Part shown: in pieces, positions 1 to 64,000 of the stretch
Numbering within the stretch: position 1 is the stretch's first letter
Layout: each line of letters starts with the position of its first letter
Assembly (NCBI GenBank): GCA_903935355.1
Contig: CAIZRK010000020.1
Span: 19,515-83,514, forward strand
Length of the DNA: 64,000 nt
Source of the DNA: an uncultured beta proteobacterium
GTDB taxonomy: Bacteria; Pseudomonadota; Gammaproteobacteria; Burkholderiales; Burkholderiaceae
Reading direction: 5' to 3'
Position numbers and translations under genes: made by a program
Notes under the pieces: model-generated
Database searches by the model: none
Seen by the model: only the letters and a program-made list of their open reading frames with translations
Told to the model about the DNA's origin: nothing

Positions 1-1060
1 AAAGGGGTTTTGTTTTTAGTCGATGGGATCTTTGGTAGCGTAAAAGTAATGCTTGGTCGCCTATATCTCGAGCTGCCTTATGGGCAGTCACAATCTCTTC
101 CGATAATTTTTTCACTCCGAGTAAACCAAAATTAAATCCATGGGCAGTTACTGGGTGCATTCCAACTGCGGCATCTCCTACTGTTGCAAATCGGGTGCTA
201 ACCAATCTTTTTGGGTAGACCGAGACTAGGGGGTAAGAATGAATACTGCTAATCAGATTCATTTCTCCCAATCGACTCCCAAAACGTTCTTTTGCATTTT
301 TGGAGAATGCTTCTGGGCTGAGCTTCATTAACTCTTCTGCCTCATCACTAGGGACAGTAATCACTACAGAACTACGATAATGATTACTGATGAGATCAGG
401 ATTCATGGGAAGTAGGGCAAGTGTTTGCCCATAATCAAACCACTCCCACGCAATATGATCATGAGACACATCATGGGTCATGCAGCAGACGAGCATATTT
501 CGTCCGAAGTCATGCATATCAGCCGCAATGCCCATCATTCGCCGAGTGGTAGAAAATCGATTATCTGCTGCAACTACCAACTTGGCATTGATTTCAAGTC
601 CATCATCTAAAGTGAGCTTTGCATTTGTTTCATCAGTTTTTACTTTTACTACCTTATGTCCGCAAATTAGGGTGATATCACCATTGGGGGTGAGTACTTT
701 TTGTACTGCATCATAGGCCGCTTGCCTGATGAGATGATTTGAAATTAACCATCCTAATTCTTGATAGTGACTCAGTTGATGGGGAATGAGCATTTCAAAT
801 TGAGATCGTCCATCAAGAATCTTAGCATCACGTAAGGGTGATATTGCATGAGGCTCTATTAGGTCCCATAGACCAAGTGTCTTCATCGTTTTTGCTGATT
901 GTTGAGTTAGAGCAATCTCTCTACCATCAAATAAAGGTTTAGAGATAGCGCCTTCATCTTGTTGCTCAATAAGGGCGATCTTTAGGTTTTGGCCACTCAG
1001 TGACTTAGCAAGACAAAGTCCTGAAGGGCCTGCTCCAACAATGGCGATATCTACATTCAT
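1..1060 (-). CDS. FAD-dependent monooxygenase, UbiH/UbiM/VisC-like (3' end cut by window edge)
   Basis: Reverse-strand translation from ATG at 1060: MNVDIAIVGAGPSGLCLAKSLSGQNLKIALIEQQ..., with internal GDAAVGMHPVTAHGFNFGL motif; open to the window edge, absent from the ORF track because partial. Confidence 0.85.
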   Translation of the reverse strand, partial: MNVDIAIVGAGPSGLCLAKSLSGQNLKIALIEQQDEGAISKPLFDGREIALTQQSAKTMKTLGLWDLIEPHAISPLRDAKILDGRSQFEMLIPHQLSHYQELGWLISNHLIRQAAYDAVQKVLTPNGDITLICGHKVVKVKTDETNAKLTLDDGLEINAKLVVAADNRFSTTRRMMGIAADMHDFGRNMLVCCMTHDVSHDHIAWEWFDYGQTLALLPMNPDLISNHYRSSVVITVPSDEAEELMKLSPEAFSKNAKERFGSRLGEMNLISSIHSYPLVSVYPKRLVSTRFATVGDAAVGMHPVTAHGFNFGLLGVKKLSEEIVTAHKAARDIGDQALLLRYQRSHRLKTKPL

Positions 1061-1332
1061 GCTATTTCCATATTTAAAAAAATCTAGATTGAGTATAGAT
1101 ATTTAAATGGCCTTCAAGAGACCTAGAAAAAATTGTTAACCCTATTGCTTGACTTGGATCAAAAGCTATATGAGCCGTGAGACAGTGTCTACTAGCTTGT
1201 AGGTATTTTCTTATTTTGATGAAGGGTCTCCAATTGTGGAAAGATCTAGTCAACCCCTCTTATTCTCATTCGTTATAGATGCTCCGCAGGTATCTTGTGC
1301 CCGTGGATTTTTTATTAACTAATGGAGAAAAA

Positions 1333-1767
1333 ATGATTTATCAAATGCAATCTGGTGGTTTGCTTAAACTGACTAAGGTCTTTATTTTGACAGTTTTATT
1401 AGCCGTGGCTAGTTTAGGGGCTGATTTAGCACACGCCACGCCAATTAACATCAATACAGCTACACAAGGTGAATTGGAGGGCATTAAAGGAATTGGCCCC
1501 TCTAAGGCTAAAACGATTATTGCTGAACGTTTAGATGGGGGTCATTTTCAAGATGCCAATGATTTACAAAAACGGGTCCGTGGGATTGGTATGAAAACTA
1601 TCGCAAAGATGGTTGATAACGGCCTAACAATCGAAGCACCTAGTTCTTTTCGTGACTCTAATAGCCGTTCGCATAAAGAGGGTTCTAGCACTCGCAGACG
1701 TGATTCACGCGGCCAAAATAGCTCTAGGCATCATCTTGATCGTGCGGAGTCAATTCGTAAAAATTAA
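1333..1767 (+). CDS. ComEA-like helix-hairpin-helix protein with signal peptide and Arg/Ser-rich tail
   Basis: PININTATQGELEGIKGIGPSKAKTIIAER HhH motif; start at 1333 preferred over 1279 because it places the hydrophobic signal at the N-terminus. Confidence 0.8.
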   Translation: MIYQMQSGGLLKLTKVFILTVLLAVASLGADLAHATPININTATQGELEGIKGIGPSKAKTIIAERLDGGHFQDANDLQKRVRGIGMKTIAKMVDNGLTIEAPSSFRDSNSRSHKEGSSTRRRDSRGQNSSRHHLDRAESIRKN

Positions 1768-1808
1768 ACCCTTTTATGTATAAGTCTGCTTATGGCTAAA
1801 ATGACCAT

Positions 1809-2720
1809 ATGAGCACACCTTCTTACCTTACCATTTCACAAACTGTTGGCAATACGCCTTTGGTTCGATTGCAACGTATTCCTGGACTTGAGAACAGCAG
1901 TAAAAATAATGTGATCTTAGGTAAATTGGAGGGTAATAATCCAGCCGGGTCGGTGAAGGACCGACCTGCGCTGTCGATGATCATGCGCGCCCAAGAGCGT
2001 GGTGAAATTAAACCAGGTGATACGCTGATTGAGGCAACTAGCGGAAATACTGGTATTGCCTTAGCAATGACCGCAGCAATGCTGGGTTACAAAATGATCT
2101 TGGTCATGCCAGAGAATCAAAGTATTGAACGCAGGCAAAGTATGGCTGCTTATGGGGCAGACCTGATTTTGACCGCTGCATCTGGGGGCATGGAGTTTGC
2201 TAGAGACTATGCTTTGCAACTACAAAAAGAAGGGCGCGGCAGATTGCTAGATCAATTTGCCAACCAAGATAATCCACGGGTACATATTGAAACTACAGGC
2301 CCTGAAATCTGGCGAGATACTGATGGACAAGTGACGCATTTTATTTCTGCAATGGGAACTACCGGGACGATTACTGGAGTATCAACTTATCTCAAGTCAA
2401 TGAATCCACAGATTCAGATTATTGGGGCGCAACCAGAAGATGGTTCACAGATCCCTGGAATACGTAAATGGGCTCCCGAGTATTTACCTAAGATATATCA
2501 AGGCGATAAGGTGGATCGGATTGAGTATGTTTCGCAGGCAGATGCAGAGGAAATGGCGCGCCGCTTGGCTGCTGAGGAGGGGATCTTCTGTGGTATCTCA
2601 GCAGGCGGGGCGCTGGTAGTTGCTCTACGCATAGCCCGTGACGTAGAAAATGCGACGATTGTTTTTATCGTTTGTGATCGGGGTGATCGTTACCTGTCTA
2701 CTGGAGTGTTTCCTGCTTAA
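1809..2720 (+). CDS. cysM: Cysteine synthase B
   Basis: VGNTPLVRLQRIPG, EGNNPAGSVKDRPA, EATSGNTGIALAM PLP-binding motifs. Confidence 0.95.
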   Translation: MSTPSYLTISQTVGNTPLVRLQRIPGLENSSKNNVILGKLEGNNPAGSVKDRPALSMIMRAQERGEIKPGDTLIEATSGNTGIALAMTAAMLGYKMILVMPENQSIERRQSMAAYGADLILTAASGGMEFARDYALQLQKEGRGRLLDQFANQDNPRVHIETTGPEIWRDTDGQVTHFISAMGTTGTITGVSTYLKSMNPQIQIIGAQPEDGSQIPGIRKWAPEYLPKIYQGDKVDRIEYVSQADAEEMARRLAAEEGIFCGISAGGALVVALRIARDVENATIVFIVCDRGDRYLSTGVFPA

Positions 2721-3991
2721 GGGAGATTGAGCTTTTTCTTGGTAGAAGCCTTCTTGGACTTTGATTTAACTGCTTCACTCGGTACGATTTCTTTTACGCT
2801 GGTTTTGACTGCTGTTAATCGTGGCGCAGCACTTTGATTTTTATAACCAAGCGCTTCTGCAAATTCAGCAACACTTTGCGCATAAAAATAACTTCGGTTG
2901 TATTGCACAATTGCCAAGAAGTTATTTAACCCTACTACATAGTGCACTTGGTCTACGCCGTCTTTATCTGGGTATGGTAAGTCCACAATAAAAGCCTTAC
3001 TTTGGGGATCAACCCCACCTGTTTGTAGATTGCCTTGTTCAGGTTTCAAAATGCCCTGATTGATCAATTCCCCCACTGTGTATTTCAATTGAGGCTCCCC
3101 ATCCGCTAGCGCTTTTGCCGCAGGAATTGCATTTGCTTTAATTGGGAAGTAGATGGGCATCCCTACTAGCCATCCATGCTTTTTCATAAAGTTGCCAACG
3201 CTAGCAATAGCATCCTTTTGGCTTAATTTGAGATCAACTTTGCCATCCCCATCCCCATCTATAGCAAAACTACGGATACTGCTAGGCATGAACTGAGGCA
3301 GTCCAATGGCACCTGCATAGGAGCTATTTTGGTTAAGGCAGCTATTGAGGCGTGAGGTATTAAGTCCTTGAATACTATTTTTGGCGGGAAGGGTGCCGCC
3401 TGCCTCAGACCAACAAAGGAGAATGAGCTCTTGCAGTTGGTCTTTAAATAATTGCTCACGAGCACTCTTGTTGGGGGTATCTGGATAGTTAAAGGCTAGG
3501 GTTGATAGCACATCTTTGACTCTAAAGCTCCCTGTTTGACGCCCATAGATGGTTTCAATACCAATAATGGCCACAATAATTTCAGCTGGTACCCCGGATT
3601 CTTGCTCAACTTGGCTTAAATAAGCCTGATTCTCGTGCCAAAAGGCCTTTCCGGCTTTGAGGCGAATGGGCTCGATAAAACGTTTGCGATAGGCCACCCA
3701 ATTCTTTTTAAAAGTCCCTGATGGGGGTAATACTAATTTGCGAATGGATGGAATAGTTTTAGCATCTAGGAAGCTAGCTTCTAGTATGGGAAGAGGTATT
3801 TCTTGGGCTTGGGCGACGTGATTGAGCAATTGATTGAGATTTTGACTAAAACGGGCTTCAGAGCCAGCATCCTCAGACTGGTTTACGATGGGTTCTAGGG
3901 TGGCGGTTTGTGGAGTTGGTGCGCTAGCGCAGGCACCTAAGAGCAAGATGAGGAGCGGTATTAAGGTAAATCGGGAGATGCAAAAATTCAT
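2717..3991 (-). CDS. mltB: Lytic murein transglycosylase B
   Basis: Lipobox LLLGACAS; ESGVPAEIIVAIIGIETIYGRQTG and YAGAIGLPQFMPSS motifs. Confidence 0.93.
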   Translation of the reverse strand: MNFCISRFTLIPLLILLLGACASAPTPQTATLEPIVNQSEDAGSEARFSQNLNQLLNHVAQAQEIPLPILEASFLDAKTIPSIRKLVLPPSGTFKKNWVAYRKRFIEPIRLKAGKAFWHENQAYLSQVEQESGVPAEIIVAIIGIETIYGRQTGSFRVKDVLSTLAFNYPDTPNKSAREQLFKDQLQELILLCWSEAGGTLPAKNSIQGLNTSRLNSCLNQNSSYAGAIGLPQFMPSSIRSFAIDGDGDGKVDLKLSQKDAIASVGNFMKKHGWLVGMPIYFPIKANAIPAAKALADGEPQLKYTVGELINQGILKPEQGNLQTGGVDPQSKAFIVDLPYPDKDGVDQVHYVVGLNNFLAIVQYNRSYFYAQSVAEFAEALGYKNQSAAPRLTAVKTSVKEIVPSEAVKSKSKKASTKKKLNLP

Positions 3992-4074
3992 AGGAAATGA
4001 AATGGGTTTTTGGGCAGCGAACAGGTTGTATTGGATTATAAAAATAATAGTTTTGCTATTGAGGATTTATAGTA

Positions 4075-4995
4075 ATGACAACAGGATACATAACTCATCC
4101 AGATTTTTTAAAACATGAGATGGGTAGTCATCATCCAGAGTGCCCAGAGCGCATTCAAGCCATCAATGATCAGTTAATTAGAAGCGGTGTAGATCGCTTT
4201 TTGCACCATTTAGATGCCCCATTGGCAACCGAAGAGCAACTCGAGTTGGTACACAGTTCAGAGCATATTGCTTTTGTAAAAGAGCGTTCTCCAGCAAGCG
4301 GTTACTTTATGCTCGATGGCGATACGATTATGAATCCCCATACTTGGCGTGCATGTTTACGTGCAGCTGGCGCTGCAATCGCTGGCGTTGACGCGGTAAT
4401 GAAGGGTGAAGTGGAAAATGTCTTTTGTGCAGTTCGCCCGCCTGGTCATCATGCTGAGCCCACCCGTTCTATGGGATTTTGTGTATTTGATAACGTGGCT
4501 GTAGCAGCGCGTTATGCCATGAAAGAGTATGGAATTGAGCGTGTGGCTATCATTGATTTTGATGTGCATCATGGGAATGGCACTGAAGCAGCATTCTTAG
4601 ATGATGCTCAAGTATTGATGTGTAGTTTTTTCCAGCACCCTTTTTACCCCTATAGCGGCACGGACATAGCCCCCAACATGGTGAATATCCCTTTACCTGC
4701 CTCGACTCGTGGTGATGTAGTGCGCTCCACAGTAGAAGAGCAGTGGTTGCCGCGCCTGCGAGAATTTGAGCCACAGCTCATCATTATTTCTGCTGGATTT
4801 GATGCGCATCGCGAGGATGATTTAGGGCAAATGGGTTTGGTAGAAGACGATTATGTATGGATTACCAAGTGCTTAAAAGAAGTAGCTGATCAATATGCCC
4901 AAGGCCGCATTGTGAGTTGTTTAGAAGGGGGTTATAACCTTTCTGCTTTAGGTCGCAGCGTTGTGGCTCATGTGAAAGCACTTGCTGACATCTGA
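4075..4995 (+). CDS. Histone deacetylase family protein
   Basis: RPPGHHAEPTRSMGFCVFDNVAVAARYA, IDFDVHHGNGTEAAF, ISAGFDAHREDDLG, EGGYN. Confidence 0.93.
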   Translation: MTTGYITHPDFLKHEMGSHHPECPERIQAINDQLIRSGVDRFLHHLDAPLATEEQLELVHSSEHIAFVKERSPASGYFMLDGDTIMNPHTWRACLRAAGAAIAGVDAVMKGEVENVFCAVRPPGHHAEPTRSMGFCVFDNVAVAARYAMKEYGIERVAIIDFDVHHGNGTEAAFLDDAQVLMCSFFQHPFYPYSGTDIAPNMVNIPLPASTRGDVVRSTVEEQWLPRLREFEPQLIIISAGFDAHREDDLGQMGLVEDDYVWITKCLKEVADQYAQGRIVSCLEGGYNLSALGRSVVAHVKALADI

Positions 4996-5063
4996 GGCAA
5001 AATTGAGTAATGAATTTAGTTGCATTAAGTTAGCACTAAGTAAAACAACATCTAGGGCACCTG

Positions 5064-6716
5064 ATGGCAAATATCTATGAACAAGGTTTAGGTCGTAATT
5101 CTGCGAACTTTACCCCTATTACCCCACTTTTATTTTTAGAGAGATCGGCGCAAGTTTACCCAGACCGATTAGCGATCATCCATGGCAAATTACGCCAAAC
5201 TTGGAAACAGACCTATGAGCGCTCTCGTCGACTAGCTAGCGCCTTACAAAAGCAGGGTATTGGCTTGGGTGACACAGTGGCAGTGATGTTGCCCAATACG
5301 CCTTCGATGGTTGAAGCCCATTTTGGTATTCCGATGGCTGGGGCCGTCCTTAATGCTTTAAATACCCGTTTGGATCCCGAGTCAATTGCCTTCATGCTCA
5401 ATCATGGTGAAGCCAAAGTGGTGATTATCGATCCAGAATTTTCTGGTGCAATGAAAAAAGCCCTTGAGATAGCCAAGAAAGACAGTGGCAGAGAGTTTTT
5501 GGTGATTGATGTAGAGGAAATGGAGTTCGATGTGCCTGGCGAAAGGCTCGGGAAAATGACTTATGAGCAGTTCTTGGCACAAGGCGATCCTCAGTTTGCC
5601 TGGCAAGTTCCTGCAGATGAATGGCAGGCTATTTGCCTCAATTACACCTCAGGAACTACTGGCAATCCTAAGGGGGTGGTTTACCACCATCGTGGCGCTG
5701 CGATTAATGCGGTTTCTAATATTTTGGATTGGGATATTAATAGGCACCCAGTGTATTTATGGACTCTTCCGATGTTCCATTGCAATGGTTGGTGTTTTCC
5801 ATGGACAGTTGCAGCGCGCGCAGGTATTAATGTTTGCCTACGCCGTGTTGATGCCCAGCATATTTTTAGTGCTATTAAGGAACATGGGGTGAGTCATTAC
5901 TGCGCTGCTCCAATTGTGCATAACTTGTTAGTCAATGCTCCGGCTGAAATGAAAGTGGGAGTACCTGCTGGCGTTAAAGGCTTGATTGCGGGTGCTGCAC
6001 CTCCCGCTTCAATTATTGAAGGGATGGAAAAATTAGGTTTCGATTTAACTCACGTTTATGGGTTAACAGAGGTCTATGGCCCTGCTGCAGTATGTGTTAA
6101 GCAGGCTGAATGGGATGATTTAGATATTGGGGAAAGGGCCCGTTTAAATGCGCGCCAAGGTGTGCGCTATCACCTGCAACAAGCCATAGCGGTGTTAAAT
6201 CCGGAAACAATGGAGCCTGTACCTGCCGATAGTGAAACTATGGGCGAGATTATGTTTAAAGGTAATATTGCGATGAAGGGGTATCTGAAGAACGAGAAAG
6301 CCACTAAAGAAGCTTTTGAAGGTGGCTGGTTTCACTCGGGCGATTTAGCAGTGATGAACCCTGATGGATATGTGAAAATTAAGGATCGCAGTAAGGATAT
6401 TATTATTTCTGGTGGAGAAAATATTTCTTCAATTGAAGTAGAGGATGTCCTCTATCGCCATCCTGCTGTGATTTCTGCAGCAGTAGTAGCCATGCCAGAT
6501 CCGAAGTGGGGAGAAACTCCTTGTGCATTTCTTGAGGTCAAGCCAGACGTCTTGGTGACTGTTGCCGAGATCATTGCGCACTGTAAGCTCCATTTAGCTA
6601 GTTTTAAGGTTCCAAGAGCTGTCATCTTTGGTGAGCTTCCTAAAACCTCCACTGGTAAGATTCAGAAGTTTGAATTACGCAAACAAGCTGGCTCTGCTAG
6701 TGCAATTGACGTTTAA
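5064..6716 (+). CDS. Acyl-CoA synthetase (AMP-forming)
   Basis: NYTSGTTGNPKGVVYHHRGA, HVYGLTEVYGP, SGGENISSIEVED, KTSTGKIQKFELR. Confidence 0.93.
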   Translation: MANIYEQGLGRNSANFTPITPLLFLERSAQVYPDRLAIIHGKLRQTWKQTYERSRRLASALQKQGIGLGDTVAVMLPNTPSMVEAHFGIPMAGAVLNALNTRLDPESIAFMLNHGEAKVVIIDPEFSGAMKKALEIAKKDSGREFLVIDVEEMEFDVPGERLGKMTYEQFLAQGDPQFAWQVPADEWQAICLNYTSGTTGNPKGVVYHHRGAAINAVSNILDWDINRHPVYLWTLPMFHCNGWCFPWTVAARAGINVCLRRVDAQHIFSAIKEHGVSHYCAAPIVHNLLVNAPAEMKVGVPAGVKGLIAGAAPPASIIEGMEKLGFDLTHVYGLTEVYGPAAVCVKQAEWDDLDIGERARLNARQGVRYHLQQAIAVLNPETMEPVPADSETMGEIMFKGNIAMKGYLKNEKATKEAFEGGWFHSGDLAVMNPDGYVKIKDRSKDIIISGGENISSIEVEDVLYRHPAVISAAVVAMPDPKWGETPCAFLEVKPDVLVTVAEIIAHCKLHLASFKVPRAVIFGELPKTSTGKIQKFELRKQAGSASAIDV

Positions 6717-6771
6717 GCCCCACTGCCTTAAGCCAGATAAAATAGATTACCCAATAGATTGAGAATTGAGA

Positions 6772-7521
6772 ATGAAGATCTTAGTAGCTGTAAAACGCGT
6801 TGTAGATTACAACGTTAAAGTGCGTGTGAAATCAGATAACTCTGGCATTGATATTGCCAATGTCAAAATGAGTATGAATCCTTTTGACGAAATTGCCATA
6901 GAAGAAGCAGTGCGCTTAAAAGAAGCGGGTGTAGCGACTGAGGTAATTGTCGTTTCTGCTGGTCCAACTCAATGCCAAGAAACTTTACGGACTGCCTTAG
7001 CCATTGGCGCTGATCGCGCTATCTTGGTAGAGAGTGAGGCTGAATTACAACCCCTTGCTGTAGCAAAAATTCTGAAAACACTTGCCGAGAAAGAATCTGC
7101 TCAAATCATCTTTCTTGGAAAACAAGCGATTGATGACGATAGCAATCAAACAGGCCAAATGTTAGCCAGCTTAATGGATCTTCCTCAGGGAACCTTTGCC
7201 TCTAAAGTCGTGATTACCGATGGCACGGCTAATGTGACTCGTGAAGTGGATGGGGGTTTAGAGATGATTGCCATTACTCTACCAGCAGTGATTACAGTCG
7301 ACTTGCGTTTAAATGAACCACGGTATGTTACTTTGCCTAACATCATGAAGGCTAAGAAAAAGACTTTAGAAATTATTAAGGCAGAAGACTTGGGCGTGGA
7401 TATTGCACCTCGTCTGAAAACAATCAAAGTGGAGGAGCCTCCAAAACGTGCTGCAGGTGTGATGGTTCCAGATGTAGCAGCTCTTGTAGAAAAACTCAAA
7501 AATGAAGCGAAGGTAATTTAA
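6772..7521 (+). CDS. etfB: Electron transfer flavoprotein subunit beta
   Basis: [20 protein letters not shown]...[24 protein letters not shown] track start 6766, ATG at 6772 fits family. Confidence 0.95.
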
Positions 7522-8457
7522 ATGGCTGCTCTTGTTATTGCAGAACACGACAATCTTTCTTTAAAGCCAGCTACGCTCAATGCAATAGCTGCTGGCCTCC
7601 AATGCTCTCCAGAAGTCGATGTATTGGTCGCTGGCAGTGGCGCTGATGCTGTTGCGCAGGCAGCCTCTCAAATTATGGGCGTACGTAAGGTAATCCATGC
7701 AGATGCGACTGTCTTAGCCGATCAATTGGCTGAGCCATTGGCCACACAGATTCTTTCTATTGCTAGCGGCTATAGCTATGTCTTGGCTCCGGCAACCGCC
7801 AATGGTAAAAATGTACTCCCTCGGGTAGCTGCCAAACTGGATGTAGCGCAGTTATCCGATGTTACTAAGGTGATTTCAAGTGATACGTTTGAGCGTCCCA
7901 TTTATGCTGGTAACGCCATTGCTACTGTGCAATCTTGTGATCCAATAAAAGTCATCACTGTCCGTACGACGGGTTTTGATCCGGTTTGCGCTACTGGCGG
8001 TTCTGCCCCTATTGAAAAGCAGGTTGCTCCTGATGTCTTGGGCAAATCATCTTTCGTAGGCCGCGAATTAACGAAGTCTGATCGCCCAGAATTAACTGCG
8101 GCCAAGATTATTGTGTCTGGTGGGCGGGGCTTAGGCTCTGGAGAAAAGTACCAAGAGTTGGTTGTTCCTTTAGCAGATACATTAGGGGCGGCTTTAGGGG
8201 CCTCGCGTGCTGCTGTAGATGCGGGCTATGTTCCCAATGATTATCAAGTGGGACAGACAGGTAAGATTGTTGCTCCTGAACTTTATATCGCAGTAGGTAT
8301 CTCTGGTGCGATTCAACATTTAGCGGGAATGAAAGACTCTAAAGTGATTGTTGCTATCAATAAAGATCCAGAGGCACCAATTTTTGGCGTCGCAGATTAT
8401 GGTCTTGTGGCTGATTTAAATATAGCGGTCCCAGAGTTAATTAAGGCATTGGGTTAA
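7522..8457 (+). CDS. etfA: Electron transfer flavoprotein subunit alpha
   Basis: C-terminal VGQTGKIVAPELYIAVGISGAIQHLAGMKDSKVIVAINKDPEAPIF; immediately follows etfB. Confidence 0.96.
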   Translation: MAALVIAEHDNLSLKPATLNAIAAGLQCSPEVDVLVAGSGADAVAQAASQIMGVRKVIHADATVLADQLAEPLATQILSIASGYSYVLAPATANGKNVLPRVAAKLDVAQLSDVTKVISSDTFERPIYAGNAIATVQSCDPIKVITVRTTGFDPVCATGGSAPIEKQVAPDVLGKSSFVGRELTKSDRPELTAAKIIVSGGRGLGSGEKYQELVVPLADTLGAALGASRAAVDAGYVPNDYQVGQTGKIVAPELYIAVGISGAIQHLAGMKDSKVIVAINKDPEAPIFGVADYGLVADLNIAVPELIKALG

Positions 8458-8508
8458 TAGCCCTATTAAAACCATCAGATTGTTGTATTTGGCTCAAGAG
8501 GAGTAGTC

Positions 8509-10296
8509 ATGCCATACCTAGCTCCAGTAAAAGACATGCTGTTTGTGATGAACGAATTAGCAGGGCTATCGGAAGTAGTTGCTTATCCCTCTTATGCAGA
8601 TGCCGGTGCCGATGTGGATTTGGCTCCAGCCATCTTAGAAGAAGCGGCTAAATTTAATCAAGATGTTGTGGCGCCCCTCAATTGGCCTGGCGATCAAAAT
8701 CCTAGCACTTTACGTGATGGTCAGGTTTACACTACCCCCGGTTTTAAAGAAGCTTTCGAACAATTTACTGCTGCCGGATGGCAGGGTGTAGTACATCCAC
8801 CGCAATTTGGGGGTCAAGGCCTGCCAAAATTACTCTCGACTGCTTGTTTTGAGATGGTGAACTCGGCCAATATGTCTTTTGCCTTATGCCCCATGTTAAC
8901 TGATGGGGCAATTGAAGCCTTATTAACTGCTGCAAGCCCAGAATTACAAGAACGCTTCGTGCCAAAGATGATCTCAGGAGAATGGACGGGCACCATGAAT
9001 CTTACTGAGCCACAAGCTGGCTCAGATCTTTCCATGGTTCGCAGTCGTGCGGTTCCGCAAGATGACAATTCATATAAAATTTTTGGCACAAAGATCTACA
9101 TCACTTATGGTGATCACGATATGGCGAAGAATATTATTCATTTAGTTCTTGCCCGTTTGCCAGATGCACCGGAAGGTATTAAAGGAATCTCACTCTTTGT
9201 AGCACCTAAGTTCATGGTCCATACCGATGGATCTTTAGGTGAGCGTAATGATATTGAGTGCGTGTCGATTGAGCATAAGTTGGGAATTAAAGCGAGTCCC
9301 ACAGCAGTGCTGCAGTTTGGTGATCATGGTGGCGCGATTGGATATTTGGTGGGCCAAGCAAATCGTGGTCTCGAATATATGTTCGTTATGATGAATGCCG
9401 CACGTTTTTCTGTGGGTATGCAAGGCATTGCGCTAGCAGAACGTGCTTATCAAAAGGCAGTGCAGTATGCAAAGGACAGAGTGCAAAGTCGGGACCTATC
9501 CGGTTCAGATGGTCCGGTAGCGATTATTCATCAACCGGATGTAAAACGCATGTTAATGACGATGCGATCTTATGTACAAGCCTCTAGAGCTTTAGCATAT
9601 TACGCTGCCTCAGCCTACGATGCTCAGCATGCCTCTTTAGATGAGAATTCTCGCAAGCACAATCAAGCAGTCTATGAATTTCTAGTGCCGATTGTGAAGG
9701 GTTTTTCTACTGAGATGTCGATTGAGGTTGCGAGTCTTGGCGTGCAAGTGCATGGTGGCATGGGTTTCATAGAAGAAACTGGGGCTGCTCAGTATTATCG
9801 TGACGCCCGAATCCTAACAATCTACGAAGGTACAACTGCGATTCAGGCGAATGACCTAATCGGTAGAAAAACAGTGCGTGATGGTGGCGCTACTGCACAA
9901 ATGCTGACAGAAAAAATGATTCAAACTGAACGAGATCTAGCGAGTAGCGGTACAGCAGATGCAATGGCGGTATTAAAGCAACTGACGCTGGCTCGAAAAG
10001 CATTTGAATCTTCCGTGACTTATATTTTAGCTAATGCAAAGTCAGATATTAAAGCGGTTTATGCTGGGAGCTATGCATATTTACGTGTATGTGGTTTAGT
10101 TTTTGGCGCATGGCAGATGGCCCGCGCATTGTTAGCTGCACAGAGTCTGCGTGCTGGTGACCCTAGCTTCTTCGATGCCAAGATTGCAACCGCTAGATTC
10201 TTTGCTGAAAATCTTTTGCCACAAGCGCAAGCTTTAGCAACTTCAATACTGGAAAGCGGCCACTCTACGAATGCATTGTCGGTAGAGCAGTTTTAA
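8509..10296 (+). CDS. Acyl-CoA dehydrogenase
   Basis: GTMNLTEPQAGSDLSMVRSRA, VHGGMGFIEETGAAQYYRDARILTIYEGTTAIQANDLIGRK. Confidence 0.93.
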   Translation: MPYLAPVKDMLFVMNELAGLSEVVAYPSYADAGADVDLAPAILEEAAKFNQDVVAPLNWPGDQNPSTLRDGQVYTTPGFKEAFEQFTAAGWQGVVHPPQFGGQGLPKLLSTACFEMVNSANMSFALCPMLTDGAIEALLTAASPELQERFVPKMISGEWTGTMNLTEPQAGSDLSMVRSRAVPQDDNSYKIFGTKIYITYGDHDMAKNIIHLVLARLPDAPEGIKGISLFVAPKFMVHTDGSLGERNDIECVSIEHKLGIKASPTAVLQFGDHGGAIGYLVGQANRGLEYMFVMMNAARFSVGMQGIALAERAYQKAVQYAKDRVQSRDLSGSDGPVAIIHQPDVKRMLMTMRSYVQASRALAYYAASAYDAQHASLDENSRKHNQAVYEFLVPIVKGFSTEMSIEVASLGVQVHGGMGFIEETGAAQYYRDARILTIYEGTTAIQANDLIGRKTVRDGGATAQMLTEKMIQTERDLASSGTADAMAVLKQLTLARKAFESSVTYILANAKSDIKAVYAGSYAYLRVCGLVFGAWQMARALLAAQSLRAGDPSFFDAKIATARFFAENLLPQAQALATSILESGHSTNALSVEQF

Positions 10297-10329
10297 AAAA
10301 CTGCAGGCATTGATTAAATGCTATAGCCA

Positions 10330-10788
10330 CTACTGGGATAGCTTTCTGGCTTCTTGTAATTGCGAGATGAAAAACTGCTCAAACGAGATTGCCAGAAAGG
10401 TCATCATTACACCAGCGCCAAATACGAGAGAAAAGATAACCGTCAATACAACTGGCCATCTAGATTTAGTAGCGCGTTTAGGTTCTAGTCCTGGATTAAA
10501 TTGGGCATCCCATTTTTCATCGGCACGCAAACCAAATGCAATCGTAGTAAGCCAGCTTGCCTCAATCGCAATAAAGCCAAAAGTAATTAAGACCCAGCCT
10601 GGCGCTGAATGAAAGTGCGACCCTTTCAGGATTTGCCAGCCAACCATACCTCCAATGAACGCCAGCAACTGAGCCCAAGCCCAAAAAGATTTAAATCCTT
10701 GCAAATAAAAACAGTTCAATCCGGTGCCTGGGAAAAATAATCCCAGGGCGCAAAAAAGCAGTTTGTAGTTTTTCATGCAGTCTTTCAA
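10330..10788 (-). CDS. Small multi-pass membrane protein, function unknown
   Basis: LFCALGLFFPGTGLNCFYLQGFKSFWAWAQLLAFIGG; several hydrophobic segments. Confidence 0.6.
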   Translation of the reverse strand: MKDCMKNYKLLFCALGLFFPGTGLNCFYLQGFKSFWAWAQLLAFIGGMVGWQILKGSHFHSAPGWVLITFGFIAIEASWLTTIAFGLRADEKWDAQFNPGLEPKRATKSRWPVVLTVIFSLVFGAGVMMTFLAISFEQFFISQLQEARKLSQ

Positions 10789-10822
10789 TAAAGAATTGTT
10801 TTTATTTTAAGTAATAGGTAAA

Positions 10823-11353
10823 TTAGTTTGTTAAGGAGCCTCGTTGCATAAAACTTAATACTTCACGATCAGCTCCAATCATGAGAAGTTGATCACCATT
10901 ACGAACAATGCTGCGGTAATCATTGAGCTCATAGAGAAAATCATTTTCCAGTTCCATGCGTTGAGGGCTACAAGCCATCTTAGTACTCACAATTTGATCT
11001 AAAGTAAATCCACGAGCATCCTCATTTAAGCGAGCGGTAAACCGGTTGCAGCCTGTAGATCCACTAATGCGATCTCCATTGGCATCAAATTGGATTTGGA
11101 TGGGGTTGCTAGTTTCGCCTTGAGGTATTTGGCGTGTTCGCACTTCACCCATGGCATTAGGGCTTAAGTTCCAGCGAACTAACTCCCATTTGGTATTGCG
11201 TAATTCACTGCTAGGAGGGCTAGTTTTCGCATTACAGGGAGGAATGATGTTTGCACATGCCGTTAAAAGACACAAACCGGCGCATGAAATAGCCAAAATG
11301 ACCTTATTTAAAGGGCGCAGCAGGGGGGTAAAAAGTGCTATTTTAATGGCCAT
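10823..11353 (-). CDS. META-domain lipoprotein-like
   Basis: Hydrophobic N-terminus ending LLTACAN; NTKWELVRW...ISGSTGCNRFTARL...TKMACSPQRMELE, META/HslJ-like signature. Confidence 0.75.
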   Translation of the reverse strand: MAIKIALFTPLLRPLNKVILAISCAGLCLLTACANIIPPCNAKTSPPSSELRNTKWELVRWNLSPNAMGEVRTRQIPQGETSNPIQIQFDANGDRISGSTGCNRFTARLNEDARGFTLDQIVSTKMACSPQRMELENDFLYELNDYRSIVRNGDQLLMIGADREVLSFMQRGSLTN

Positions 11354-11600
11354 AAGCTTATAACATATTGTTTTTATTAGAAAAATTCATTATTACAGCG
11401 CCTTATTCTACTGATTAAGCTCAGGATGTGCTTGCTTAAAAAGGTGGATCAACTAGGGGTTTTCGTCTAGAATATGAGGTTTTCCGCTACACCGTGCATT
11501 TGTTTTATGCATTTGCTTAGTGTGTTGGATCCCAAGATTTTGTAGTAATTTCATTGGGTTGTAATCAACCTGTTTTCATTTTAGATTTTAAGGAATAAGT

Positions 11601-11846
11601 ATGGTCGTCATTCGACTGGCACGCGGCGGTTCTAAGAAGCGCCCTTTTTACAGCATTGTTGCTACTGATAAGCGTAATCGTCGCGACTCGAACTTTATCG
11701 AGCGTATTGGTTATTTCAATCCACAGGCAGCTGAAGCTGAGCAGGCAATGCGCATTGCTCAAGATCGTTTGACCTATTGGACTGGCGTTGGCGCACAAGT
11801 TTCTCCAACTGTAGTCCGTTTGATCAAAAATAATCCTGCAGTCTAA
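11601..11846 (+). CDS. rpsP: 30S ribosomal protein S16
   Basis: [41 protein letters not shown]. Confidence 0.97.
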
Positions 11847-11857
11847 AGACTTTATTG

Positions 11858-11894
11858 CTAAAGACTTTGTCTTGATGGTGAAGTCTTTAGTTTT
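11858..11894 (+). terminator. Hairpin plus T-tract between rpsP and rimM (terminator or attenuator)
   Basis: CTAAAGACT (11858-11866) pairs with AGTCTTTAG (11882-11890), followed by TTTT. Confidence 0.55.
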
Positions 11895-11939
11895 AGGAAG
11901 CATCAGTAGTTTTATTGAGGGAATTTTGGTGTATTCAAG

Positions 11940-12503
11940 ATGAGCTCACCTTCACTTGCTGATTTGATTGAGCTTGGTGCTGTTCAGGATGCTCAAGGCT
12001 TACAGGGCCAAATTAAGGTTCGTCCTCATTCCTCAGATCCTGTAACCCTACTATCTAGTAAAAAAATTTATTTATCACTCATTCCCCGGCGAAGTGAGGG
12101 CCTAGCTGCGATTGATGTGCAGTCTTCATTACGGACTTATAAAGTAAAGCAAGCCAAGATGCATAGCGGCACAGTCGTTATTGCTTTAGAGGGTGTTACC
12201 GATCGTGACCAAGCTGAATTATTAAAAGGTGCGCGAATACTGGTGGGGCGCGAAGGGTTTCCAAAGACCGAGAGTGATAGCTATTACTGGGTTGATTTGA
12301 TTGGCTGCAAAGTGATTAATCTCCAGGGGGAAAGTCTAGGAGAGATCATTGAAATTTCTGATAACGGTGCTCATGGCGTGATTGCCATTGGCAATCTTGA
12401 TACCAAAGTAGTCAATCAGTTAGTTCCTTTTGTTAAAGAGATCGTTCAGAATGTCGACCTACCGAACAAATTGATTACCTTGGATTGGCAAGCAGATTGG
12501 TAA
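11940..12503 (+). CDS. rimM: Ribosome maturation factor RimM
   Basis: ELGAVQDAQGLQGQIKVRPHSSDP, YYWVDLIGCKVIN, LVPFVKEIVQNVDL. Confidence 0.94.
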   Translation: MSSPSLADLIELGAVQDAQGLQGQIKVRPHSSDPVTLLSSKKIYLSLIPRRSEGLAAIDVQSSLRTYKVKQAKMHSGTVVIALEGVTDRDQAELLKGARILVGREGFPKTESDSYYWVDLIGCKVINLQGESLGEIIEISDNGAHGVIAIGNLDTKVVNQLVPFVKEIVQNVDLPNKLITLDWQADW

Positions 12504-12545
12504 GCTACTAGCCAAACTCCCTTGTGATCTGTATAAATCTCCTCT

Positions 12546-13292
12546 ATGCGCTTTGATGTAGTTAGCTTATTTCCAGAAATGTTCTCTGCTTTAACGCAGT
12601 GGGGCATTACTGGACGTGCGTGTGAACAGGGTTTAGCTAGTCTAAATCTTTGGAATCCACGCGATTATTGTTCTGACCCCCGCAAGACGGTAGATGATCG
12701 GGCTTATGGCGGAGGACCCGGCATGGTCATGATGGTAAAACCGCTCGAAGATACAATTATTGCCATCAAAGCAGCCCATCAGTCCCAAGGTGTTGTTTCT
12801 GGGCCAGTTTGCTTATTGGCACCTCAGGGTGAGACCTTTTCTCAAAAAATAGCCAAAGATATTCTTAATGACGGCAATGTAACCTTGGTTTGTGGCCGAT
12901 ATGAGGCGGTAGATCAGCGTTTTGTTGACCGCAATGTGGATTTACAGCTTTCAATCGGTGATTTTGTAGTTTCTGGGGGCGAATTACCTGCCATGACCAT
13001 GATGGATGCTGTTATTCGGCTGATTCCTGGGGCTCTAGGTGATGGTGAATCAGCGGTACAAGATAGCTTTATGAACGGTCTTTTAGACTATCCGCACTAT
13101 ACCCGCCCAGAAATATATGAAAATTTATTGGTCCCAGACGTGCTTTTAGGCGGACATCACGCTAAAATAGCAGATTGGCGTCGGCAGAAGTCTTTGGAGC
13201 TGACGCTAAGGCTAAGGCCTGATTTAATTAAATCAGCTAGGGCTAATGGGTTGCTAAGCCAAAAAGATGAGCAATTTCTTCAGACACTGTGA
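12546..13292 (+). CDS. trmD: tRNA (guanine-N1)-methyltransferase
   Basis: [61 protein letters not shown]. Confidence 0.97.
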
Positions 13293-13418
13293 TTGATTTC
13301 AGTGTTCAATTAAAAGCTTTTGTTTTGGTTTGGTGAAATTGTTTTAACTACATCCTCTGTCTGGTCCGTTGATGCAAATCTCGGGATTAAACGCTGACAA
13401 GATGTTTAAGGATTAATA

Positions 13419-13817
13419 ATGAATTTGATCGAAAAAATTGAGCAAGAAGAAATTGCTCGCTTAAGCGTTAATAAAACGCTTCCTAGTTTTGCTCCTGGTG
13501 ATACCGTAGTCGTTGGTGTGAACGTTGTTGAAGGTACACGTAAGCGTACCCAAGCATTTGAAGGCGTTGTGATCGCTAAACGCAATCGTGGACTTAACTC
13601 TAGCTTTATCGTTCGCAAGATTTCATCTGGCGAAGGTGTAGAGCGTACATTCCAAACTTTTTCACCATTGATCGCTAGCATTGAAGTTAAGCGTCGCGGC
13701 GATGTCCGTCGTGCAAAGTTGTACTACTTGCGTGATCGTTCAGGTAAGTCTGCCCGTATCAAAGAAAAGCTTCCCGCTCGTAAGGTTAAAGCAGTTGCTG
13801 CTTCAGCCGCCGAGTAA
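13419..13817 (+). CDS. rplS: 50S ribosomal protein L19
   Basis: [55 protein letters not shown]. Confidence 0.97.
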
Positions 13818-13839
13818 GCCTTACTGTAATACAAATAAG

Positions 13840-13864
13840 AAGGCGGCTTAGGTCGCCTTTTTTG
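13840..13864 (+). terminator. Rho-independent terminator after rplS
   Basis: AAGGCGGCTTAGGTCGCCTTTTTTTG hairpin and T-tract just after rplS stop. Confidence 0.75.
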
Positions 13865-13882
13865 TTAGCCTAAAATACTCCT

Positions 13883-14620
13883 ATGCCTAAGCATTTAAAA
13901 TCGAAAGAACAAGTTATTAATCTTGCTGCCCCTTTGGGTTTTAATGCGCAAGCCGTTCCCATTCATGAAATCTGCGGCAATCAAGCTTTGGTGGCTAGTG
14001 TTATGTTAGATCCGCTTCAATTGAGGCACCGCTTTAAAAACCCCCCAGTTTGGGAGCCAGAAATTACTGATGAGAATCGACATGTTATTGCTGCTGACAT
14101 CATATCTAGGCGTGAAGTTGCAGGGCAAGTGACGCGTGCAGCAGTATTAATACCCCTGTTGTTAAGGCCCGAGGGCTTATCAGTATTGCTAACTCAGAGA
14201 ACTGATCATTTACACGATCATGCCGGTCAAATTAGCTTTCCTGGTGGCCGTATGGATGCCGCAGATATGAGCCCACACGATACCGCCCTAAGGGAGAGCG
14301 AAGAAGAGATTGGCTTGGATCGCAGTAGGGTAGAAATTGTTGGAGATTTACCTCAATATTTGACAGTTTCAGGGTATAGCGTGACGCCTGTAGTGGGTTT
14401 AGTGAAACCTCAGGCAGAATACGTATTAGATACCTTTGAAGTAGCAGATGTTTTTGAAGTGCCTTTACATTTCTTAATGGACCCAACAAATCATCAAGTT
14501 CGGGTTTGGGAAAGCGATCAAGGTAGCCGTCGGTTTTATTCAATGCCCTATGAAAATCGTTTTATCTGGGGTGCTACAGCCGGAATGTTACGTAACCTTT
14601 ACCATTTATTAAAAGTATGA
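13883..14620 (+). CDS. CoA pyrophosphatase, NUDIX family
   Basis: ISFPGGRMDAADMSPHDTALRESEEEIGLD Nudix box. Confidence 0.9.
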   Translation: MPKHLKSKEQVINLAAPLGFNAQAVPIHEICGNQALVASVMLDPLQLRHRFKNPPVWEPEITDENRHVIAADIISRREVAGQVTRAAVLIPLLLRPEGLSVLLTQRTDHLHDHAGQISFPGGRMDAADMSPHDTALRESEEEIGLDRSRVEIVGDLPQYLTVSGYSVTPVVGLVKPQAEYVLDTFEVADVFEVPLHFLMDPTNHQVRVWESDQGSRRFYSMPYENRFIWGATAGMLRNLYHLLKV

Positions 14621-15576
14621 CTTTCTTTTCTATTCTCTTTGCCCTCATTGCCGAGCAATATCGCCCGGTAACAGCCCATCATTGGATCGCGCGACTCACT
14701 GCACGTTGGTTAGATTGGGTTGCCGGTGAATTTGGTGGCAAGACTGAGCAAGGCGCTAGTCCGGTCGGTGCCAGAATGGCCTGTTTGGTCGCCTTCATTT
14801 TGCCGACCTTTCTGGTTTTTGTTCTTTACGTTGTCTTTATGGTTACCTATCCAATTTTGGGGTTTCTGTGGAACGTATTGATTGCCTATTTATTCTTTGG
14901 CTTTCGTCAGTTCAGCCATTCATTTACTGCGGTGCATCAAGCTATTGAGAATCATGATTTGCCCGCAGCGCGTTTGGCTTTAGCAAATTGGTATAGCCCA
15001 GAATTAGATGTCTCCAATTTAAGTGAGACTGAAGTTATTTCTTTAGCACTAGAACGAGCCATTATTGGCTCACATCACCATGTATTTGGGGTGTTGTTTT
15101 GGTTCTTAATGCCAATGGGCCCTGCAGGTGTAGTGCTTTATCGCTTAGCAGATACGGCTTCTCAGCGTTGGTCAGAGAAAGGTGACTTTAATTTAAGCGA
15201 GTCTGCCCGTCATTTTTTCTATGTACTAGATTGGGTACCCGCACGGATTACTGCAATGGGCTTTGCGATCGTGGGGAACTTTGAGGGCGCTGTGTACTCT
15301 TGGCGGCACCTCACTGGTAAATGGTCAGATTCTTTATCAGCGGTCATCTTAGCAGCAGGTAGCGGTGCTTTAGGTGTGCGCTTAGGCGAGCCTATGAGTG
15401 AGCCCGATAGCGATGAAGCCTTGCGAATGGCTGAGGCTGGTGAGGCAGTAGTCTATGAGGTAGGTCTTGAGCCCAACGAACGCACTATGCGTTCTGCGAT
15501 TGGTCTAGTCTGGCGTTTAGTTATCGCTTGGATGGCTTTATTGCTAATGCTGACCATCGCTCTTTGGCTTGGCTAA
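14617..15576 (+). CDS. CobD/CbiB family membrane protein
   Basis: Multi-pass membrane protein; VLFWFLMPMGPAGVVLYRLADTASQRW and VLDWVPARITAMGFAIVGNFEGA resemble CbiB. Confidence 0.8.
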   Translation: MTFFSILFALIAEQYRPVTAHHWIARLTARWLDWVAGEFGGKTEQGASPVGARMACLVAFILPTFLVFVLYVVFMVTYPILGFLWNVLIAYLFFGFRQFSHSFTAVHQAIENHDLPAARLALANWYSPELDVSNLSETEVISLALERAIIGSHHHVFGVLFWFLMPMGPAGVVLYRLADTASQRWSEKGDFNLSESARHFFYVLDWVPARITAMGFAIVGNFEGAVYSWRHLTGKWSDSLSAVILAAGSGALGVRLGEPMSEPDSDEALRMAEAGEAVVYEVGLEPNERTMRSAIGLVWRLVIAWMALLLMLTIALWLG

Positions 15577-16534
15577 TTCCTTGAAGTTGCGTATCAGCTG
15601 TTTTTGAATCAGATCGTAATTGTCTAAAGAGCGCTAGTCTTTCTGGGGCTATGTCATTTCTGGATACTGCTTCACGTACTGCGCAATCTGGCTCTGATTG
15701 ATGAGCGCAATTATGAAAGCGACATTGACCAATCAGATCTTTGAATTCTCTAAAAGCATGCTCAAGTTCACTAACCGACATGTGCGCTAAACCAAATTCC
15801 TGAAAACCTGGTGAATCTATTAAGGCGCCTAATTTACCACTAGCATTTCGACCCCAGGCCTCAGGTAACTCAAAATAGCGACAGGCGGTAGTGGTGTGCT
15901 TGCCAGTATCTAGGCGCACTGAATATTCTTGAGTTAGGGCCGCTGCATCTGGCACCCAGGCATTTAAGAGGCTTGATTTACCCATGCCAGACTGCCCAAC
16001 AAAGACTGATACCTTTCCTTGAATAGCGGGGCGCAAAGCCTCAATCGAGGCAACATCAAATCGGGCGGATACTTCTGTCACTGGATAGCCCATGCGAGCA
16101 TAGGGTGAGATGATTTTTCTAGCATGCGCCAAATTATCTTGGAGATCACATTTATTAAGCAGGATATGCAAACTAATTTGGTTGGCTTCGGCGGCAACTA
16201 CTGCCCTACCTAAAAGGTCGGGTGAGAAAGCTGGTTGGGTTGCTAACACCACTAAAATCTGATCAACATTCGAAGCAATTAATTTACTTTTAAAGGCATC
16301 TGAGCGATAGAGTAAGTTTTCTCTTGGTTCTATCTGGATAATGCGCGCTTGATCCTCCGATGTCATTTCTAATAGCATGCGATCACCCACGGCGCCAATA
16401 TGCTGCTTTGCTGGGGTACTCACCTGAATCAACTTACCAACAGGAGATTGATGACCGCATTGATCTTTAATTAAGCGCTGCGCTAAATAATGCCTGCCAT
16501 AAGATGCAATCAGTAGTGCGCGAAACTGTTCCAT
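15521..16534 (-). CDS. rsgA: Ribosome small subunit-dependent GTPase A
   Basis: VFVGQSGMGKSSLLNAWVPDA circularly permuted GTPase; LIDSPGFQEFGL; zinc motif CRFHNCAHQSEPDCAV. Confidence 0.95.
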   Translation of the reverse strand: MEQFRALLIASYGRHYLAQRLIKDQCGHQSPVGKLIQVSTPAKQHIGAVGDRMLLEMTSEDQARIIQIEPRENLLYRSDAFKSKLIASNVDQILVVLATQPAFSPDLLGRAVVAAEANQISLHILLNKCDLQDNLAHARKIISPYARMGYPVTEVSARFDVASIEALRPAIQGKVSVFVGQSGMGKSSLLNAWVPDAAALTQEYSVRLDTGKHTTTACRYFELPEAWGRNASGKLGALIDSPGFQEFGLAHMSVSELEHAFREFKDLIGQCRFHNCAHQSEPDCAVREAVSRNDIAPERLALFRQLRSDSKTADTQLQGISQAKERWSALAIKPSKR

Positions 16535-16549
16535 TAATGATTAAAGTTT

Positions 16550-17800
16550 TTAGCTAAATCGTTTGAGATTAGCAATGCGTAATGGTGCGGGGGGGTGCGA
16601 ACTATAAAAAGCGGTATAGATTGGATCTGGAGTTAAGGTGGAAGCATTATCTTGATACAGTTTTACTAAAGCGGAGATCAAATCACTCGCAGATGATTTT
16701 TCTGCTGCAAATCCATCTGCCTCATATTCATGTTTTCGAGAGGCCAAGCTAGAGAGGGGTGTGAAGAAAAAGCTAAATACGGGGGAGATCAACATGAAGA
16801 GGGCTAAAGCTAGGCCACCGTTATAGCCATTGGGATTAGGCATGACGCCCAGATCGCTATAAAACCAAGCTTGCGTACTAATCCAGCCTAAGAGGGCAAA
16901 CATCGCAAAGCTTAAGACAAAAGAAACGAGTAAGCGCTTGCGAATGTGATTACATTTGTAGTGCCCTAGTTCATGAGCGAGTACAGCCTCTACTTCACCC
17001 GGGTTCAGTTTTTCAATAAGGGTGTCAAAAAAGACAATGCGCTTGGCCTTACCCATTCCGGCAAAAAATGCGTTTCCATGAGCGCTGCGTTTACTACCGT
17101 CCATCACAAAGAGACCTTGACTGGCAAAATCACAACGTTTTAACAAAGCCTCGATTTGGGTTTTAAGAGCACCCTCTTCTAACGCTTGGAACTTATTAAA
17201 TAGGGGTGCGATAAAGCTCGGGAAGATCCATTGCATTAAAAGACTAAAGGCGGTGAGAACACCCCAAGCCCAGAGCCACCAGAGGTCGCCAGCTCCAGCC
17301 ATGAGGCTCAGAATAATCCATAGCAGTGGAACACCAATAGCCGCGCCTACGCTAATACCCTTCACCATATCGCTAAAGAATAGCTTTTTGCTCATGCGGT
17401 TAAAGCCAAAACGCTCTTCTAGATAAAACTGCTTGTACCAAGAAAAAGGCAGATCGATGATTCCGGAAATAATAACGATGGCTACCAGTAGGGCAATTTG
17501 CTGTGCAATACCTTGGCCTAATAATTGTAAAAGGGCGAGATTGAGTATCTGTAAGCCACCCAAGAGGGTGAAGGCAATTAGAATGATGGCGCTCGCCCCA
17601 TTCTCTAAAATACCTAGGCGTAATTTGGCAATGGTGTAGTCAGCTGCTTTTTGGTGCTCAGCCAAAGTAATCTGGGAGGCAAATTCAGTAGGCACACTAT
17701 CGCGGTGCATCGCGACGTGCCGAATTTGACGTTGGGTTAACCAATGGCGTAGACCAAAGCTAGCAATAAAGGCAAATAGAAAAACAATTGTGAAGGTCAT
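16550..17800 (-). CDS. M48 family metalloprotease (Ste24/CAAX-protease-like)
   Basis: [10 protein letters not shown] zinc motif, [10 protein letters not shown], multi-pass hydrophobic segments. Confidence 0.92.
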
Positions 17801-17815
17801 GAGATCATTATAGAT

Positions 17816-18403
17816 ATGAGCGAAAAAACAAGTACCCCAGCTGTAAAGTCAGCACCGAGCGATGAGCACCTGATTTGGGTAGATATGGAAATGTCAGGCT
17901 TAGATCCTGAAAAAGAGCGAATCTTGGAGATTGCCATCATTGTGACTGATGCTCACCTCAATACGATTGCTATAGCCCCGGTTTGGGTGATCCATCAAGA
18001 TGATGCCTTGTTAGATGCTATGGATACTTGGAATAAAGGGACTCATGGCCGATCTGGATTAATTGATAAGGTTAAGGCTGCCTCACAGGATGAGGCGTCT
18101 GTTGAGGCGGAATGCATCGCCTTTTTAAAAAAATACATCAAAGCAGGTATTGCGCCTATGTGTGGCAACACAATTGGGCAAGATCGGCGCTTTATGGCCA
18201 AGTACATGCCTAAGTTAGAAAACTACTTTCATTATCGGAATATCGACGTTTCTACCTTAAAAGAGCTATGCAAACGTTGGCATCCAGAGTTGGTTAAAGG
18301 CTTCACCAAGAGACAGGCTCACACAGCTTTGGCTGATATTGAAGAATCAATAGAGGAACTGAAGTACTACCGTGAGAAGTTCATAGTCCCATTGCCTTCA
18401 TAA
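17816..18403 (+). CDS. orn: Oligoribonuclease
   Basis: [58 protein letters not shown]. Confidence 0.96.
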
Positions 18404-18422
18404 GAAGTAAAAAGCATTCTTT

Positions 18423-19046
18423 TTACTTTTTTAAGGCGCTTTTGGGCCTAAAAGACTTAATAACTGATTCATTCGTTTCGATATAAGGGCCGCCAAGCAG
18501 ATCAATGCAATAGGGCACCGCCGCAAAAATCCCAGGAATAATTACTTTTCCCTCCTCATCTTTAAGCCCTTCTAAGGTCTCTTGAATCGCTTTTGGCTGG
18601 CCAGGCAAATTGATGACTAGGGCAGAGTGGCCTTCAATTTCTCGTAAAACAGCAGTTTGACGGGAGAGGATGGCTGTGGGGACAAAGCGTAGGCTAATTT
18701 GTCGCATTTGCTCGCCAAAACCGGGCATTTCCCGCGTTCCAGCCTCAAGAGTGGCCTCAGGGGTCACATCTCGGCGAGAAGGGCCTGTACCGCCTGTAGT
18801 GAGGACTAGATCGCACCCTAACTCATCAACATGATCTACGATGGTTTCTGTAATAATTTCGCGTTCATCGGCAATGAGGCATTCAAAGAAAACACAGGGG
18901 GTGCTTAGGGCGCTAATGAGCCAGTTTTTCAGGGCCGGGATTCCTTCATCAGTATAGATACCCTTGCTAGCTCGGTCGGAGATCGAGATTAGACCAATTT
19001 TAATTTCATTAGGAGTGGATCGTTTCCAAGCTTCGGTATGCTTCAT
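18423..19046 (-). CDS. mog: Molybdopterin adenylyltransferase
   Basis: IGLISISDRASKGIYTDEGIPAL, LVLTTGGTGPSRRDVTPEAT, LVINLPGQPKAI. Confidence 0.9.
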   Translation of the reverse strand: MKHTEAWKRSTPNEIKIGLISISDRASKGIYTDEGIPALKNWLISALSTPCVFFECLIADEREIITETIVDHVDELGCDLVLTTGGTGPSRRDVTPEATLEAGTREMPGFGEQMRQISLRFVPTAILSRQTAVLREIEGHSALVINLPGQPKAIQETLEGLKDEEGKVIIPGIFAAVPYCIDLLGGPYIETNESVIKSFRPKSALKK

Positions 19047-19072
19047 GTTTCTATTCTAGCTATTATTAGGGC

Positions 19073-20419
19073 ATGTTTACATACACACCAAATCAGTTCA
19101 AGGAAATTATTGATTTTATGCTCAAAGAGGCTCGCCGTAGGGGTGCCTCAGATGCAGTAGCAGAGATATCAGAGGGGCAAGGACTTTCGGTCACAGTTCG
19201 CAAAGGTGAAATCGAGACCATTGAGCAAAGCCTGGATAAACAAGTAGGCGTCACGGTTTTTTTGGGGCACCATCGTGGTAATGCCAGTACTAGTGATTTT
19301 TCAAGAGCGTCTTTACGTGCTACGGTAGAGGCTGCGTACCATATTGCTCAGCATACGGCTGAGGATATTTGTGCGGGCCCAGCTGAAAAAGATTTACTGG
19401 AAAAAAATCCGCTCGACCTAGATTTATTTCATCCATGGGCGCTAGATTCTGCTACTGCAGTTGAGATCGCCCGAGCGGCAGAAGGTGCTGCATTTTCAGT
19501 GAGTAAGCAGATTAAAAATAGCGATGGGGCTTCTGTTTCAGCGCACCACGCACATTTTATGATGGGGACAAGCCATGGGTTTATGGGCGGCTATCCTTTT
19601 TCTCGTCACTATATCTCTTGCGCCCCCATCGCTAATGAGACCGGAAAAAAATCACGCATGCAACGCGATGATTGGTATTCAAGCTCCCGTATACCTGAAG
19701 ATCTAGCTAATCCAGTAGCAATTGGAAATTATGCAGCCCAGCGTGCGCTTTCACGCCTTAATGCTAAATCACTAACGACGCGTCGGTGCCCCGTGATTTT
19801 TGAAGCACCTCTTGCTGCTGGCCTATTAGGCAGTCTAGTGCAAGCAGTTTCTGGGGGCGCGCTTTATCGTCGATCTAGTTTTTTACTAGATAGTTTGGGT
19901 AAGCAAGTGCTAGCTAAACATCTCAGTATTTTTGAAAACCCTCATCTTAAATCCATGACAGGGAGTGCACCATTCGATGAGGAGGGCGTGAAGACTTCTG
20001 CTCGCACTGTTGTGGAAAAGGGTATCTTAGAAGGCTACTTTCTATCGACTTACTCAGCGCGTAAGTTGGGTATGAAAACTACTGGAAATGCTGGCGGATC
20101 TCATCACCTCACTTTGCAAAGTAGCAAAACCTCTAAAGGTGGTTTACCTGGATTACTCCAGCAGATGGGTAAGGGTTTATTGGTGACAGAGCTAATGGGT
20201 CAAGGGGTAAATTATGTTACGGGGGATTATTCTCGCGGTGCCTTTGGTTACTGGGTAGAAAATGGAGAAATTCAATATCCAGTAGAAGGCATTACGATTG
20301 CTGGTAATTTGCGTGAGATGCTATTAGATATTCAGATGATTGGAAGCGATACATTGATTCGTGGGACCAAAGAGACAGGTTCGATCTTGGTTGGGTCGAT
20401 GACCGTTGGCGGTAAATAA
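19073..20419 (+). CDS. pmbA: Metalloprotease PmbA/TldE
   Basis: VTVRKGEIETIEQSLDKQVGVTVFLGHHRGNASTSD; FGYWVENGEIQYPVEGITIAGNLREML. Confidence 0.94.
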   Translation: MFTYTPNQFKEIIDFMLKEARRRGASDAVAEISEGQGLSVTVRKGEIETIEQSLDKQVGVTVFLGHHRGNASTSDFSRASLRATVEAAYHIAQHTAEDICAGPAEKDLLEKNPLDLDLFHPWALDSATAVEIARAAEGAAFSVSKQIKNSDGASVSAHHAHFMMGTSHGFMGGYPFSRHYISCAPIANETGKKSRMQRDDWYSSSRIPEDLANPVAIGNYAAQRALSRLNAKSLTTRRCPVIFEAPLAAGLLGSLVQAVSGGALYRRSSFLLDSLGKQVLAKHLSIFENPHLKSMTGSAPFDEEGVKTSARTVVEKGILEGYFLSTYSARKLGMKTTGNAGGSHHLTLQSSKTSKGGLPGLLQQMGKGLLVTELMGQGVNYVTGDYSRGAFGYWVENGEIQYPVEGITIAGNLREMLLDIQMIGSDTLIRGTKETGSILVGSMTVGGK

Positions 20420-20437
20420 AGCCTAAAGGAGAGGGTA

Positions 20438-21520
20438 ATGCAAAGACGTTCTTTTTTGAAAAAAGCCACTATCGGTGCGGGTGCTGTTGCATTAGCGATC
20501 CCATCGATGGCGCAAAATTTACCAACACTTAATTGGCGTTTGGTTTCGAGTTTCCCCAAATCTTTAGATACCTTATTTGGTACCCCCGAAGTATTTGCCA
20601 ACTCGTTACGCAAAGCTACTGATGGCAAATTTAATATTAAAGTTTTTGCCGCGGGTGAGGTGGTGCCTCCTCTTCAAGTGCTAGATGCAGTTCAAAATGG
20701 AACAGTTGAATGCGGCCATACTGCGAGTTATTACTATATTGGAAAAAATAGCGCCTTTATCTTTGATACTGCCGCCCCCTTTGGGTTAACAGGACGCCAG
20801 CAAAATGCATGGATGCTTCATGGTAATGGTATGAAGCTCATGCGTGAACTCTATGCTAGTTACAACATTGTGAATTTCCTTGGTGGACAAACTGGCACTC
20901 AAATGGGAGGTTGGTTTCGTAAGGAAATTAAGTCACCAGAAGATCTTAAAGGGCTTAAATTTCGGATAGCTGGTTTTGCTGGTCAGGTGCTCTCAAAGTT
21001 GGGCGTCGTACCTCAGCAATTACCTGCTGGTGAAATTTATTCTGCGCTAGAAAAAGGCACCATTGATGCTGCAGAATTTGTGGGCCCTTATGACGATGAA
21101 AAATTAGGCCTAGCAAAAGTAGCTAAGAACTATTACTACCCAGCTTGGTGGGAAGGTGCGGCTGGACTATCATTTCTGGTTAACAAAAAGAAGTGGGATG
21201 AATTGCCCCCCTCTTACCAGGCCGCGTGGGAAGCAGCCTGCTTTGAAGCGCATACCGATATGTGTGCCAAGTATGATGCCTTTAATCCCCCCGCATTACA
21301 GCGCTTAATTCAGAACGGTGCGATATTAAGAAAGTTCAATACGTCCATCATGGATGCTTGTTTTAAGGCAACACAAGAAACCTATGCCGAAGAGTCTGCT
21401 AAAAACCCTCAGTTTAAGAAAATCTTTGAGGACTATCGCGCCTTTAGAAACATGGAAGCCCAATGGTTTGGTTTAGCAGAGCAGGCATTTGCTCAGTATA
21501 GTTTTGCCAAAAAGCTTTAG
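20438..21520 (+). CDS. TRAP transporter substrate-binding protein, orphan (no adjacent permease)
   Basis: Twin-Arg-type signal MQRRSFLKKATIGAGAVALAIPSMAQ; DctP-like LKGLKFRIAGFAGQVLSKLGVVPQQLPAGEIYSALEKGTIDAAEFVGPYDD. Confidence 0.88.
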   Translation: MQRRSFLKKATIGAGAVALAIPSMAQNLPTLNWRLVSSFPKSLDTLFGTPEVFANSLRKATDGKFNIKVFAAGEVVPPLQVLDAVQNGTVECGHTASYYYIGKNSAFIFDTAAPFGLTGRQQNAWMLHGNGMKLMRELYASYNIVNFLGGQTGTQMGGWFRKEIKSPEDLKGLKFRIAGFAGQVLSKLGVVPQQLPAGEIYSALEKGTIDAAEFVGPYDDEKLGLAKVAKNYYYPAWWEGAAGLSFLVNKKKWDELPPSYQAAWEAACFEAHTDMCAKYDAFNPPALQRLIQNGAILRKFNTSIMDACFKATQETYAEESAKNPQFKKIFEDYRAFRNMEAQWFGLAEQAFAQYSFAKKL

Positions 21521-21555
21521 TCTAGATTGACTCCAAACTGAATTCATTTGAAGAT

Positions 21556-22053
21556 CTATTTTCGATTTAAGGTAATGAAGTTAAAGCTAATATCACCTTC
21601 AGATGCTGGTGTCCGCTCAACCTCTTTCCACTCAGATTGATTGGGCACCTCAAAGAATGTATCGCCACCCTCTATATCGATCTCGATCTCGGTGATATAC
21701 AGACGATCTGCTTTAGAAAAGGCTTGGGTAAAGAGTTGCTCTCCACCAATGACAAAAGCACGGGGGGCTTCACTCAGGCTACTAAGAGCAGCATCGAGTG
21801 AGTTAACTACTTCTGCACCCGTAAGTTGCAGGTGAGCATTACGACTCACCACAATATTGCGACGCCCTGGTAATGGGCGTCCAATCGATTCCCAGGTCTT
21901 ACGACCCATAATGACGGGGTGACCCATTGTCACTTTTTTAAAGAATTGGAGGTCAGCAGAAATCTTCCAAGGCATTTGGTTATCACGACCAATAACATGG
22001 TTACGCGAGCGCGCTACGATCATAGAAATAGCAGGGTGTGTAGCTACTGTCAT
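21556..22053 (-). CDS. folA: Dihydrofolate reductase
   Basis: ISMIVARSRNHVIGRDNQMPWKISADLQFFKKVTMGHPVIMGRKTWESIGRPLPGR. Confidence 0.97.
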   Translation of the reverse strand: MTVATHPAISMIVARSRNHVIGRDNQMPWKISADLQFFKKVTMGHPVIMGRKTWESIGRPLPGRRNIVVSRNAHLQLTGAEVVNSLDAALSSLSEAPRAFVIGGEQLFTQAFSKADRLYITEIEIDIEGGDTFFEVPNQSEWKEVERTPASEGDISFNFITLNRK

Positions 22054-22068
22054 GGCTAATCTATTTTC

Positions 22069-22863
22069 TTAAACAGCTACAGGAGCCTTAATCGGCCCAT
22101 GGGATTCATAGCCAGTTATCTCAAAATCTTCAAACTCGTAATCAAAGAGGGATGCTGGTTTGCGCAAAATATTGAGCTTAGGTAGTGGGAGGAAATCCCT
22201 TGATAACTGGAGGTCTACTTGCTCTAGATGATTGCTATATAAATGGCAGTCACCACCTGTCCAGACAAAGTCACCCACATCTAAGTTGCATTGTTGGGCC
22301 ATCATGTGGGTCAATAGAGCATAGCTAGCGATATTGAATGGGACGCCTAAGAAGATATCGGCACTGCGCTGGTAAAGTTGGCATGAAAGTTTGCCGTTGG
22401 CCACATAAAACTGAAAGAACGCATGGCAAGGGGCTAATGCCATGCGTGGAATATCTGCCACGTTCCAAGCCGAAACGATCATGCGACGAGAATCGGGATT
22501 TTTTTTGATGGTCTCTACTACTTCTGCAATTTGATCAATATGCTCACCATTGGGAGTGGGCCAAGAGCGCCATTGATATCCATAGATGGGTCCTAGATCA
22601 CCATCAGGTGCTGCCCATTCATTCCAGATCGATACCCCACGCTCTTTAAGCCAATTGTTATCAGTGCTACCCTTAAGAAACCAAAGTAATTCCAAAATGA
22701 TGGATTTAAGATGCAATTTCTTAGTTGTGACCATCGGAAAGCCGTCAGCCAAATTAAAGCGCATTTGGTGGCCAAAAATGGAGAGAGTACCCGTGCCAGT
22801 TCTATCGGACTTTTGGACGCCCTTGGCAAGGACTTCTTTCATGAGCTCATGGTATTGATGCAT
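22069..22863 (-). CDS. thyA: Thymidylate synthase
   Basis: [49 protein letters not shown]. Confidence 0.98.
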
Positions 22864-22900
22864 AGATATTGGCTAAATAAGGAAATGATTTAGATAGAGC

Positions 22901-23944
22901 TTACTCGAATGTGGAGTTATCCACCCCAAGTACTTTATGAAGCTTGGGTGAGGTAGTCGTGTATTGAAGCTGGATTTGTTTTTCTGGGCTAAGGTAGGCT
23001 GCGGCAGCAAATGCAGCGAGAGCAGCTTCATGAAAGCCTGACAGTATCAATTTTTTCTTGCCAGGGTAGATATTAATGTCCCCCACAGCATAAATGCCGG
23101 GTACGCTGGTCTGAAAACAAGCGGTATCCACAGTGATTTGCTTGCGGTCGATATCTAAGCCCCAGTCTGCAATCGGGCCTAATTTAGGGGATAGACCGTA
23201 AAAGAGCAGTAGATCATCTGTAGGGATATGGCGAAGTTCGCCATTAATTTCAGTGACGGTAATGGCATGAAGGCATTGATCGCGAGATTCAAACCCAGTA
23301 ATTTGGCCAATAATGAGCTCCATTTCATGAGCAGCGCAAAGTGCGCGTATCTTGGCAATCGATTGCGGCGCCGCCTTAAAGTCATTACGACGGTGAATGA
23401 GTGTGACGCTAGCAGCCTTACCAGCAAAAAATAAGGCCCAATCCAAAGCCGAATCTCCACCGCCACAGATGACCAAGCGCTTACCAGAAAAATGTTCTGG
23501 ATCTTTTACGCGATAGAAGACCTGTTTTCCTTCAAAGGCATCTAAGCCTTCTAGGTTGAGTGTTCGCGGTTGAAATGCACCTACTCCGGCAGCAATAAAA
23601 ATGGTCTTACTGATAAAGTATTGATCTTGAGAAGTGCCAATAAGAAAGCGACCATCGGTCTGTTTCTCAAGAGTGGTGACCTCTTGCCCCAGATGAAAAT
23701 GAGCTCCAAAGGGTTTGATTTGTTTAAGAAGGTTGGTGGTTAACTCACGACCTGTGCATACTGGGATTGCAGGAATATCGTAGATCGGCTTATCTGGATA
23801 AAGTTCAATGCATTGACCCCCTAACTCTAGAAGGGAGTCAATCACATGTGCTTTTATTTCTAGTAGCCCAAGCTCAAATACTTGAAACAAGCCCACTGGA
23901 CCAGCGCCAATAATAACTGCATCGGTTGGGATGGGGGGGTGCAA
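22901..23944 (-). CDS. NAD(P)/FAD-dependent oxidoreductase, thioredoxin-reductase-like ferredoxin-NADP reductase
   Basis: [50 protein letters not shown]; second Rossmann motif [13 protein letters not shown]; downstream of fdxA. Confidence 0.9.
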
Positions 23945-23983
23945 AACAAAGTCTCTTGGATATATATCGAAGTAATCTTAAAA

Positions 23984-24307
23984 TTATTTTTCTAGTTGAT
24001 CCAATTTGCTTTTCACGTCTTTCCACTCGTCTGCATCAGGCAAGCTGGCTTTAGATTTGGTAATAGACGGCCAACCAGGGGTTAAGTCTGCATTTAATTT
24101 AATAAATTTTTGTTGATCGCCAGGAACATCATCTTCTGCATAAATCGCATTAACAGGGCACTCAGGAACGCACACAGCGCAATCGATACATTCATCAGGA
24201 TCAATTACCAGAAAGTTGGGTCCCTCGCGGAAGCAATCAACTGGGCAAACATCTACGCAATCGGTATATTTACAGCGAATACAGGATTCAGTAACAACGT
24301 AAGTCAT
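23984..24307 (-). CDS. fdxA: 7Fe ferredoxin
   Basis: [55 protein letters not shown]. Confidence 0.96.
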
Positions 24308-24425
24308 GATATTTAAAATGAAGAACCCTCAGTGCAGAGGGATCGAGTTATAAAACCCTGATTTTAGCTGAAACAGGCCATCTATCAGATAAAAAAGCCA
24401 ATTTAGTTGAGGTAAAGTGGTGCAT

Positions 24426-24512
24426 ATGACGACTCAGATCAAAAGCGCAACGCCCAATATTCTTTTAGCTAGAGCGGTATCTTTAGAGGCATTAGCTAAA
24501 TTAGCTGCTTAA
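24426..24512 (+). pseudogene. Short remnant or duplicated fragment of a 2-hydroxyacid dehydrogenase N-terminus
   Basis: Translates MTTQIKSATPNILLARAVSLEALAKLAA*; matches MIAKPKILVARAIFPEALAKLEE of the intact gene at 30235; similar at DNA level too. Confidence 0.55.
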
Positions 24513-24541
24513 ATAGCGGGTTAAATGAGAAAAGACTACCT

Positions 24542-25459
24542 TTGATGAAAATTTTGATTGTTGGAGCTGGTGGGATTGGTGGATATTTTGGCGCTAAGTT
24601 ACTTCTTAGTGGCGCTGATATTACTTATTTATTGCGTGAGAAGCGCCAGCAACTCATTGAGGATCATGGTTTAACTATCGAAACGCCGACAGGAAGTTTT
24701 ACAGTTCACCCTAGATCTGTATTGGCAGATCAGTTAGAGCCTATTTATGACCTTATTATTTTGGCTCCCAAAGCATTTGATCTTGATGAAACCCTCAAAT
24801 CTATTGGCAAAGCAGCAAAGAAGGGCTTAATTTTGCCTTTTTTAAATGGCTTTACCCACATGCAAAAGCTAGATGAACATTTCGGTAAAGGCAGGGTAAT
24901 GGGTGGTGTAGCCCATATAGCAGCGATGATTACTCAGTCTGGTTCGGTTAAACAGCTAACTGAATTACATTCTTTAACGATTGGCCCGCGCACTCCAGAG
25001 CAAACAGGTCTGGCCCAAGATTTTTTTGCGCTATGTAAAAAAGCTGACTTTGAGTCTTTTTACAAAGAGCAAATTGAGCAATCCTTATGGGATAAATGGG
25101 TATTTTTAGCCACACTCGCTGGCATGACGACAATCTGCCGTGGTTCAGTGGGCAATATTGCATCAGCACCCTATGGGATAGAATTAAGCCGGCGTATGTA
25201 TGATGAATGCTGCCGTATTGCTGCTAGCTTGGGGTTTGCAGTTTCGGATGAAACGCAAAACAATGCTATTGCATTGCTTACTAAAGAAGGCTCACCTTTT
25301 ACCGCATCAATGTTAAGGGATCTTCTCGCTCTTAAGCAAACGGAGCATGAGCATATTCTAGGAGATCTCATTGCCCTAGGGGCAAATGCCAATATAGATT
25401 GCCCCCTATTAAAAATAGCGCATACCCATATGGTAGTAGAGAGTGCAAATTTGAACTAA
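24542..25459 (+). CDS. 2-dehydropantoate 2-reductase family protein
   Basis: MKILIVGAGGIGGYFGAKLLLSGADITYLLR; DKWVFLATLAGMTTICRGSVG; ATG at 24545 (M2) also possible. Confidence 0.9.
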   Translation: MMKILIVGAGGIGGYFGAKLLLSGADITYLLREKRQQLIEDHGLTIETPTGSFTVHPRSVLADQLEPIYDLIILAPKAFDLDETLKSIGKAAKKGLILPFLNGFTHMQKLDEHFGKGRVMGGVAHIAAMITQSGSVKQLTELHSLTIGPRTPEQTGLAQDFFALCKKADFESFYKEQIEQSLWDKWVFLATLAGMTTICRGSVGNIASAPYGIELSRRMYDECCRIAASLGFAVSDETQNNAIALLTKEGSPFTASMLRDLLALKQTEHEHILGDLIALGANANIDCPLLKIAHTHMVVESANLN

Positions 25460-25505
25460 GCTAGAGCAACATTCGCTTTTAAATAATTCCATATTTAGTG
25501 AGACC

Positions 25506-26060
25506 ATGAAAGAAAAACTGATGAAAGAGCATCGACTGCAAATCGATAAAACGGCTAAACCCTTATTGATAATTGACTACACATTTTTAGGTGATCCTAA
25601 GCTTGATTTGATGAAATCTACGGCTTTACCAAGCGCGTTGCAAAATGCAAAGATTAAGACTGAATTTGATTTGGCTAGGGCTTGGAGTGACTTTGCTCGA
25701 AAATATTTAGAAAAAACTAAGGCCATTGCCGCTACCCCTTTATGTTGGGAAGGGCATTATGAGCAATTAGGTAGGGTCATGCTTGAATTAATGAGACTAA
25801 GTAGAGATAAGCAAGAGATGATAAGTAAAGAAGCTATTTATGAAATGATTCCTGATCTTGAGGAAATTCCCTTTGTTAGTAAGCCATCCCGTCTTGAAGA
25901 CAAGATGTTTTGCCGTATATGGCTATCTTTAATTCGGCATCCGTCCTTTTTTGAAATGGAAATCGATGAAAAAGAAGTGGTGGCATTTCAATATTGGCAA
26001 AATTTATTTACCCTTGCACTAGGAAAAACTAATAGCGAATTACTAAAACAGGCTACTTAG
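25506..26060 (+). CDS. Hypothetical protein, no recognised domain
   Basis: 184-aa ORF with no opposing candidate and a hairpin/T-tract just downstream; alternative start at 25521. Confidence 0.6.
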   Translation: MKEKLMKEHRLQIDKTAKPLLIIDYTFLGDPKLDLMKSTALPSALQNAKIKTEFDLARAWSDFARKYLEKTKAIAATPLCWEGHYEQLGRVMLELMRLSRDKQEMISKEAIYEMIPDLEEIPFVSKPSRLEDKMFCRIWLSLIRHPSFFEMEIDEKEVVAFQYWQNLFTLALGKTNSELLKQAT

Positions 26061-26078
26061 ATTTTTGCAAGAAACATC

Positions 26079-26110
26079 AAAAAAAGCGCTCTAAATTAGA
26101 GCGCTTTTCT
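26079..26110. terminator. Bidirectional rho-independent terminator
   Basis: AAAAAAAGCGCTCTAAATTAGAGCGCTTTTCTTT; perfect inverted repeat flanked by A- and T-tracts between convergent genes. Confidence 0.85.
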
Positions 26111-26138
26111 TTATTCGTACCATATAAGCTAAGCCCCT

Positions 26139-28019
26139 CTAGCCCCCATACAAGAACCTGGGTAGCCAAAGAGTCATGCCAGGCCAGATATACATGAAGA
26201 ACATGCACGCAATCACAATAAACATGTAAGGCATCATGCCAGCAAAAATCTGGTTGAGGGTAACGCCTGGCGGTGAGACCCCTTTAAGATAAAAAGCAGA
26301 CATGGCCACTGGTGGTGATAAGAAGGCAGCCTGCAAGTTCACAAATACCAAGGTGCCCCACAAGAGTGGGTCAATTTGGAAATGCGCTAATAAAGGTAAG
26401 AAAATTGGTACGAAAATAACAATAATTTCAGTCCACTCCAAAGGCCAGCCAAGGAAGAAAATAATTGCTTGCGACAATAACATGAACTGAATTGGCGTTA
26501 GATCTAACATGAGCACCCATTTTTCAATGATCGATTGACCACCAAGAATGGTAAAGACTGCTGAGAATAGTGCTGAGCCTACAAATAACCAGCACACCAT
26601 CGAAGTAGTCTTTGCTGTTAAAAATACCGCTTGCTTAGTGCGATCAAAATCTAAGGTACCCGCTTGAAAAGCAAGAATGAAGGCACCCAACGCACCTACC
26701 GCTGCAGATTCTGTTGCAGTGGTGATGCCTAACAGGATGACCGCTAGAACCAAGATAGTGAGGATGCCCAAGGGCAGCACTGACTCAATCAGTAGTTTTA
26801 GAATTTCAAACTGATCCTCGTCAAATCTCAGGTAATAGTAAATGAGTAGCAATAAAAAAAGGACTGTAGTTAAGCCAAAATAGAGCTGGAAGTTTTCAGG
26901 CGGTCCAGCAGCAGCTTCTGGTTCTACGCCGGCAGCGGTAGGACCATCGCCAGCCGCAGCATCAAGAGCAACTAAAGGTGCATCTTCTTCCGTTTCTTTA
27001 GATTTACTATTATTAGAGGTGGCATCAAGTGATACTAGGCCCTCTTCAACTGGGGCCACATTATCAGCGGTAGATGCTTTAGCTACTTGAGTTACCACTG
27101 GAACATTTAAGGCATCTTTTTCGGCCTGTTGATGAATGATGACATACCACCAGACACCCCACATCGTAATAGCCACAAGGATAAAGGGTGTTAATGCAGC
27201 TAGCACATTTTGAACAATTTTGGTAAACGAGAGGCGTGCATCAATTGGCGCATCCAATAACTTAGCTGGGAAAATCAATGCCTTTAAGGTCGCCACCAAC
27301 ATATTTTGGGAGTAGTTTTCACGTAAAAAATGGATCGATGCCGGGATCGGCACTACCAGTTGTTCAGGTGGAAGTTTAGGCGCAACTTTTGGGTTAATTA
27401 AAGCCCAGCCAATGATGTATACCAAATACAAAAAGGCCAGAAAGAAGCCAGGTACCATCGCGGCAGCATAGAGCTTAACAACCGATTGACCCGCCACAGC
27501 CGCATACACAATAATCATGACTGAAGGCGGAATTAAAATACCTAAGGTACCTCCAGCGGTAATAACACCAGCAGCAAGGCGAGTGTCATAGCCAGCATTT
27601 AACATTGGCTTCATGGCAATTACGCCCATGAGTACCACCACAGCCCCAACTAGACCGCTTGCAATTCCCCAAAAAGTACAAACAATTAGAGTGGCTACTG
27701 CTAATGAGGCAGGTAAGCGACGAAATGCCAATTGAATACTGTAGAACATCTTGTCAACCAATGCCCCTCGCTCCATGACATAGCCCATTAATACAAAGAG
27801 GGGAATGGAAAGGAGTACATCGTTTGTCATACCCCCAAAAGTTCTTTGCACCATTAAGGTAAAGATTTTGTTTGCGGCCCAACTTTGTGAAGGGTCGTAA
27901 AAGGCAGCAAAGCCAAACATCATACCTAGGCCCATCAGGGTAAAAGCGGTAGGAAAGCCAAGCATAATTACGACAATAATCAGGCCAAGCATACTTAAGC
28001 CAAGAAGTGGATCATTCAT
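26139..28019 (-). CDS. TRAP transporter large permease (DctM family) with long central insertion
   Basis: GFPTAFTLMGLGMMFGF, GGTLGILIPPSVMIIVYAAVAGQSV, SAVGALGAFILAF, NLQAAFLSPPVAMSAFYLKGV. Confidence 0.93.
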   Translation of the reverse strand: MNDPLLGLSMLGLIIVVIMLGFPTAFTLMGLGMMFGFAAFYDPSQSWAANKIFTLMVQRTFGGMTNDVLLSIPLFVLMGYVMERGALVDKMFYSIQLAFRRLPASLAVATLIVCTFWGIASGLVGAVVVLMGVIAMKPMLNAGYDTRLAAGVITAGGTLGILIPPSVMIIVYAAVAGQSVVKLYAAAMVPGFFLAFLYLVYIIGWALINPKVAPKLPPEQLVVPIPASIHFLRENYSQNMLVATLKALIFPAKLLDAPIDARLSFTKIVQNVLAALTPFILVAITMWGVWWYVIIHQQAEKDALNVPVVTQVAKASTADNVAPVEEGLVSLDATSNNSKSKETEEDAPLVALDAAAGDGPTAAGVEPEAAAGPPENFQLYFGLTTVLFLLLLIYYYLRFDEDQFEILKLLIESVLPLGILTILVLAVILLGITTATESAAVGALGAFILAFQAGTLDFDRTKQAVFLTAKTTSMVCWLFVGSALFSAVFTILGGQSIIEKWVLMLDLTPIQFMLLSQAIIFFLGWPLEWTEIIVIFVPIFLPLLAHFQIDPLLWGTLVFVNLQAAFLSPPVAMSAFYLKGVSPPGVTLNQIFAGMMPYMFIVIACMFFMYIWPGMTLWLPRFLYGG

Positions 28020-28683
28020 GATTTATCTCTTTAGTTTGACCAATACGATGGTGCGCTGCTTCATCGATTGCCTTGGCATTTTTCATTGCAAGTTGACGAG
28101 ATTCTTCATCAACGTGAGTTGAGGCAGCTAATTGCTGTTCAATCACATCGATTTCTGCTGCATCTTTTAAGCGTGCAGGCCATTCCCCAGTTTTAATGCA
28201 AACGATGCAGCGCAAAATTTCCACAAAGCCTTGTAGCAATACAAAGGCGCCCGCAATAGGGATGACTGTTTTGAATGGGTAAAGAGGTGGACCATTAGCT
28301 ATTTGGGTAGTGTGCTCTCCTATGCGCCATGATTCTGCAGCATAGGTGTAGCCTGCATATACTAAAGCGGTAATACCAGGCAAGAAAAAAGTAACGTATA
28401 AAATTAAATCTAAAGTCGCTTGTGTGCGAGGCTTCATTGATCCATACAGGAAGTCACCACGAACATGCCCATTTTGCGCTAAGGTGTAGGCGCCGCACAT
28501 CATAAACAGCGTACCGTAGGCCATTACCGATAATTCTCCGATCCATGCGGAAGGAGAGTTCAAGGCATAACGCCTGACCACATCTGTGCAGACCATCAGC
28601 ATCAACAAAATAATGAGCCACGAAGCTGCTTTACCAACAAAAGTACTAATTTCATCTACTGTTAGCATGAACTTATCCATCAA
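28012..28683 (-). CDS. TRAP transporter small permease (DctQ family)
   Basis: Four hydrophobic segments; LMMVCTDVVRRYALNSPSAWIGELSVMAYGTLFMMCGAYTLAQNGHVRGDFLY. Confidence 0.92.
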   Translation of the reverse strand: MMDKFMLTVDEISTFVGKAASWLIILLMLMVCTDVVRRYALNSPSAWIGELSVMAYGTLFMMCGAYTLAQNGHVRGDFLYGSMKPRTQATLDLILYVTFFLPGITALVYAGYTYAAESWRIGEHTTQIANGPPLYPFKTVIPIAGAFVLLQGFVEILRCIVCIKTGEWPARLKDAAEIDVIEQQLAASTHVDEESRQLAMKNAKAIDEAAHHRIGQTKEINHE

Positions 28684-28724
28684 ACATCCCCCTCAAACAG
28701 TCTTCCGCTTCTCTATAAAAACAT

Positions 28725-28750
28725 AAAAAACCGGACGGGAAGCCGTCCGG
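28725..28750 (-). terminator. Hairpin plus U-tract between TRAP binding-protein and small-permease genes
   Basis: Minus strand CCGGACGG-CTTC-CCGTCCGG-TTTTTT; 8-bp GC-rich stem then six T. Confidence 0.8.
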
Positions 28751-28786
28751 TTAGCATGCCAATACATCGATTCTCAAGAAAACAGA

Positions 28787-29911
28787 TTAAGTTTTGAAGT
28801 AGTGGTCGTAGGCAATTTTAAAGTCAACATCCGTTAGGAGCTGCCAGCGAACTGCACGTTGCGCAAAGACCTTTTGTGAATCAAGCACTTTCTTGAACAT
28901 TGGATTTTCAGAAGCCTTCTTCGCAATAATCTTATCCCAAGCATTTAATTGAGCTACCAAAATTGATTTCGGTGTGGCATAAAACTTCACCTTATCTTTA
29001 GTTTGTAACTCAACAAAATCTTTGGAGTAGCGATCGATTGCTTTCCATGACATATCTGCTGAAGCTGCTTGAGTTCCTATTGCAAGAATTGCCTGAAGAT
29101 CTGCTGGTAAGGAGTCATATCTCTTCTTATTGAAGATAATTTCAAACTGCTCTGAGCTTTGGTGAAAGCTTTGAAGCATATTGATTTTAGAGACGTCTGG
29201 GAAACCAAGGAGTCGATCTGAGGAAGCATTGTTAAATTCTGCAGCATCTAACAGACCACGATCCATCGCAGGAATAATATCCCCGCCTGGTAGCGCTTGA
29301 ACTGAAGCACCCATATCTGTAAAGATTTCAATCGAAAGACCTACAGTACGATACTTCAAGCCCTTCATATCATCTGCTTTAGCGATTGGCTTTTTGAACC
29401 AACCCAGAGGTTGGGTTGGCATTGGACCATAAGGGAAAGACACCACGTCTAGCTTTAAGTTGCTGTAGATTTCATTAAGTAACTGTTGGCCACCACCATA
29501 TTGATTCCAAGATAGGAGGGTATTGGCATCCATGCCGAAAGCAGGGCCTGATCCCCATAGCGCTAAGGCAGCACTCTTGCCATACCAATAAGCAAGCACT
29601 CCATGACCGCCATCGAGTGTGCCACTTGATACAGCATCTAGTAGGTCAAAAGCCTTAACAACCGAGCCTGCTGGAAGCACTTCAATTTTAAGGCGACCAC
29701 CTGACATGGAGTTGACCTTAGCAGCGTAATCATTAGCGTATTCATGAAAAATATCTTTTGTGGGCCAAGTCGATTGAAAGCGCAAGGTTATTGTTTGCGC
29801 ATTAGAAATCATTGGAAAGCCCATCGCGGCCGCACCAGCAGTACCAATAGCAGCATTTTTTAGAAACTTACGACGTGGACTATTGTTATTAGATGTCTCA
29901 GACATTTTCAT
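28787..29911 (-). CDS. TRAP transporter substrate-binding protein (DctP family)
   Basis: Twin-Arg-type signal SPRRKFLKNAAIGTAGAAAMGFPMISNAQ; MKGLKYRTVGLSIEIFTDMGASVQALPGGDIIPAMDRGLLDAAEF. Confidence 0.93.
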   Translation of the reverse strand: MKMSETSNNNSPRRKFLKNAAIGTAGAAAMGFPMISNAQTITLRFQSTWPTKDIFHEYANDYAAKVNSMSGGRLKIEVLPAGSVVKAFDLLDAVSSGTLDGGHGVLAYWYGKSAALALWGSGPAFGMDANTLLSWNQYGGGQQLLNEIYSNLKLDVVSFPYGPMPTQPLGWFKKPIAKADDMKGLKYRTVGLSIEIFTDMGASVQALPGGDIIPAMDRGLLDAAEFNNASSDRLLGFPDVSKINMLQSFHQSSEQFEIIFNKKRYDSLPADLQAILAIGTQAASADMSWKAIDRYSKDFVELQTKDKVKFYATPKSILVAQLNAWDKIIAKKASENPMFKKVLDSQKVFAQRAVRWQLLTDVDFKIAYDHYFKT

Positions 29912-30234
29912 CTCCTATGTTTATTTTTTAATAAATTCACTACTAGATAAAGTAATGTTTTGTATAGAGTATTCCTTTTTTCTAAATATTAATTTGAGGG
30001 TTTCCCCTTGTTTTTCTATTTTTCTTTTGTGCATTGCAATAACTTTTTAATACTCCTATAGCCTGATGAAGTGTGAATATGCGATGAAAAAAGCTTTCAT
30101 CACAAATTGAATCTAATCCATATTTCAATAGAAATTGGGTAGATGAGTACACTAACGAAGATGAAATTAAACACCCGTCAAGGTATCGCTTGATGCTTAA
30201 GATCATGCCAATGACCAATAATTTAAGGAAATAA

Positions 30235-31221
30235 ATGATTGCTAAACCCAAAATTCTGGTGGCAAGGGCTATCTTTCCAGAGGCACTAGCTAAATTGGAG
30301 GAGTCGTTTGAGGTTCGATCTAACCAGGCCGATGTAGTCTTTACTCCCGAAGAGTTAAAACAAGAACTAGCAAGTGTAGTAGGGGCATTAGTTACAGGTA
30401 GCGAAAGAATAGATGCCCATGCTTTATCTGAGGCAAAGCAGTTAAAGATAGTGGCCAATATTTCAGTGGGATACAACAATTTTGATATTCCTGCAATTAG
30501 TGCTGCTGGTGTGATGGCTACTAATACTCCTGATGTATTAACTGACACTACTGCTGACTTTGGTTTTGCACTGCTCATGGCAACGGCTAGGCGCATGACA
30601 GAATCAGAGCATTGGCTGAGAGCAGGCAGCTGGACTAAGTGGTCGATAGTGAATAATCCCTTGGGTGTCGATGTGAGTCACTCTACGATTGGCATTATTG
30701 GAATGGGTCGAATCGGTCAAGGGATTGCTAAACGTGCGCTAGGATTTGGAATGAAAGTGATTTATCACAATCGCAATCGCTTGTCCGAAACAGATGAAAA
30801 AACTTGCCAGGCAACTTACGTATCAAAAGAGGAATTACTTAGCACTGCTGATCACGTCATTCTTGTACTACCATACACACCTGAAAATCACCACACGATT
30901 GGCGCACAAGAAATCGATTTGATGAAACCAACTGCTACCCTGATTAATATTGCACGCGGTGGAATTGTGGATGACGGCGCTTTAGCGCAAGCTTTACAAA
31001 CTGGAAAAATATTTGCAGCGGGTTTGGACGTCTTTGAGGGTGAACCCAATGTAAATCCGCAATTACTCGAACTTAGCAACGTGGTCTTGGCCCCGCACAT
31101 TGCTAGCTCGACTGAAAAAACACGCAGAGCCATGGTTGATCTTGCAGTAGAAAATTTGCGCGCAGCAATAGATGGTAAAAAGCCACCCAGCTTAATTAAT
31201 GCCGAAGTATTTAGAGATTAA
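30235..31221 (+). CDS. D-2-hydroxyacid dehydrogenase (glyoxylate/hydroxypyruvate reductase-like)
   Basis: TIGIIGMGRIGQGIAKRALGFGMKVIYHNR; LINIARGGIVDDGAL; GLDVFEGEP; LAPHIASST. Confidence 0.94.
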   Translation: MIAKPKILVARAIFPEALAKLEESFEVRSNQADVVFTPEELKQELASVVGALVTGSERIDAHALSEAKQLKIVANISVGYNNFDIPAISAAGVMATNTPDVLTDTTADFGFALLMATARRMTESEHWLRAGSWTKWSIVNNPLGVDVSHSTIGIIGMGRIGQGIAKRALGFGMKVIYHNRNRLSETDEKTCQATYVSKEELLSTADHVILVLPYTPENHHTIGAQEIDLMKPTATLINIARGGIVDDGALAQALQTGKIFAAGLDVFEGEPNVNPQLLELSNVVLAPHIASSTEKTRRAMVDLAVENLRAAIDGKKPPSLINAEVFRD

Positions 31222-31226
31222 AAAAA

Positions 31227-31520
31227 CTACTCCGCTTCGATCTCTTCTGGGAGGTCTCTCAGTGCTAGTTCAATGCCACCAAATTTACCGGCAACCCAGT
31301 TATAGACTTTACAGGCAATCCATAATAGTGCGAAGCCAAGCAAGGCATTGAGGATTAATGCAGAAAGCACGGTAAAACCCGGAATGGCGCCATCGCGAAT
31401 GAAGGCAACAAACAAGGCCAACAAAACTATCGGCACTGAAAAGCAGAGGTAAACCAAAACTAGTGTTTTGGCAGTATGCAATGGGTCTAGAAAGACGATT
31501 TCTTTTTTGCTAATTTTCAT
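31227..31520 (-). CDS. Small membrane protein, function unknown
   Basis: Two hydrophobic helices (TLVLVYLCFSVPIVLLALFVAFI; SALILNALLGFALLWIACKVYNWVAGKFGG). Confidence 0.7.
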   Translation of the reverse strand: MKISKKEIVFLDPLHTAKTLVLVYLCFSVPIVLLALFVAFIRDGAIPGFTVLSALILNALLGFALLWIACKVYNWVAGKFGGIELALRDLPEEIEAE

Positions 31521-31532
31521 GATGGAGCAATC

Positions 31533-32870
31533 TTAAAGCAGTCCGTCAAAAAGCGCCACATCTACCCAGTCTCCAGCAGAAATATTTCCCTGTTCGTGAT
31601 GCAATATAACAAAACAATTAGCTTGACTCATTGATCTTAAAATTCCGGCACCTTGACTACCAGTCAACCTAACTGTGGGCTTGCCATCAAGGGCGCGCCC
31701 CAAAATAGCCCGTTGGAATTCAGTACGACCCGGCCTTTTTCGAATGGCCTCTTGTGTAATCGCTTGGGTGAGCTGAACTTCAGTTTGACTAGCGCCATTC
31801 AGTTGCAAAAGAGCTGATCTGACAAATTGATAGAAGGTCACCATGACTGCAACAGGGTTACCCGGTAAACCAAAGAATAGGGTTTTACGGGCGGGATATT
31901 TTCCTGAAACTGGCTTCAGTGTGCCAAAAGCCATTGGCCGACCCGGCCGCATGGCGATTTTCCAAAAGCCCACATCACCGAGTTCTTGCATAATTTGCTT
32001 GGTGTAATCTGCTTCACCTACTGATACCCCACCAGAAGAAATTAAGACGTCTGCCCGTTGAGCTGCCTCACAAAAGGCCAGCTTGAGAGAATTAGGGTCA
32101 TCACGCACAATGCCGCAATCAATAATTTCTAAATTGAGGCGATTAAGTAGGCCAGTAAGACTATAGCGATTACTGTCATAAATACTGCCAGGTACTAAAT
32201 CTTGTCCAAGAGCACGTAACTCATCTCCTGAAGACAGAATAGCCACTTTAAGTTTGCGGCGTACTTTTAGAGTGGCAATGCCCAATGAGGCAGCTAAACC
32301 CAAATCCGAAGGTCTCAGAAAACGACCGGCTAAGACGGCTGGGCTGCCGGCCTGTAAATCTTCACCACGTAGGCGGCGATTCTCACCCCGTTGAAGTTGA
32401 TTCCGTTTGAACTCAATGACAGAGATGTTCTCAGGGTTTTGGTTGATTGTGAATTCTTGTGGAAGCACGGTGTCGCAACCAATGGGCATCAGTGCACCGG
32501 TCATAATCTTGAGACATTCCCCTGGGCCAACACTGCCTTTATAGGGCTTACCTGCATAGGCGGTGCCAATCACCTTGAGAGTGATATGGGCATCGCCCAT
32601 ATCCAAACAGTCTCCATTAAAAGCAAAGCCATCCATGGCAGAGTTATCTGCAGCAGGCACATTAGTCGGGGAGAGTAAGTCCTTTGCCAGAATACGGTTA
32701 ATTGCCTGATCTAACGATACTGTTTCAATATCATTTGGCATGCCCATTGCATTAGATTCAAATAACAACTCTTGCACTAAATCTGCGATTGCTTTGCGTG
32801 CATCATCAACATGTAAAGATGAGCTGAGGAAAATAGGGTTGTTAGGGGACAGTCTTGTTGAGCCACTCAT
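31533..32870 (-). CDS. moeA: Molybdopterin molybdenumtransferase
   Basis: VPAADNSAMDGFAF, IMTGALMPIGCDTVLPQE, SSGGVSVGEADY, FGLPGNPVAVMVTF. Confidence 0.95.
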   Translation of the reverse strand: MSGSTRLSPNNPIFLSSSLHVDDARKAIADLVQELLFESNAMGMPNDIETVSLDQAINRILAKDLLSPTNVPAADNSAMDGFAFNGDCLDMGDAHITLKVIGTAYAGKPYKGSVGPGECLKIMTGALMPIGCDTVLPQEFTINQNPENISVIEFKRNQLQRGENRRLRGEDLQAGSPAVLAGRFLRPSDLGLAASLGIATLKVRRKLKVAILSSGDELRALGQDLVPGSIYDSNRYSLTGLLNRLNLEIIDCGIVRDDPNSLKLAFCEAAQRADVLISSGGVSVGEADYTKQIMQELGDVGFWKIAMRPGRPMAFGTLKPVSGKYPARKTLFFGLPGNPVAVMVTFYQFVRSALLQLNGASQTEVQLTQAITQEAIRKRPGRTEFQRAILGRALDGKPTVRLTGSQGAGILRSMSQANCFVILHHEQGNISAGDWVDVALFDGLL

Positions 32871-33472
32871 GGAGATGCCTCTTCTAATGCCCGCAATTCT
32901 TCAGGTGTATTGATGTTGGCAAAGGCTTGCTCATCTTCAAATATAACCGTGCTACTACGCAAGTTCAAAAACCAACGATCAATCTTCAAATTGCCCGTAC
33001 CTAAAAAGCTTGTTAAAGAATCCTTAAGGGTACTTCGCATGAGACAAAAAACGGGTTGGGCCCAAATCTTGCCATTGGCATCTTTGGTTGATGCGTAAAC
33101 CAAATCAAATTTTCCACTCTTTATCTCTACCATCATCTTTTCTGCAAGGTCTATGGGAAGTAATGGTGAGTCACAAGGAGAGGTTAGGAGATAAGGGGTT
33201 ATGCAGTTCTTGAGGCCTACTGAGAAACCAGCTAATGGGCCTGAGAAGTCAGTCGTTTCATCCATGAGGACGGGGAAGCCATAACTTGCATATTTAGTGA
33301 TATTTCGATTGGCATTAATTAAAATAGGGCCCACTTGGGTCTTTAAGCGGGTAATGGCAGATTCAATTAACGGTTTTCCATGAAATGGAATGAGTCCTTT
33401 ATCTATGCCACCCATGCGTTGGGCGCGACCCCCAGCTAGAATCAGTCCCGTAATTTGGTCTTTTAAAATCAT
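32867..33472 (-). CDS. mobA: Molybdenum cofactor guanylyltransferase
   Basis: GLILAGGRAQRMGGIDKGLIPFHGKPLIE; SPCDSPLLP. Confidence 0.93.
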   Translation of the reverse strand: MILKDQITGLILAGGRAQRMGGIDKGLIPFHGKPLIESAITRLKTQVGPILINANRNITKYASYGFPVLMDETTDFSGPLAGFSVGLKNCITPYLLTSPCDSPLLPIDLAEKMMVEIKSGKFDLVYASTKDANGKIWAQPVFCLMRSTLKDSLTSFLGTGNLKIDRWFLNLRSSTVIFEDEQAFANINTPEELRALEEASP

Positions 33473-34584
33473 TAGCCGCCGATGTAGGACATTTCGACTT
33501 TTCGGGTAGCAGCGCTAGTGGCAGTGTTTGAGCCCCGAATTTCAGAATAGTGATCATCTCGTGCTGCCCAAGTATTCATAATGGCATTAGCAATCTCTAG
33601 ATCACTTTTACCTGTCCGCAGTAATGTTTTGAAATCAAATCCTTCGTTGGCAAATAAGCAAAGATAAAGCTGTCCATCGGTAGAGATTCGGGCGCGAGTG
33701 CATTCATGGCAAAAAGTTTGGGTCACACTAGAAATCACTCCTATTTCTCCAGAGCCATCTGCATATCGCCAGCGCTGGGCAACTTCACCAGAGTAATTTG
33801 CCTCTATAGGCTCCAAAGGGTAGACCTCATTAATTCTGGCAATGACTTCTTTGGATGGAAGAACCTCAGCCATATTCCAGCCATTCGAACTTCCTACGTC
33901 CATAAATTCAATAAAACGTAAGGTGACACCCGTTCCCTTGAAATGCTTTGCCATGGCAACAAGCTCTTGATCGTTTGTACCTTTTTTCACCACCATATTT
34001 ACTTTGATATTGGCAAAGCCCTGTGCTTGTGCAGTGGTAATGCCATCTAATACATCGGTTACCGGAAAATCCACGTCATTCATTTTTTTAAAGATAGCAT
34101 CGTTTAAGCCATCCAGACTTACGGTAATTCGATGCAAGCCAGCAGCTTTTAATACAGCTGCTTTTTTATGCAGAATGCTCCCATTTGTTGTCAGCGTAAG
34201 ATCTAGTGGATTGCCATCAGGCGTTCGAATTTTTGCCAACATTTCCACTAGCACTTCTAGATTTTTACGCAGTAAAGGCTCGCCACCAGTTAGGCGAATT
34301 TTTTCAACTCCCAATGAGGCAAAAATCGTACTTAAACGAGTGATCTCTTCAAAACTCAGTAGCTCTTGGTGGGATAAGTAAGGATGACTTCTGTCAAACA
34401 CTTCCTTTGGCATGCAGTAAGTGCAGCGAAAGTTACAGCGATCGGTAACAGAGATTCGTAAATCTCTTAGGGGGCGACCACGCGTATCTTTAGTGGAGCT
34501 CTTAGCAGTAACAAGCGATCTAGGAATGGACGGAGCAAGGCCTTTGCCTTCATTAATTCGAATGGGGATGACTTTTTTCACCAT
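33472..34584 (-). CDS. moaA: GTP 3',8-cyclase
   Basis: [62 protein letters not shown]. Confidence 0.96.
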
Positions 34585-34665
34585 TGGCTAATTATGAATG
34601 TGAAAGGGTGTTTCTGCCAAACCGCCAAGTATCTTTGTGGGATAAATGACGGTCTGGAGAAAAAA

Positions 34666-37299
34666 TTAAACCATTTTTTCTTGGTTACTGGTTTCCACGA
34701 GCACCATGGGAGCATCTGACAGGCTTACGGGTGCCTTAGGCGCCCTGCCCAACTTGACTACTTCGGGTTCTGCCTTTATCTGGGACTGTGAATCCGCGTG
34801 TTTACCAGAATCTGTTGCAACCCAAATCATGCCGGCTGATTGAACCACGCTATGCAAAGGGGTTTCTTCTAGCGCTTGAAAGGCCACTTTAGGAAGCTCA
34901 GGCATGGGTTTGGCAATTACCTCAATCGTCGCAATAGCTATGGAAGCTGCTTGAGGTACTGGCACAGCAGTATTTTCAGTACGATTACTTTGACGAGGTG
35001 CACGCGGTGCTCTTGGCTCACGAGGGGCTTTATCTTTAACTTCGTTAGCAGGCGCAACTGGGGTAAGTGGATTGAAGCTTTGTGTAATGTTTTGGATAGG
35101 CATGGAAGCGCTAGTACCAGCCATTCCAATAGGAGGGCCTGAGAAACTGACCTCTGTAACTGCTCCAGTTTCAGATGCAGAACTTACTTCACTATTACCC
35201 TCAGTACGCTCGCTACGTTGACCACGGCCACGACCACGGCGGTTACGACCACGGCCACGACGATCTTCACCATCGGTACTTGGAGTAACTTCAGTGCCAG
35301 ATGCTGCTTCCGTAGCTGGGCTTATAGCTGCTTGGGTCTCTGATTTGGGATTATTTTGATTGCGGTTATTGCGGTTACGACCATCTTGACGACCCTTACC
35401 AGAACTTGCTTCGCGTGGAGCGCTTATTCCTTCGGTGCTTACAACTGCACCTTCAGTATTGGTTGCAGGACGTTCGGCGCGCTCACCTCGGCGGCCACGG
35501 TTGCGGTTGCCATTGTTATTGCGATTATTAGGGTTGCGACCACGGGGTGCACTAGGAACAGGCTTTACCTCGGGGGTAGGCGTTGAGGAGAAAATACGTT
35601 TAATAAAGCCAAACAAGCCGCCACCAGCACTTTCCACGGGAGTTGTACTTGCCCGTGCAGGGCGTGGTTGGCTTACTGGAGCAGGTTGGTTCGGTGTAAT
35701 ACCTTTAACTGCAGCTTCAGGCCGCACTTTAAGGTCTGCATCTTTACGGCTCACAGTAGTATCAGTTTCTAATTCATGCGCAGCTTCTTCGGCCATCACA
35801 TAGCTGGCTTTTTGGTCATCCAAACGAGGGTCATCATGACGCAAACGCTCAAGCTTGTAATGGGGTGTTTCTAAATGCTTGTTTGGAATCATCAAGACAT
35901 TGACTTTGAAGCGAGTCTCAATTTTGATCACTTCAGGACGCTTTTCATTCAAGAGGAAGGCAGCCACTTCGACTGGTACCTGTGTATGAATCGCTGCTGT
36001 ATTTTCTTTCATTGCCTCTTCTTGAATGATGCGCAAGACTTGCAATGCCGAAGACTCAGTATCCCGAATATGGCCAGTGCCATTACAACGCGGGCAGGTG
36101 ACGTGACTACCTTCGGAGAGTGCTGGGCGCAAACGTTGGCGGGACATTTCCATCAAACCAAATTTGGAGATCTTACCCATCTGAACACGGGCACGGTCAT
36201 GCCGCAGAGCATCGCGTAGGCGATTCTCAACATCCTTTTGCGCTTTGCCCGAATCCATATCAATAAAGTCGATCACGATCAAGCCACCTAAGTCACGTAA
36301 ACGTGCTTGACGGGCAATTTCATCGGCAGCTTCTAAGTTGGTACGAGTGGCGGTTTCTTCAATATCGGAGCCACGGGTGGCACGTGCTGAGTTGACGTCT
36401 ACGGAAACCAATGCTTCTGTGTGGTCAATCACAATCGCCCCGCCAGATGGTAATGGCACGGTACGTGAGTACGCAGTTTCAATTTGATGTTCAATCTGAA
36501 AACGTGAGAACAACGGCACATCGTCGTGATAACGCTTTACTCTGGGCAGATTATCTGGCATTACCACTGACATAAACGCTGCAGCTTGTTCGTAGATGTC
36601 ATCCGTATCAATGAGAATCTCACCAATATCAGGTTGGAAATAATCCCGAATCGCCCGAATAACTAGACTAGATTCGAGGTAAATTAACAAGGGCGCTGAA
36701 TTACCTTTAGCGGCTTCATCAATCGCACTCCATAATTGCATGAGGTAACTTAAGTCCCACTGCAGCTCAGTGGCATCACGACCAATACCAGCAGTGCGGG
36801 CAATGATGCTCATGCCATCTGGGATATGTAATTGAGACATGGCATCCCGGAGTTCTTGACGGTCTTCACCTTCAATGCGGCGGGATACACCACCTCCACG
36901 TGGGTTATTTGGCATCAATACCAAATAACGGCCAGCTAGAGAAATAAAGGAGGTTAAGGCAGCACCTTTTTGGCCACGTTCTTCTTTTTCTACCTGGACA
37001 ATGATTTCTTGGCCTTCACGCAAGGCTTCTTTAATAGAGGCATTTCGGACATCAATACCATCCTTAAAGTAGGTGCGAGCAACTTCTTTAAATGGCAGGA
37101 AGCCATGACGTTCTTCGCCGTAATTGACAAAGCAAGCTTCGAGCGATGGCTCAATGCGAGTAATGACACCTTTGTAAATATTGCCTTTACGTTGTTCGCG
37201 ACCAGCAGCTTCGATATCGATATCGATGAGTTTTTGACCATCGACAATGGCAACTCGCAACTCTTCTTGTTGAGTTGCATTAAATAACATGCGTTTCAT
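34666..37299 (-). CDS. rne: Ribonuclease E
   Basis: MKRMLFNATQQEELRVAIVDGQKLIDIDIEAAGREQRKGNIYKGVITRIEPSLEACFVNYG; CPRCNGTG zinc-link; Arg/Gly-rich C-terminal scaffold. Confidence 0.97.
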   Translation of the reverse strand: MKRMLFNATQQEELRVAIVDGQKLIDIDIEAAGREQRKGNIYKGVITRIEPSLEACFVNYGEERHGFLPFKEVARTYFKDGIDVRNASIKEALREGQEIIVQVEKEERGQKGAALTSFISLAGRYLVLMPNNPRGGGVSRRIEGEDRQELRDAMSQLHIPDGMSIIARTAGIGRDATELQWDLSYLMQLWSAIDEAAKGNSAPLLIYLESSLVIRAIRDYFQPDIGEILIDTDDIYEQAAAFMSVVMPDNLPRVKRYHDDVPLFSRFQIEHQIETAYSRTVPLPSGGAIVIDHTEALVSVDVNSARATRGSDIEETATRTNLEAADEIARQARLRDLGGLIVIDFIDMDSGKAQKDVENRLRDALRHDRARVQMGKISKFGLMEMSRQRLRPALSEGSHVTCPRCNGTGHIRDTESSALQVLRIIQEEAMKENTAAIHTQVPVEVAAFLLNEKRPEVIKIETRFKVNVLMIPNKHLETPHYKLERLRHDDPRLDDQKASYVMAEEAAHELETDTTVSRKDADLKVRPEAAVKGITPNQPAPVSQPRPARASTTPVESAGGGLFGFIKRIFSSTPTPEVKPVPSAPRGRNPNNRNNNGNRNRGRRGERAERPATNTEGAVVSTEGISAPREASSGKGRQDGRNRNNRNQNNPKSETQAAISPATEAASGTEVTPSTDGEDRRGRGRNRRGRGRGQRSERTEGNSEVSSASETGAVTEVSFSGPPIGMAGTSASMPIQNITQSFNPLTPVAPANEVKDKAPREPRAPRAPRQSNRTENTAVPVPQAASIAIATIEVIAKPMPELPKVAFQALEETPLHSVVQSAGMIWVATDSGKHADSQSQIKAEPEVVKLGRAPKAPVSLSDAPMVLVETSNQEKMV

Positions 37300-37672
37300 A
37301 ACATTCTCCTATGGGGGAGGATGCCGTTGCGCGTTGCGATAGGAGGAAGTTAGTAAGCGCTTGGGGTATACCCACTAGCGGCTTTAGAGTGTGGATCAAG
37401 CAAATCTAGGCATATCTTACCTAGTACACCGACTTAAACCTTAGTTCAATCAGCGCCACACTTGACGATCGCCGCAGAGACCTCCTTTAGGTCATCAATG
37501 CAGGCGCGCGCCTGAAAACTCTCTTCTAATCGCGGGTCGCGGCATACGGCACACCAACCCTGCGCCTCATTACAACGGGGGAGGGGCAACCCCGGGAGTC
37601 TATTAAGGGCGACTCCAAGCTCCACGATTCAAGCCTTAATCAGGCTGGTCTCGGGCCAATAAATTGGCTAGA
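37300..37672 (-). promoter_or_regulatory. Long structured 5' leader of rne, candidate autoregulatory element
   Basis: Non-coding gap of about 370 nt to a minus-strand TATAAT, with several inverted repeats (37501-37514, 37576-37594, 37595-37616, 37655-37668) and an SD-masking repeat 37306-37319. Confidence 0.55.
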
Positions 37673-37678
37673 GCGTTG

Positions 37679-37684
37679 ATTATA
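37679..37684 (-). promoter_or_regulatory. Putative -10 element (TATAAT) for rne
   Basis: Perfect TATAAT on minus strand upstream of rne; -35 is weak. Confidence 0.4.
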
Positions 37685-37750
37685 CGGCACAAGTTGAATG
37701 ACAATGGGGTATTGTTAAGTCCCTTGCCGAGGTGGCGAGAGAGATTAATT

Positions 37751-38773
37751 ATGAAACCCGAGACAAATACTAAGCTCCCTAAGGTAAAAGCAATCGTTCT
37801 GCCGGCGGTCTATCTGCAGACTATAGGCCCAGAAGAAGCTGGGCAACGCTTGGACAACTATCTCTTGCGATGGGCAAAAGGAGTACCCAAAAGCCATGTT
37901 TATCGAATTATTCGCTCTGGTGAGGTTCGGGTAAATAAGAAACGAGCAGAGCCAACTACGCGTTTAATCGAGGGCGATGTTGTCAGGCTCCCCCCAGTTC
38001 GATTGGCAGAGCCTGCCCAAATGGTGGCAATAAATAGTGCTCAAACTCAGTCCCGTGCCCAAGGCTATTCTGAGAAAATGCCCATTCTTTTTGAGGATGA
38101 TGCTTTATTAATAGTGAATAAGCCAACTGGACTAGCTGTTCATGGGGGGTCGGGCATTGCCTTGGGGGTAATTGAGGCCTTAAGGATTACTCGTCCTGAG
38201 CTGAAATTTTTAGAGTTGGTACACCGCTTGGATCGGGATACTTCAGGCGTATTACTTCTAGCCAAGAAACGGAGTGCCTTGGTAGAGATGCATCGCCAAA
38301 TTCGGGAGGGGCACACAGATAAGCGCTATTACTTACTTGCCCATGGTGAAATAGTGCAGGGTGCGGGGGTTATGCAACTCAAGTTTGCGCTCCATAAATA
38401 TTTACTTCCCAATGGCGAGCGACGTGTGCGCGTTGACCCTAACGGCTTACCAAGCCACACCGCTTTGCGTGTGAGCAAGGTATTTAAGCGCGCTGATGCC
38501 GCTATTACTTTGGCCGAGGCCCAGTTAAAGACAGGGCGAACCCATCAAATTCGTGTACACCTACAAAAATTGGGCCATGCGATTTTGGGTGATGATAAAT
38601 ATGGCTTTGAAGACCAAGATAAGCAGATTAAATCTAAGCGTTTGTATTTACATGCCCACTTGGCTGGCTTTACACACCCCCGCACTGGTGAAAAAATGCG
38701 TATCGAGTCGCCATTGCCCCCAGAATTTATAGCGATGATGAATCATTTTTCCCCATTAGTCGATACTGCCTAA
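37751..38773 (+). CDS. rluC: RluC-type 23S rRNA pseudouridine synthase
   Basis: ELVHRLDRDTSGVLLLAKK, GRTHQIRVHLQKLGHAILGDDKYG, S4 domain; start 37751 preferred to 37664. Confidence 0.92.
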   Translation: MKPETNTKLPKVKAIVLPAVYLQTIGPEEAGQRLDNYLLRWAKGVPKSHVYRIIRSGEVRVNKKRAEPTTRLIEGDVVRLPPVRLAEPAQMVAINSAQTQSRAQGYSEKMPILFEDDALLIVNKPTGLAVHGGSGIALGVIEALRITRPELKFLELVHRLDRDTSGVLLLAKKRSALVEMHRQIREGHTDKRYYLLAHGEIVQGAGVMQLKFALHKYLLPNGERRVRVDPNGLPSHTALRVSKVFKRADAAITLAEAQLKTGRTHQIRVHLQKLGHAILGDDKYGFEDQDKQIKSKRLYLHAHLAGFTHPRTGEKMRIESPLPPEFIAMMNHFSPLVDTA

Positions 38774-38789
38774 AAACTTAAAAAATGCC

Positions 38790-39476
38790 ATGATTGACCA
38801 AAAGAAACTGGCTAGACGCTATGACCTAATCGTATGGGATTGGGATGGCACGATTATGGATTCCACCCCCACAATTGTGCATTGTATTCAGCAGTCTTGT
38901 CGTGATTTAGGATTTAAAGAGCCTGATGATTCTTTGGCGAGCTCTGTGATTGGTTTGGGCATTCAGGATTCCTTGCGTAGAGCGGTTCCCTGGATTGAGC
39001 CAATCCATTTCCCAAGGCTCACTGAACGCTTTCGTCATCACTACCTCGCTAAGGATCATGAACTTCACTTATTTGATGGCATTCGGGATTTACTAGAAAA
39101 TTTACGCGAGGATGGCTACCTTTTAGGTGTGGCTACTGGCAAATCTCGCATGGGCTTGGATCGTTCGCTAGTTCACCATCAGATTGGGCATCTGTTTCAT
39201 GAAACCCGAACTGCCGATGAGTCTTTTTCTAAACCTCACCCAGGAATGCTCTTAGAACTATCGGATGCTACAAAAGTACCCATGCGCAGAATGTTGATGA
39301 TAGGCGATACTACCCATGATTTAGATATGGCAGCCAATGCGGGAGTAGATGCGATTGCGGTAACTTATGGAGCGCATCCACCGGATACTTTGAAGCAGGC
39401 TCCATCACTCATCCATGTGGATGATGTGCCTCAATTGGCTCAATGGCTAGGTGAAAATCTCATAGTGAAAAATTAG
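38790..39476 (+). CDS. HAD hydrolase, phosphoglycolate phosphatase-like
   Basis: LIVWDWDGTIMDSTPTIV; MLMIGDTTHDLDMAANAGVDAIAVTYG. Confidence 0.9.
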   Translation: MIDQKKLARRYDLIVWDWDGTIMDSTPTIVHCIQQSCRDLGFKEPDDSLASSVIGLGIQDSLRRAVPWIEPIHFPRLTERFRHHYLAKDHELHLFDGIRDLLENLREDGYLLGVATGKSRMGLDRSLVHHQIGHLFHETRTADESFSKPHPGMLLELSDATKVPMRRMLMIGDTTHDLDMAANAGVDAIAVTYGAHPPDTLKQAPSLIHVDDVPQLAQWLGENLIVKN

Positions 39477-39531
39477 TACGATAGTGGCGATAATAATCCT
39501 AATACCGCAGGTAATAAACAAGGAATAAAAG

Positions 39532-40473
39532 ATGGATCAGAATCAACAATGGGAGCGCCAAGCTCTTGAGCAATTACTGCTTGAGAATTTGAAGGAAACG
39601 CGTAAAGCACGTCGCTGGAAAGCAGTGTTACGTGTATTAACTTTGCTTGTATTGATCGGAGTGGTGCTTTCAGTGTTCGATTTTCATCTACCCGGACGCG
39701 GCATGGGCACAGAAAAACATACTGCCTTAGTAACCCTTGAAGGAGAGATTTCTTCAAGCTCTTTGGCTAATGCCTTAGATATCAACTCCTCATTAACTGC
39801 AGCGTTTGAGAATGAGGGGAGCGCCGGCGTGATCTTGCGTATTAATAGTCCTGGGGGATCGCCAGTCCAAGCAGGCATGATCAATGATGAGATTCATCGT
39901 TTACGCAAACTCTACCCAAGCAAACCCTTTTATGTGGTGGTAGAAGATATTTGTGCCTCCGGTGGCTATTATGTGGCAGTTGCGGGCGATCAAATTTTGG
40001 TTGATAAAGCCAGTCTAGTTGGTTCGATTGGCGTCATTATGGAAGGCTTTGGATTTACTGGTTTGATGGATAAGTTGGGCGTTACTCGGCGAATGATTAC
40101 TGCGGGTTCCAATAAAGGCATGATGGATCCGTTCTCCAAAGAAAATCCACAGCAAGTCGAAATGGTAAAAACTATGCTTGATGAAATTCATCAGCAATTT
40201 ATTGCAGTTGTGAAGGAAGGACGCGGCGCTCGATTAAAAGAATCGGCGGATCTCTTTTCAGGGCGCATCTGGAATGGTGAACAAGCCATCAAAATTGGCT
40301 TGGTCGATGGTTATGGAACGGTAGACTCAGTCGCTCGAGACATTTTTAAAGCCACCGATATTTTGGATTACACCCTTAAAGAAAACTTTGCAGAGCGAGT
40401 TGCAAAACGCTTTGGTGCTCATGCTGGTGCTGCCGCTGGTAAGGCGCTTATAAAGAGCCCAGATTTAAAGTAA
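39532..40473 (+). CDS. S49 family signal peptide peptidase
   Basis: GVILRINSPGGSPVQAG; VEDICASGGYYVAVAGDQILVDKASLVGSIGVI. Confidence 0.92.
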   Translation: MDQNQQWERQALEQLLLENLKETRKARRWKAVLRVLTLLVLIGVVLSVFDFHLPGRGMGTEKHTALVTLEGEISSSSLANALDINSSLTAAFENEGSAGVILRINSPGGSPVQAGMINDEIHRLRKLYPSKPFYVVVEDICASGGYYVAVAGDQILVDKASLVGSIGVIMEGFGFTGLMDKLGVTRRMITAGSNKGMMDPFSKENPQQVEMVKTMLDEIHQQFIAVVKEGRGARLKESADLFSGRIWNGEQAIKIGLVDGYGTVDSVARDIFKATDILDYTLKENFAERVAKRFGAHAGAAAGKALIKSPDLK

Positions 40474-40511
40474 AACTTAAGGCTCAGAGTTTAAAAAATC
40501 AAGACCAAGAC

Positions 40512-41285
40512 CTAGGCCAACAATAGAAATATTGCTGGCCGGTTTTGTAAGCCACTACAAGCTGACTCGCTGGGGTAGCGTTTACGCCATTCAGCGATAG
40601 ATAAGGTTGTAATTGTTTCAGTCTTTAGACTAAGATCCATACCAATGCTGAGAAGCGATTGGGGCGCAAAAGTACTTAAGCAGGCCATCAGCATGGCGGT
40701 ATTGCGATAAGGGGTTTCAATCCAGATTTGGGTTTGTTGTAATTTCTTAGATTCCAGTTCTAACTGTTTTAATCTGGTAATGCGCTCTTGAGCATCATGC
40801 GGTATATACCCCTGAAAAGCAAAACGTTGACCATTTAAGCCGCTAGCCATTAGGCCTAACAAAATAGAGCTTGGGCCTATCAATGGTTTTACTTTGGCAC
40901 CGAGCATGTGAGCAGCGAGTACTAATTCAGCTCCAGGATCGGCTACACCGGGTACCCCAGCTTCTGACATAAGCCCTACATCATTACCAGCAATTAAAGG
41001 CTTAAGTAGGTCAGCGGGCTTGACCGTATCACCATATTTTGCGTTGCGGGCAGCCCCGCGCCACTCACTCATCTGCATTACTTGAATGGCGCAAGCTAAA
41101 GGGGTAATGCTCTCCACTGCTTTTAAAAAAGCGCGCGCTGTTTTAGCATCTTCAACGATCCAATATTTTAGTTTGGCAGTTTGCAATAGAGTTTCATGTG
41201 GTAACACCCAAGGCAGTTGCTCTGTACGTGACTCACTGCCCAATGTATTGGGAACTAAATAGAGGGTGCCTAGTTTCGTACTCAT
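40512..41285 (-). CDS. SAM-dependent methyltransferase, RsmI/tetrapyrrole methylase-like
   Basis: GTLYLVPNTLG, VGLMSEAGVPGVADPGAELVLAAHMLGAKVKPLIGPSSILLGLMASGL; start 41285 preferred to 41330. Confidence 0.85.
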   Translation of the reverse strand: MSTKLGTLYLVPNTLGSESRTEQLPWVLPHETLLQTAKLKYWIVEDAKTARAFLKAVESITPLACAIQVMQMSEWRGAARNAKYGDTVKPADLLKPLIAGNDVGLMSEAGVPGVADPGAELVLAAHMLGAKVKPLIGPSSILLGLMASGLNGQRFAFQGYIPHDAQERITRLKQLELESKKLQQTQIWIETPYRNTAMLMACLSTFAPQSLLSIGMDLSLKTETITTLSIAEWRKRYPSESACSGLQNRPAIFLLLA

Positions 41286-41307
41286 GGTGGATTCGTATCT
41301 TAGGTAT

Positions 41308-41916
41308 TTATCTTTTCGGTGGAATAGCAAATCCTACATCCCGTAACAATCCACTTAGGGCGATTAATGGTAGACCAATGAGGGCAGTTGGGTCATCACT
41401 TTTAATTGCCTGGAGTAAGCTGATACCTAAGCCTTCCGCTTTGGCACTACCGGCACAGTCATAGGGCTTTTCAGCATGTAGATAGGATTCCAAAATGTCG
41501 TTTGGTAAATTGCGAAAGGTGACTTCAGTAGGAACACTAATTGTGGTTTGTAGATCGCCGCGCATAAGACAAAGTGCCGTATGAAAAGTTACAGTAGCAC
41601 CACGCATGAGTTGCAGTTGCGCTAAAGCCGTCTCAAAATTTCCAGGTTTACCAATAACGGCCCCATGTAAATCAGCCACCTGGTCTGATCCAATTACCCA
41701 AGCTGTTTGATGTGCCCCAGCTATTACAGTAGCCTTTGCTTTGGCCAGGCGCAGGGCTAATTCTAGCGAGCTCTCTTCAGGTAGTGGTGTTTCATCTACC
41801 TGAGGAGAAACCACGGCAAAAGGGATGCCAAGGCGTTCGAGGAGTTCACGGCGATAAATCGAGGTAGATGCCAAGATTAAGGTATTTTTTTGGGTATTAC
41901 TCATTGCGGCCACCAT
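41308..41916 (-). CDS. maf: Maf-like nucleotide pyrophosphatase
   Basis: LILASTSIYRRELLERLGIPFAVVSPQVDE; DQVADLHGAVIGKPG. Confidence 0.94.
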   Translation of the reverse strand: MVAAMSNTQKNTLILASTSIYRRELLERLGIPFAVVSPQVDETPLPEESSLELALRLAKAKATVIAGAHQTAWVIGSDQVADLHGAVIGKPGNFETALAQLQLMRGATVTFHTALCLMRGDLQTTISVPTEVTFRNLPNDILESYLHAEKPYDCAGSAKAEGLGISLLQAIKSDDPTALIGLPLIALSGLLRDVGFAIPPKR

Positions 41917-41947
41917 TTTTTAGAGTATCTTCATTTAGACTAATGTT

Positions 41948-42535
41948 ATGAATCGTAATCAAGTTTTACCTCAAGTTGAACTCTCCGCCGACCCCGATGC
42001 TTTGCGCAGAGTGGATTTTTGTGCCCTGAACACCTATAAAGGGAGTGGTTTTTTGGGGATCACAGCGCTTTCACGGGTTGCCCAAGAGGTCTCTAAGATT
42101 GAGTCTGGGGATGGATTTCATTGGAAAATAGATACCTATTTTGAAGAGGCGCATGGTGAGCTGACTCATCAAATAGTGGATTTAGAGCTTAATGGGCGTC
42201 TACATGTGGTTTGCCAGCGCTGTTTAGAGAGTTGCACCCTTGATTTGGCTGAAAAACGCCAATTCATGATGGTTACTACCGAAGCCCAAGCAGATGAATA
42301 TCCCATTGAGAATGATCAGCTAGAGCCCTTGGTGATAAGTCAACAGTTTGACCTTTTGAGCACCATTGAAGATGAAATTCTGCTTTCCCTCCCTTTAATC
42401 CCCAAGCATCCTAAAGGCACTTGCCAAGCTCATGCTTCTTTCTTTGGGGAATTAGGTGGAATGGCTGTGGAGTCTGAAAGGCTGGAAAATCCTGAAAATC
42501 CTTTTAACATCCTGAAAAATATGAAGAAAAATTGA
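41948..42535 (+). CDS. YceD family protein (DUF177)
   Basis: VVCQRCLESCTLDLAEKRQFMMV; upstream of rpmF as is typical. Confidence 0.9.
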   Translation: MNRNQVLPQVELSADPDALRRVDFCALNTYKGSGFLGITALSRVAQEVSKIESGDGFHWKIDTYFEEAHGELTHQIVDLELNGRLHVVCQRCLESCTLDLAEKRQFMMVTTEAQADEYPIENDQLEPLVISQQFDLLSTIEDEILLSLPLIPKHPKGTCQAHASFFGELGGMAVESERLENPENPFNILKNMKKN

Positions 42536-42640
42536 ATCGCTTACCAATAGTAGGTAGCTTGTTTTATAGGTGTTTTACTAATAAATCAAGCATTTAGAGG
42601 ATTTTCTATGTTAGAATATCGCCTTGCTTAGGAGTTCAAT

Positions 42641-42820
42641 ATGGCCGTCCAACAGAATAAAAAATCACCTTCCAAACGTGGCATGCATCGTGCGCACGAC
42701 TTTTTGACCGCACCTGCTACGGCTGTAGAAGCCACTACAGGTGAGGCTCATCTGCGCCACCACATCTCACCAAACGGCTACTATCGTGGTCGTAAAGTTG
42801 TTAAAACCAAAAACGACTAA
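42641..42820 (+). CDS. rpmF: 50S ribosomal protein L32
   Basis: Own translation [59 protein letters not shown]; 59 aa so missed by ORF track. Confidence 0.97.
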
Positions 42821-42841
42821 ATCTTTAGTCTAAAAAGATAG

Positions 42842-42869
42842 AAGCGGCTCCCTTAAAGGCCGCTTTTTT
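42842..42869 (+). terminator. Hairpin plus T-tract between rpmF and plsX
   Basis: AAGCGGC...GCCGCTT then TTTT. Confidence 0.7.
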
Positions 42870-42903
42870 CTTGGATAAACCACTTGCAGCAATCCCTGAA
42901 TTT

Positions 42904-43917
42904 ATGAGCCTCACTCTTGCTATTGACGCCATGGGCGGAGATCATGGGGTGATGGTTACTGTCCCAGCTTGCTGTGATTTCCTTGAAAAGCATGAGGACG
43001 TCAAGATTTCTTTAGTCGGCGACCCCCAATTGCTCAAGCAGGCCTTGAGTAGCTATCCGCCAACACTCACAGAGCGTGTACAAATCATTCCTGCTAGTGA
43101 AGTGGTTTTAATGGATGATTCCATTGAGGTTGCCCTGCGTCGCAAAAAAGATTCCTCTATGCGTGTTGCTATCGAGCAGGTAAAAGAAGGGAAGGCAGAT
43201 GCCATCATCTCTTCTGGCAATACTGGCGCATTGATGGCGATCTCCCGTTATATATTAAAAACATTAGAGGGCGTTGATCGTCCTGCCATTGCAACTGCGA
43301 TCCCTAATGAATTAGGACGCGGTACTACTATGCTTGATTTAGGCGCTAATGCGGACTGCGAGCCAATGCATTTAGTGCAATTTGCTCAAATGGCCAATGT
43401 CATGGTGCAAGTAGTTGATGGCACACCAAATCCCTCTATCGGTCTTCTCAATATTGGGGAAGAAGTTATTAAGGGTAATGAAGTAGTTAAAGAAACCAGC
43501 GAATTGTTACGCAAAACAAACTTAAACTTTTATGGCAACGTAGAAGGTAATGATATTTTTAAAGGCACTACAGATATTGTGGTGTGCGATGGTTTTGTTG
43601 GCAACGTCGTTTTAAAGGCCAGCGAAGGTTTAGCGAAGATGATGAGTGGGATGATTCGTGAAGAATTCAATCACTCTTGGTTAACAAAGTTAATGGCAAT
43701 TTGTGCAATGGTACCTTTGTTAAGAGTGCGTAAACGGGTAGATCATCGCCGTTATAACGGCGCCGTATTGTTAGGTTTGCGTGGATGTGTCATTAAGAGT
43801 CATGGCTCTGCAGATCGTTTTGCTTTTGGCTTTGCACTAGATCGTGCATATGAAGCAGCAAAAAATCGCATGGTTGATCGTATTGCTCAGGCTTTTGCCT
43901 TGGAGACTAATTCATGA
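42904..43917 (+). CDS. plsX: Phosphate acyltransferase
   Basis: [42 protein letters not shown] 42904 preferred to TTG 42871, which abuts the terminator. Confidence 0.95.
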
Positions 43918-44900
43918 GTACGTATTCAAGAGTGGCTGGAACGGGAAGTTATCTTCCTGAGCAGCGTTTAAGCAATCAAGATTTGGTGGAGCGCTTAGCG
44001 AAGATTGGACTTGAGACCAGTGATGAATGGATTTTTACTCGTAGTGGAATTTCTGCGCGTCATTTTGCCGCCGATGATCAGCTCACTAGTGATTTAGCGG
44101 TTAATGCAGCTCAAATGGCACTAGAGAGTGCCGGCTTAACATCAGAAGATCTCGATCTGATTATTTTGGCTACCTCTACCCCTGATCATTTGGGCGGCTT
44201 TCCAAGCACTGCATGCGTAGTACAAGATAAATTGGGCGCACATACCAATTGCGCAGCTTTTGATGTGCAGGCCGTTTGTGCAGGATTTACCTATGCGTTA
44301 GCTATTGCAGATGCTTTTATTCGCACAGGTAGTTATAAAAAAGTCTTAGTGCTTGGCGCAGAAACTTTTTCTCGTATTTTGGATTTTCAAGATCGCACCA
44401 CTTCCGTTTTATTTGGCGATGGTGCTGGAGCTGTCGTACTTGAAGCCTCTTCAGAGCGCGGTATTCTGTCTACTGCTTTGCATGCAGATGGTAGCCAACG
44501 TAACATCTTGTGTGTTCCCGGGCATACTAAACAGGGTGGGGTTGAGGGTTCGGCTTACTTGACAATGGATGGTCAGGCTGTTTTCAAGCTGGCTGTTAAG
44601 GTTCTTGAACAAGTAGCTCATGAAGCCTTGGAGAAAGCCAATCTGAAACCAGAGCAAATTGATTGGTTAGTACCCCATCAGGCCAATATTCGCATCATGG
44701 AGAGTACAGCTCGTAAGATGGGAATGTCGATGGATAAGGTCATTGTGACTGTTCACGAGCACGGCAATACTTCTGCAGCTTCTATTCCTCTGGCATTAGA
44801 CTGGGGGGTTCGCTCTGGTCAAATTCAACGTGGTCATCATCTCTTATTAGAGGGAGTTGGTGGTGGGTTTGCTTGGGGTGCGGTAGCACTCAAGTATTAA
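43914..44900 (+). CDS. fabH: 3-oxoacyl-ACP synthase III
   Basis: [60 protein letters not shown]. Confidence 0.97.
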
Positions 44901-44947
44901 TATCCATTAGCCATAACTTCATTTACTTTTTTAGCGAATTTAATCTC

Positions 44948-45883
44948 ATGACATTTGCATTTGTATTCCCCGGTCAAGGCTCCCAATCTGTTGGGATGCT
45001 CAATACCATTGCAAGCCGCCCTGAAGTACGTGCGACCTTGCAAGAAGCATCCGAAGCCTTGGGTGAAGACATGGCTCAGTTGATTGCCGAAGGTCCGGCC
45101 GAGGCTTTGTCCTTAACCACCAATACTCAACCTGTCATGTTAACTGCGGGCATTGCGTTTTATCGCGCTTGGCTGGCTTCTGGTGGCCCAGTCCCTAAGG
45201 TGATGGCTGGCCATAGTTTGGGTGAATACTCTGCACTGGTGGCTGCTGGTGTCATTTCGTTTAAAGACGCAGTGCCTCTCGTACGCTTTCGTGCTGAGGC
45301 TATGCAAACTGCTGTTCCAGTAGGTACGGGCGGTATGGCGGCAATCTTGGGCTTGGATGATGACATCGTAAAAACAGTCTGTGCACAAGCAGCCCTTGCA
45401 TCCGGTGGAGTTGTTGAGGCGGTGAATTTTAATGCTCCCGGTCAGGTAGTTATTGCCGGTGGTAGCGATGCAGTGACCAAGGCTTGTGAGTTATTAAAAG
45501 CGGCAGGAGCCAAGCGCGCCTTGCCATTACCTGTTTCCGCACCTTTTCATTCTTCATTACTGCAGCCCGCCTCTGAAAAATTAAAAGACTACTTGGCCGA
45601 CATTGAATTTAAGGTTCCCGCCATTGCTGTGATCAATAATGTTGATGTGGGCGTCTTGTATGACCCCAAGGCAATTAAAGATGCCTTAGTGCGTCAAGCG
45701 GCTATGCCTGTTCGTTGGCATGAAATTATTCATGAAATGGCCAAGCAGGGCATTACTCAAGTAGTAGAGTGTGGCCCAGGCAAGGTATTGGCTGGCCTAA
45801 CTAAGCGTATTAGTGATCAAGTTATTGGTTTGCCTATCTTTGATGAAACTAGCTTAAATGAAGCCTTGGCAACAGTGAAATAA
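44948..45883 (+). CDS. fabD: Malonyl-CoA:ACP transacylase
   Basis: FVFPGQGSQSVGML, AGHSLGEYSALVAAG; start 44948 preferred to 44873. Confidence 0.96.
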   Translation: MTFAFVFPGQGSQSVGMLNTIASRPEVRATLQEASEALGEDMAQLIAEGPAEALSLTTNTQPVMLTAGIAFYRAWLASGGPVPKVMAGHSLGEYSALVAAGVISFKDAVPLVRFRAEAMQTAVPVGTGGMAAILGLDDDIVKTVCAQAALASGGVVEAVNFNAPGQVVIAGGSDAVTKACELLKAAGAKRALPLPVSAPFHSSLLQPASEKLKDYLADIEFKVPAIAVINNVDVGVLYDPKAIKDALVRQAAMPVRWHEIIHEMAKQGITQVVECGPGKVLAGLTKRISDQVIGLPIFDETSLNEALATVK

Positions 45884-45918
45884 TACTTAATGAATATCAG
45901 AAGCAAGGAAAGATAAAT

Positions 45919-46662
45919 ATGAATCTGGACCTCAGTGGACAAATTGCTTTAGTTACTGGCGCTTCCCGCGGCATTGGCCAAGCAATTGCGGAGCAATTAG
46001 CAAAGTGCGGTGCCAAAGTGATTGGTACTGCTACATCTGCAGATGGTGCTAAAGCGATCAATGCCCGTTTGCAAGCAACTGGCGGTCGTGGTGAAGTTTT
46101 AAATGTGATCGATCCAAAGGCCTGTGAAGACATTATTAACCTGATCGTCAAAGACTTTGGCGGTATTCATATTTTAGTGAATAACGCTGGCATCACTCGG
46201 GATCAATTGGCGATGCGCATGAAGGCAGATGAGTGGACCGATGTGATTGATACTAATTTAAGTGCAGTTTTCCGGCTTTCTCAGGCCGTCATGCGTCCCA
46301 TGATGAAAGCGCGTACAGGTCGCATTATTAATATTACTTCCATCGTTGGCCATATGGGAAACCCTGGACAAGCCAACTATGCTGCCGCAAAAGCAGGGGT
46401 TTCTGGCATGACCCGTGCCCTAGCCCGTGAAATTGGTAGTCGTAATATCACCGTCAATTGTGTAGCTCCGGGCTTTATTGATACCGATATGACCCGTGCT
46501 TTAAGCGAAGAACAGCAAAATGCCCTAAAAGCCAACATACCCTTGGCTCGCCTAGGCACTCCTGAGGATGTGGCCCAGGCAGTGGCGTTTTTAGCCTCTC
46601 CAGCAGCAGCTTATATTACGGGTAATACCCTACACGTCAATGGCGGATTATATTTAGCCTAA
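45919..46662 (+). CDS. fabG: 3-oxoacyl-ACP reductase
   Basis: ALVTGASRGIGQAIAEQLA, NNAGITRDQL, YAAAKAGVSGMTRALAREI. Confidence 0.97.
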   Translation: MNLDLSGQIALVTGASRGIGQAIAEQLAKCGAKVIGTATSADGAKAINARLQATGGRGEVLNVIDPKACEDIINLIVKDFGGIHILVNNAGITRDQLAMRMKADEWTDVIDTNLSAVFRLSQAVMRPMMKARTGRIINITSIVGHMGNPGQANYAAAKAGVSGMTRALAREIGSRNITVNCVAPGFIDTDMTRALSEEQQNALKANIPLARLGTPEDVAQAVAFLASPAAAYITGNTLHVNGGLYLA

Positions 46663-46698
46663 TGACAAAGCGAGGATTTAATCATTTTTTTTGCGGAT

Positions 46699-46727
46699 TT
46701 GCTATTTCGGTCCGCCAAGCTGATAAA
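46699..46727 (+). promoter_or_regulatory. Putative sigma-70 promoter upstream of acpP
   Basis: TTGCTA - 17 nt - GATAAA(AT). Confidence 0.4.
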
Positions 46728-46765
46728 ATCCTTCCATCGTTTTTTTACAACCCTTGGGGGAATTA

Positions 46766-47005
46766 ATGGATAACATCGAACAACGCGTTAAGAAGATCGT
46801 CGCTGAGCAATTAGGCGTCGCAGAGGCAGATATCAAAAATGAGTCTTCTTTTGTGAACGATTTGGGCGCTGACTCTCTTGACACTGTTGAATTGGTAATG
46901 GCTTTGGAAGATGAATTCGGGATTGAAATTCCGGATGAAGAAGCTGAGAAAATTACTACTGTTCAGCTCGCAATCGATTTTGCTAAATCAAAAGCTCAGG
47001 GTTAA
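46766..47005 (+). CDS. acpP: Acyl carrier protein
   Basis: [18 protein letters not shown]...[35 protein letters not shown]. Confidence 0.98.
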
Positions 47006-47037
47006 TTTCCTAGCTTAGTCAATACATAGCTATTACT

Positions 47038-48285
47038 GTGTCAGCATCAAATGGCCGCCGCCGGGTTGTAGTCACCGGTTTAGGCCTAATCTCACCTGTT
47101 GGTAATTCAGTGGATGTAGCTTGGTCTAATGTGCTCGCGGGCAAATCAGGCATTGCTACTATCACTAAATTTGACCACGCACCACTTAGTGTTCATTTCG
47201 CTGGTGAGGTGAAGGATTTTAACGTCGAAGAGTATGTGTCTGCCAAAGAGGCGCGCCATATGGATACTTTTATCCATTACGGTATTGCCGCTGGCACGCA
47301 AGCCATTCGCGATAGCGGGATTTTGGTAACCGAAGAAAATGCAGAACGTATTGGCGTGATGGTGGGCTCCGGAATCGGCGGTCTACCCATGATTGAAGAG
47401 ACTGCGGCAGAATCACTAGCCCGTGGCCCTCGTCGGATCTCTCCTTTCTTTGTACCTGGCTCCATCATCAATATGATTTCTGGGCACCTCAGTATTTTGT
47501 TTGGCCTTAAAGGCCCAAACGTTGCTGCAGTGACTGCCTGCACCACAGGCTTGCATAGCATTGGTTTAGCAGCTCGCCTGATTCAATACGGTGACGCTGA
47601 TGTGATGGTTGCTGGCGGAGCTGAATCGACGATTTCAGTTTTAGGTGTAGGAGGATTTGCTTCTGCCCGTGCCCTTTCTACTCGCAACGATGATCCTGCA
47701 ACAGCTTCACGTCCTTGGGATAAAGACCGTGATGGTTTTGTCTTGGGTGAGGGTGCAGGAGTAGTTGTCATAGAAGAGTACGAGCATGCCAAAGCACGCG
47801 GTGCCAAAATTTATTGTGAGCTCTTGGGCTTTGGTATGAGCGGGGATGCGTATCACATGACTGCACCGAATATGGATGGACCACGTCGTTGTATGGTCAA
47901 TGCTATGCGCGATGCTGGTTTAAATGCAGATCAAATTAACTACATTAATGCGCATGGCACCTCTACACCGTTAGGCGATAAGAATGAAACGGGTGCAATC
48001 AAAGCAGCGTTAGGCGACCACGCCAAAAAGACTTTAATTAACTCCACCAAATCGATGACGGGTCATCTTTTAGGGGGTGCTGGTGGCTTGGAGTCGGTAT
48101 TCACTATTTTGGCTCTCCATCACCAGAAATCCCCACCTACCATTAATATCTTCAATCAAGATCCTGAATGTGACTTGGACTACTGCGCCAATACGGCTCG
48201 GGATGTCAAGATCGATTACGCCGCTAAAAACAACTTTGGCTTTGGGGGTACTAACGGTACCTTGATTTTTGGCAAAATGACCTAA
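47038..48285 (+). CDS. fabF: 3-oxoacyl-ACP synthase II (GTG start)
   Basis: [56 protein letters not shown]. Confidence 0.97.
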
Positions 48286-48347
48286 TATTACTAATTGATT
48301 CTTTGCCGAGTTAATTAACTGGTTTTTGCCAAGCAGGTTACAGCAAT

Positions 48348-49796
48348 ATGAAAAAGCACTTTATTACCCTTTTTGCCATTTTGAGCTTAGGACAACTGTC
48401 TTTTGTTCCTTGTGCATTGGCACAAAATCCCCGCGTCAGTATTCCTGACTTTGCCGACCTAGTTGAACGGGCTAGTCCAGCGGTAGTAAATATTCGGACT
48501 ACTGAAAAAGTGATGGTGCAACAAGCTCAAGGCGGAATACCAGGCATACCCGAGGATCAGGCAGAGTTCTTCCGCCGTTTCTTTGGAGTACCCATTCCTG
48601 GAGTTCCCAATGGACCAAAGCCATCACAACCCAATTCTGGTAAACCACAAGAAGCAGATCGTGGGGTGGGTTCCGGTTTCATTATCGATTCCAATGGGAT
48701 GATTTTGACCAATGCTCACGTAGTAGAGGGGGCCACTACCATTTACGTCACGCTGACTGACAAACGCGAATTTAAGGCTAAGTTATTAGGGATGGATAAG
48801 CGTACAGACGTGGCTGTTGTCAAAATTGAAGCCCGTGACTTACCAAAATTACCTTTGGGCGACTCATCTAAAGTGAGAGTAGGTGAGTGGGTACTTGCCA
48901 TAGGGTCCCCATTTGGCTTAGAAAATACGGTCACTGCGGGCATTGTTTCTGCTAAGAGCCGTGATACTGGCGATTACTTGCCTTTTATTCAAACAGACGT
49001 GGCAGTCAATCCAGGTAACTCTGGGGGCCCCTTACTGAATACCTCGGGTCAAGCGATTGGAATTAACTCTCAAATTTTTAGCCGCTCGGGCGGTTATATG
49101 GGCATCTCTTTTGCGATTCCGATTGATGAAGCTATGCGTGTAGCTGATCAGTTGCGCACCAATGGCAAGATGACTCGTGGCCGTATTGGTGTAGCTTTGG
49201 GTGAGATGACTAAAGAGGTCGCTGAAAGTCTGGGCTTGGGCAAACCGCGTGGGGCTTATGTACGTAATGTGGAGCCAGGTGGTCCTGCAGCATTAGGTGG
49301 AATTGAGTCTGGCGATGTGATCTTGAGTTTTAATGGCAAAGACATTGCAAAATCTACGGATCTGCCAAGGGTGGTAGGTGAAACCAAACCAGGAAGCAGT
49401 GCTAGCGTCCAAGTGTGGCGCAAAGGCGCTACGCGAGATCTGACGGTCACGGTAGTCGATACTGATGCCTCTACGGCAGTTAGTAAAAAGCCTGATTCGC
49501 CCAGCTCCAATGGAGCTAGCGGTAATGCCTTGGGGGTTGGAGTGAACGAACTCTCCGATGCTAAAAAGAAAGAGCTCAATATTCGCGGTGGAGTTGAGGT
49601 GATTAGCTTAAATGATGGCCCTTTAGCAAGAGCGGGGGTTCGGCCTGGGGATGTCGTTATCCGTATCGCAGATGCGGATATAACGGGTGTAAAACAGTTT
49701 GAAACCCTTGTAAAGGGCTTAGACTCCAATAAAGCGGTTCCTGTCTTTGTGAGGCGTTCTGACAGCACCCTCGTTATCCCAATTAAGCCAAAATAG
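48348..49796 (+). CDS. mucD: Do-like periplasmic serine protease (DegP/MucD family)
   Basis: TNAHVVEGA, DVAVVKIEA, QTDVAVNPGNSGGPLLN, two PDZ domains. Confidence 0.94.
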   Translation: MKKHFITLFAILSLGQLSFVPCALAQNPRVSIPDFADLVERASPAVVNIRTTEKVMVQQAQGGIPGIPEDQAEFFRRFFGVPIPGVPNGPKPSQPNSGKPQEADRGVGSGFIIDSNGMILTNAHVVEGATTIYVTLTDKREFKAKLLGMDKRTDVAVVKIEARDLPKLPLGDSSKVRVGEWVLAIGSPFGLENTVTAGIVSAKSRDTGDYLPFIQTDVAVNPGNSGGPLLNTSGQAIGINSQIFSRSGGYMGISFAIPIDEAMRVADQLRTNGKMTRGRIGVALGEMTKEVAESLGLGKPRGAYVRNVEPGGPAALGGIESGDVILSFNGKDIAKSTDLPRVVGETKPGSSASVQVWRKGATRDLTVTVVDTDASTAVSKKPDSPSSNGASGNALGVGVNELSDAKKKELNIRGGVEVISLNDGPLARAGVRPGDVVIRIADADITGVKQFETLVKGLDSNKAVPVFVRRSDSTLVIPIKPK

Positions 49797-49940
49797 GCAA
49801 AAACCCACTTTTTTAGCTAAAAAAACAGGTTTGGCGCCACTCTGGCGTCACCCATTACAATCACTTCAAGACGACTTTTTGCAGCGCATCATGGTGGTGT
49901 GTTCTGATAAGGCGTTTTTTGACTGACCAAATAAGACGCT

Positions 49941-51746
49941 ATGGATTTAATCCGCAATTTTTCTATCATCGCCCATATTGATCATGGTAAATCTACCTTA
50001 GCTGATCGCATTATTCAGCTATGTGGAGGACTTTCTGATCGTGAAATGGAGGCTCAAGTTCTCGATTCGATGGATATTGAGCGTGAGCGCGGCATTACTA
50101 TCAAAGCCCAAACAGCAGCACTAAGTTACAAAGCTAAAGATGGCAAGACATACAACCTCAATTTAATTGATACACCAGGTCACGTTGATTTCTCTTATGA
50201 AGTCAGCCGTTCTTTATCTGCCTGTGAAGGAGCGTTGTTAGTGGTTGATGCGAGTCAGGGTGTTGAAGCGCAAACCGTGGCTAACTGTTACACCGCTATT
50301 GAGCTAGGCGTTGAAGTGGTGCCTATTCTAAATAAGATTGATTTACCCCAAGCTGATCCTGAGCGAGCTAAACAAGAAATCGAAGACGTCATTGGGATTG
50401 ATGCCACTGACGCAATTACTTGTTCTGCAAAAACTGGCTTAGGTGTAATAGATGTAATCGAAGAAATGATCCGTCGTGTGCCCCCTCCCAAGGGTAGTGC
50501 AAGCGACCCACTGCAAGCTTTAATTGTAGATTCTTGGTTTGATAATTATGTTGGTGTAGTGATGCTGGTGCGCGTAGTCAATGGCACCCTAAAACCCAAA
50601 GACAAAATTACTTTGATGGCCAATGGTTCAACCCATCTAGTTGAGCATGTAGGTGTCTTTTGCCCTAAGTCGGTTGATCGTCCTGAGCTCTGTGCTGGTC
50701 AAGTAGGTTTTATTATTGCCGGGATTAAAGAATTAAAGGCGGCTAAGGTAGGTGACACTGTGACGCATGCAACTGGTCAGGTTGGCCGTGTACCAGCAAC
50801 CGAACCATTACCCGGCTTTAAAGAAGTTAAATCACAAGTATTTGCAGGTCTTTATCCAGTAGAGGCGAGTGAATATGATCAATTGCGTGAATCACTTGAA
50901 AAGTTAAAACTAAATGATGCTTCATTGCTATATGAACCAGAGGTATCTCAGGCTTTAGGATTTGGTTTTCGTTGTGGTTTTTTAGGCCTACTGCATATGG
51001 AAATCGTGCAAGAGCGTCTAGAGCGTCAGTACGATATGAATCTCATTACCACTGCTCCAACAGTGGTGTATCAAGTACAGCAATCTGATGGCACTATCCT
51101 CATGGTGGATAACCCATCTAAGATGCCAGAAGTTAGTAAGGTAGATACGATTCTTGAACCAATCGTCACAGTAAATCTCTATATGCCACAGGAGTACGTT
51201 GGCTCCATCATTACTTTATGTATTGGGAAGCGTGGCATACAGACGGATATGAATTACCTTGGGCGGCAAGTAAAGTTAACTTATGAACTACCTATGGCAG
51301 AAATCGTGATGGATTTCTTTGATCGATTGAAATCCATTTCACGTGGTTATGCTTCCATGGATTACGAGTTTTTAGAATATCGCCCCGCTGATGTAGTGAA
51401 GGTGGATATTTTGATTAATGGAGAACGGGTTGATGCATTGTCAGTCATCGTCCATCGCAGCAATAGCCAGCATCGTGGCCGTGAGGTCGTCGCGAAGATG
51501 CGTGGCATTATTCCGCGACAAATGTTTGATGTGGCTATTCAGGCAGCAATTGGAAGTAATATCGTTGCTCGTGAAAATGTTAAAGCCTTGCGTAAAAACG
51601 TATTGGCTAAATGCTATGGTGGCGACATCTCCCGTAAGCGTAAGCTATTAGAAAAGCAAAAAGAAGGTAAGAAACGTATGAAGCAGGTGGGTAATGTGGA
51701 GATTCCACAAGAAGCTTTCTTGGCTATTTTGCAGGTAGACAGTTAA
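49941..51746 (+). CDS. lepA: Elongation factor 4
   Basis: [47 protein letters not shown]-like C-terminal region. Confidence 0.98.
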
Positions 51747-52552
51747 TGAACTTTGCACTTATTCTATTGATCTTGGTAGTCATTTCAGGGATTGCTTGGA
51801 TAGCGGATCGTATGTATTTTGCGCCTCAAAGAGAGGCCTCAGGTATCGTTCGCATGCCTTTGTGGTTGGAGTACACAGCTGGCTTCTTCCCTGTCATTTG
51901 CGCTGTATTTTTACTACGATCTTTTATTGTGGAGCCTTTTAAGATTCCTTCTGGGTCTATGATTCCTACCCTGCAGATTGGTGACTTTATCTTGGTGAAT
52001 AAATTCACATACGGAATCCGTTTGCCAGTAATTAATAAAAAAGTAGTTGAGCTTGGTTCACCCAAAAGAGGGGATGTTGTGGTATTTCGTTATCCTCGTG
52101 ATGAATCAGTTGATTACATCAAGCGGGTGGTGGCATTACCAGGTGATGTCATCCAATATCAAGATAAGCGTTTAACGATTAATGGCCAGCCATTGCAGTA
52201 CAGTGGTGGCGAGTCTTATCTAGATCCTGAAAATATGCGTTATGCAAAGCGCTATATGGAAGCCTTTTCAGATGATCTAGGTGGTAATCGCCATGAGATT
52301 TTGAATGATCCAGACCGTTCTGCAGGCAGCTTTCCGAATGAGCGTTTTCCAGGTTTTGAGAATTGCCAATATGAAAATGCAGGCCTTACATGCAAGGTGC
52401 CTGCAGGACATTACTTTGCTATGGGCGATAACCGGGATAACAGTGCAGATTCGCGTTATTGGGGATTTGTTCCGGATCAAAATATAGTGGGCAGAGCCTT
52501 CTTTGTTTGGCTTAACCTAGGCAATCTAGGCCGCATTGGTGGATTTAATTAA
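51746..52552 (+). CDS. lepB: Signal peptidase I
   Basis: [69 protein letters not shown]. Confidence 0.97.
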
Positions 52553-52557
52553 AAGTC

Positions 52558-53349
52558 ATGAACGCCCGTGCCGTCATTGAAACTGCGCCGCTTCAAGAGC
52601 GTCTCGGGTATACGTTTAAAAAACTTGAGCTACTCAATCAAGCGCTGACTCATCGTAGTCACAGCAAAAAAAATAATGAACGCTTAGAGTTTCTAGGCGA
52701 CTCTATTCTCAATTGTGTTGTTGCTGAAATGCTCTATGAACGCTACTCTGACTTGGATGAAGGTGATCTCTCTCGTGTTCGTGCAAATTTAGTAAAGCAA
52801 CAGGCTTTATATGAGATTGCGCAATCCTTATCTTTATCAGATTACTTACGCTTAGGCGAGGGTGAACTCAAGAGTGGTGGTTTTCGCCGTCCATCTATCC
52901 TGGCCGATACCCTTGAAGCCGTTACTGGTGCCATCTTTTTAGATGGGGGATTTGATGCTGCTAAAACCTGTTTACGTAAGCTGTACTCTATTATTTTGGC
53001 GCACGTTGATCCTAAGACTTTAGGTAAAGACGATAAGACTTTATTGCAAGAGTGCCTACAAGGCTATCAGTTGCCTCTACCAACCTATAACGTCACTGGT
53101 ACTACTGGCGCTGCGCATAATCAACAGTTTGAAGTAGAGTGTCTTATTCCTAGTCATAAGGTAGCGGTGAAAGGTGAGGGTGCTTCGCGTCGTGCTGCTG
53201 AGCAAGCGGCTGCTAAGCTAGCTTTGATTGCTATTTTAAAAGCGTTGCCGCAAGAATCTCGTAAACCTAAGAAGACTCGATCTGCTAAAAAGAAAGCGGC
53301 AAAAAAGGAAGTGACTGAAGAGCAGTTCAATCTTAAGCTGAAGGGCTAA
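52558..53349 (+). CDS. rnc: Ribonuclease III
   Basis: [32 protein letters not shown]-terminal dsRBD. Confidence 0.97.
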
Positions 53350-53351
53350 TT

Positions 53352-54290
53352 GTGTTTAGATGCGGCACCATCGCCATTGTTGGTCGTCCCAATATGGGCA
53401 AATCGACCTTAATTAACGCTTTAGTTGGTCAAAAGATTAGTATAACCTCACGCAAAGCGCAGACTACTCGCCATCGGATCTTAGGGATTCAGAATCGACC
53501 GGATGCACAGTTTATCTTTATCGATACACCTGGTTTTCAAACGCGTTTAATGAATACCTTGAACAAGGCTTTAAATCGTACGGTAACCACTGCATTGCAA
53601 GATGTGAATGTAGCCTGTTTTGTAGTTGAGGCGGGATACTTTGGGGATGACGATATTAAAGTCTTACGCTTATTGCCAGACGACCTACCAATTGTCTTAG
53701 TATTAAATAAATTAGACTTATTTAACAGCCGGTTTCAGACGCCATCTGAGAGAGATCAGGCCTTACTCGACTTTATGAAAAAAATGAGTCAGCCCTGGAG
53801 TGAGTTAGGCGGCCGTGAAGACCAGAGTAAATCTGAGTTTTCAGAAATTGTCCCGATGAGTGCCAAGAGTCCACCCGATATTCAAAGGCTTTTAGATGTC
53901 TTGGAGGGATATTTACCTGAGGCTGAGGCGGTTTACGATGCTGATACCTTAACTGACCGTAGTGAGCGTTTCTTGGCGGCTGAGATTTTACGTGAAAAGG
54001 TATTTCGTTTTACTGGTGAGGAGTTGCCTTACACCAGTACGGTCGTCATCGATCAATTCAAGATGGATGGCAAGATGCGTCGCATTGCGGCAACTATCTT
54101 GGTAGATCGTGATAGTCATAAAGCGATGATCATTGGTTCAAAAGGCGAGCGACTCAAAAAGATTTCTACTGATGCTCGGATTGATATGGAAAAGCTCTTT
54201 GACGGCAAAGTCTTTTTAGAGACTTGGGTAAAGGTCAAGCGCGGCTGGGCAGATGATCGAGCTGAATTACGGGCGCAGGGATTGGAATAA
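53352..54290 (+). CDS. era: GTPase Era
   Basis: [39 protein letters not shown]-domain [14 protein letters not shown]. Confidence 0.97.
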
Positions 54291-54295
54291 AGTTC

Positions 54296-55030
54296 ATGGC
54301 CTTAATCCGGGTAGCTGACGAACCTGCTTTTGTATTGCATAGCATTCCCTATAAAGAGACCAGCTTAATTCTGGATGTCTTTACTCGTCAGCATGGGCGT
54401 ATGGCGTTAATTGCCAAAGGGGCTAAGAGACCACACTCTACACTGCGACCTGTATTACAGCGTTTCGTGCCCCTACTGGTTTCTTGGAGTGGTCGGTCTG
54501 AGTTACGCACTCTCACTAAATCTGAGTGGGTTGGGGGCACCCCATCTTTGGTAGGTGATGCGCTCCTTTGTGGCTTTTACCTCAATGAGCTGCTCGTGAA
54601 GTTTTTAGCACGAGAAGATGAGTACGAAAAGCTGTATGACCGCTATATGGATACGATTTCTGCGCTCTCTAATTTGGAATTTGAGTCCAAAGGCCTAGAG
54701 GAGATTTTGCGACCATTTGAGCTATCGCTTTTACAAGAAACAGGTTATGCCGCTGCCTTAGATCGCTGTGTTGAAAGCAATGATGCGCCTCTCGCGGATA
54801 AGCAGTATGTATATCAACCAGAGCGTGGCATCCGTCCCATACAAGGGGATGATCCTGGGCACTGGCCTGTTTTAATGGGGCGCTCCTTACTAGCAATTGC
54901 AAGCGGAGATTTTTCTCATCCAGAAACACTTTCTGAGAGCAAACAACTCATGCGCTTCTTGCTAGGATTGCACTTACAAGATCAAGTGCTCACTACTCGT
55001 CAAATCTTGATCGATCTTAAGAAAATCTAG
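54296..55030 (+). CDS. recO: DNA repair protein RecO
   Basis: FVLHSIPYKETSLILDVFTRQHGRMALIAKGAKRPHS; conserved position after era. Confidence 0.94.
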   Translation: MALIRVADEPAFVLHSIPYKETSLILDVFTRQHGRMALIAKGAKRPHSTLRPVLQRFVPLLVSWSGRSELRTLTKSEWVGGTPSLVGDALLCGFYLNELLVKFLAREDEYEKLYDRYMDTISALSNLEFESKGLEEILRPFELSLLQETGYAAALDRCVESNDAPLADKQYVYQPERGIRPIQGDDPGHWPVLMGRSLLAIASGDFSHPETLSESKQLMRFLLGLHLQDQVLTTRQILIDLKKI

Positions 55031-55039
55031 TAATCTATC

Positions 55040-55789
55040 ATGATGAATAAGTCTAAAGCACTTGATCTTGGTATCAATATCGATCACATCGCTACTTTGC
55101 GTAATGCGCGTGGCACCGTATACCCCAATCCCTTAAAAGCCGCCCTGTTAGCAGAAGAGGCTGGCGCAGATTTAATTACTTTGCACTTGCGAGAAGATCG
55201 TCGCCATATTAAAGATGCTGATTTATTGGCGCTGCGCCCCTTAATTAAAACTCGTATGAATTTGGAGTGCGCCATCACCCCGGAGATGTTGGCAATAGCC
55301 TGTAAAGTGCAGCCTCATGATGTGTGTTTAGTACCAGAAAAGCGTGAAGAAGTAACTACCGAGGGCGGCCTTGATGTAGTTGAGCGCTTTGAAGCGGTGA
55401 AATCTGCAACTTCGCAACTAAAAGCTGCTGGAATTCGAGTCTCTATATTTATTGATCCAGAAGAAAAACAAATACAAGCTGCACAAGATGCAGGCGCGAC
55501 TGTAATTGAATTGCACACTGGGCGCTATGCTGATTTAATGGGCTCTGACCAAGCAGCTGAATTAGAGCGAATTAAAAAAGCAGCGCAATTTGGGGTGAGT
55601 ATCGGCTTAAGAGTTAATGCAGGACATGGTTTGAATGAAGACAATGTCCAGCCAATTGCGGCCATTGCACAATTATCTGAGCTTAATATTGGTCATGCCA
55701 TTGTCGCTGAAGCGCTCTTTAAGGGGTGGAAGCAGGCCATTGTGGATATGAAGTCCTTAATGGCTCAAGGTCGAGCTGAAACTCAGTAA
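55040..55789 (+). CDS. pdxJ: Pyridoxine 5'-phosphate synthase
   Basis: [48 protein letters not shown]. Confidence 0.98.
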
Positions 55790-55797
55790 GGGCCAAG

Positions 55798-56190
55798 ATG
55801 ATCGTTGGTATCGGCACTGATATCTTGCAGATTGGGCGCTTACAAGCAGCTTACGATCGAACTCAAGGTCGTCTGGCGGAAAAGATTCTAGGTCCTGATG
55901 AAATGCTGGTCTTTAAGCATCGTCTTGCCAGAAACCATAAACGAGGCATTGCTTTTTTAGCCACACGCTTTGCTGCTAAGGAGGCCTTCTCTAAAGCGAT
56001 TGGTCTGGGTATGCGCATGCCAATGACGTGGCGCTCACTACAGACCTTAAATGAGCCAAGTGGTAAACCGGTTACCTCATATTTGGGTGCGCTGGCAAAG
56101 TTTATGGAGGAAAAAAACTGGCAGGCGCAAGTAACGGTTAGTGATGAGCAAGATATGGCGATTGCTCATGTAATCGTGACTCAAAAGTAA
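55798..56190 (+). CDS. acpS: Holo-ACP synthase
   Basis: [41 protein letters not shown]. Confidence 0.96.
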
Positions 56191-56249
56191 ACTCAAGAAA
56201 TAACCTATCAAAATGCAACAGAACTAATTATTGAAATCACGAGGAAGAG

Positions 56250-57326
56250 ATGAGCAAGTCGACCATGAATCCAGGACCAATTACATTAGATGTAATGGGT
56301 TTGGAATTAAATACCGAAGATCGTCGTCGCATTTTGGATCCGCTAACGGGCGGTGTGATTTTGTTTGGCAGAAATTTTTCCAATCGTCAGCAGCTAACTA
56401 AATTAACTGCTGACATTAAAAAATTGCGTTCGGATGTATTGATCTCCATTGATCACGAGGGCGGGAGAGTACAGCGTTGTAAAACGGATGGCTTTACATA
56501 TCTACCTGCGATGCGCAAATTAGGTGATTTATGGACGGCTAAAAATAAATCAAATCACCTTGCAGAATCGGCTGCACAAGCCATGGCTGCAGCTACTGCC
56601 TGTGGATACATATTAGCTGCCGAGCTGCGCGCTTGCGGGGTTGACTTTAGTTTTACCCCAGTGCTCGATTTAGATTTTGGTCGTAGTGGCGTCATCGGTG
56701 ACCGTTCCTTTAGTCGTGATCCTCAAATTGTTTTCGCCTTGGCCAAGAGCCTGAACGAAGGCCTACGTTTGGCTGGTATGGCTAACTGCGGCAAACATTT
56801 TCCGGGGCATGGTTGGGCAGAGGCAGATTCTCATGTAGCCATTCCAGTAGATGAACGGTCATTGACAGAAATCTTAAACAATGATGCTAAACCCTATGAA
56901 TGGCTTGATCTTAGCTTGGCTGCAGTAATGCCTGCGCACGTGATTTATCCCAAAGTAGACCAGTTGCCCGCTGGTTTTTCTAAGATTTGGTTACATTCAG
57001 TCCTACGTCAAGAGTTGGGTTTCCAAGGCGTTATATTTAGCGACGATCTCTCCATGGAGGGGGCTAGCGTTGCGGGCTCAGTAGTTAAGGGCGCAGAGTT
57101 AGCGCTCAATGCAGGTTGCGATGCCGTGCTGATTTGTAATCGACCTGATCTGGCCGATCAATTGCTCGCTCATCTCAAGGTCAGCAAAGCAAAGCTTGCT
57201 GAATCAGTGATTCGATTAAATCGTTTAATGCCTAAGTCACCTGCATTGTCATGGGATGACCTTCAGAATGAACCGCAATATCAACATGCTCTAGGTTTGC
57301 TTAAGCAATTTAATTTACTTCAATAA
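56250..57326 (+). CDS. nagZ: Beta-N-acetylhexosaminidase
   Basis: ISIDHEGGRVQRC; GKHFPGHGWAEADSHVAIPVDER; GVIFSDDLSMEGA. Confidence 0.96.
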   Translation: MSKSTMNPGPITLDVMGLELNTEDRRRILDPLTGGVILFGRNFSNRQQLTKLTADIKKLRSDVLISIDHEGGRVQRCKTDGFTYLPAMRKLGDLWTAKNKSNHLAESAAQAMAAATACGYILAAELRACGVDFSFTPVLDLDFGRSGVIGDRSFSRDPQIVFALAKSLNEGLRLAGMANCGKHFPGHGWAEADSHVAIPVDERSLTEILNNDAKPYEWLDLSLAAVMPAHVIYPKVDQLPAGFSKIWLHSVLRQELGFQGVIFSDDLSMEGASVAGSVVKGAELALNAGCDAVLICNRPDLADQLLAHLKVSKAKLAESVIRLNRLMPKSPALSWDDLQNEPQYQHALGLLKQFNLLQ

Positions 57327-57337
57327 AAATTTGCGAT

Positions 57338-58342
57338 CTACTTTTTCTGAGAAACCCGATCCCATTCAGAAAGAACATATTTCTTAAGGGTCTCGCCTTG
57401 TGCACGCGCGCAAATAATTTCTTCTGCATTAATGGAGCTATTCATTTTCTGTAAACGAAATATATCGCCTTGAACTGAATAATTTGGTATCCAAGCTCCC
57501 CAAAAGAACCCCATACTTTCCAACTCGGTACAGGCCTGAGCTGCTGCTACCTGGTTGATCGGGAGATTAAGAAAGAGTGCAGCTAAATTCAACGGCTCTA
57601 ACTTACTCAATTGTTGAGATAGGACATTCATGAGATCAGCGCCTATGTGATGAATCTCAATATTGGCCGAGTGATTTATCTCATGAATATCAACAGTCAA
57701 TATAGATTTTCCACTACCTAAAACATTAGATTGAAGGATTTCTCTATCCAATCCAATCACCTGAGATAAACTTTTTAGTACATCAGCATGTTGGCTTGGA
57801 ACGTAAATGGTTTGTACATTACGTTCTAAAGGAAGGTAAAAGGTAATAACGGATCTGCGTGAGTCCGAGAAATTTTGCAAACCTTTCATGACAACATCGG
57901 GTGGAGCGACACTTAATAAGGCCCCTGTTTCATTGCCACCTAAAGTAATCATTTCATCCTGGCTATAGGGGTGGTTCGTCACGCAGGCGGCCCAAAAGCC
58001 AATTAGGTTAAGCTCTTTAGCTAACGCAACTCTTTTTTTAGCAATTTCTTCAGAGATATGATGACCACGGTAAGCTGGGTCAACGAACATTCTTCCAGCC
58101 TCTGGAGAAGTATTATGGGCGCCTTCAAAGGTAAGCGCGCAATGGCCAATAATTTGACCTAAATCGTTTTTGGCGATCACAGATACCATCTGTTTGGCGT
58201 TAATAATTTTGGCAAGTTTTTCTTTGTCATACATTACTTTGATGGGGTAACTATCCCCATAGCATCGCTGGATACATTCGATTAATTGAGGAATGTCATC
58301 AGCAACTAATTTTCTGATTTCTAAGGTTGGGGTATTACTCAT
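57338..58342 (-). CDS. GNAT family N-acetyltransferase with additional C-terminal domain
   Basis: N-terminal GNAT core AGRMFVDPAYRGHHISEEIAKKRVALAKEL; about 170-aa extra C-terminal half. Confidence 0.8.
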   Translation of the reverse strand: MSNTPTLEIRKLVADDIPQLIECIQRCYGDSYPIKVMYDKEKLAKIINAKQMVSVIAKNDLGQIIGHCALTFEGAHNTSPEAGRMFVDPAYRGHHISEEIAKKRVALAKELNLIGFWAACVTNHPYSQDEMITLGGNETGALLSVAPPDVVMKGLQNFSDSRRSVITFYLPLERNVQTIYVPSQHADVLKSLSQVIGLDREILQSNVLGSGKSILTVDIHEINHSANIEIHHIGADLMNVLSQQLSKLEPLNLAALFLNLPINQVAAAQACTELESMGFFWGAWIPNYSVQGDIFRLQKMNSSINAEEIICARAQGETLKKYVLSEWDRVSQKK

Positions 58343-58402
58343 GAATTTTTAGGTTTAAGTTATCAATAGAATGATATTAAGCTTAATGAGGATTGAGGTG
58401 CC

Positions 58403-58430
58403 AATAAAAAAGCCCGGCATGCCGGGCTTA
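58403..58430 (-). terminator. Rho-independent terminator of efp
   Basis: AGCCCGGCATGCCGGGCT perfect palindrome (58411-58428) followed on minus strand by TTTTTT. Confidence 0.9.
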
Positions 58431-58449
58431 TAGCTCACTAATTTAATTC

Positions 58450-59010
58450 TTAGTTAGCGCGGCTACGATACTCACCATTGCGAGTATCAATTTCAATCTT
58501 GTCTCCAGTATTGCAGAATAGGGGTACTTGCAATTCATAGCCAGTGGCTAATTTTGCAGTTTTTAATACTTTACCTGAGCTAGTATCACCTTTAACTGCT
58601 GGTTCTGTGTAGATGATTTCACGAACCAAAGAGTTTGGCATGGCAACTGAAAGTGCTTTACCTTCATAGAACACGACTTCACATGGCATACCTTCTTCTA
58701 GGTAGTTCAAGGCATCGCCCATGAATTCAGATTCAACCTCGTATTGGTTGTAATCAGCATCCATAAATACATACATAGGATCTGCGAAATAAGAATAAGT
58801 ACATTCTTTCTTATCGAGAATCACGACATCAAACTTGTCATCAGCTTTAAATACGCCTTCGTTTGGAGCGCCAGTTAATAAGTTCTTAAATTTCATTTTG
58901 ACAACAGAGGAGTTACGGCCAGAGCGGCTGTATTCGGCTTTCAAAACGACCATGGCATCAGTGCCAATCATGACTACGTTACCAACGCGGAGTTCTTGTG
59001 CTGTTTTCAT
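58450..59010 (-). CDS. efp: Elongation factor P
   Basis: [47 protein letters not shown]; Arg at residue 32. Confidence 0.97.
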
Positions 59011-59097
59011 CTTGCTATTCCTGAGTGCAGAGCGGATTTTCTGCGTTTTTTATCAAAGACAAGATTGTAACCGCCCAATAGCATTAAAACCGCTTAC

Positions 59098-60168
59098 TTA
59101 GGCTACGAAGTTGATTAGACGGGCAGCTAAGCCTCCATCCCCTTGCTTTAGCAGTAATTTGGTTCGCCAAGCCATGGAATGACTGCTCCAGTCATCAATC
59201 TGAGTAATCCAGTGAGATGGTAGCTTCCAGTGCATGGCATCAATACAGGCTGTTTTAACGCTTTCACTAGCCGATTCTAGGTAGAGGGCTAAAAAGGCTG
59301 CTAATTTAACCTCATGTGCGTGGTCATCTTGGGGGTAAATATGCCAAATAAATGGTTTTCCCGCCAACTGGGCTCGCACAAATGAATCCTCACCCCTAAC
59401 AATATTGAAATCACACTGTGAAAGAACCCAGTCATATTCATCTTGCGAAACAAAGGGTACGCAGAGCAGTTGAATATGGGATGAAAGATTTATGGCATTG
59501 CCACTAGATAGGTTTAACTGTTCGATCTGTCCGTATGTGAGTACCACATCAAAATCTTCACCGATTGTGCCAAGGTCTTCTAACCACTTCTTTAAGGGGG
59601 CGCTTGGGTAGCAAAAGACGCTGATTCTTTTTGTATGGGGTCGTAATTGAGACCAGGTGGGCTTTAAAGCAGGGGGAATATGGGCCTTAGTCGTTTCGGC
59701 TTGCTTGGGTATGGGGTCTATCAAAAGCCCCCCTGAATTGTCATGAAACCCTGGAAAGAAGAAGTATTTAGGAAGACCATGGGCTTGTGGAGAGGCTTTT
59801 CCATGAAAATCTTCAATCCAAGGTTCAGCACTCAAATATTCGAGGTTAATAATGATGGGTTTGTGGGGGGCGATGAACAATCCTGCAAGATAGCGATCGG
59901 GAAGTTTGCAGCCAAAAGCTTCGATTACTACATCTGGAGTTTGAACGGGGTGGCGGTTATTGCTAAAACTTGCTTCCCAGGGCTCAAAATCCACTCTTTG
60001 CTTGATTGATTGGTCAAGCCCAGAAGCGAGTAAATTAAGAGTGGGTAGATCATCGCAGAAAATGCGAACGCTTTGGCCATGAAGACTTGTTAAGCTTCTA
60101 GCTAGACGCCAGCAAATACCAGCATCACCATAGTTATCGACGATTTGGCAAAATATATCCCAACGCAT
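59098..60168 (-). CDS. earP: EF-P arginine-32 rhamnosyltransferase
   Basis: [26 protein letters not shown] EarP N-terminus; [23 protein letters not shown]; upstream of efp. Confidence 0.95.
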
Positions 60169-62083
60169 GAGTAATTCGCTTTTTGAAAACCTTCAGCAGG
60201 ACGTTAAACGGCTTCCCGGATTGCCGGGGGTGTATCGCTTTTTTGATGCGGCGGGGCAGGTTCTATATGTAGGCAAAGCGCGCAACCTTAAAAAGCGTGT
60301 TTCTAGTTATTTTCAGCGAACTGTGCTTTCCCCACGTATTGCGCTCATGGTGGGAAAAATAGCTCGCTATGAAACAACGGTAACACGGACCGAAACCGAG
60401 GCTTTAATTTTAGAGAACAATCTCATTAAAGAGTTGGCTCCCCCTTTTAATATTTTGTTTCGAGATGATAAGTCTTACCCCTATGTGATGCTGACCGGCC
60501 ATGAATTTCCGAGGCTAGCATCCTATCGTGGCAAGGTGGACAAGCGCAACCATTACTTTGGACCATTTCCCAACTCTTGGGCGGTGCGCAATAGCGTGCA
60601 AATTTTGCAAAAGGTGTTTCGATTGCGGACCTGCGAAGATTCTGTTTTTAAAAATCGCAGTCGTCCTTGTTTATTACACCAAATTCATCGTTGCAGCGCT
60701 CCTTGCGTGGGTCGCTTGAGTAGCCAGCAATATGGTCTTGATGTAGCACAAGCCACACGATTTTTAGAGGGTGATCATAGCCGCGTTTTATCTGAGCTTG
60801 AAAAAGAAATGCACGCTCATAGTGAGGCCATGGAGTTTGAAATGGCGGCAGTTTTGAGGGACCGAATTGCGGACCTGTCTGGGGTACTCCAACAACAGTC
60901 TATGGATACAGTTGCTGATGGTGAGGGTGATGTCGATGTTATTGCCGTAGCGCAAATGGAGGGCTTAGTCTGCGTTAACTTAGCGATGATTCGGGGGGGT
61001 CGCCATCTGGGGGATCGAGCATACTTTCCGAAAGGATTGCGTTCTGTCGCTGGAGAATTACCTCCCCCTGCTGAAATTTTGCAAGCCTTTATTGCACAAC
61101 ATTACTTAGAGGGTAAGGTGAGTGATGCTGACTTCTCAACTAATCTCATTCCCCCAGTACTAGTTCTAAATCATCCATTACAAACCGCAACTGATGATGG
61201 GGTTACAGTAGTGGAAACCCCGCCACAAGATCTCCATGATCTTTTAAATGCACAGGCTGGGCGAAAGATTACATTCTTACATCAACCCCAGGGGCAACGC
61301 CGGCACTGGCTTGCTATGGCTGAAGGCAATGCCAAAATTGCCATTGCCAAGCGATTAGTTGAGACTGGTGGTCAACTGCTCAGGGCTCGCTCCTTAGCAG
61401 ACATATTAGGCCTGGAGCTAGAGAGTTTGGATCAGTTGCGAATTGAATGTTTTGATATTAGCCACACCTCTGGTGAAGCGACTCAAGCTTCGTGTGTAGT
61501 GTATGCAAAAAATGACATGCAATCGAGTGAGTATCGTCGTTTTAATATCAAGGATATTACCCCTGGCGATGACTATGCGGCAATGCGCCAAGTCCTGCAT
61601 AGGCGCTATGCCAACTTTCAGGAGCTACCAGTAGAGAAGATGCCCCAAGTCATTTTGGTAGATGGCGGCAAAGGACAGGTAGAAATGGCGAGACAAGTCC
61701 TTTCTGAATTCGGGATGGATGTGGGATTAATTGTGGGCGTAGCAAAAGGGGAGGGTCGTAAAGTAGGCCTAGAAACCCTGATTTTTGCGGATGAGAGAAA
61801 ACCACTTGAATTGGGTATTGACAGTGCAGCACTCCTGTTAGTAGCTCAGATTCGGGATGAGGCACATCGCTTTGCCATTACGGGCATGCGAGCTAAGCGT
61901 GCAAAAGTAAGAACCATATCAAGGCTAGAAGAAATTGAAGGAATCGGCGCTAAGCGTCGCCAAAAGCTACTAGCGCGATTTGGGGGTTTACGAGGTGTTG
62001 CCAATGCTAGTATCGAGGAATTGGCTGGAGTAGAGGGCATCTCTACTGCCTTGGCAGAGCAAATCTACGGACAACTTCATTGA
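60167..62083 (+). CDS. uvrC: Excinuclease ABC subunit C
   Basis: [46 protein letters not shown]-terminal HhH. Confidence 0.98.
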
Positions 62084-62119
62084 GCTCCCACTCGCCATGC
62101 ATTAGTTTATGCTTGAGTC

Positions 62120-62695
62120 ATGCCTTTTAATCTACCCATCGCCCTAACTTGGTTACGTGTTGCAGCCATTCCCTTGTTGGTGGTCATTTTTTATCTACCA
62201 AGCACCTGGTTTAGTCCTTTTGAAAAGAACCTGATTGCTACAGTCATTTTTGTTTTAGCAGCCCTAACTGATTGGCTAGATGGTTTCTTAGCGCGCCGTA
62301 TGAAACAAGAATCTGCTTTTGGGCAGTTTCTTGATCCTGTGGCTGACAAACTCATTGTTGCGGCGGCCTTATTAGTGCTACTCAATATGGACCGCGTTCA
62401 GGTTTGGGTGGCTTTGGTCATCATTGGCCGTGAAATTACGATCTCTGCGTTAAGGGAATGGATGGCACTCCTTGGAGCAGGAAAAAGTGTGGCCGTACAT
62501 TTGGTGGGCAAGCTCAAAACCACGGCACAACTGGTAGCTATTCCATTTTTACTGCTGAATGACACCTTATTTGGGTGGCTTGATTGCGCGCGCGTAGGCA
62601 CTTGGTTAATCTGGATCGCATCATTTTTAACGCTTTGGTCGATGTTTTATTACATGAAAAAAGCTTTGCCACAATTGCTTGATAAAGCGCACTAA
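62120..62695 (+). CDS. pgsA: CDP-diacylglycerol-glycerol-3-phosphate 3-phosphatidyltransferase
   Basis: ALTDWLDGFLARRMKQESAFGQFLDPVADKL (CDP-alcohol phosphotransferase motif). Confidence 0.95.
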   Translation: MPFNLPIALTWLRVAAIPLLVVIFYLPSTWFSPFEKNLIATVIFVLAALTDWLDGFLARRMKQESAFGQFLDPVADKLIVAAALLVLLNMDRVQVWVALVIIGREITISALREWMALLGAGKSVAVHLVGKLKTTAQLVAIPFLLLNDTLFGWLDCARVGTWLIWIASFLTLWSMFYYMKKALPQLLDKAH

Positions 62696-62811
62696 GCACA
62701 GCAAACCTAAGTCTTATATAGCTTTTTGAGATCTTTCTCACCCGACTTTATTTGTTTTACTAACAAATAATGCCTTCCCTAGAATAGTTTGTTAAACTAC
62801 TGCCCTGTTAC

Positions 62812-62887
62812 GCGGGAATAGCTCAGCTGGTAGAGCGATACCTTGCCAAGGTATAGGTCGGGAGTTCGAACCTCCTTTCCCGCTCCA
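62812..62887 (+). tRNA. tRNA-Gly (GCC)
   Basis: Cloverleaf: GCGGGAA/TTCCCGC acceptor, GGTCGGGAGTTCGAACCTCC T-arm region, loop TTGCCAA, encoded TCCA end. Confidence 0.96.
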
Positions 62888-62893
62888 AGTTCG

Positions 62894-62923
62894 ATGGGAA
62901 GCCCTTAAAAGCTTCCCATTTTT
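62894..62923 (+). terminator. Terminator between tRNA-Gly and tRNA-Cys
   Basis: ATGGGAAGC...GCTTCCCAT followed by TTTT. Confidence 0.7.
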
Positions 62924-62938
62924 GATTTCAGTATCTGT

Positions 62939-63012
62939 GGCGCGTTGGCCGAGTGGTTAGGCAGGAGCCTGCAAAGCTTCGTACGGGGGTTCGATTCCCT
63001 CACGCGCCTCCA
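62939..63012 (+). tRNA. tRNA-Cys (GCA)
   Basis: GGCGCGT/ACGCGCC acceptor, loop CTGCAAA, GGGGTTCGATTCCC T-arm, encoded CCA. Confidence 0.95.
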
Positions 63013-63098
63013 GTGATTTAGCTTGACGATGAATGGACTTCACCTAAAATACTTTTTAACGAGAGTATGTCAATCGTATTTATGACTAAAGCGAAAAA

Positions 63099-63560
63099 AT
63101 GATTTCATTACGAGCACTTAAGATCATCACACCGACACTGTTTCTGTCTGCGCTATTGGCTGCCTGCGCATCTTCCGGAGATTCTCCAACTGGAACTCCT
63201 AGCGAGGTCCAAGAGATTCAGACTCAGCTCTTAGGTGATATGCCTTTGCCACAAGGCGCACGCATACTGGGCTCGGACTCCATTATTATTGGTCGCGGTA
63301 ATGAATGGGTTGGACGTGCAGTCGTTAATGCACTTCAAGGTGCAACTGATGTATATGCATTTTTTCAGTCGGAATATCCAAAGGGTGGCTGGACTACAGT
63401 TACGGCAGTAAAGGCTAAAACCAGTATTTTGGTTTTTACTAAAGGCGATAGAACTGCCACTATTGAAATCGTTGACGGATCAATTGGTGGACCTAAATCT
63501 CAAATCATTATTACCTCTTCGCCTAAGAATGCAAACGTAGTGGCACCAAGTAAAAAATAA
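63099..63560 (+). CDS. Putative lipoprotein, function unknown
   Basis: Signal with lipobox LLAACASS; no recognised domain. Confidence 0.75.
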   Translation: MISLRALKIITPTLFLSALLAACASSGDSPTGTPSEVQEIQTQLLGDMPLPQGARILGSDSIIIGRGNEWVGRAVVNALQGATDVYAFFQSEYPKGGWTTVTAVKAKTSILVFTKGDRTATIEIVDGSIGGPKSQIIITSSPKNANVVAPSKK

Positions 63561-63588
63561 GTCGCTACAAATAATTAAAGGAATAAAA

Positions 63589-63621
63589 AAGGCCTCAGTT
63601 CATTCAACACGAGGCCTTTTG
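63589..63621. terminator. Terminator between convergent lipoprotein gene and lexA
   Basis: AAAAAAGGCCTC...GAGGCCTTTT, flanked by A- and T-tracts, may work both ways. Confidence 0.75.
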
Positions 63622-63640
63622 TTATTTTAGATGTTATGGC

Positions 63641-64000
63641 TTACAAGCCACCAGCTCTAATGAGACCAACTGCCTGACCTTCTACTGCGAAGTTCGGTTG
63701 ACGACTATCTACCAAAATGTTTTTAAAGTCTGGGTTCTCTGCTTGTAATTCAATCACCATGCCATCTGCAGTTTTCTTTTGGTTCCAACGTTTCACTGTA
63801 ACTTCATCATCTAAGCGCGCTACTACGATATCGCCATTACGCACATCAGATGTTTTTCTGACGGCCAGATAATCGCCATCCAAAATGCCCGCATCGCGCA
63901 TACTCATACCAACTACTTTTAATAAGTAATCCGCACCCTTGCTAAATAAACTCGGATCAATCGGCACTTGTTTTTCAATGTGCTCAATAGCCATGATGGG
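63641..64000 (-). CDS. lexA: LexA repressor, C-terminal part (5' end beyond window)
   Basis: [50 protein letters not shown]...[19 protein letters not shown], LexA S24 peptidase with Ser/Lys dyad context. Confidence 0.93.

Follow-up and report, generated by a model that had tools for sequence, protein, structure and literature searches.

RNase E, the main RNA-cutting enzyme, governs the bulk decay of mRNA. Its level has been studied in few bacteria, and in these it is controlled by feedback via the leader of its own mRNA. The rne5 element (RF00040) of E. coli is the established sensor for this feedback, which in enterobacteria is reportedly exerted via hp2 (work attributed to Diwa et al. 2000). 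Another structured RNA, rne-II (RF01756), lies upstream of rne in the Pseudomonadales and is presumed to be cis-regulatory (PMC2864571), while the Synechocystis enzyme exerts feedback by cutting a U-rich stretch of its own leader, and premature termination takes place (PMC10989929). Within the Burkholderiales, a report on B. pertussis describes the RNAs bprA1 and bprA2, 250 and 300 nt long and of rne sense, from the gap upstream of rne, and proposes them as an rne 5' UTR element (PMC3110155). When RNase E is mutated in the same species, rne ranks with the most strongly upregulated genes (PMC8386462), and B. cenocepacia has a short 5'-UTR transcript at its rne gene, BCAL2888 (PMC5688073). The B. 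pertussis sRNA S17 was also considered as a counterpart and rejected, since it is transcribed from a promoter of its own and no connection with rne is stated for it (PMC11722255).

The leader analysed here lies in a 64,000-nt stretch of DNA, which we call the window, from an uncultured beta proteobacterium whose genome is of the type of Polynucleobacter, a genus of freshwater bacteria. Gene calls placed rne at 34666-37299 on the minus strand, starting at 37299 and encoding an RNase E of 877 aa, and the divergent rluC, encoding a 23S rRNA pseudouridine synthase, at 37751-38773 on the plus strand with an ATG at 37751, both as in the preliminary description. The two products score above the cut-offs of the Rne/Rng and RluA family models respectively, with RluC as the best equivalog for the second, whereas scores with the equivalog models for RNase E and RluC fall short of the strict cut-offs. 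A DNA search for relatives found matches in 140 of 151 Polynucleobacter genomes, and 80 Burkholderiales rne loci were retrieved, among which rne adjoining rluC is the usual gene order. The gap between the two genes had been described as free of any convincing coding sequence, and this was borne out: the single short frame in its conserved core, a candidate upstream ORF (AUGAGGCGC...), was ruled out because neither start codon nor frame is conserved. The start is AUG in the window and ACG in a related group of leaders (L085, L114, L116 and L119), and indels disrupt the frame. As this AUG frame is not kept across the leaders, the conservation of the core is not coding.

Rfam 15 covariance models were then compared with positions 36800-38300. 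Neither rne5 nor rne-II matched there at E <= 5, rne-II had no match at the gathering threshold anywhere in the window, and Polynucleobacter-1 (RF01718) and the other Rfam families were unmatched as well. Since the same library finds rne5 in E. coli at 235 bits (gathering 180), a known Rfam family is ruled out for this leader, which is distinct from both rne5 and rne-II, as had been supposed. The only two gathering-level matches in the window are tRNAs, namely tRNA-Gly (gcc) and tRNA-Cys (gca) at 62812-63012. The leader resembles rne5 in belonging to the same gene, in being long, structured and of similar length, and in being on the sense strand of the rne 5' UTR, but it is unmatched by the rne5 model and its core has a predicted pseudoknot. 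With rne-II it shares the position of a structured RNA upstream of rne and a presumed cis-regulatory role, although rne-II belongs to another lineage (PMC2864571) and its model does not match. The Synechocystis leader has a U-rich stretch cut by RNase E in feedback, as we propose below for this one, but the lineage is unrelated and the premature termination found there contrasts with the lack of a good terminator here (PMC10989929). The bprA RNAs share with it the order Burkholderiales and the origin of short rne-sense RNAs in the gap upstream of rne (PMC3110155); however, leaders of the Alcaligenaceae showed no detectable resemblance to the Polynucleobacter core in sequence or model comparisons. 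The suggestion that such an element may be uncharacterised has to be qualified, bprA having already been proposed as an rne 5' UTR element (PMC3110155).

A TATAAT at 37679-37684 on the minus strand, 385 nt upstream of rne, had been taken as the source of a 5' UTR of about 370 nt, and the conservation of this -10 box in the genus supports that assignment, with only one of 103 Polynucleobacter leaders lacking the TATAAT that the other 102 have. Because possession of TATAAT was the criterion for including leaders in the 67-leader alignment used below, the conservation of the box was taken from the wider set of 103. A consensus -35 was looked for ahead of the box in the window and none was seen. 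From the conserved promoter, the predicted start is at about 37672, 7 nt past the box, so that the segment 37300-37672 (minus strand, about 372 nt) is, on this evidence, the 5' UTR of rne. Just upstream of the -10 box, between the divergent promoters, an inverted repeat CAATGGGGTATTG (37702-37714) is conserved in the main Polynucleobacter clade and is possibly a regulator site or part of the rluC promoter.

Across 67 distinct leaders, identity to the window is 87-98% in 15-nt bins of a core at 37460-37624 (minus strand) and about 95% in most of these bins, compared with mostly 53-70% for the flanking bins. Compared with 100 dinucleotide shuffles, the folding energy of the minus strand of 37280-37690 has a z of -4.5. 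However, 300-nt pieces of the leader reach only about -1.6 to -3.0 over a window background of -0.4 +/- 1.2, and several other sites in the window fold as extremely as the leader does, so folding energy alone is weak evidence. Among such pieces, 21600-21900 on both strands and 56250-56550 on the minus strand fold more stably than dinucleotide shuffles, with z of about -3.3 to -3.9. That the structure of the leader exceeds chance rests instead on conservation and preserved pairing. In its helices G-U pairs outnumber A-C mismatches by 280:40, which shows that the selected RNA is the rne-sense strand and rules out an antisense, rluC-sense RNA.

The inverted repeats named in the preliminary description are all present in the gap, and most of the hairpins keep their pairing across relatives. 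Each named helix was tested on the tree, by reconstructing its substitutions, dropping them again at random on the branches and comparing the paired cells; 13 helices were tried and the p values given here are uncorrected for that number. Nearest the 5' end of the transcript, hairpin P0 (GCCAAUUUAUUGGC, 37655-37668; all helices are on the minus strand) keeps its pairing through two-sided changes, with 310 of 335 cells paired against a null mean of 229 (p = 0.005). A second hairpin, AGCCU/AGGCU at 37632-37646, gave p = 0.01. The GGAGUC/GACUCC hairpin P1 (37595-37616) is paired in 201 of 201 cells of its varying pairs (p = 0.005), and two of its pairs have changed on both sides in a 19-leader alignment. 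The stem-loop P3 (37534-37560) is paired in 264 of 268 such cells at p = 0.09, and is 99% paired in the 19-leader alignment. Taken together, P1, P3 and the two pseudoknot stems S1 and S2 described below have 99.8% of their cells paired in that alignment; sliding the helices by 1-3 columns lowers this to 38-54%. Three of their pairs are altered on both sides. A blind all-pairs covariation test of the leaders gave no pair at E < 0.05, its signal being dominated by shared ancestry; the structural support thus applies to the stated helices and not to discovery from scratch. Conservation and covariation among relatives, on which the proposal of a structured leader had been made to depend, were both found, in the core and in the covarying helices.

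A U-rich linker (37513-37533) separates P3 from P4, a long interrupted stem at 37464-37512 which includes GACCU/AGGUC. Its segment P4a is paired in 268 of 268 cells despite 15 substitutions, a value reached by 0 of 400 nulls (p < 0.0025); P4c and P4d gave p of about 0.05 and P4b is invariant. The palindrome CAGGCGCGCGCCTG (37501-37514), listed earlier as a perfect palindrome, is not supported as a hairpin of its own (p = 0.10, support below that of P4) and is better explained as part of the longer P4 stem predicted here. The loop region of P4 carries AAAGGAGGU (37484-37488 and neighbours, 37480-37488, minus strand), which matches the 16S anti-Shine-Dalgarno over its full length. Most leaders keep it, although no start codon follows at a distance suited to translation; might it act in ribosome standby or as a decoy? 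Further downstream, hairpin P5 (37406-37424) has 385 of 468 cells paired against a null mean of 228 (0 of 400 nulls) and is followed by AUUUGCUU, and the stretch downstream of it, 37406-37397, is the least paired of the leader in the single-sequence ensemble. An intrinsic terminator at 37424-37406 was rejected, as there are just three consecutive U and the terminator count is not above that of shuffles. For the CUCC/GGAG hairpin over the rne Shine-Dalgarno (37306-37319) the test gave p = 0.39, its halves being nearly invariant, and it is absent or broken in deeper clades; the masking suggested earlier thus gains no support.

Within the core, the CGGGG/CCCCG hairpin (S1, 37576-37594) is predicted to take part in an H-type pseudoknot, because its loop GCCCCUC (37587-37581) can pair with GAGGCGC (37568-37562), seven bases downstream, to form a second stem, S2 (37562-37587). 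Every one of the 103 parsed leaders has all five S1 pairs, in the forms CGGGG/CCCCG, CAGGG/CCCUG and CAAGG/CCUUG as well as G-U intermediates, and 134 of 134 cells are paired in the tree test (p = 0.06); the parser demanded full S1 pairing, and the match was still found at the homologous place in the Polynucleobacter leaders. S2 occurs as GCCCCUC/GAGGCGC, GCCUCUC/GAGACGC and GCUCC/GGAGC, most of these with a mismatch. It is invariant in the main clade and does not vary in the tree test, and its compensated changes are found in two deep clades, with few deep events behind them. In all 103 leaders S1 is complete and S2 pairs in at least 5 of 7 positions, with a predicted geometry of L1 of 2-3 nt, L2 of zero and L3 of 6-8 nt, L3 spanning S1. 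A competing CGC/GCG pairing of the S2 strand with the base of P3 was rejected: it is broken in 7 of 34 testable leaders, while S2 is maintained. The assignment of the CGGGG/CCCCG hairpin as stem 1 of a predicted H-type pseudoknot covarying between deep clades is therefore well supported, if short of proven.

A covariance model built on P1, the pseudoknot and P3 matched at rne in 116 of 117 good-quality Polynucleobacter genomes. Complete genomes of the genus gave one confident match each, and second matches were either weak (E >= 0.1) or in fragmented assemblies. None of the genomes from 24 other genera of the family was matched, and 200 genomes of the order gave three marginal matches (E 0.008-0.07 per genome), none of them at rne; judged by this model, the P1-pseudoknot-P3 RNA is restricted to Polynucleobacter. 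The sole exception among the 117, the complete genome G023 (leader L125 / L175, contig C1, about 72213-72560), has cleanly lost some 132 nt between the second hairpin and mid-P4, including P1, the pseudoknot, P3, the linker and the 5' arm of P4, with rne intact. Its -10 box, TACAAT, is the only altered one in the 103 leaders, and G023 can be used for comparison as a natural deletion mutant with an altered promoter. We conclude that the rne leader is real, conserved and structured, and contains a predicted pseudoknot. It has no entry in Rfam, occurs in Polynucleobacter only and adds a compact RNA to the known rne leaders.

What the leader does is probably, in our view, to serve as an RNase E feedback element, the cutting, the cut sites and the feedback itself being inferred. 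The leader transcribed from the TATAAT at 37679-37684 would fold into a conserved cis-acting RNA in the order 5' hairpin, P1, H-type pseudoknot, P3 stem-loop, U-rich linker, P4 and later P5, and would give RNase E a preferred substrate within its own mRNA. The 5' hairpin may shield the mRNA from 5'-end-dependent attack, while the pseudoknot, P3 and P4 might attract the enzyme and expose RN|WUU sites to it as single strands in the linker, after P5, or both. RNase E in excess would then cut at these sites, removing the leader and beginning the decay of rne mRNA, which would survive when the enzyme is occupied elsewhere. RN|WUU is described as the ideal RNase E site (PMC11722255). The P3-P4 linker carries it in 65 of 67 leaders, compared with 19.8 in shuffles, and the stretch following P5, where AUUUGCUU is the second candidate, carries it in 52 of 67, compared with 23.7; as the motif is loose and the leaders are related to one another, this enrichment is suggestive only. 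The linker is not especially unpaired in the single-sequence ensemble. The argument for autoregulation draws on gene identity, precedents in other lineages and the published Bordetella and Burkholderia data, from leaders that are not detectably homologous to this one. Our own computations show the extent of the leader, from promoter conservation, its conserved strand-specific structure with compensatory changes and its single-copy association with rne. Against feedback, G023 is a complete genome that has lost the core and yet retains rne.

Other roles would also account for some of these features. The compact pseudoknot, with invariant bases in loop and stem, has a geometry typical of sites that bind ligands or proteins, and the conservation of the core exceeds pairing needs, as might be the case if it sensed a metabolite, a ribosomal protein or another RNA-binding protein and controlled rne as a riboswitch-like or protein-binding leader. 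We find this unlikely, given that the element is single-copy and occurs only at rne rather than at other pathway genes, that it has no Rfam riboswitch match and that the precedent in other bacteria is rne feedback. It is less likely again that the chief product of the leader is a short, stable RNA of about 265 nt, made by cleavage or termination after P5, which acts in trans: the 250-300 nt rne-leader RNAs of B. pertussis (PMC3110155), the B. cenocepacia transcript (PMC5688073) and the strong support for P5 would fit, but there is no good terminator, the locus is single and always in cis to rne, and feedback cleavage predicts a short RNA equally well.

A slightly poorer candidate still is a structure that merely stabilises or insulates the rne mRNA by constitutive 5' protection, with no sensing. 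P0 is conserved in structure rather than sequence near the 5' end, and loss of the core does occur in nature (G023), yet for simple stabilising a pseudoknot and some 165 nt conserved at mostly 95% identity would be unnecessary, nor does it accord with the rise of Bordetella rne upon RNase E impairment (PMC8386462). That the conservation acts on DNA, through rne and rluC promoters or regulator sites, with the hairpins incidental, is very improbable and already disfavoured: the divergent promoters do share the gap with the conserved repeat at 37702-37714, but the core lies 60-220 nt downstream of the predicted rne start, and compensatory changes preserve its pairing, with G-U tolerated and A-C not. 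Beyond the RNase E feedback reading itself, it is conceivable, though doubtful, that lineages evolved unrelated structured rne leaders for the same task, that the Polynucleobacter pseudoknot is the RNase E sensor, that G023 has naturally lost this sensor and that its change from TATAAT to TACAAT compensates lost repression. If true, the sensor would represent a novel class of RNA, through which RNase E recognises the rne mRNA in a way not seen before. Whether unrelated leader structures converge on RNase E sensing or sense different things is now a testable question.

The inference of a betaproteobacterial counterpart to the known leaders held in part, in that long structured rne leaders are found across the Burkholderiales while the specific RNA is found only in Polynucleobacter. 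Exactly one TATAAT lies within 1 kb of rne in all 40 non-Polynucleobacter Burkholderiales loci (L066-L110), against 2.8 of 40 expected from shuffling. The positions of these boxes imply that the 5' UTRs of rne there are about 430-990 nt long. Consensus structures were more stable than column-shuffled alignments in Cupriavidus (z -11.5), Burkholderia-like leaders (-6.2), Ralstonia (-5.3), Oxalobacteraceae (-4.3) and Alcaligenaceae (-2.7). Five of these other leaders had no credible match in Rfam, and the Polynucleobacter core was not detectable in other Burkholderiales leaders by sequence and model comparison. The same pseudoknot was also rejected for them, as a generic scan gave shuffle-level matches for nearly all sampled leaders; the Ottowia leader L110 scored higher than the others. 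Long structured rne leaders thus appear general in the Burkholderiales, including Burkholderia, Ralstonia, Cupriavidus, Herbaspirillum and Bordetella. A AACAGAATT-like motif before a GC-rich hairpin recurs in the leaders of Cupriavidus, Ralstonia and Herbaspirillum.
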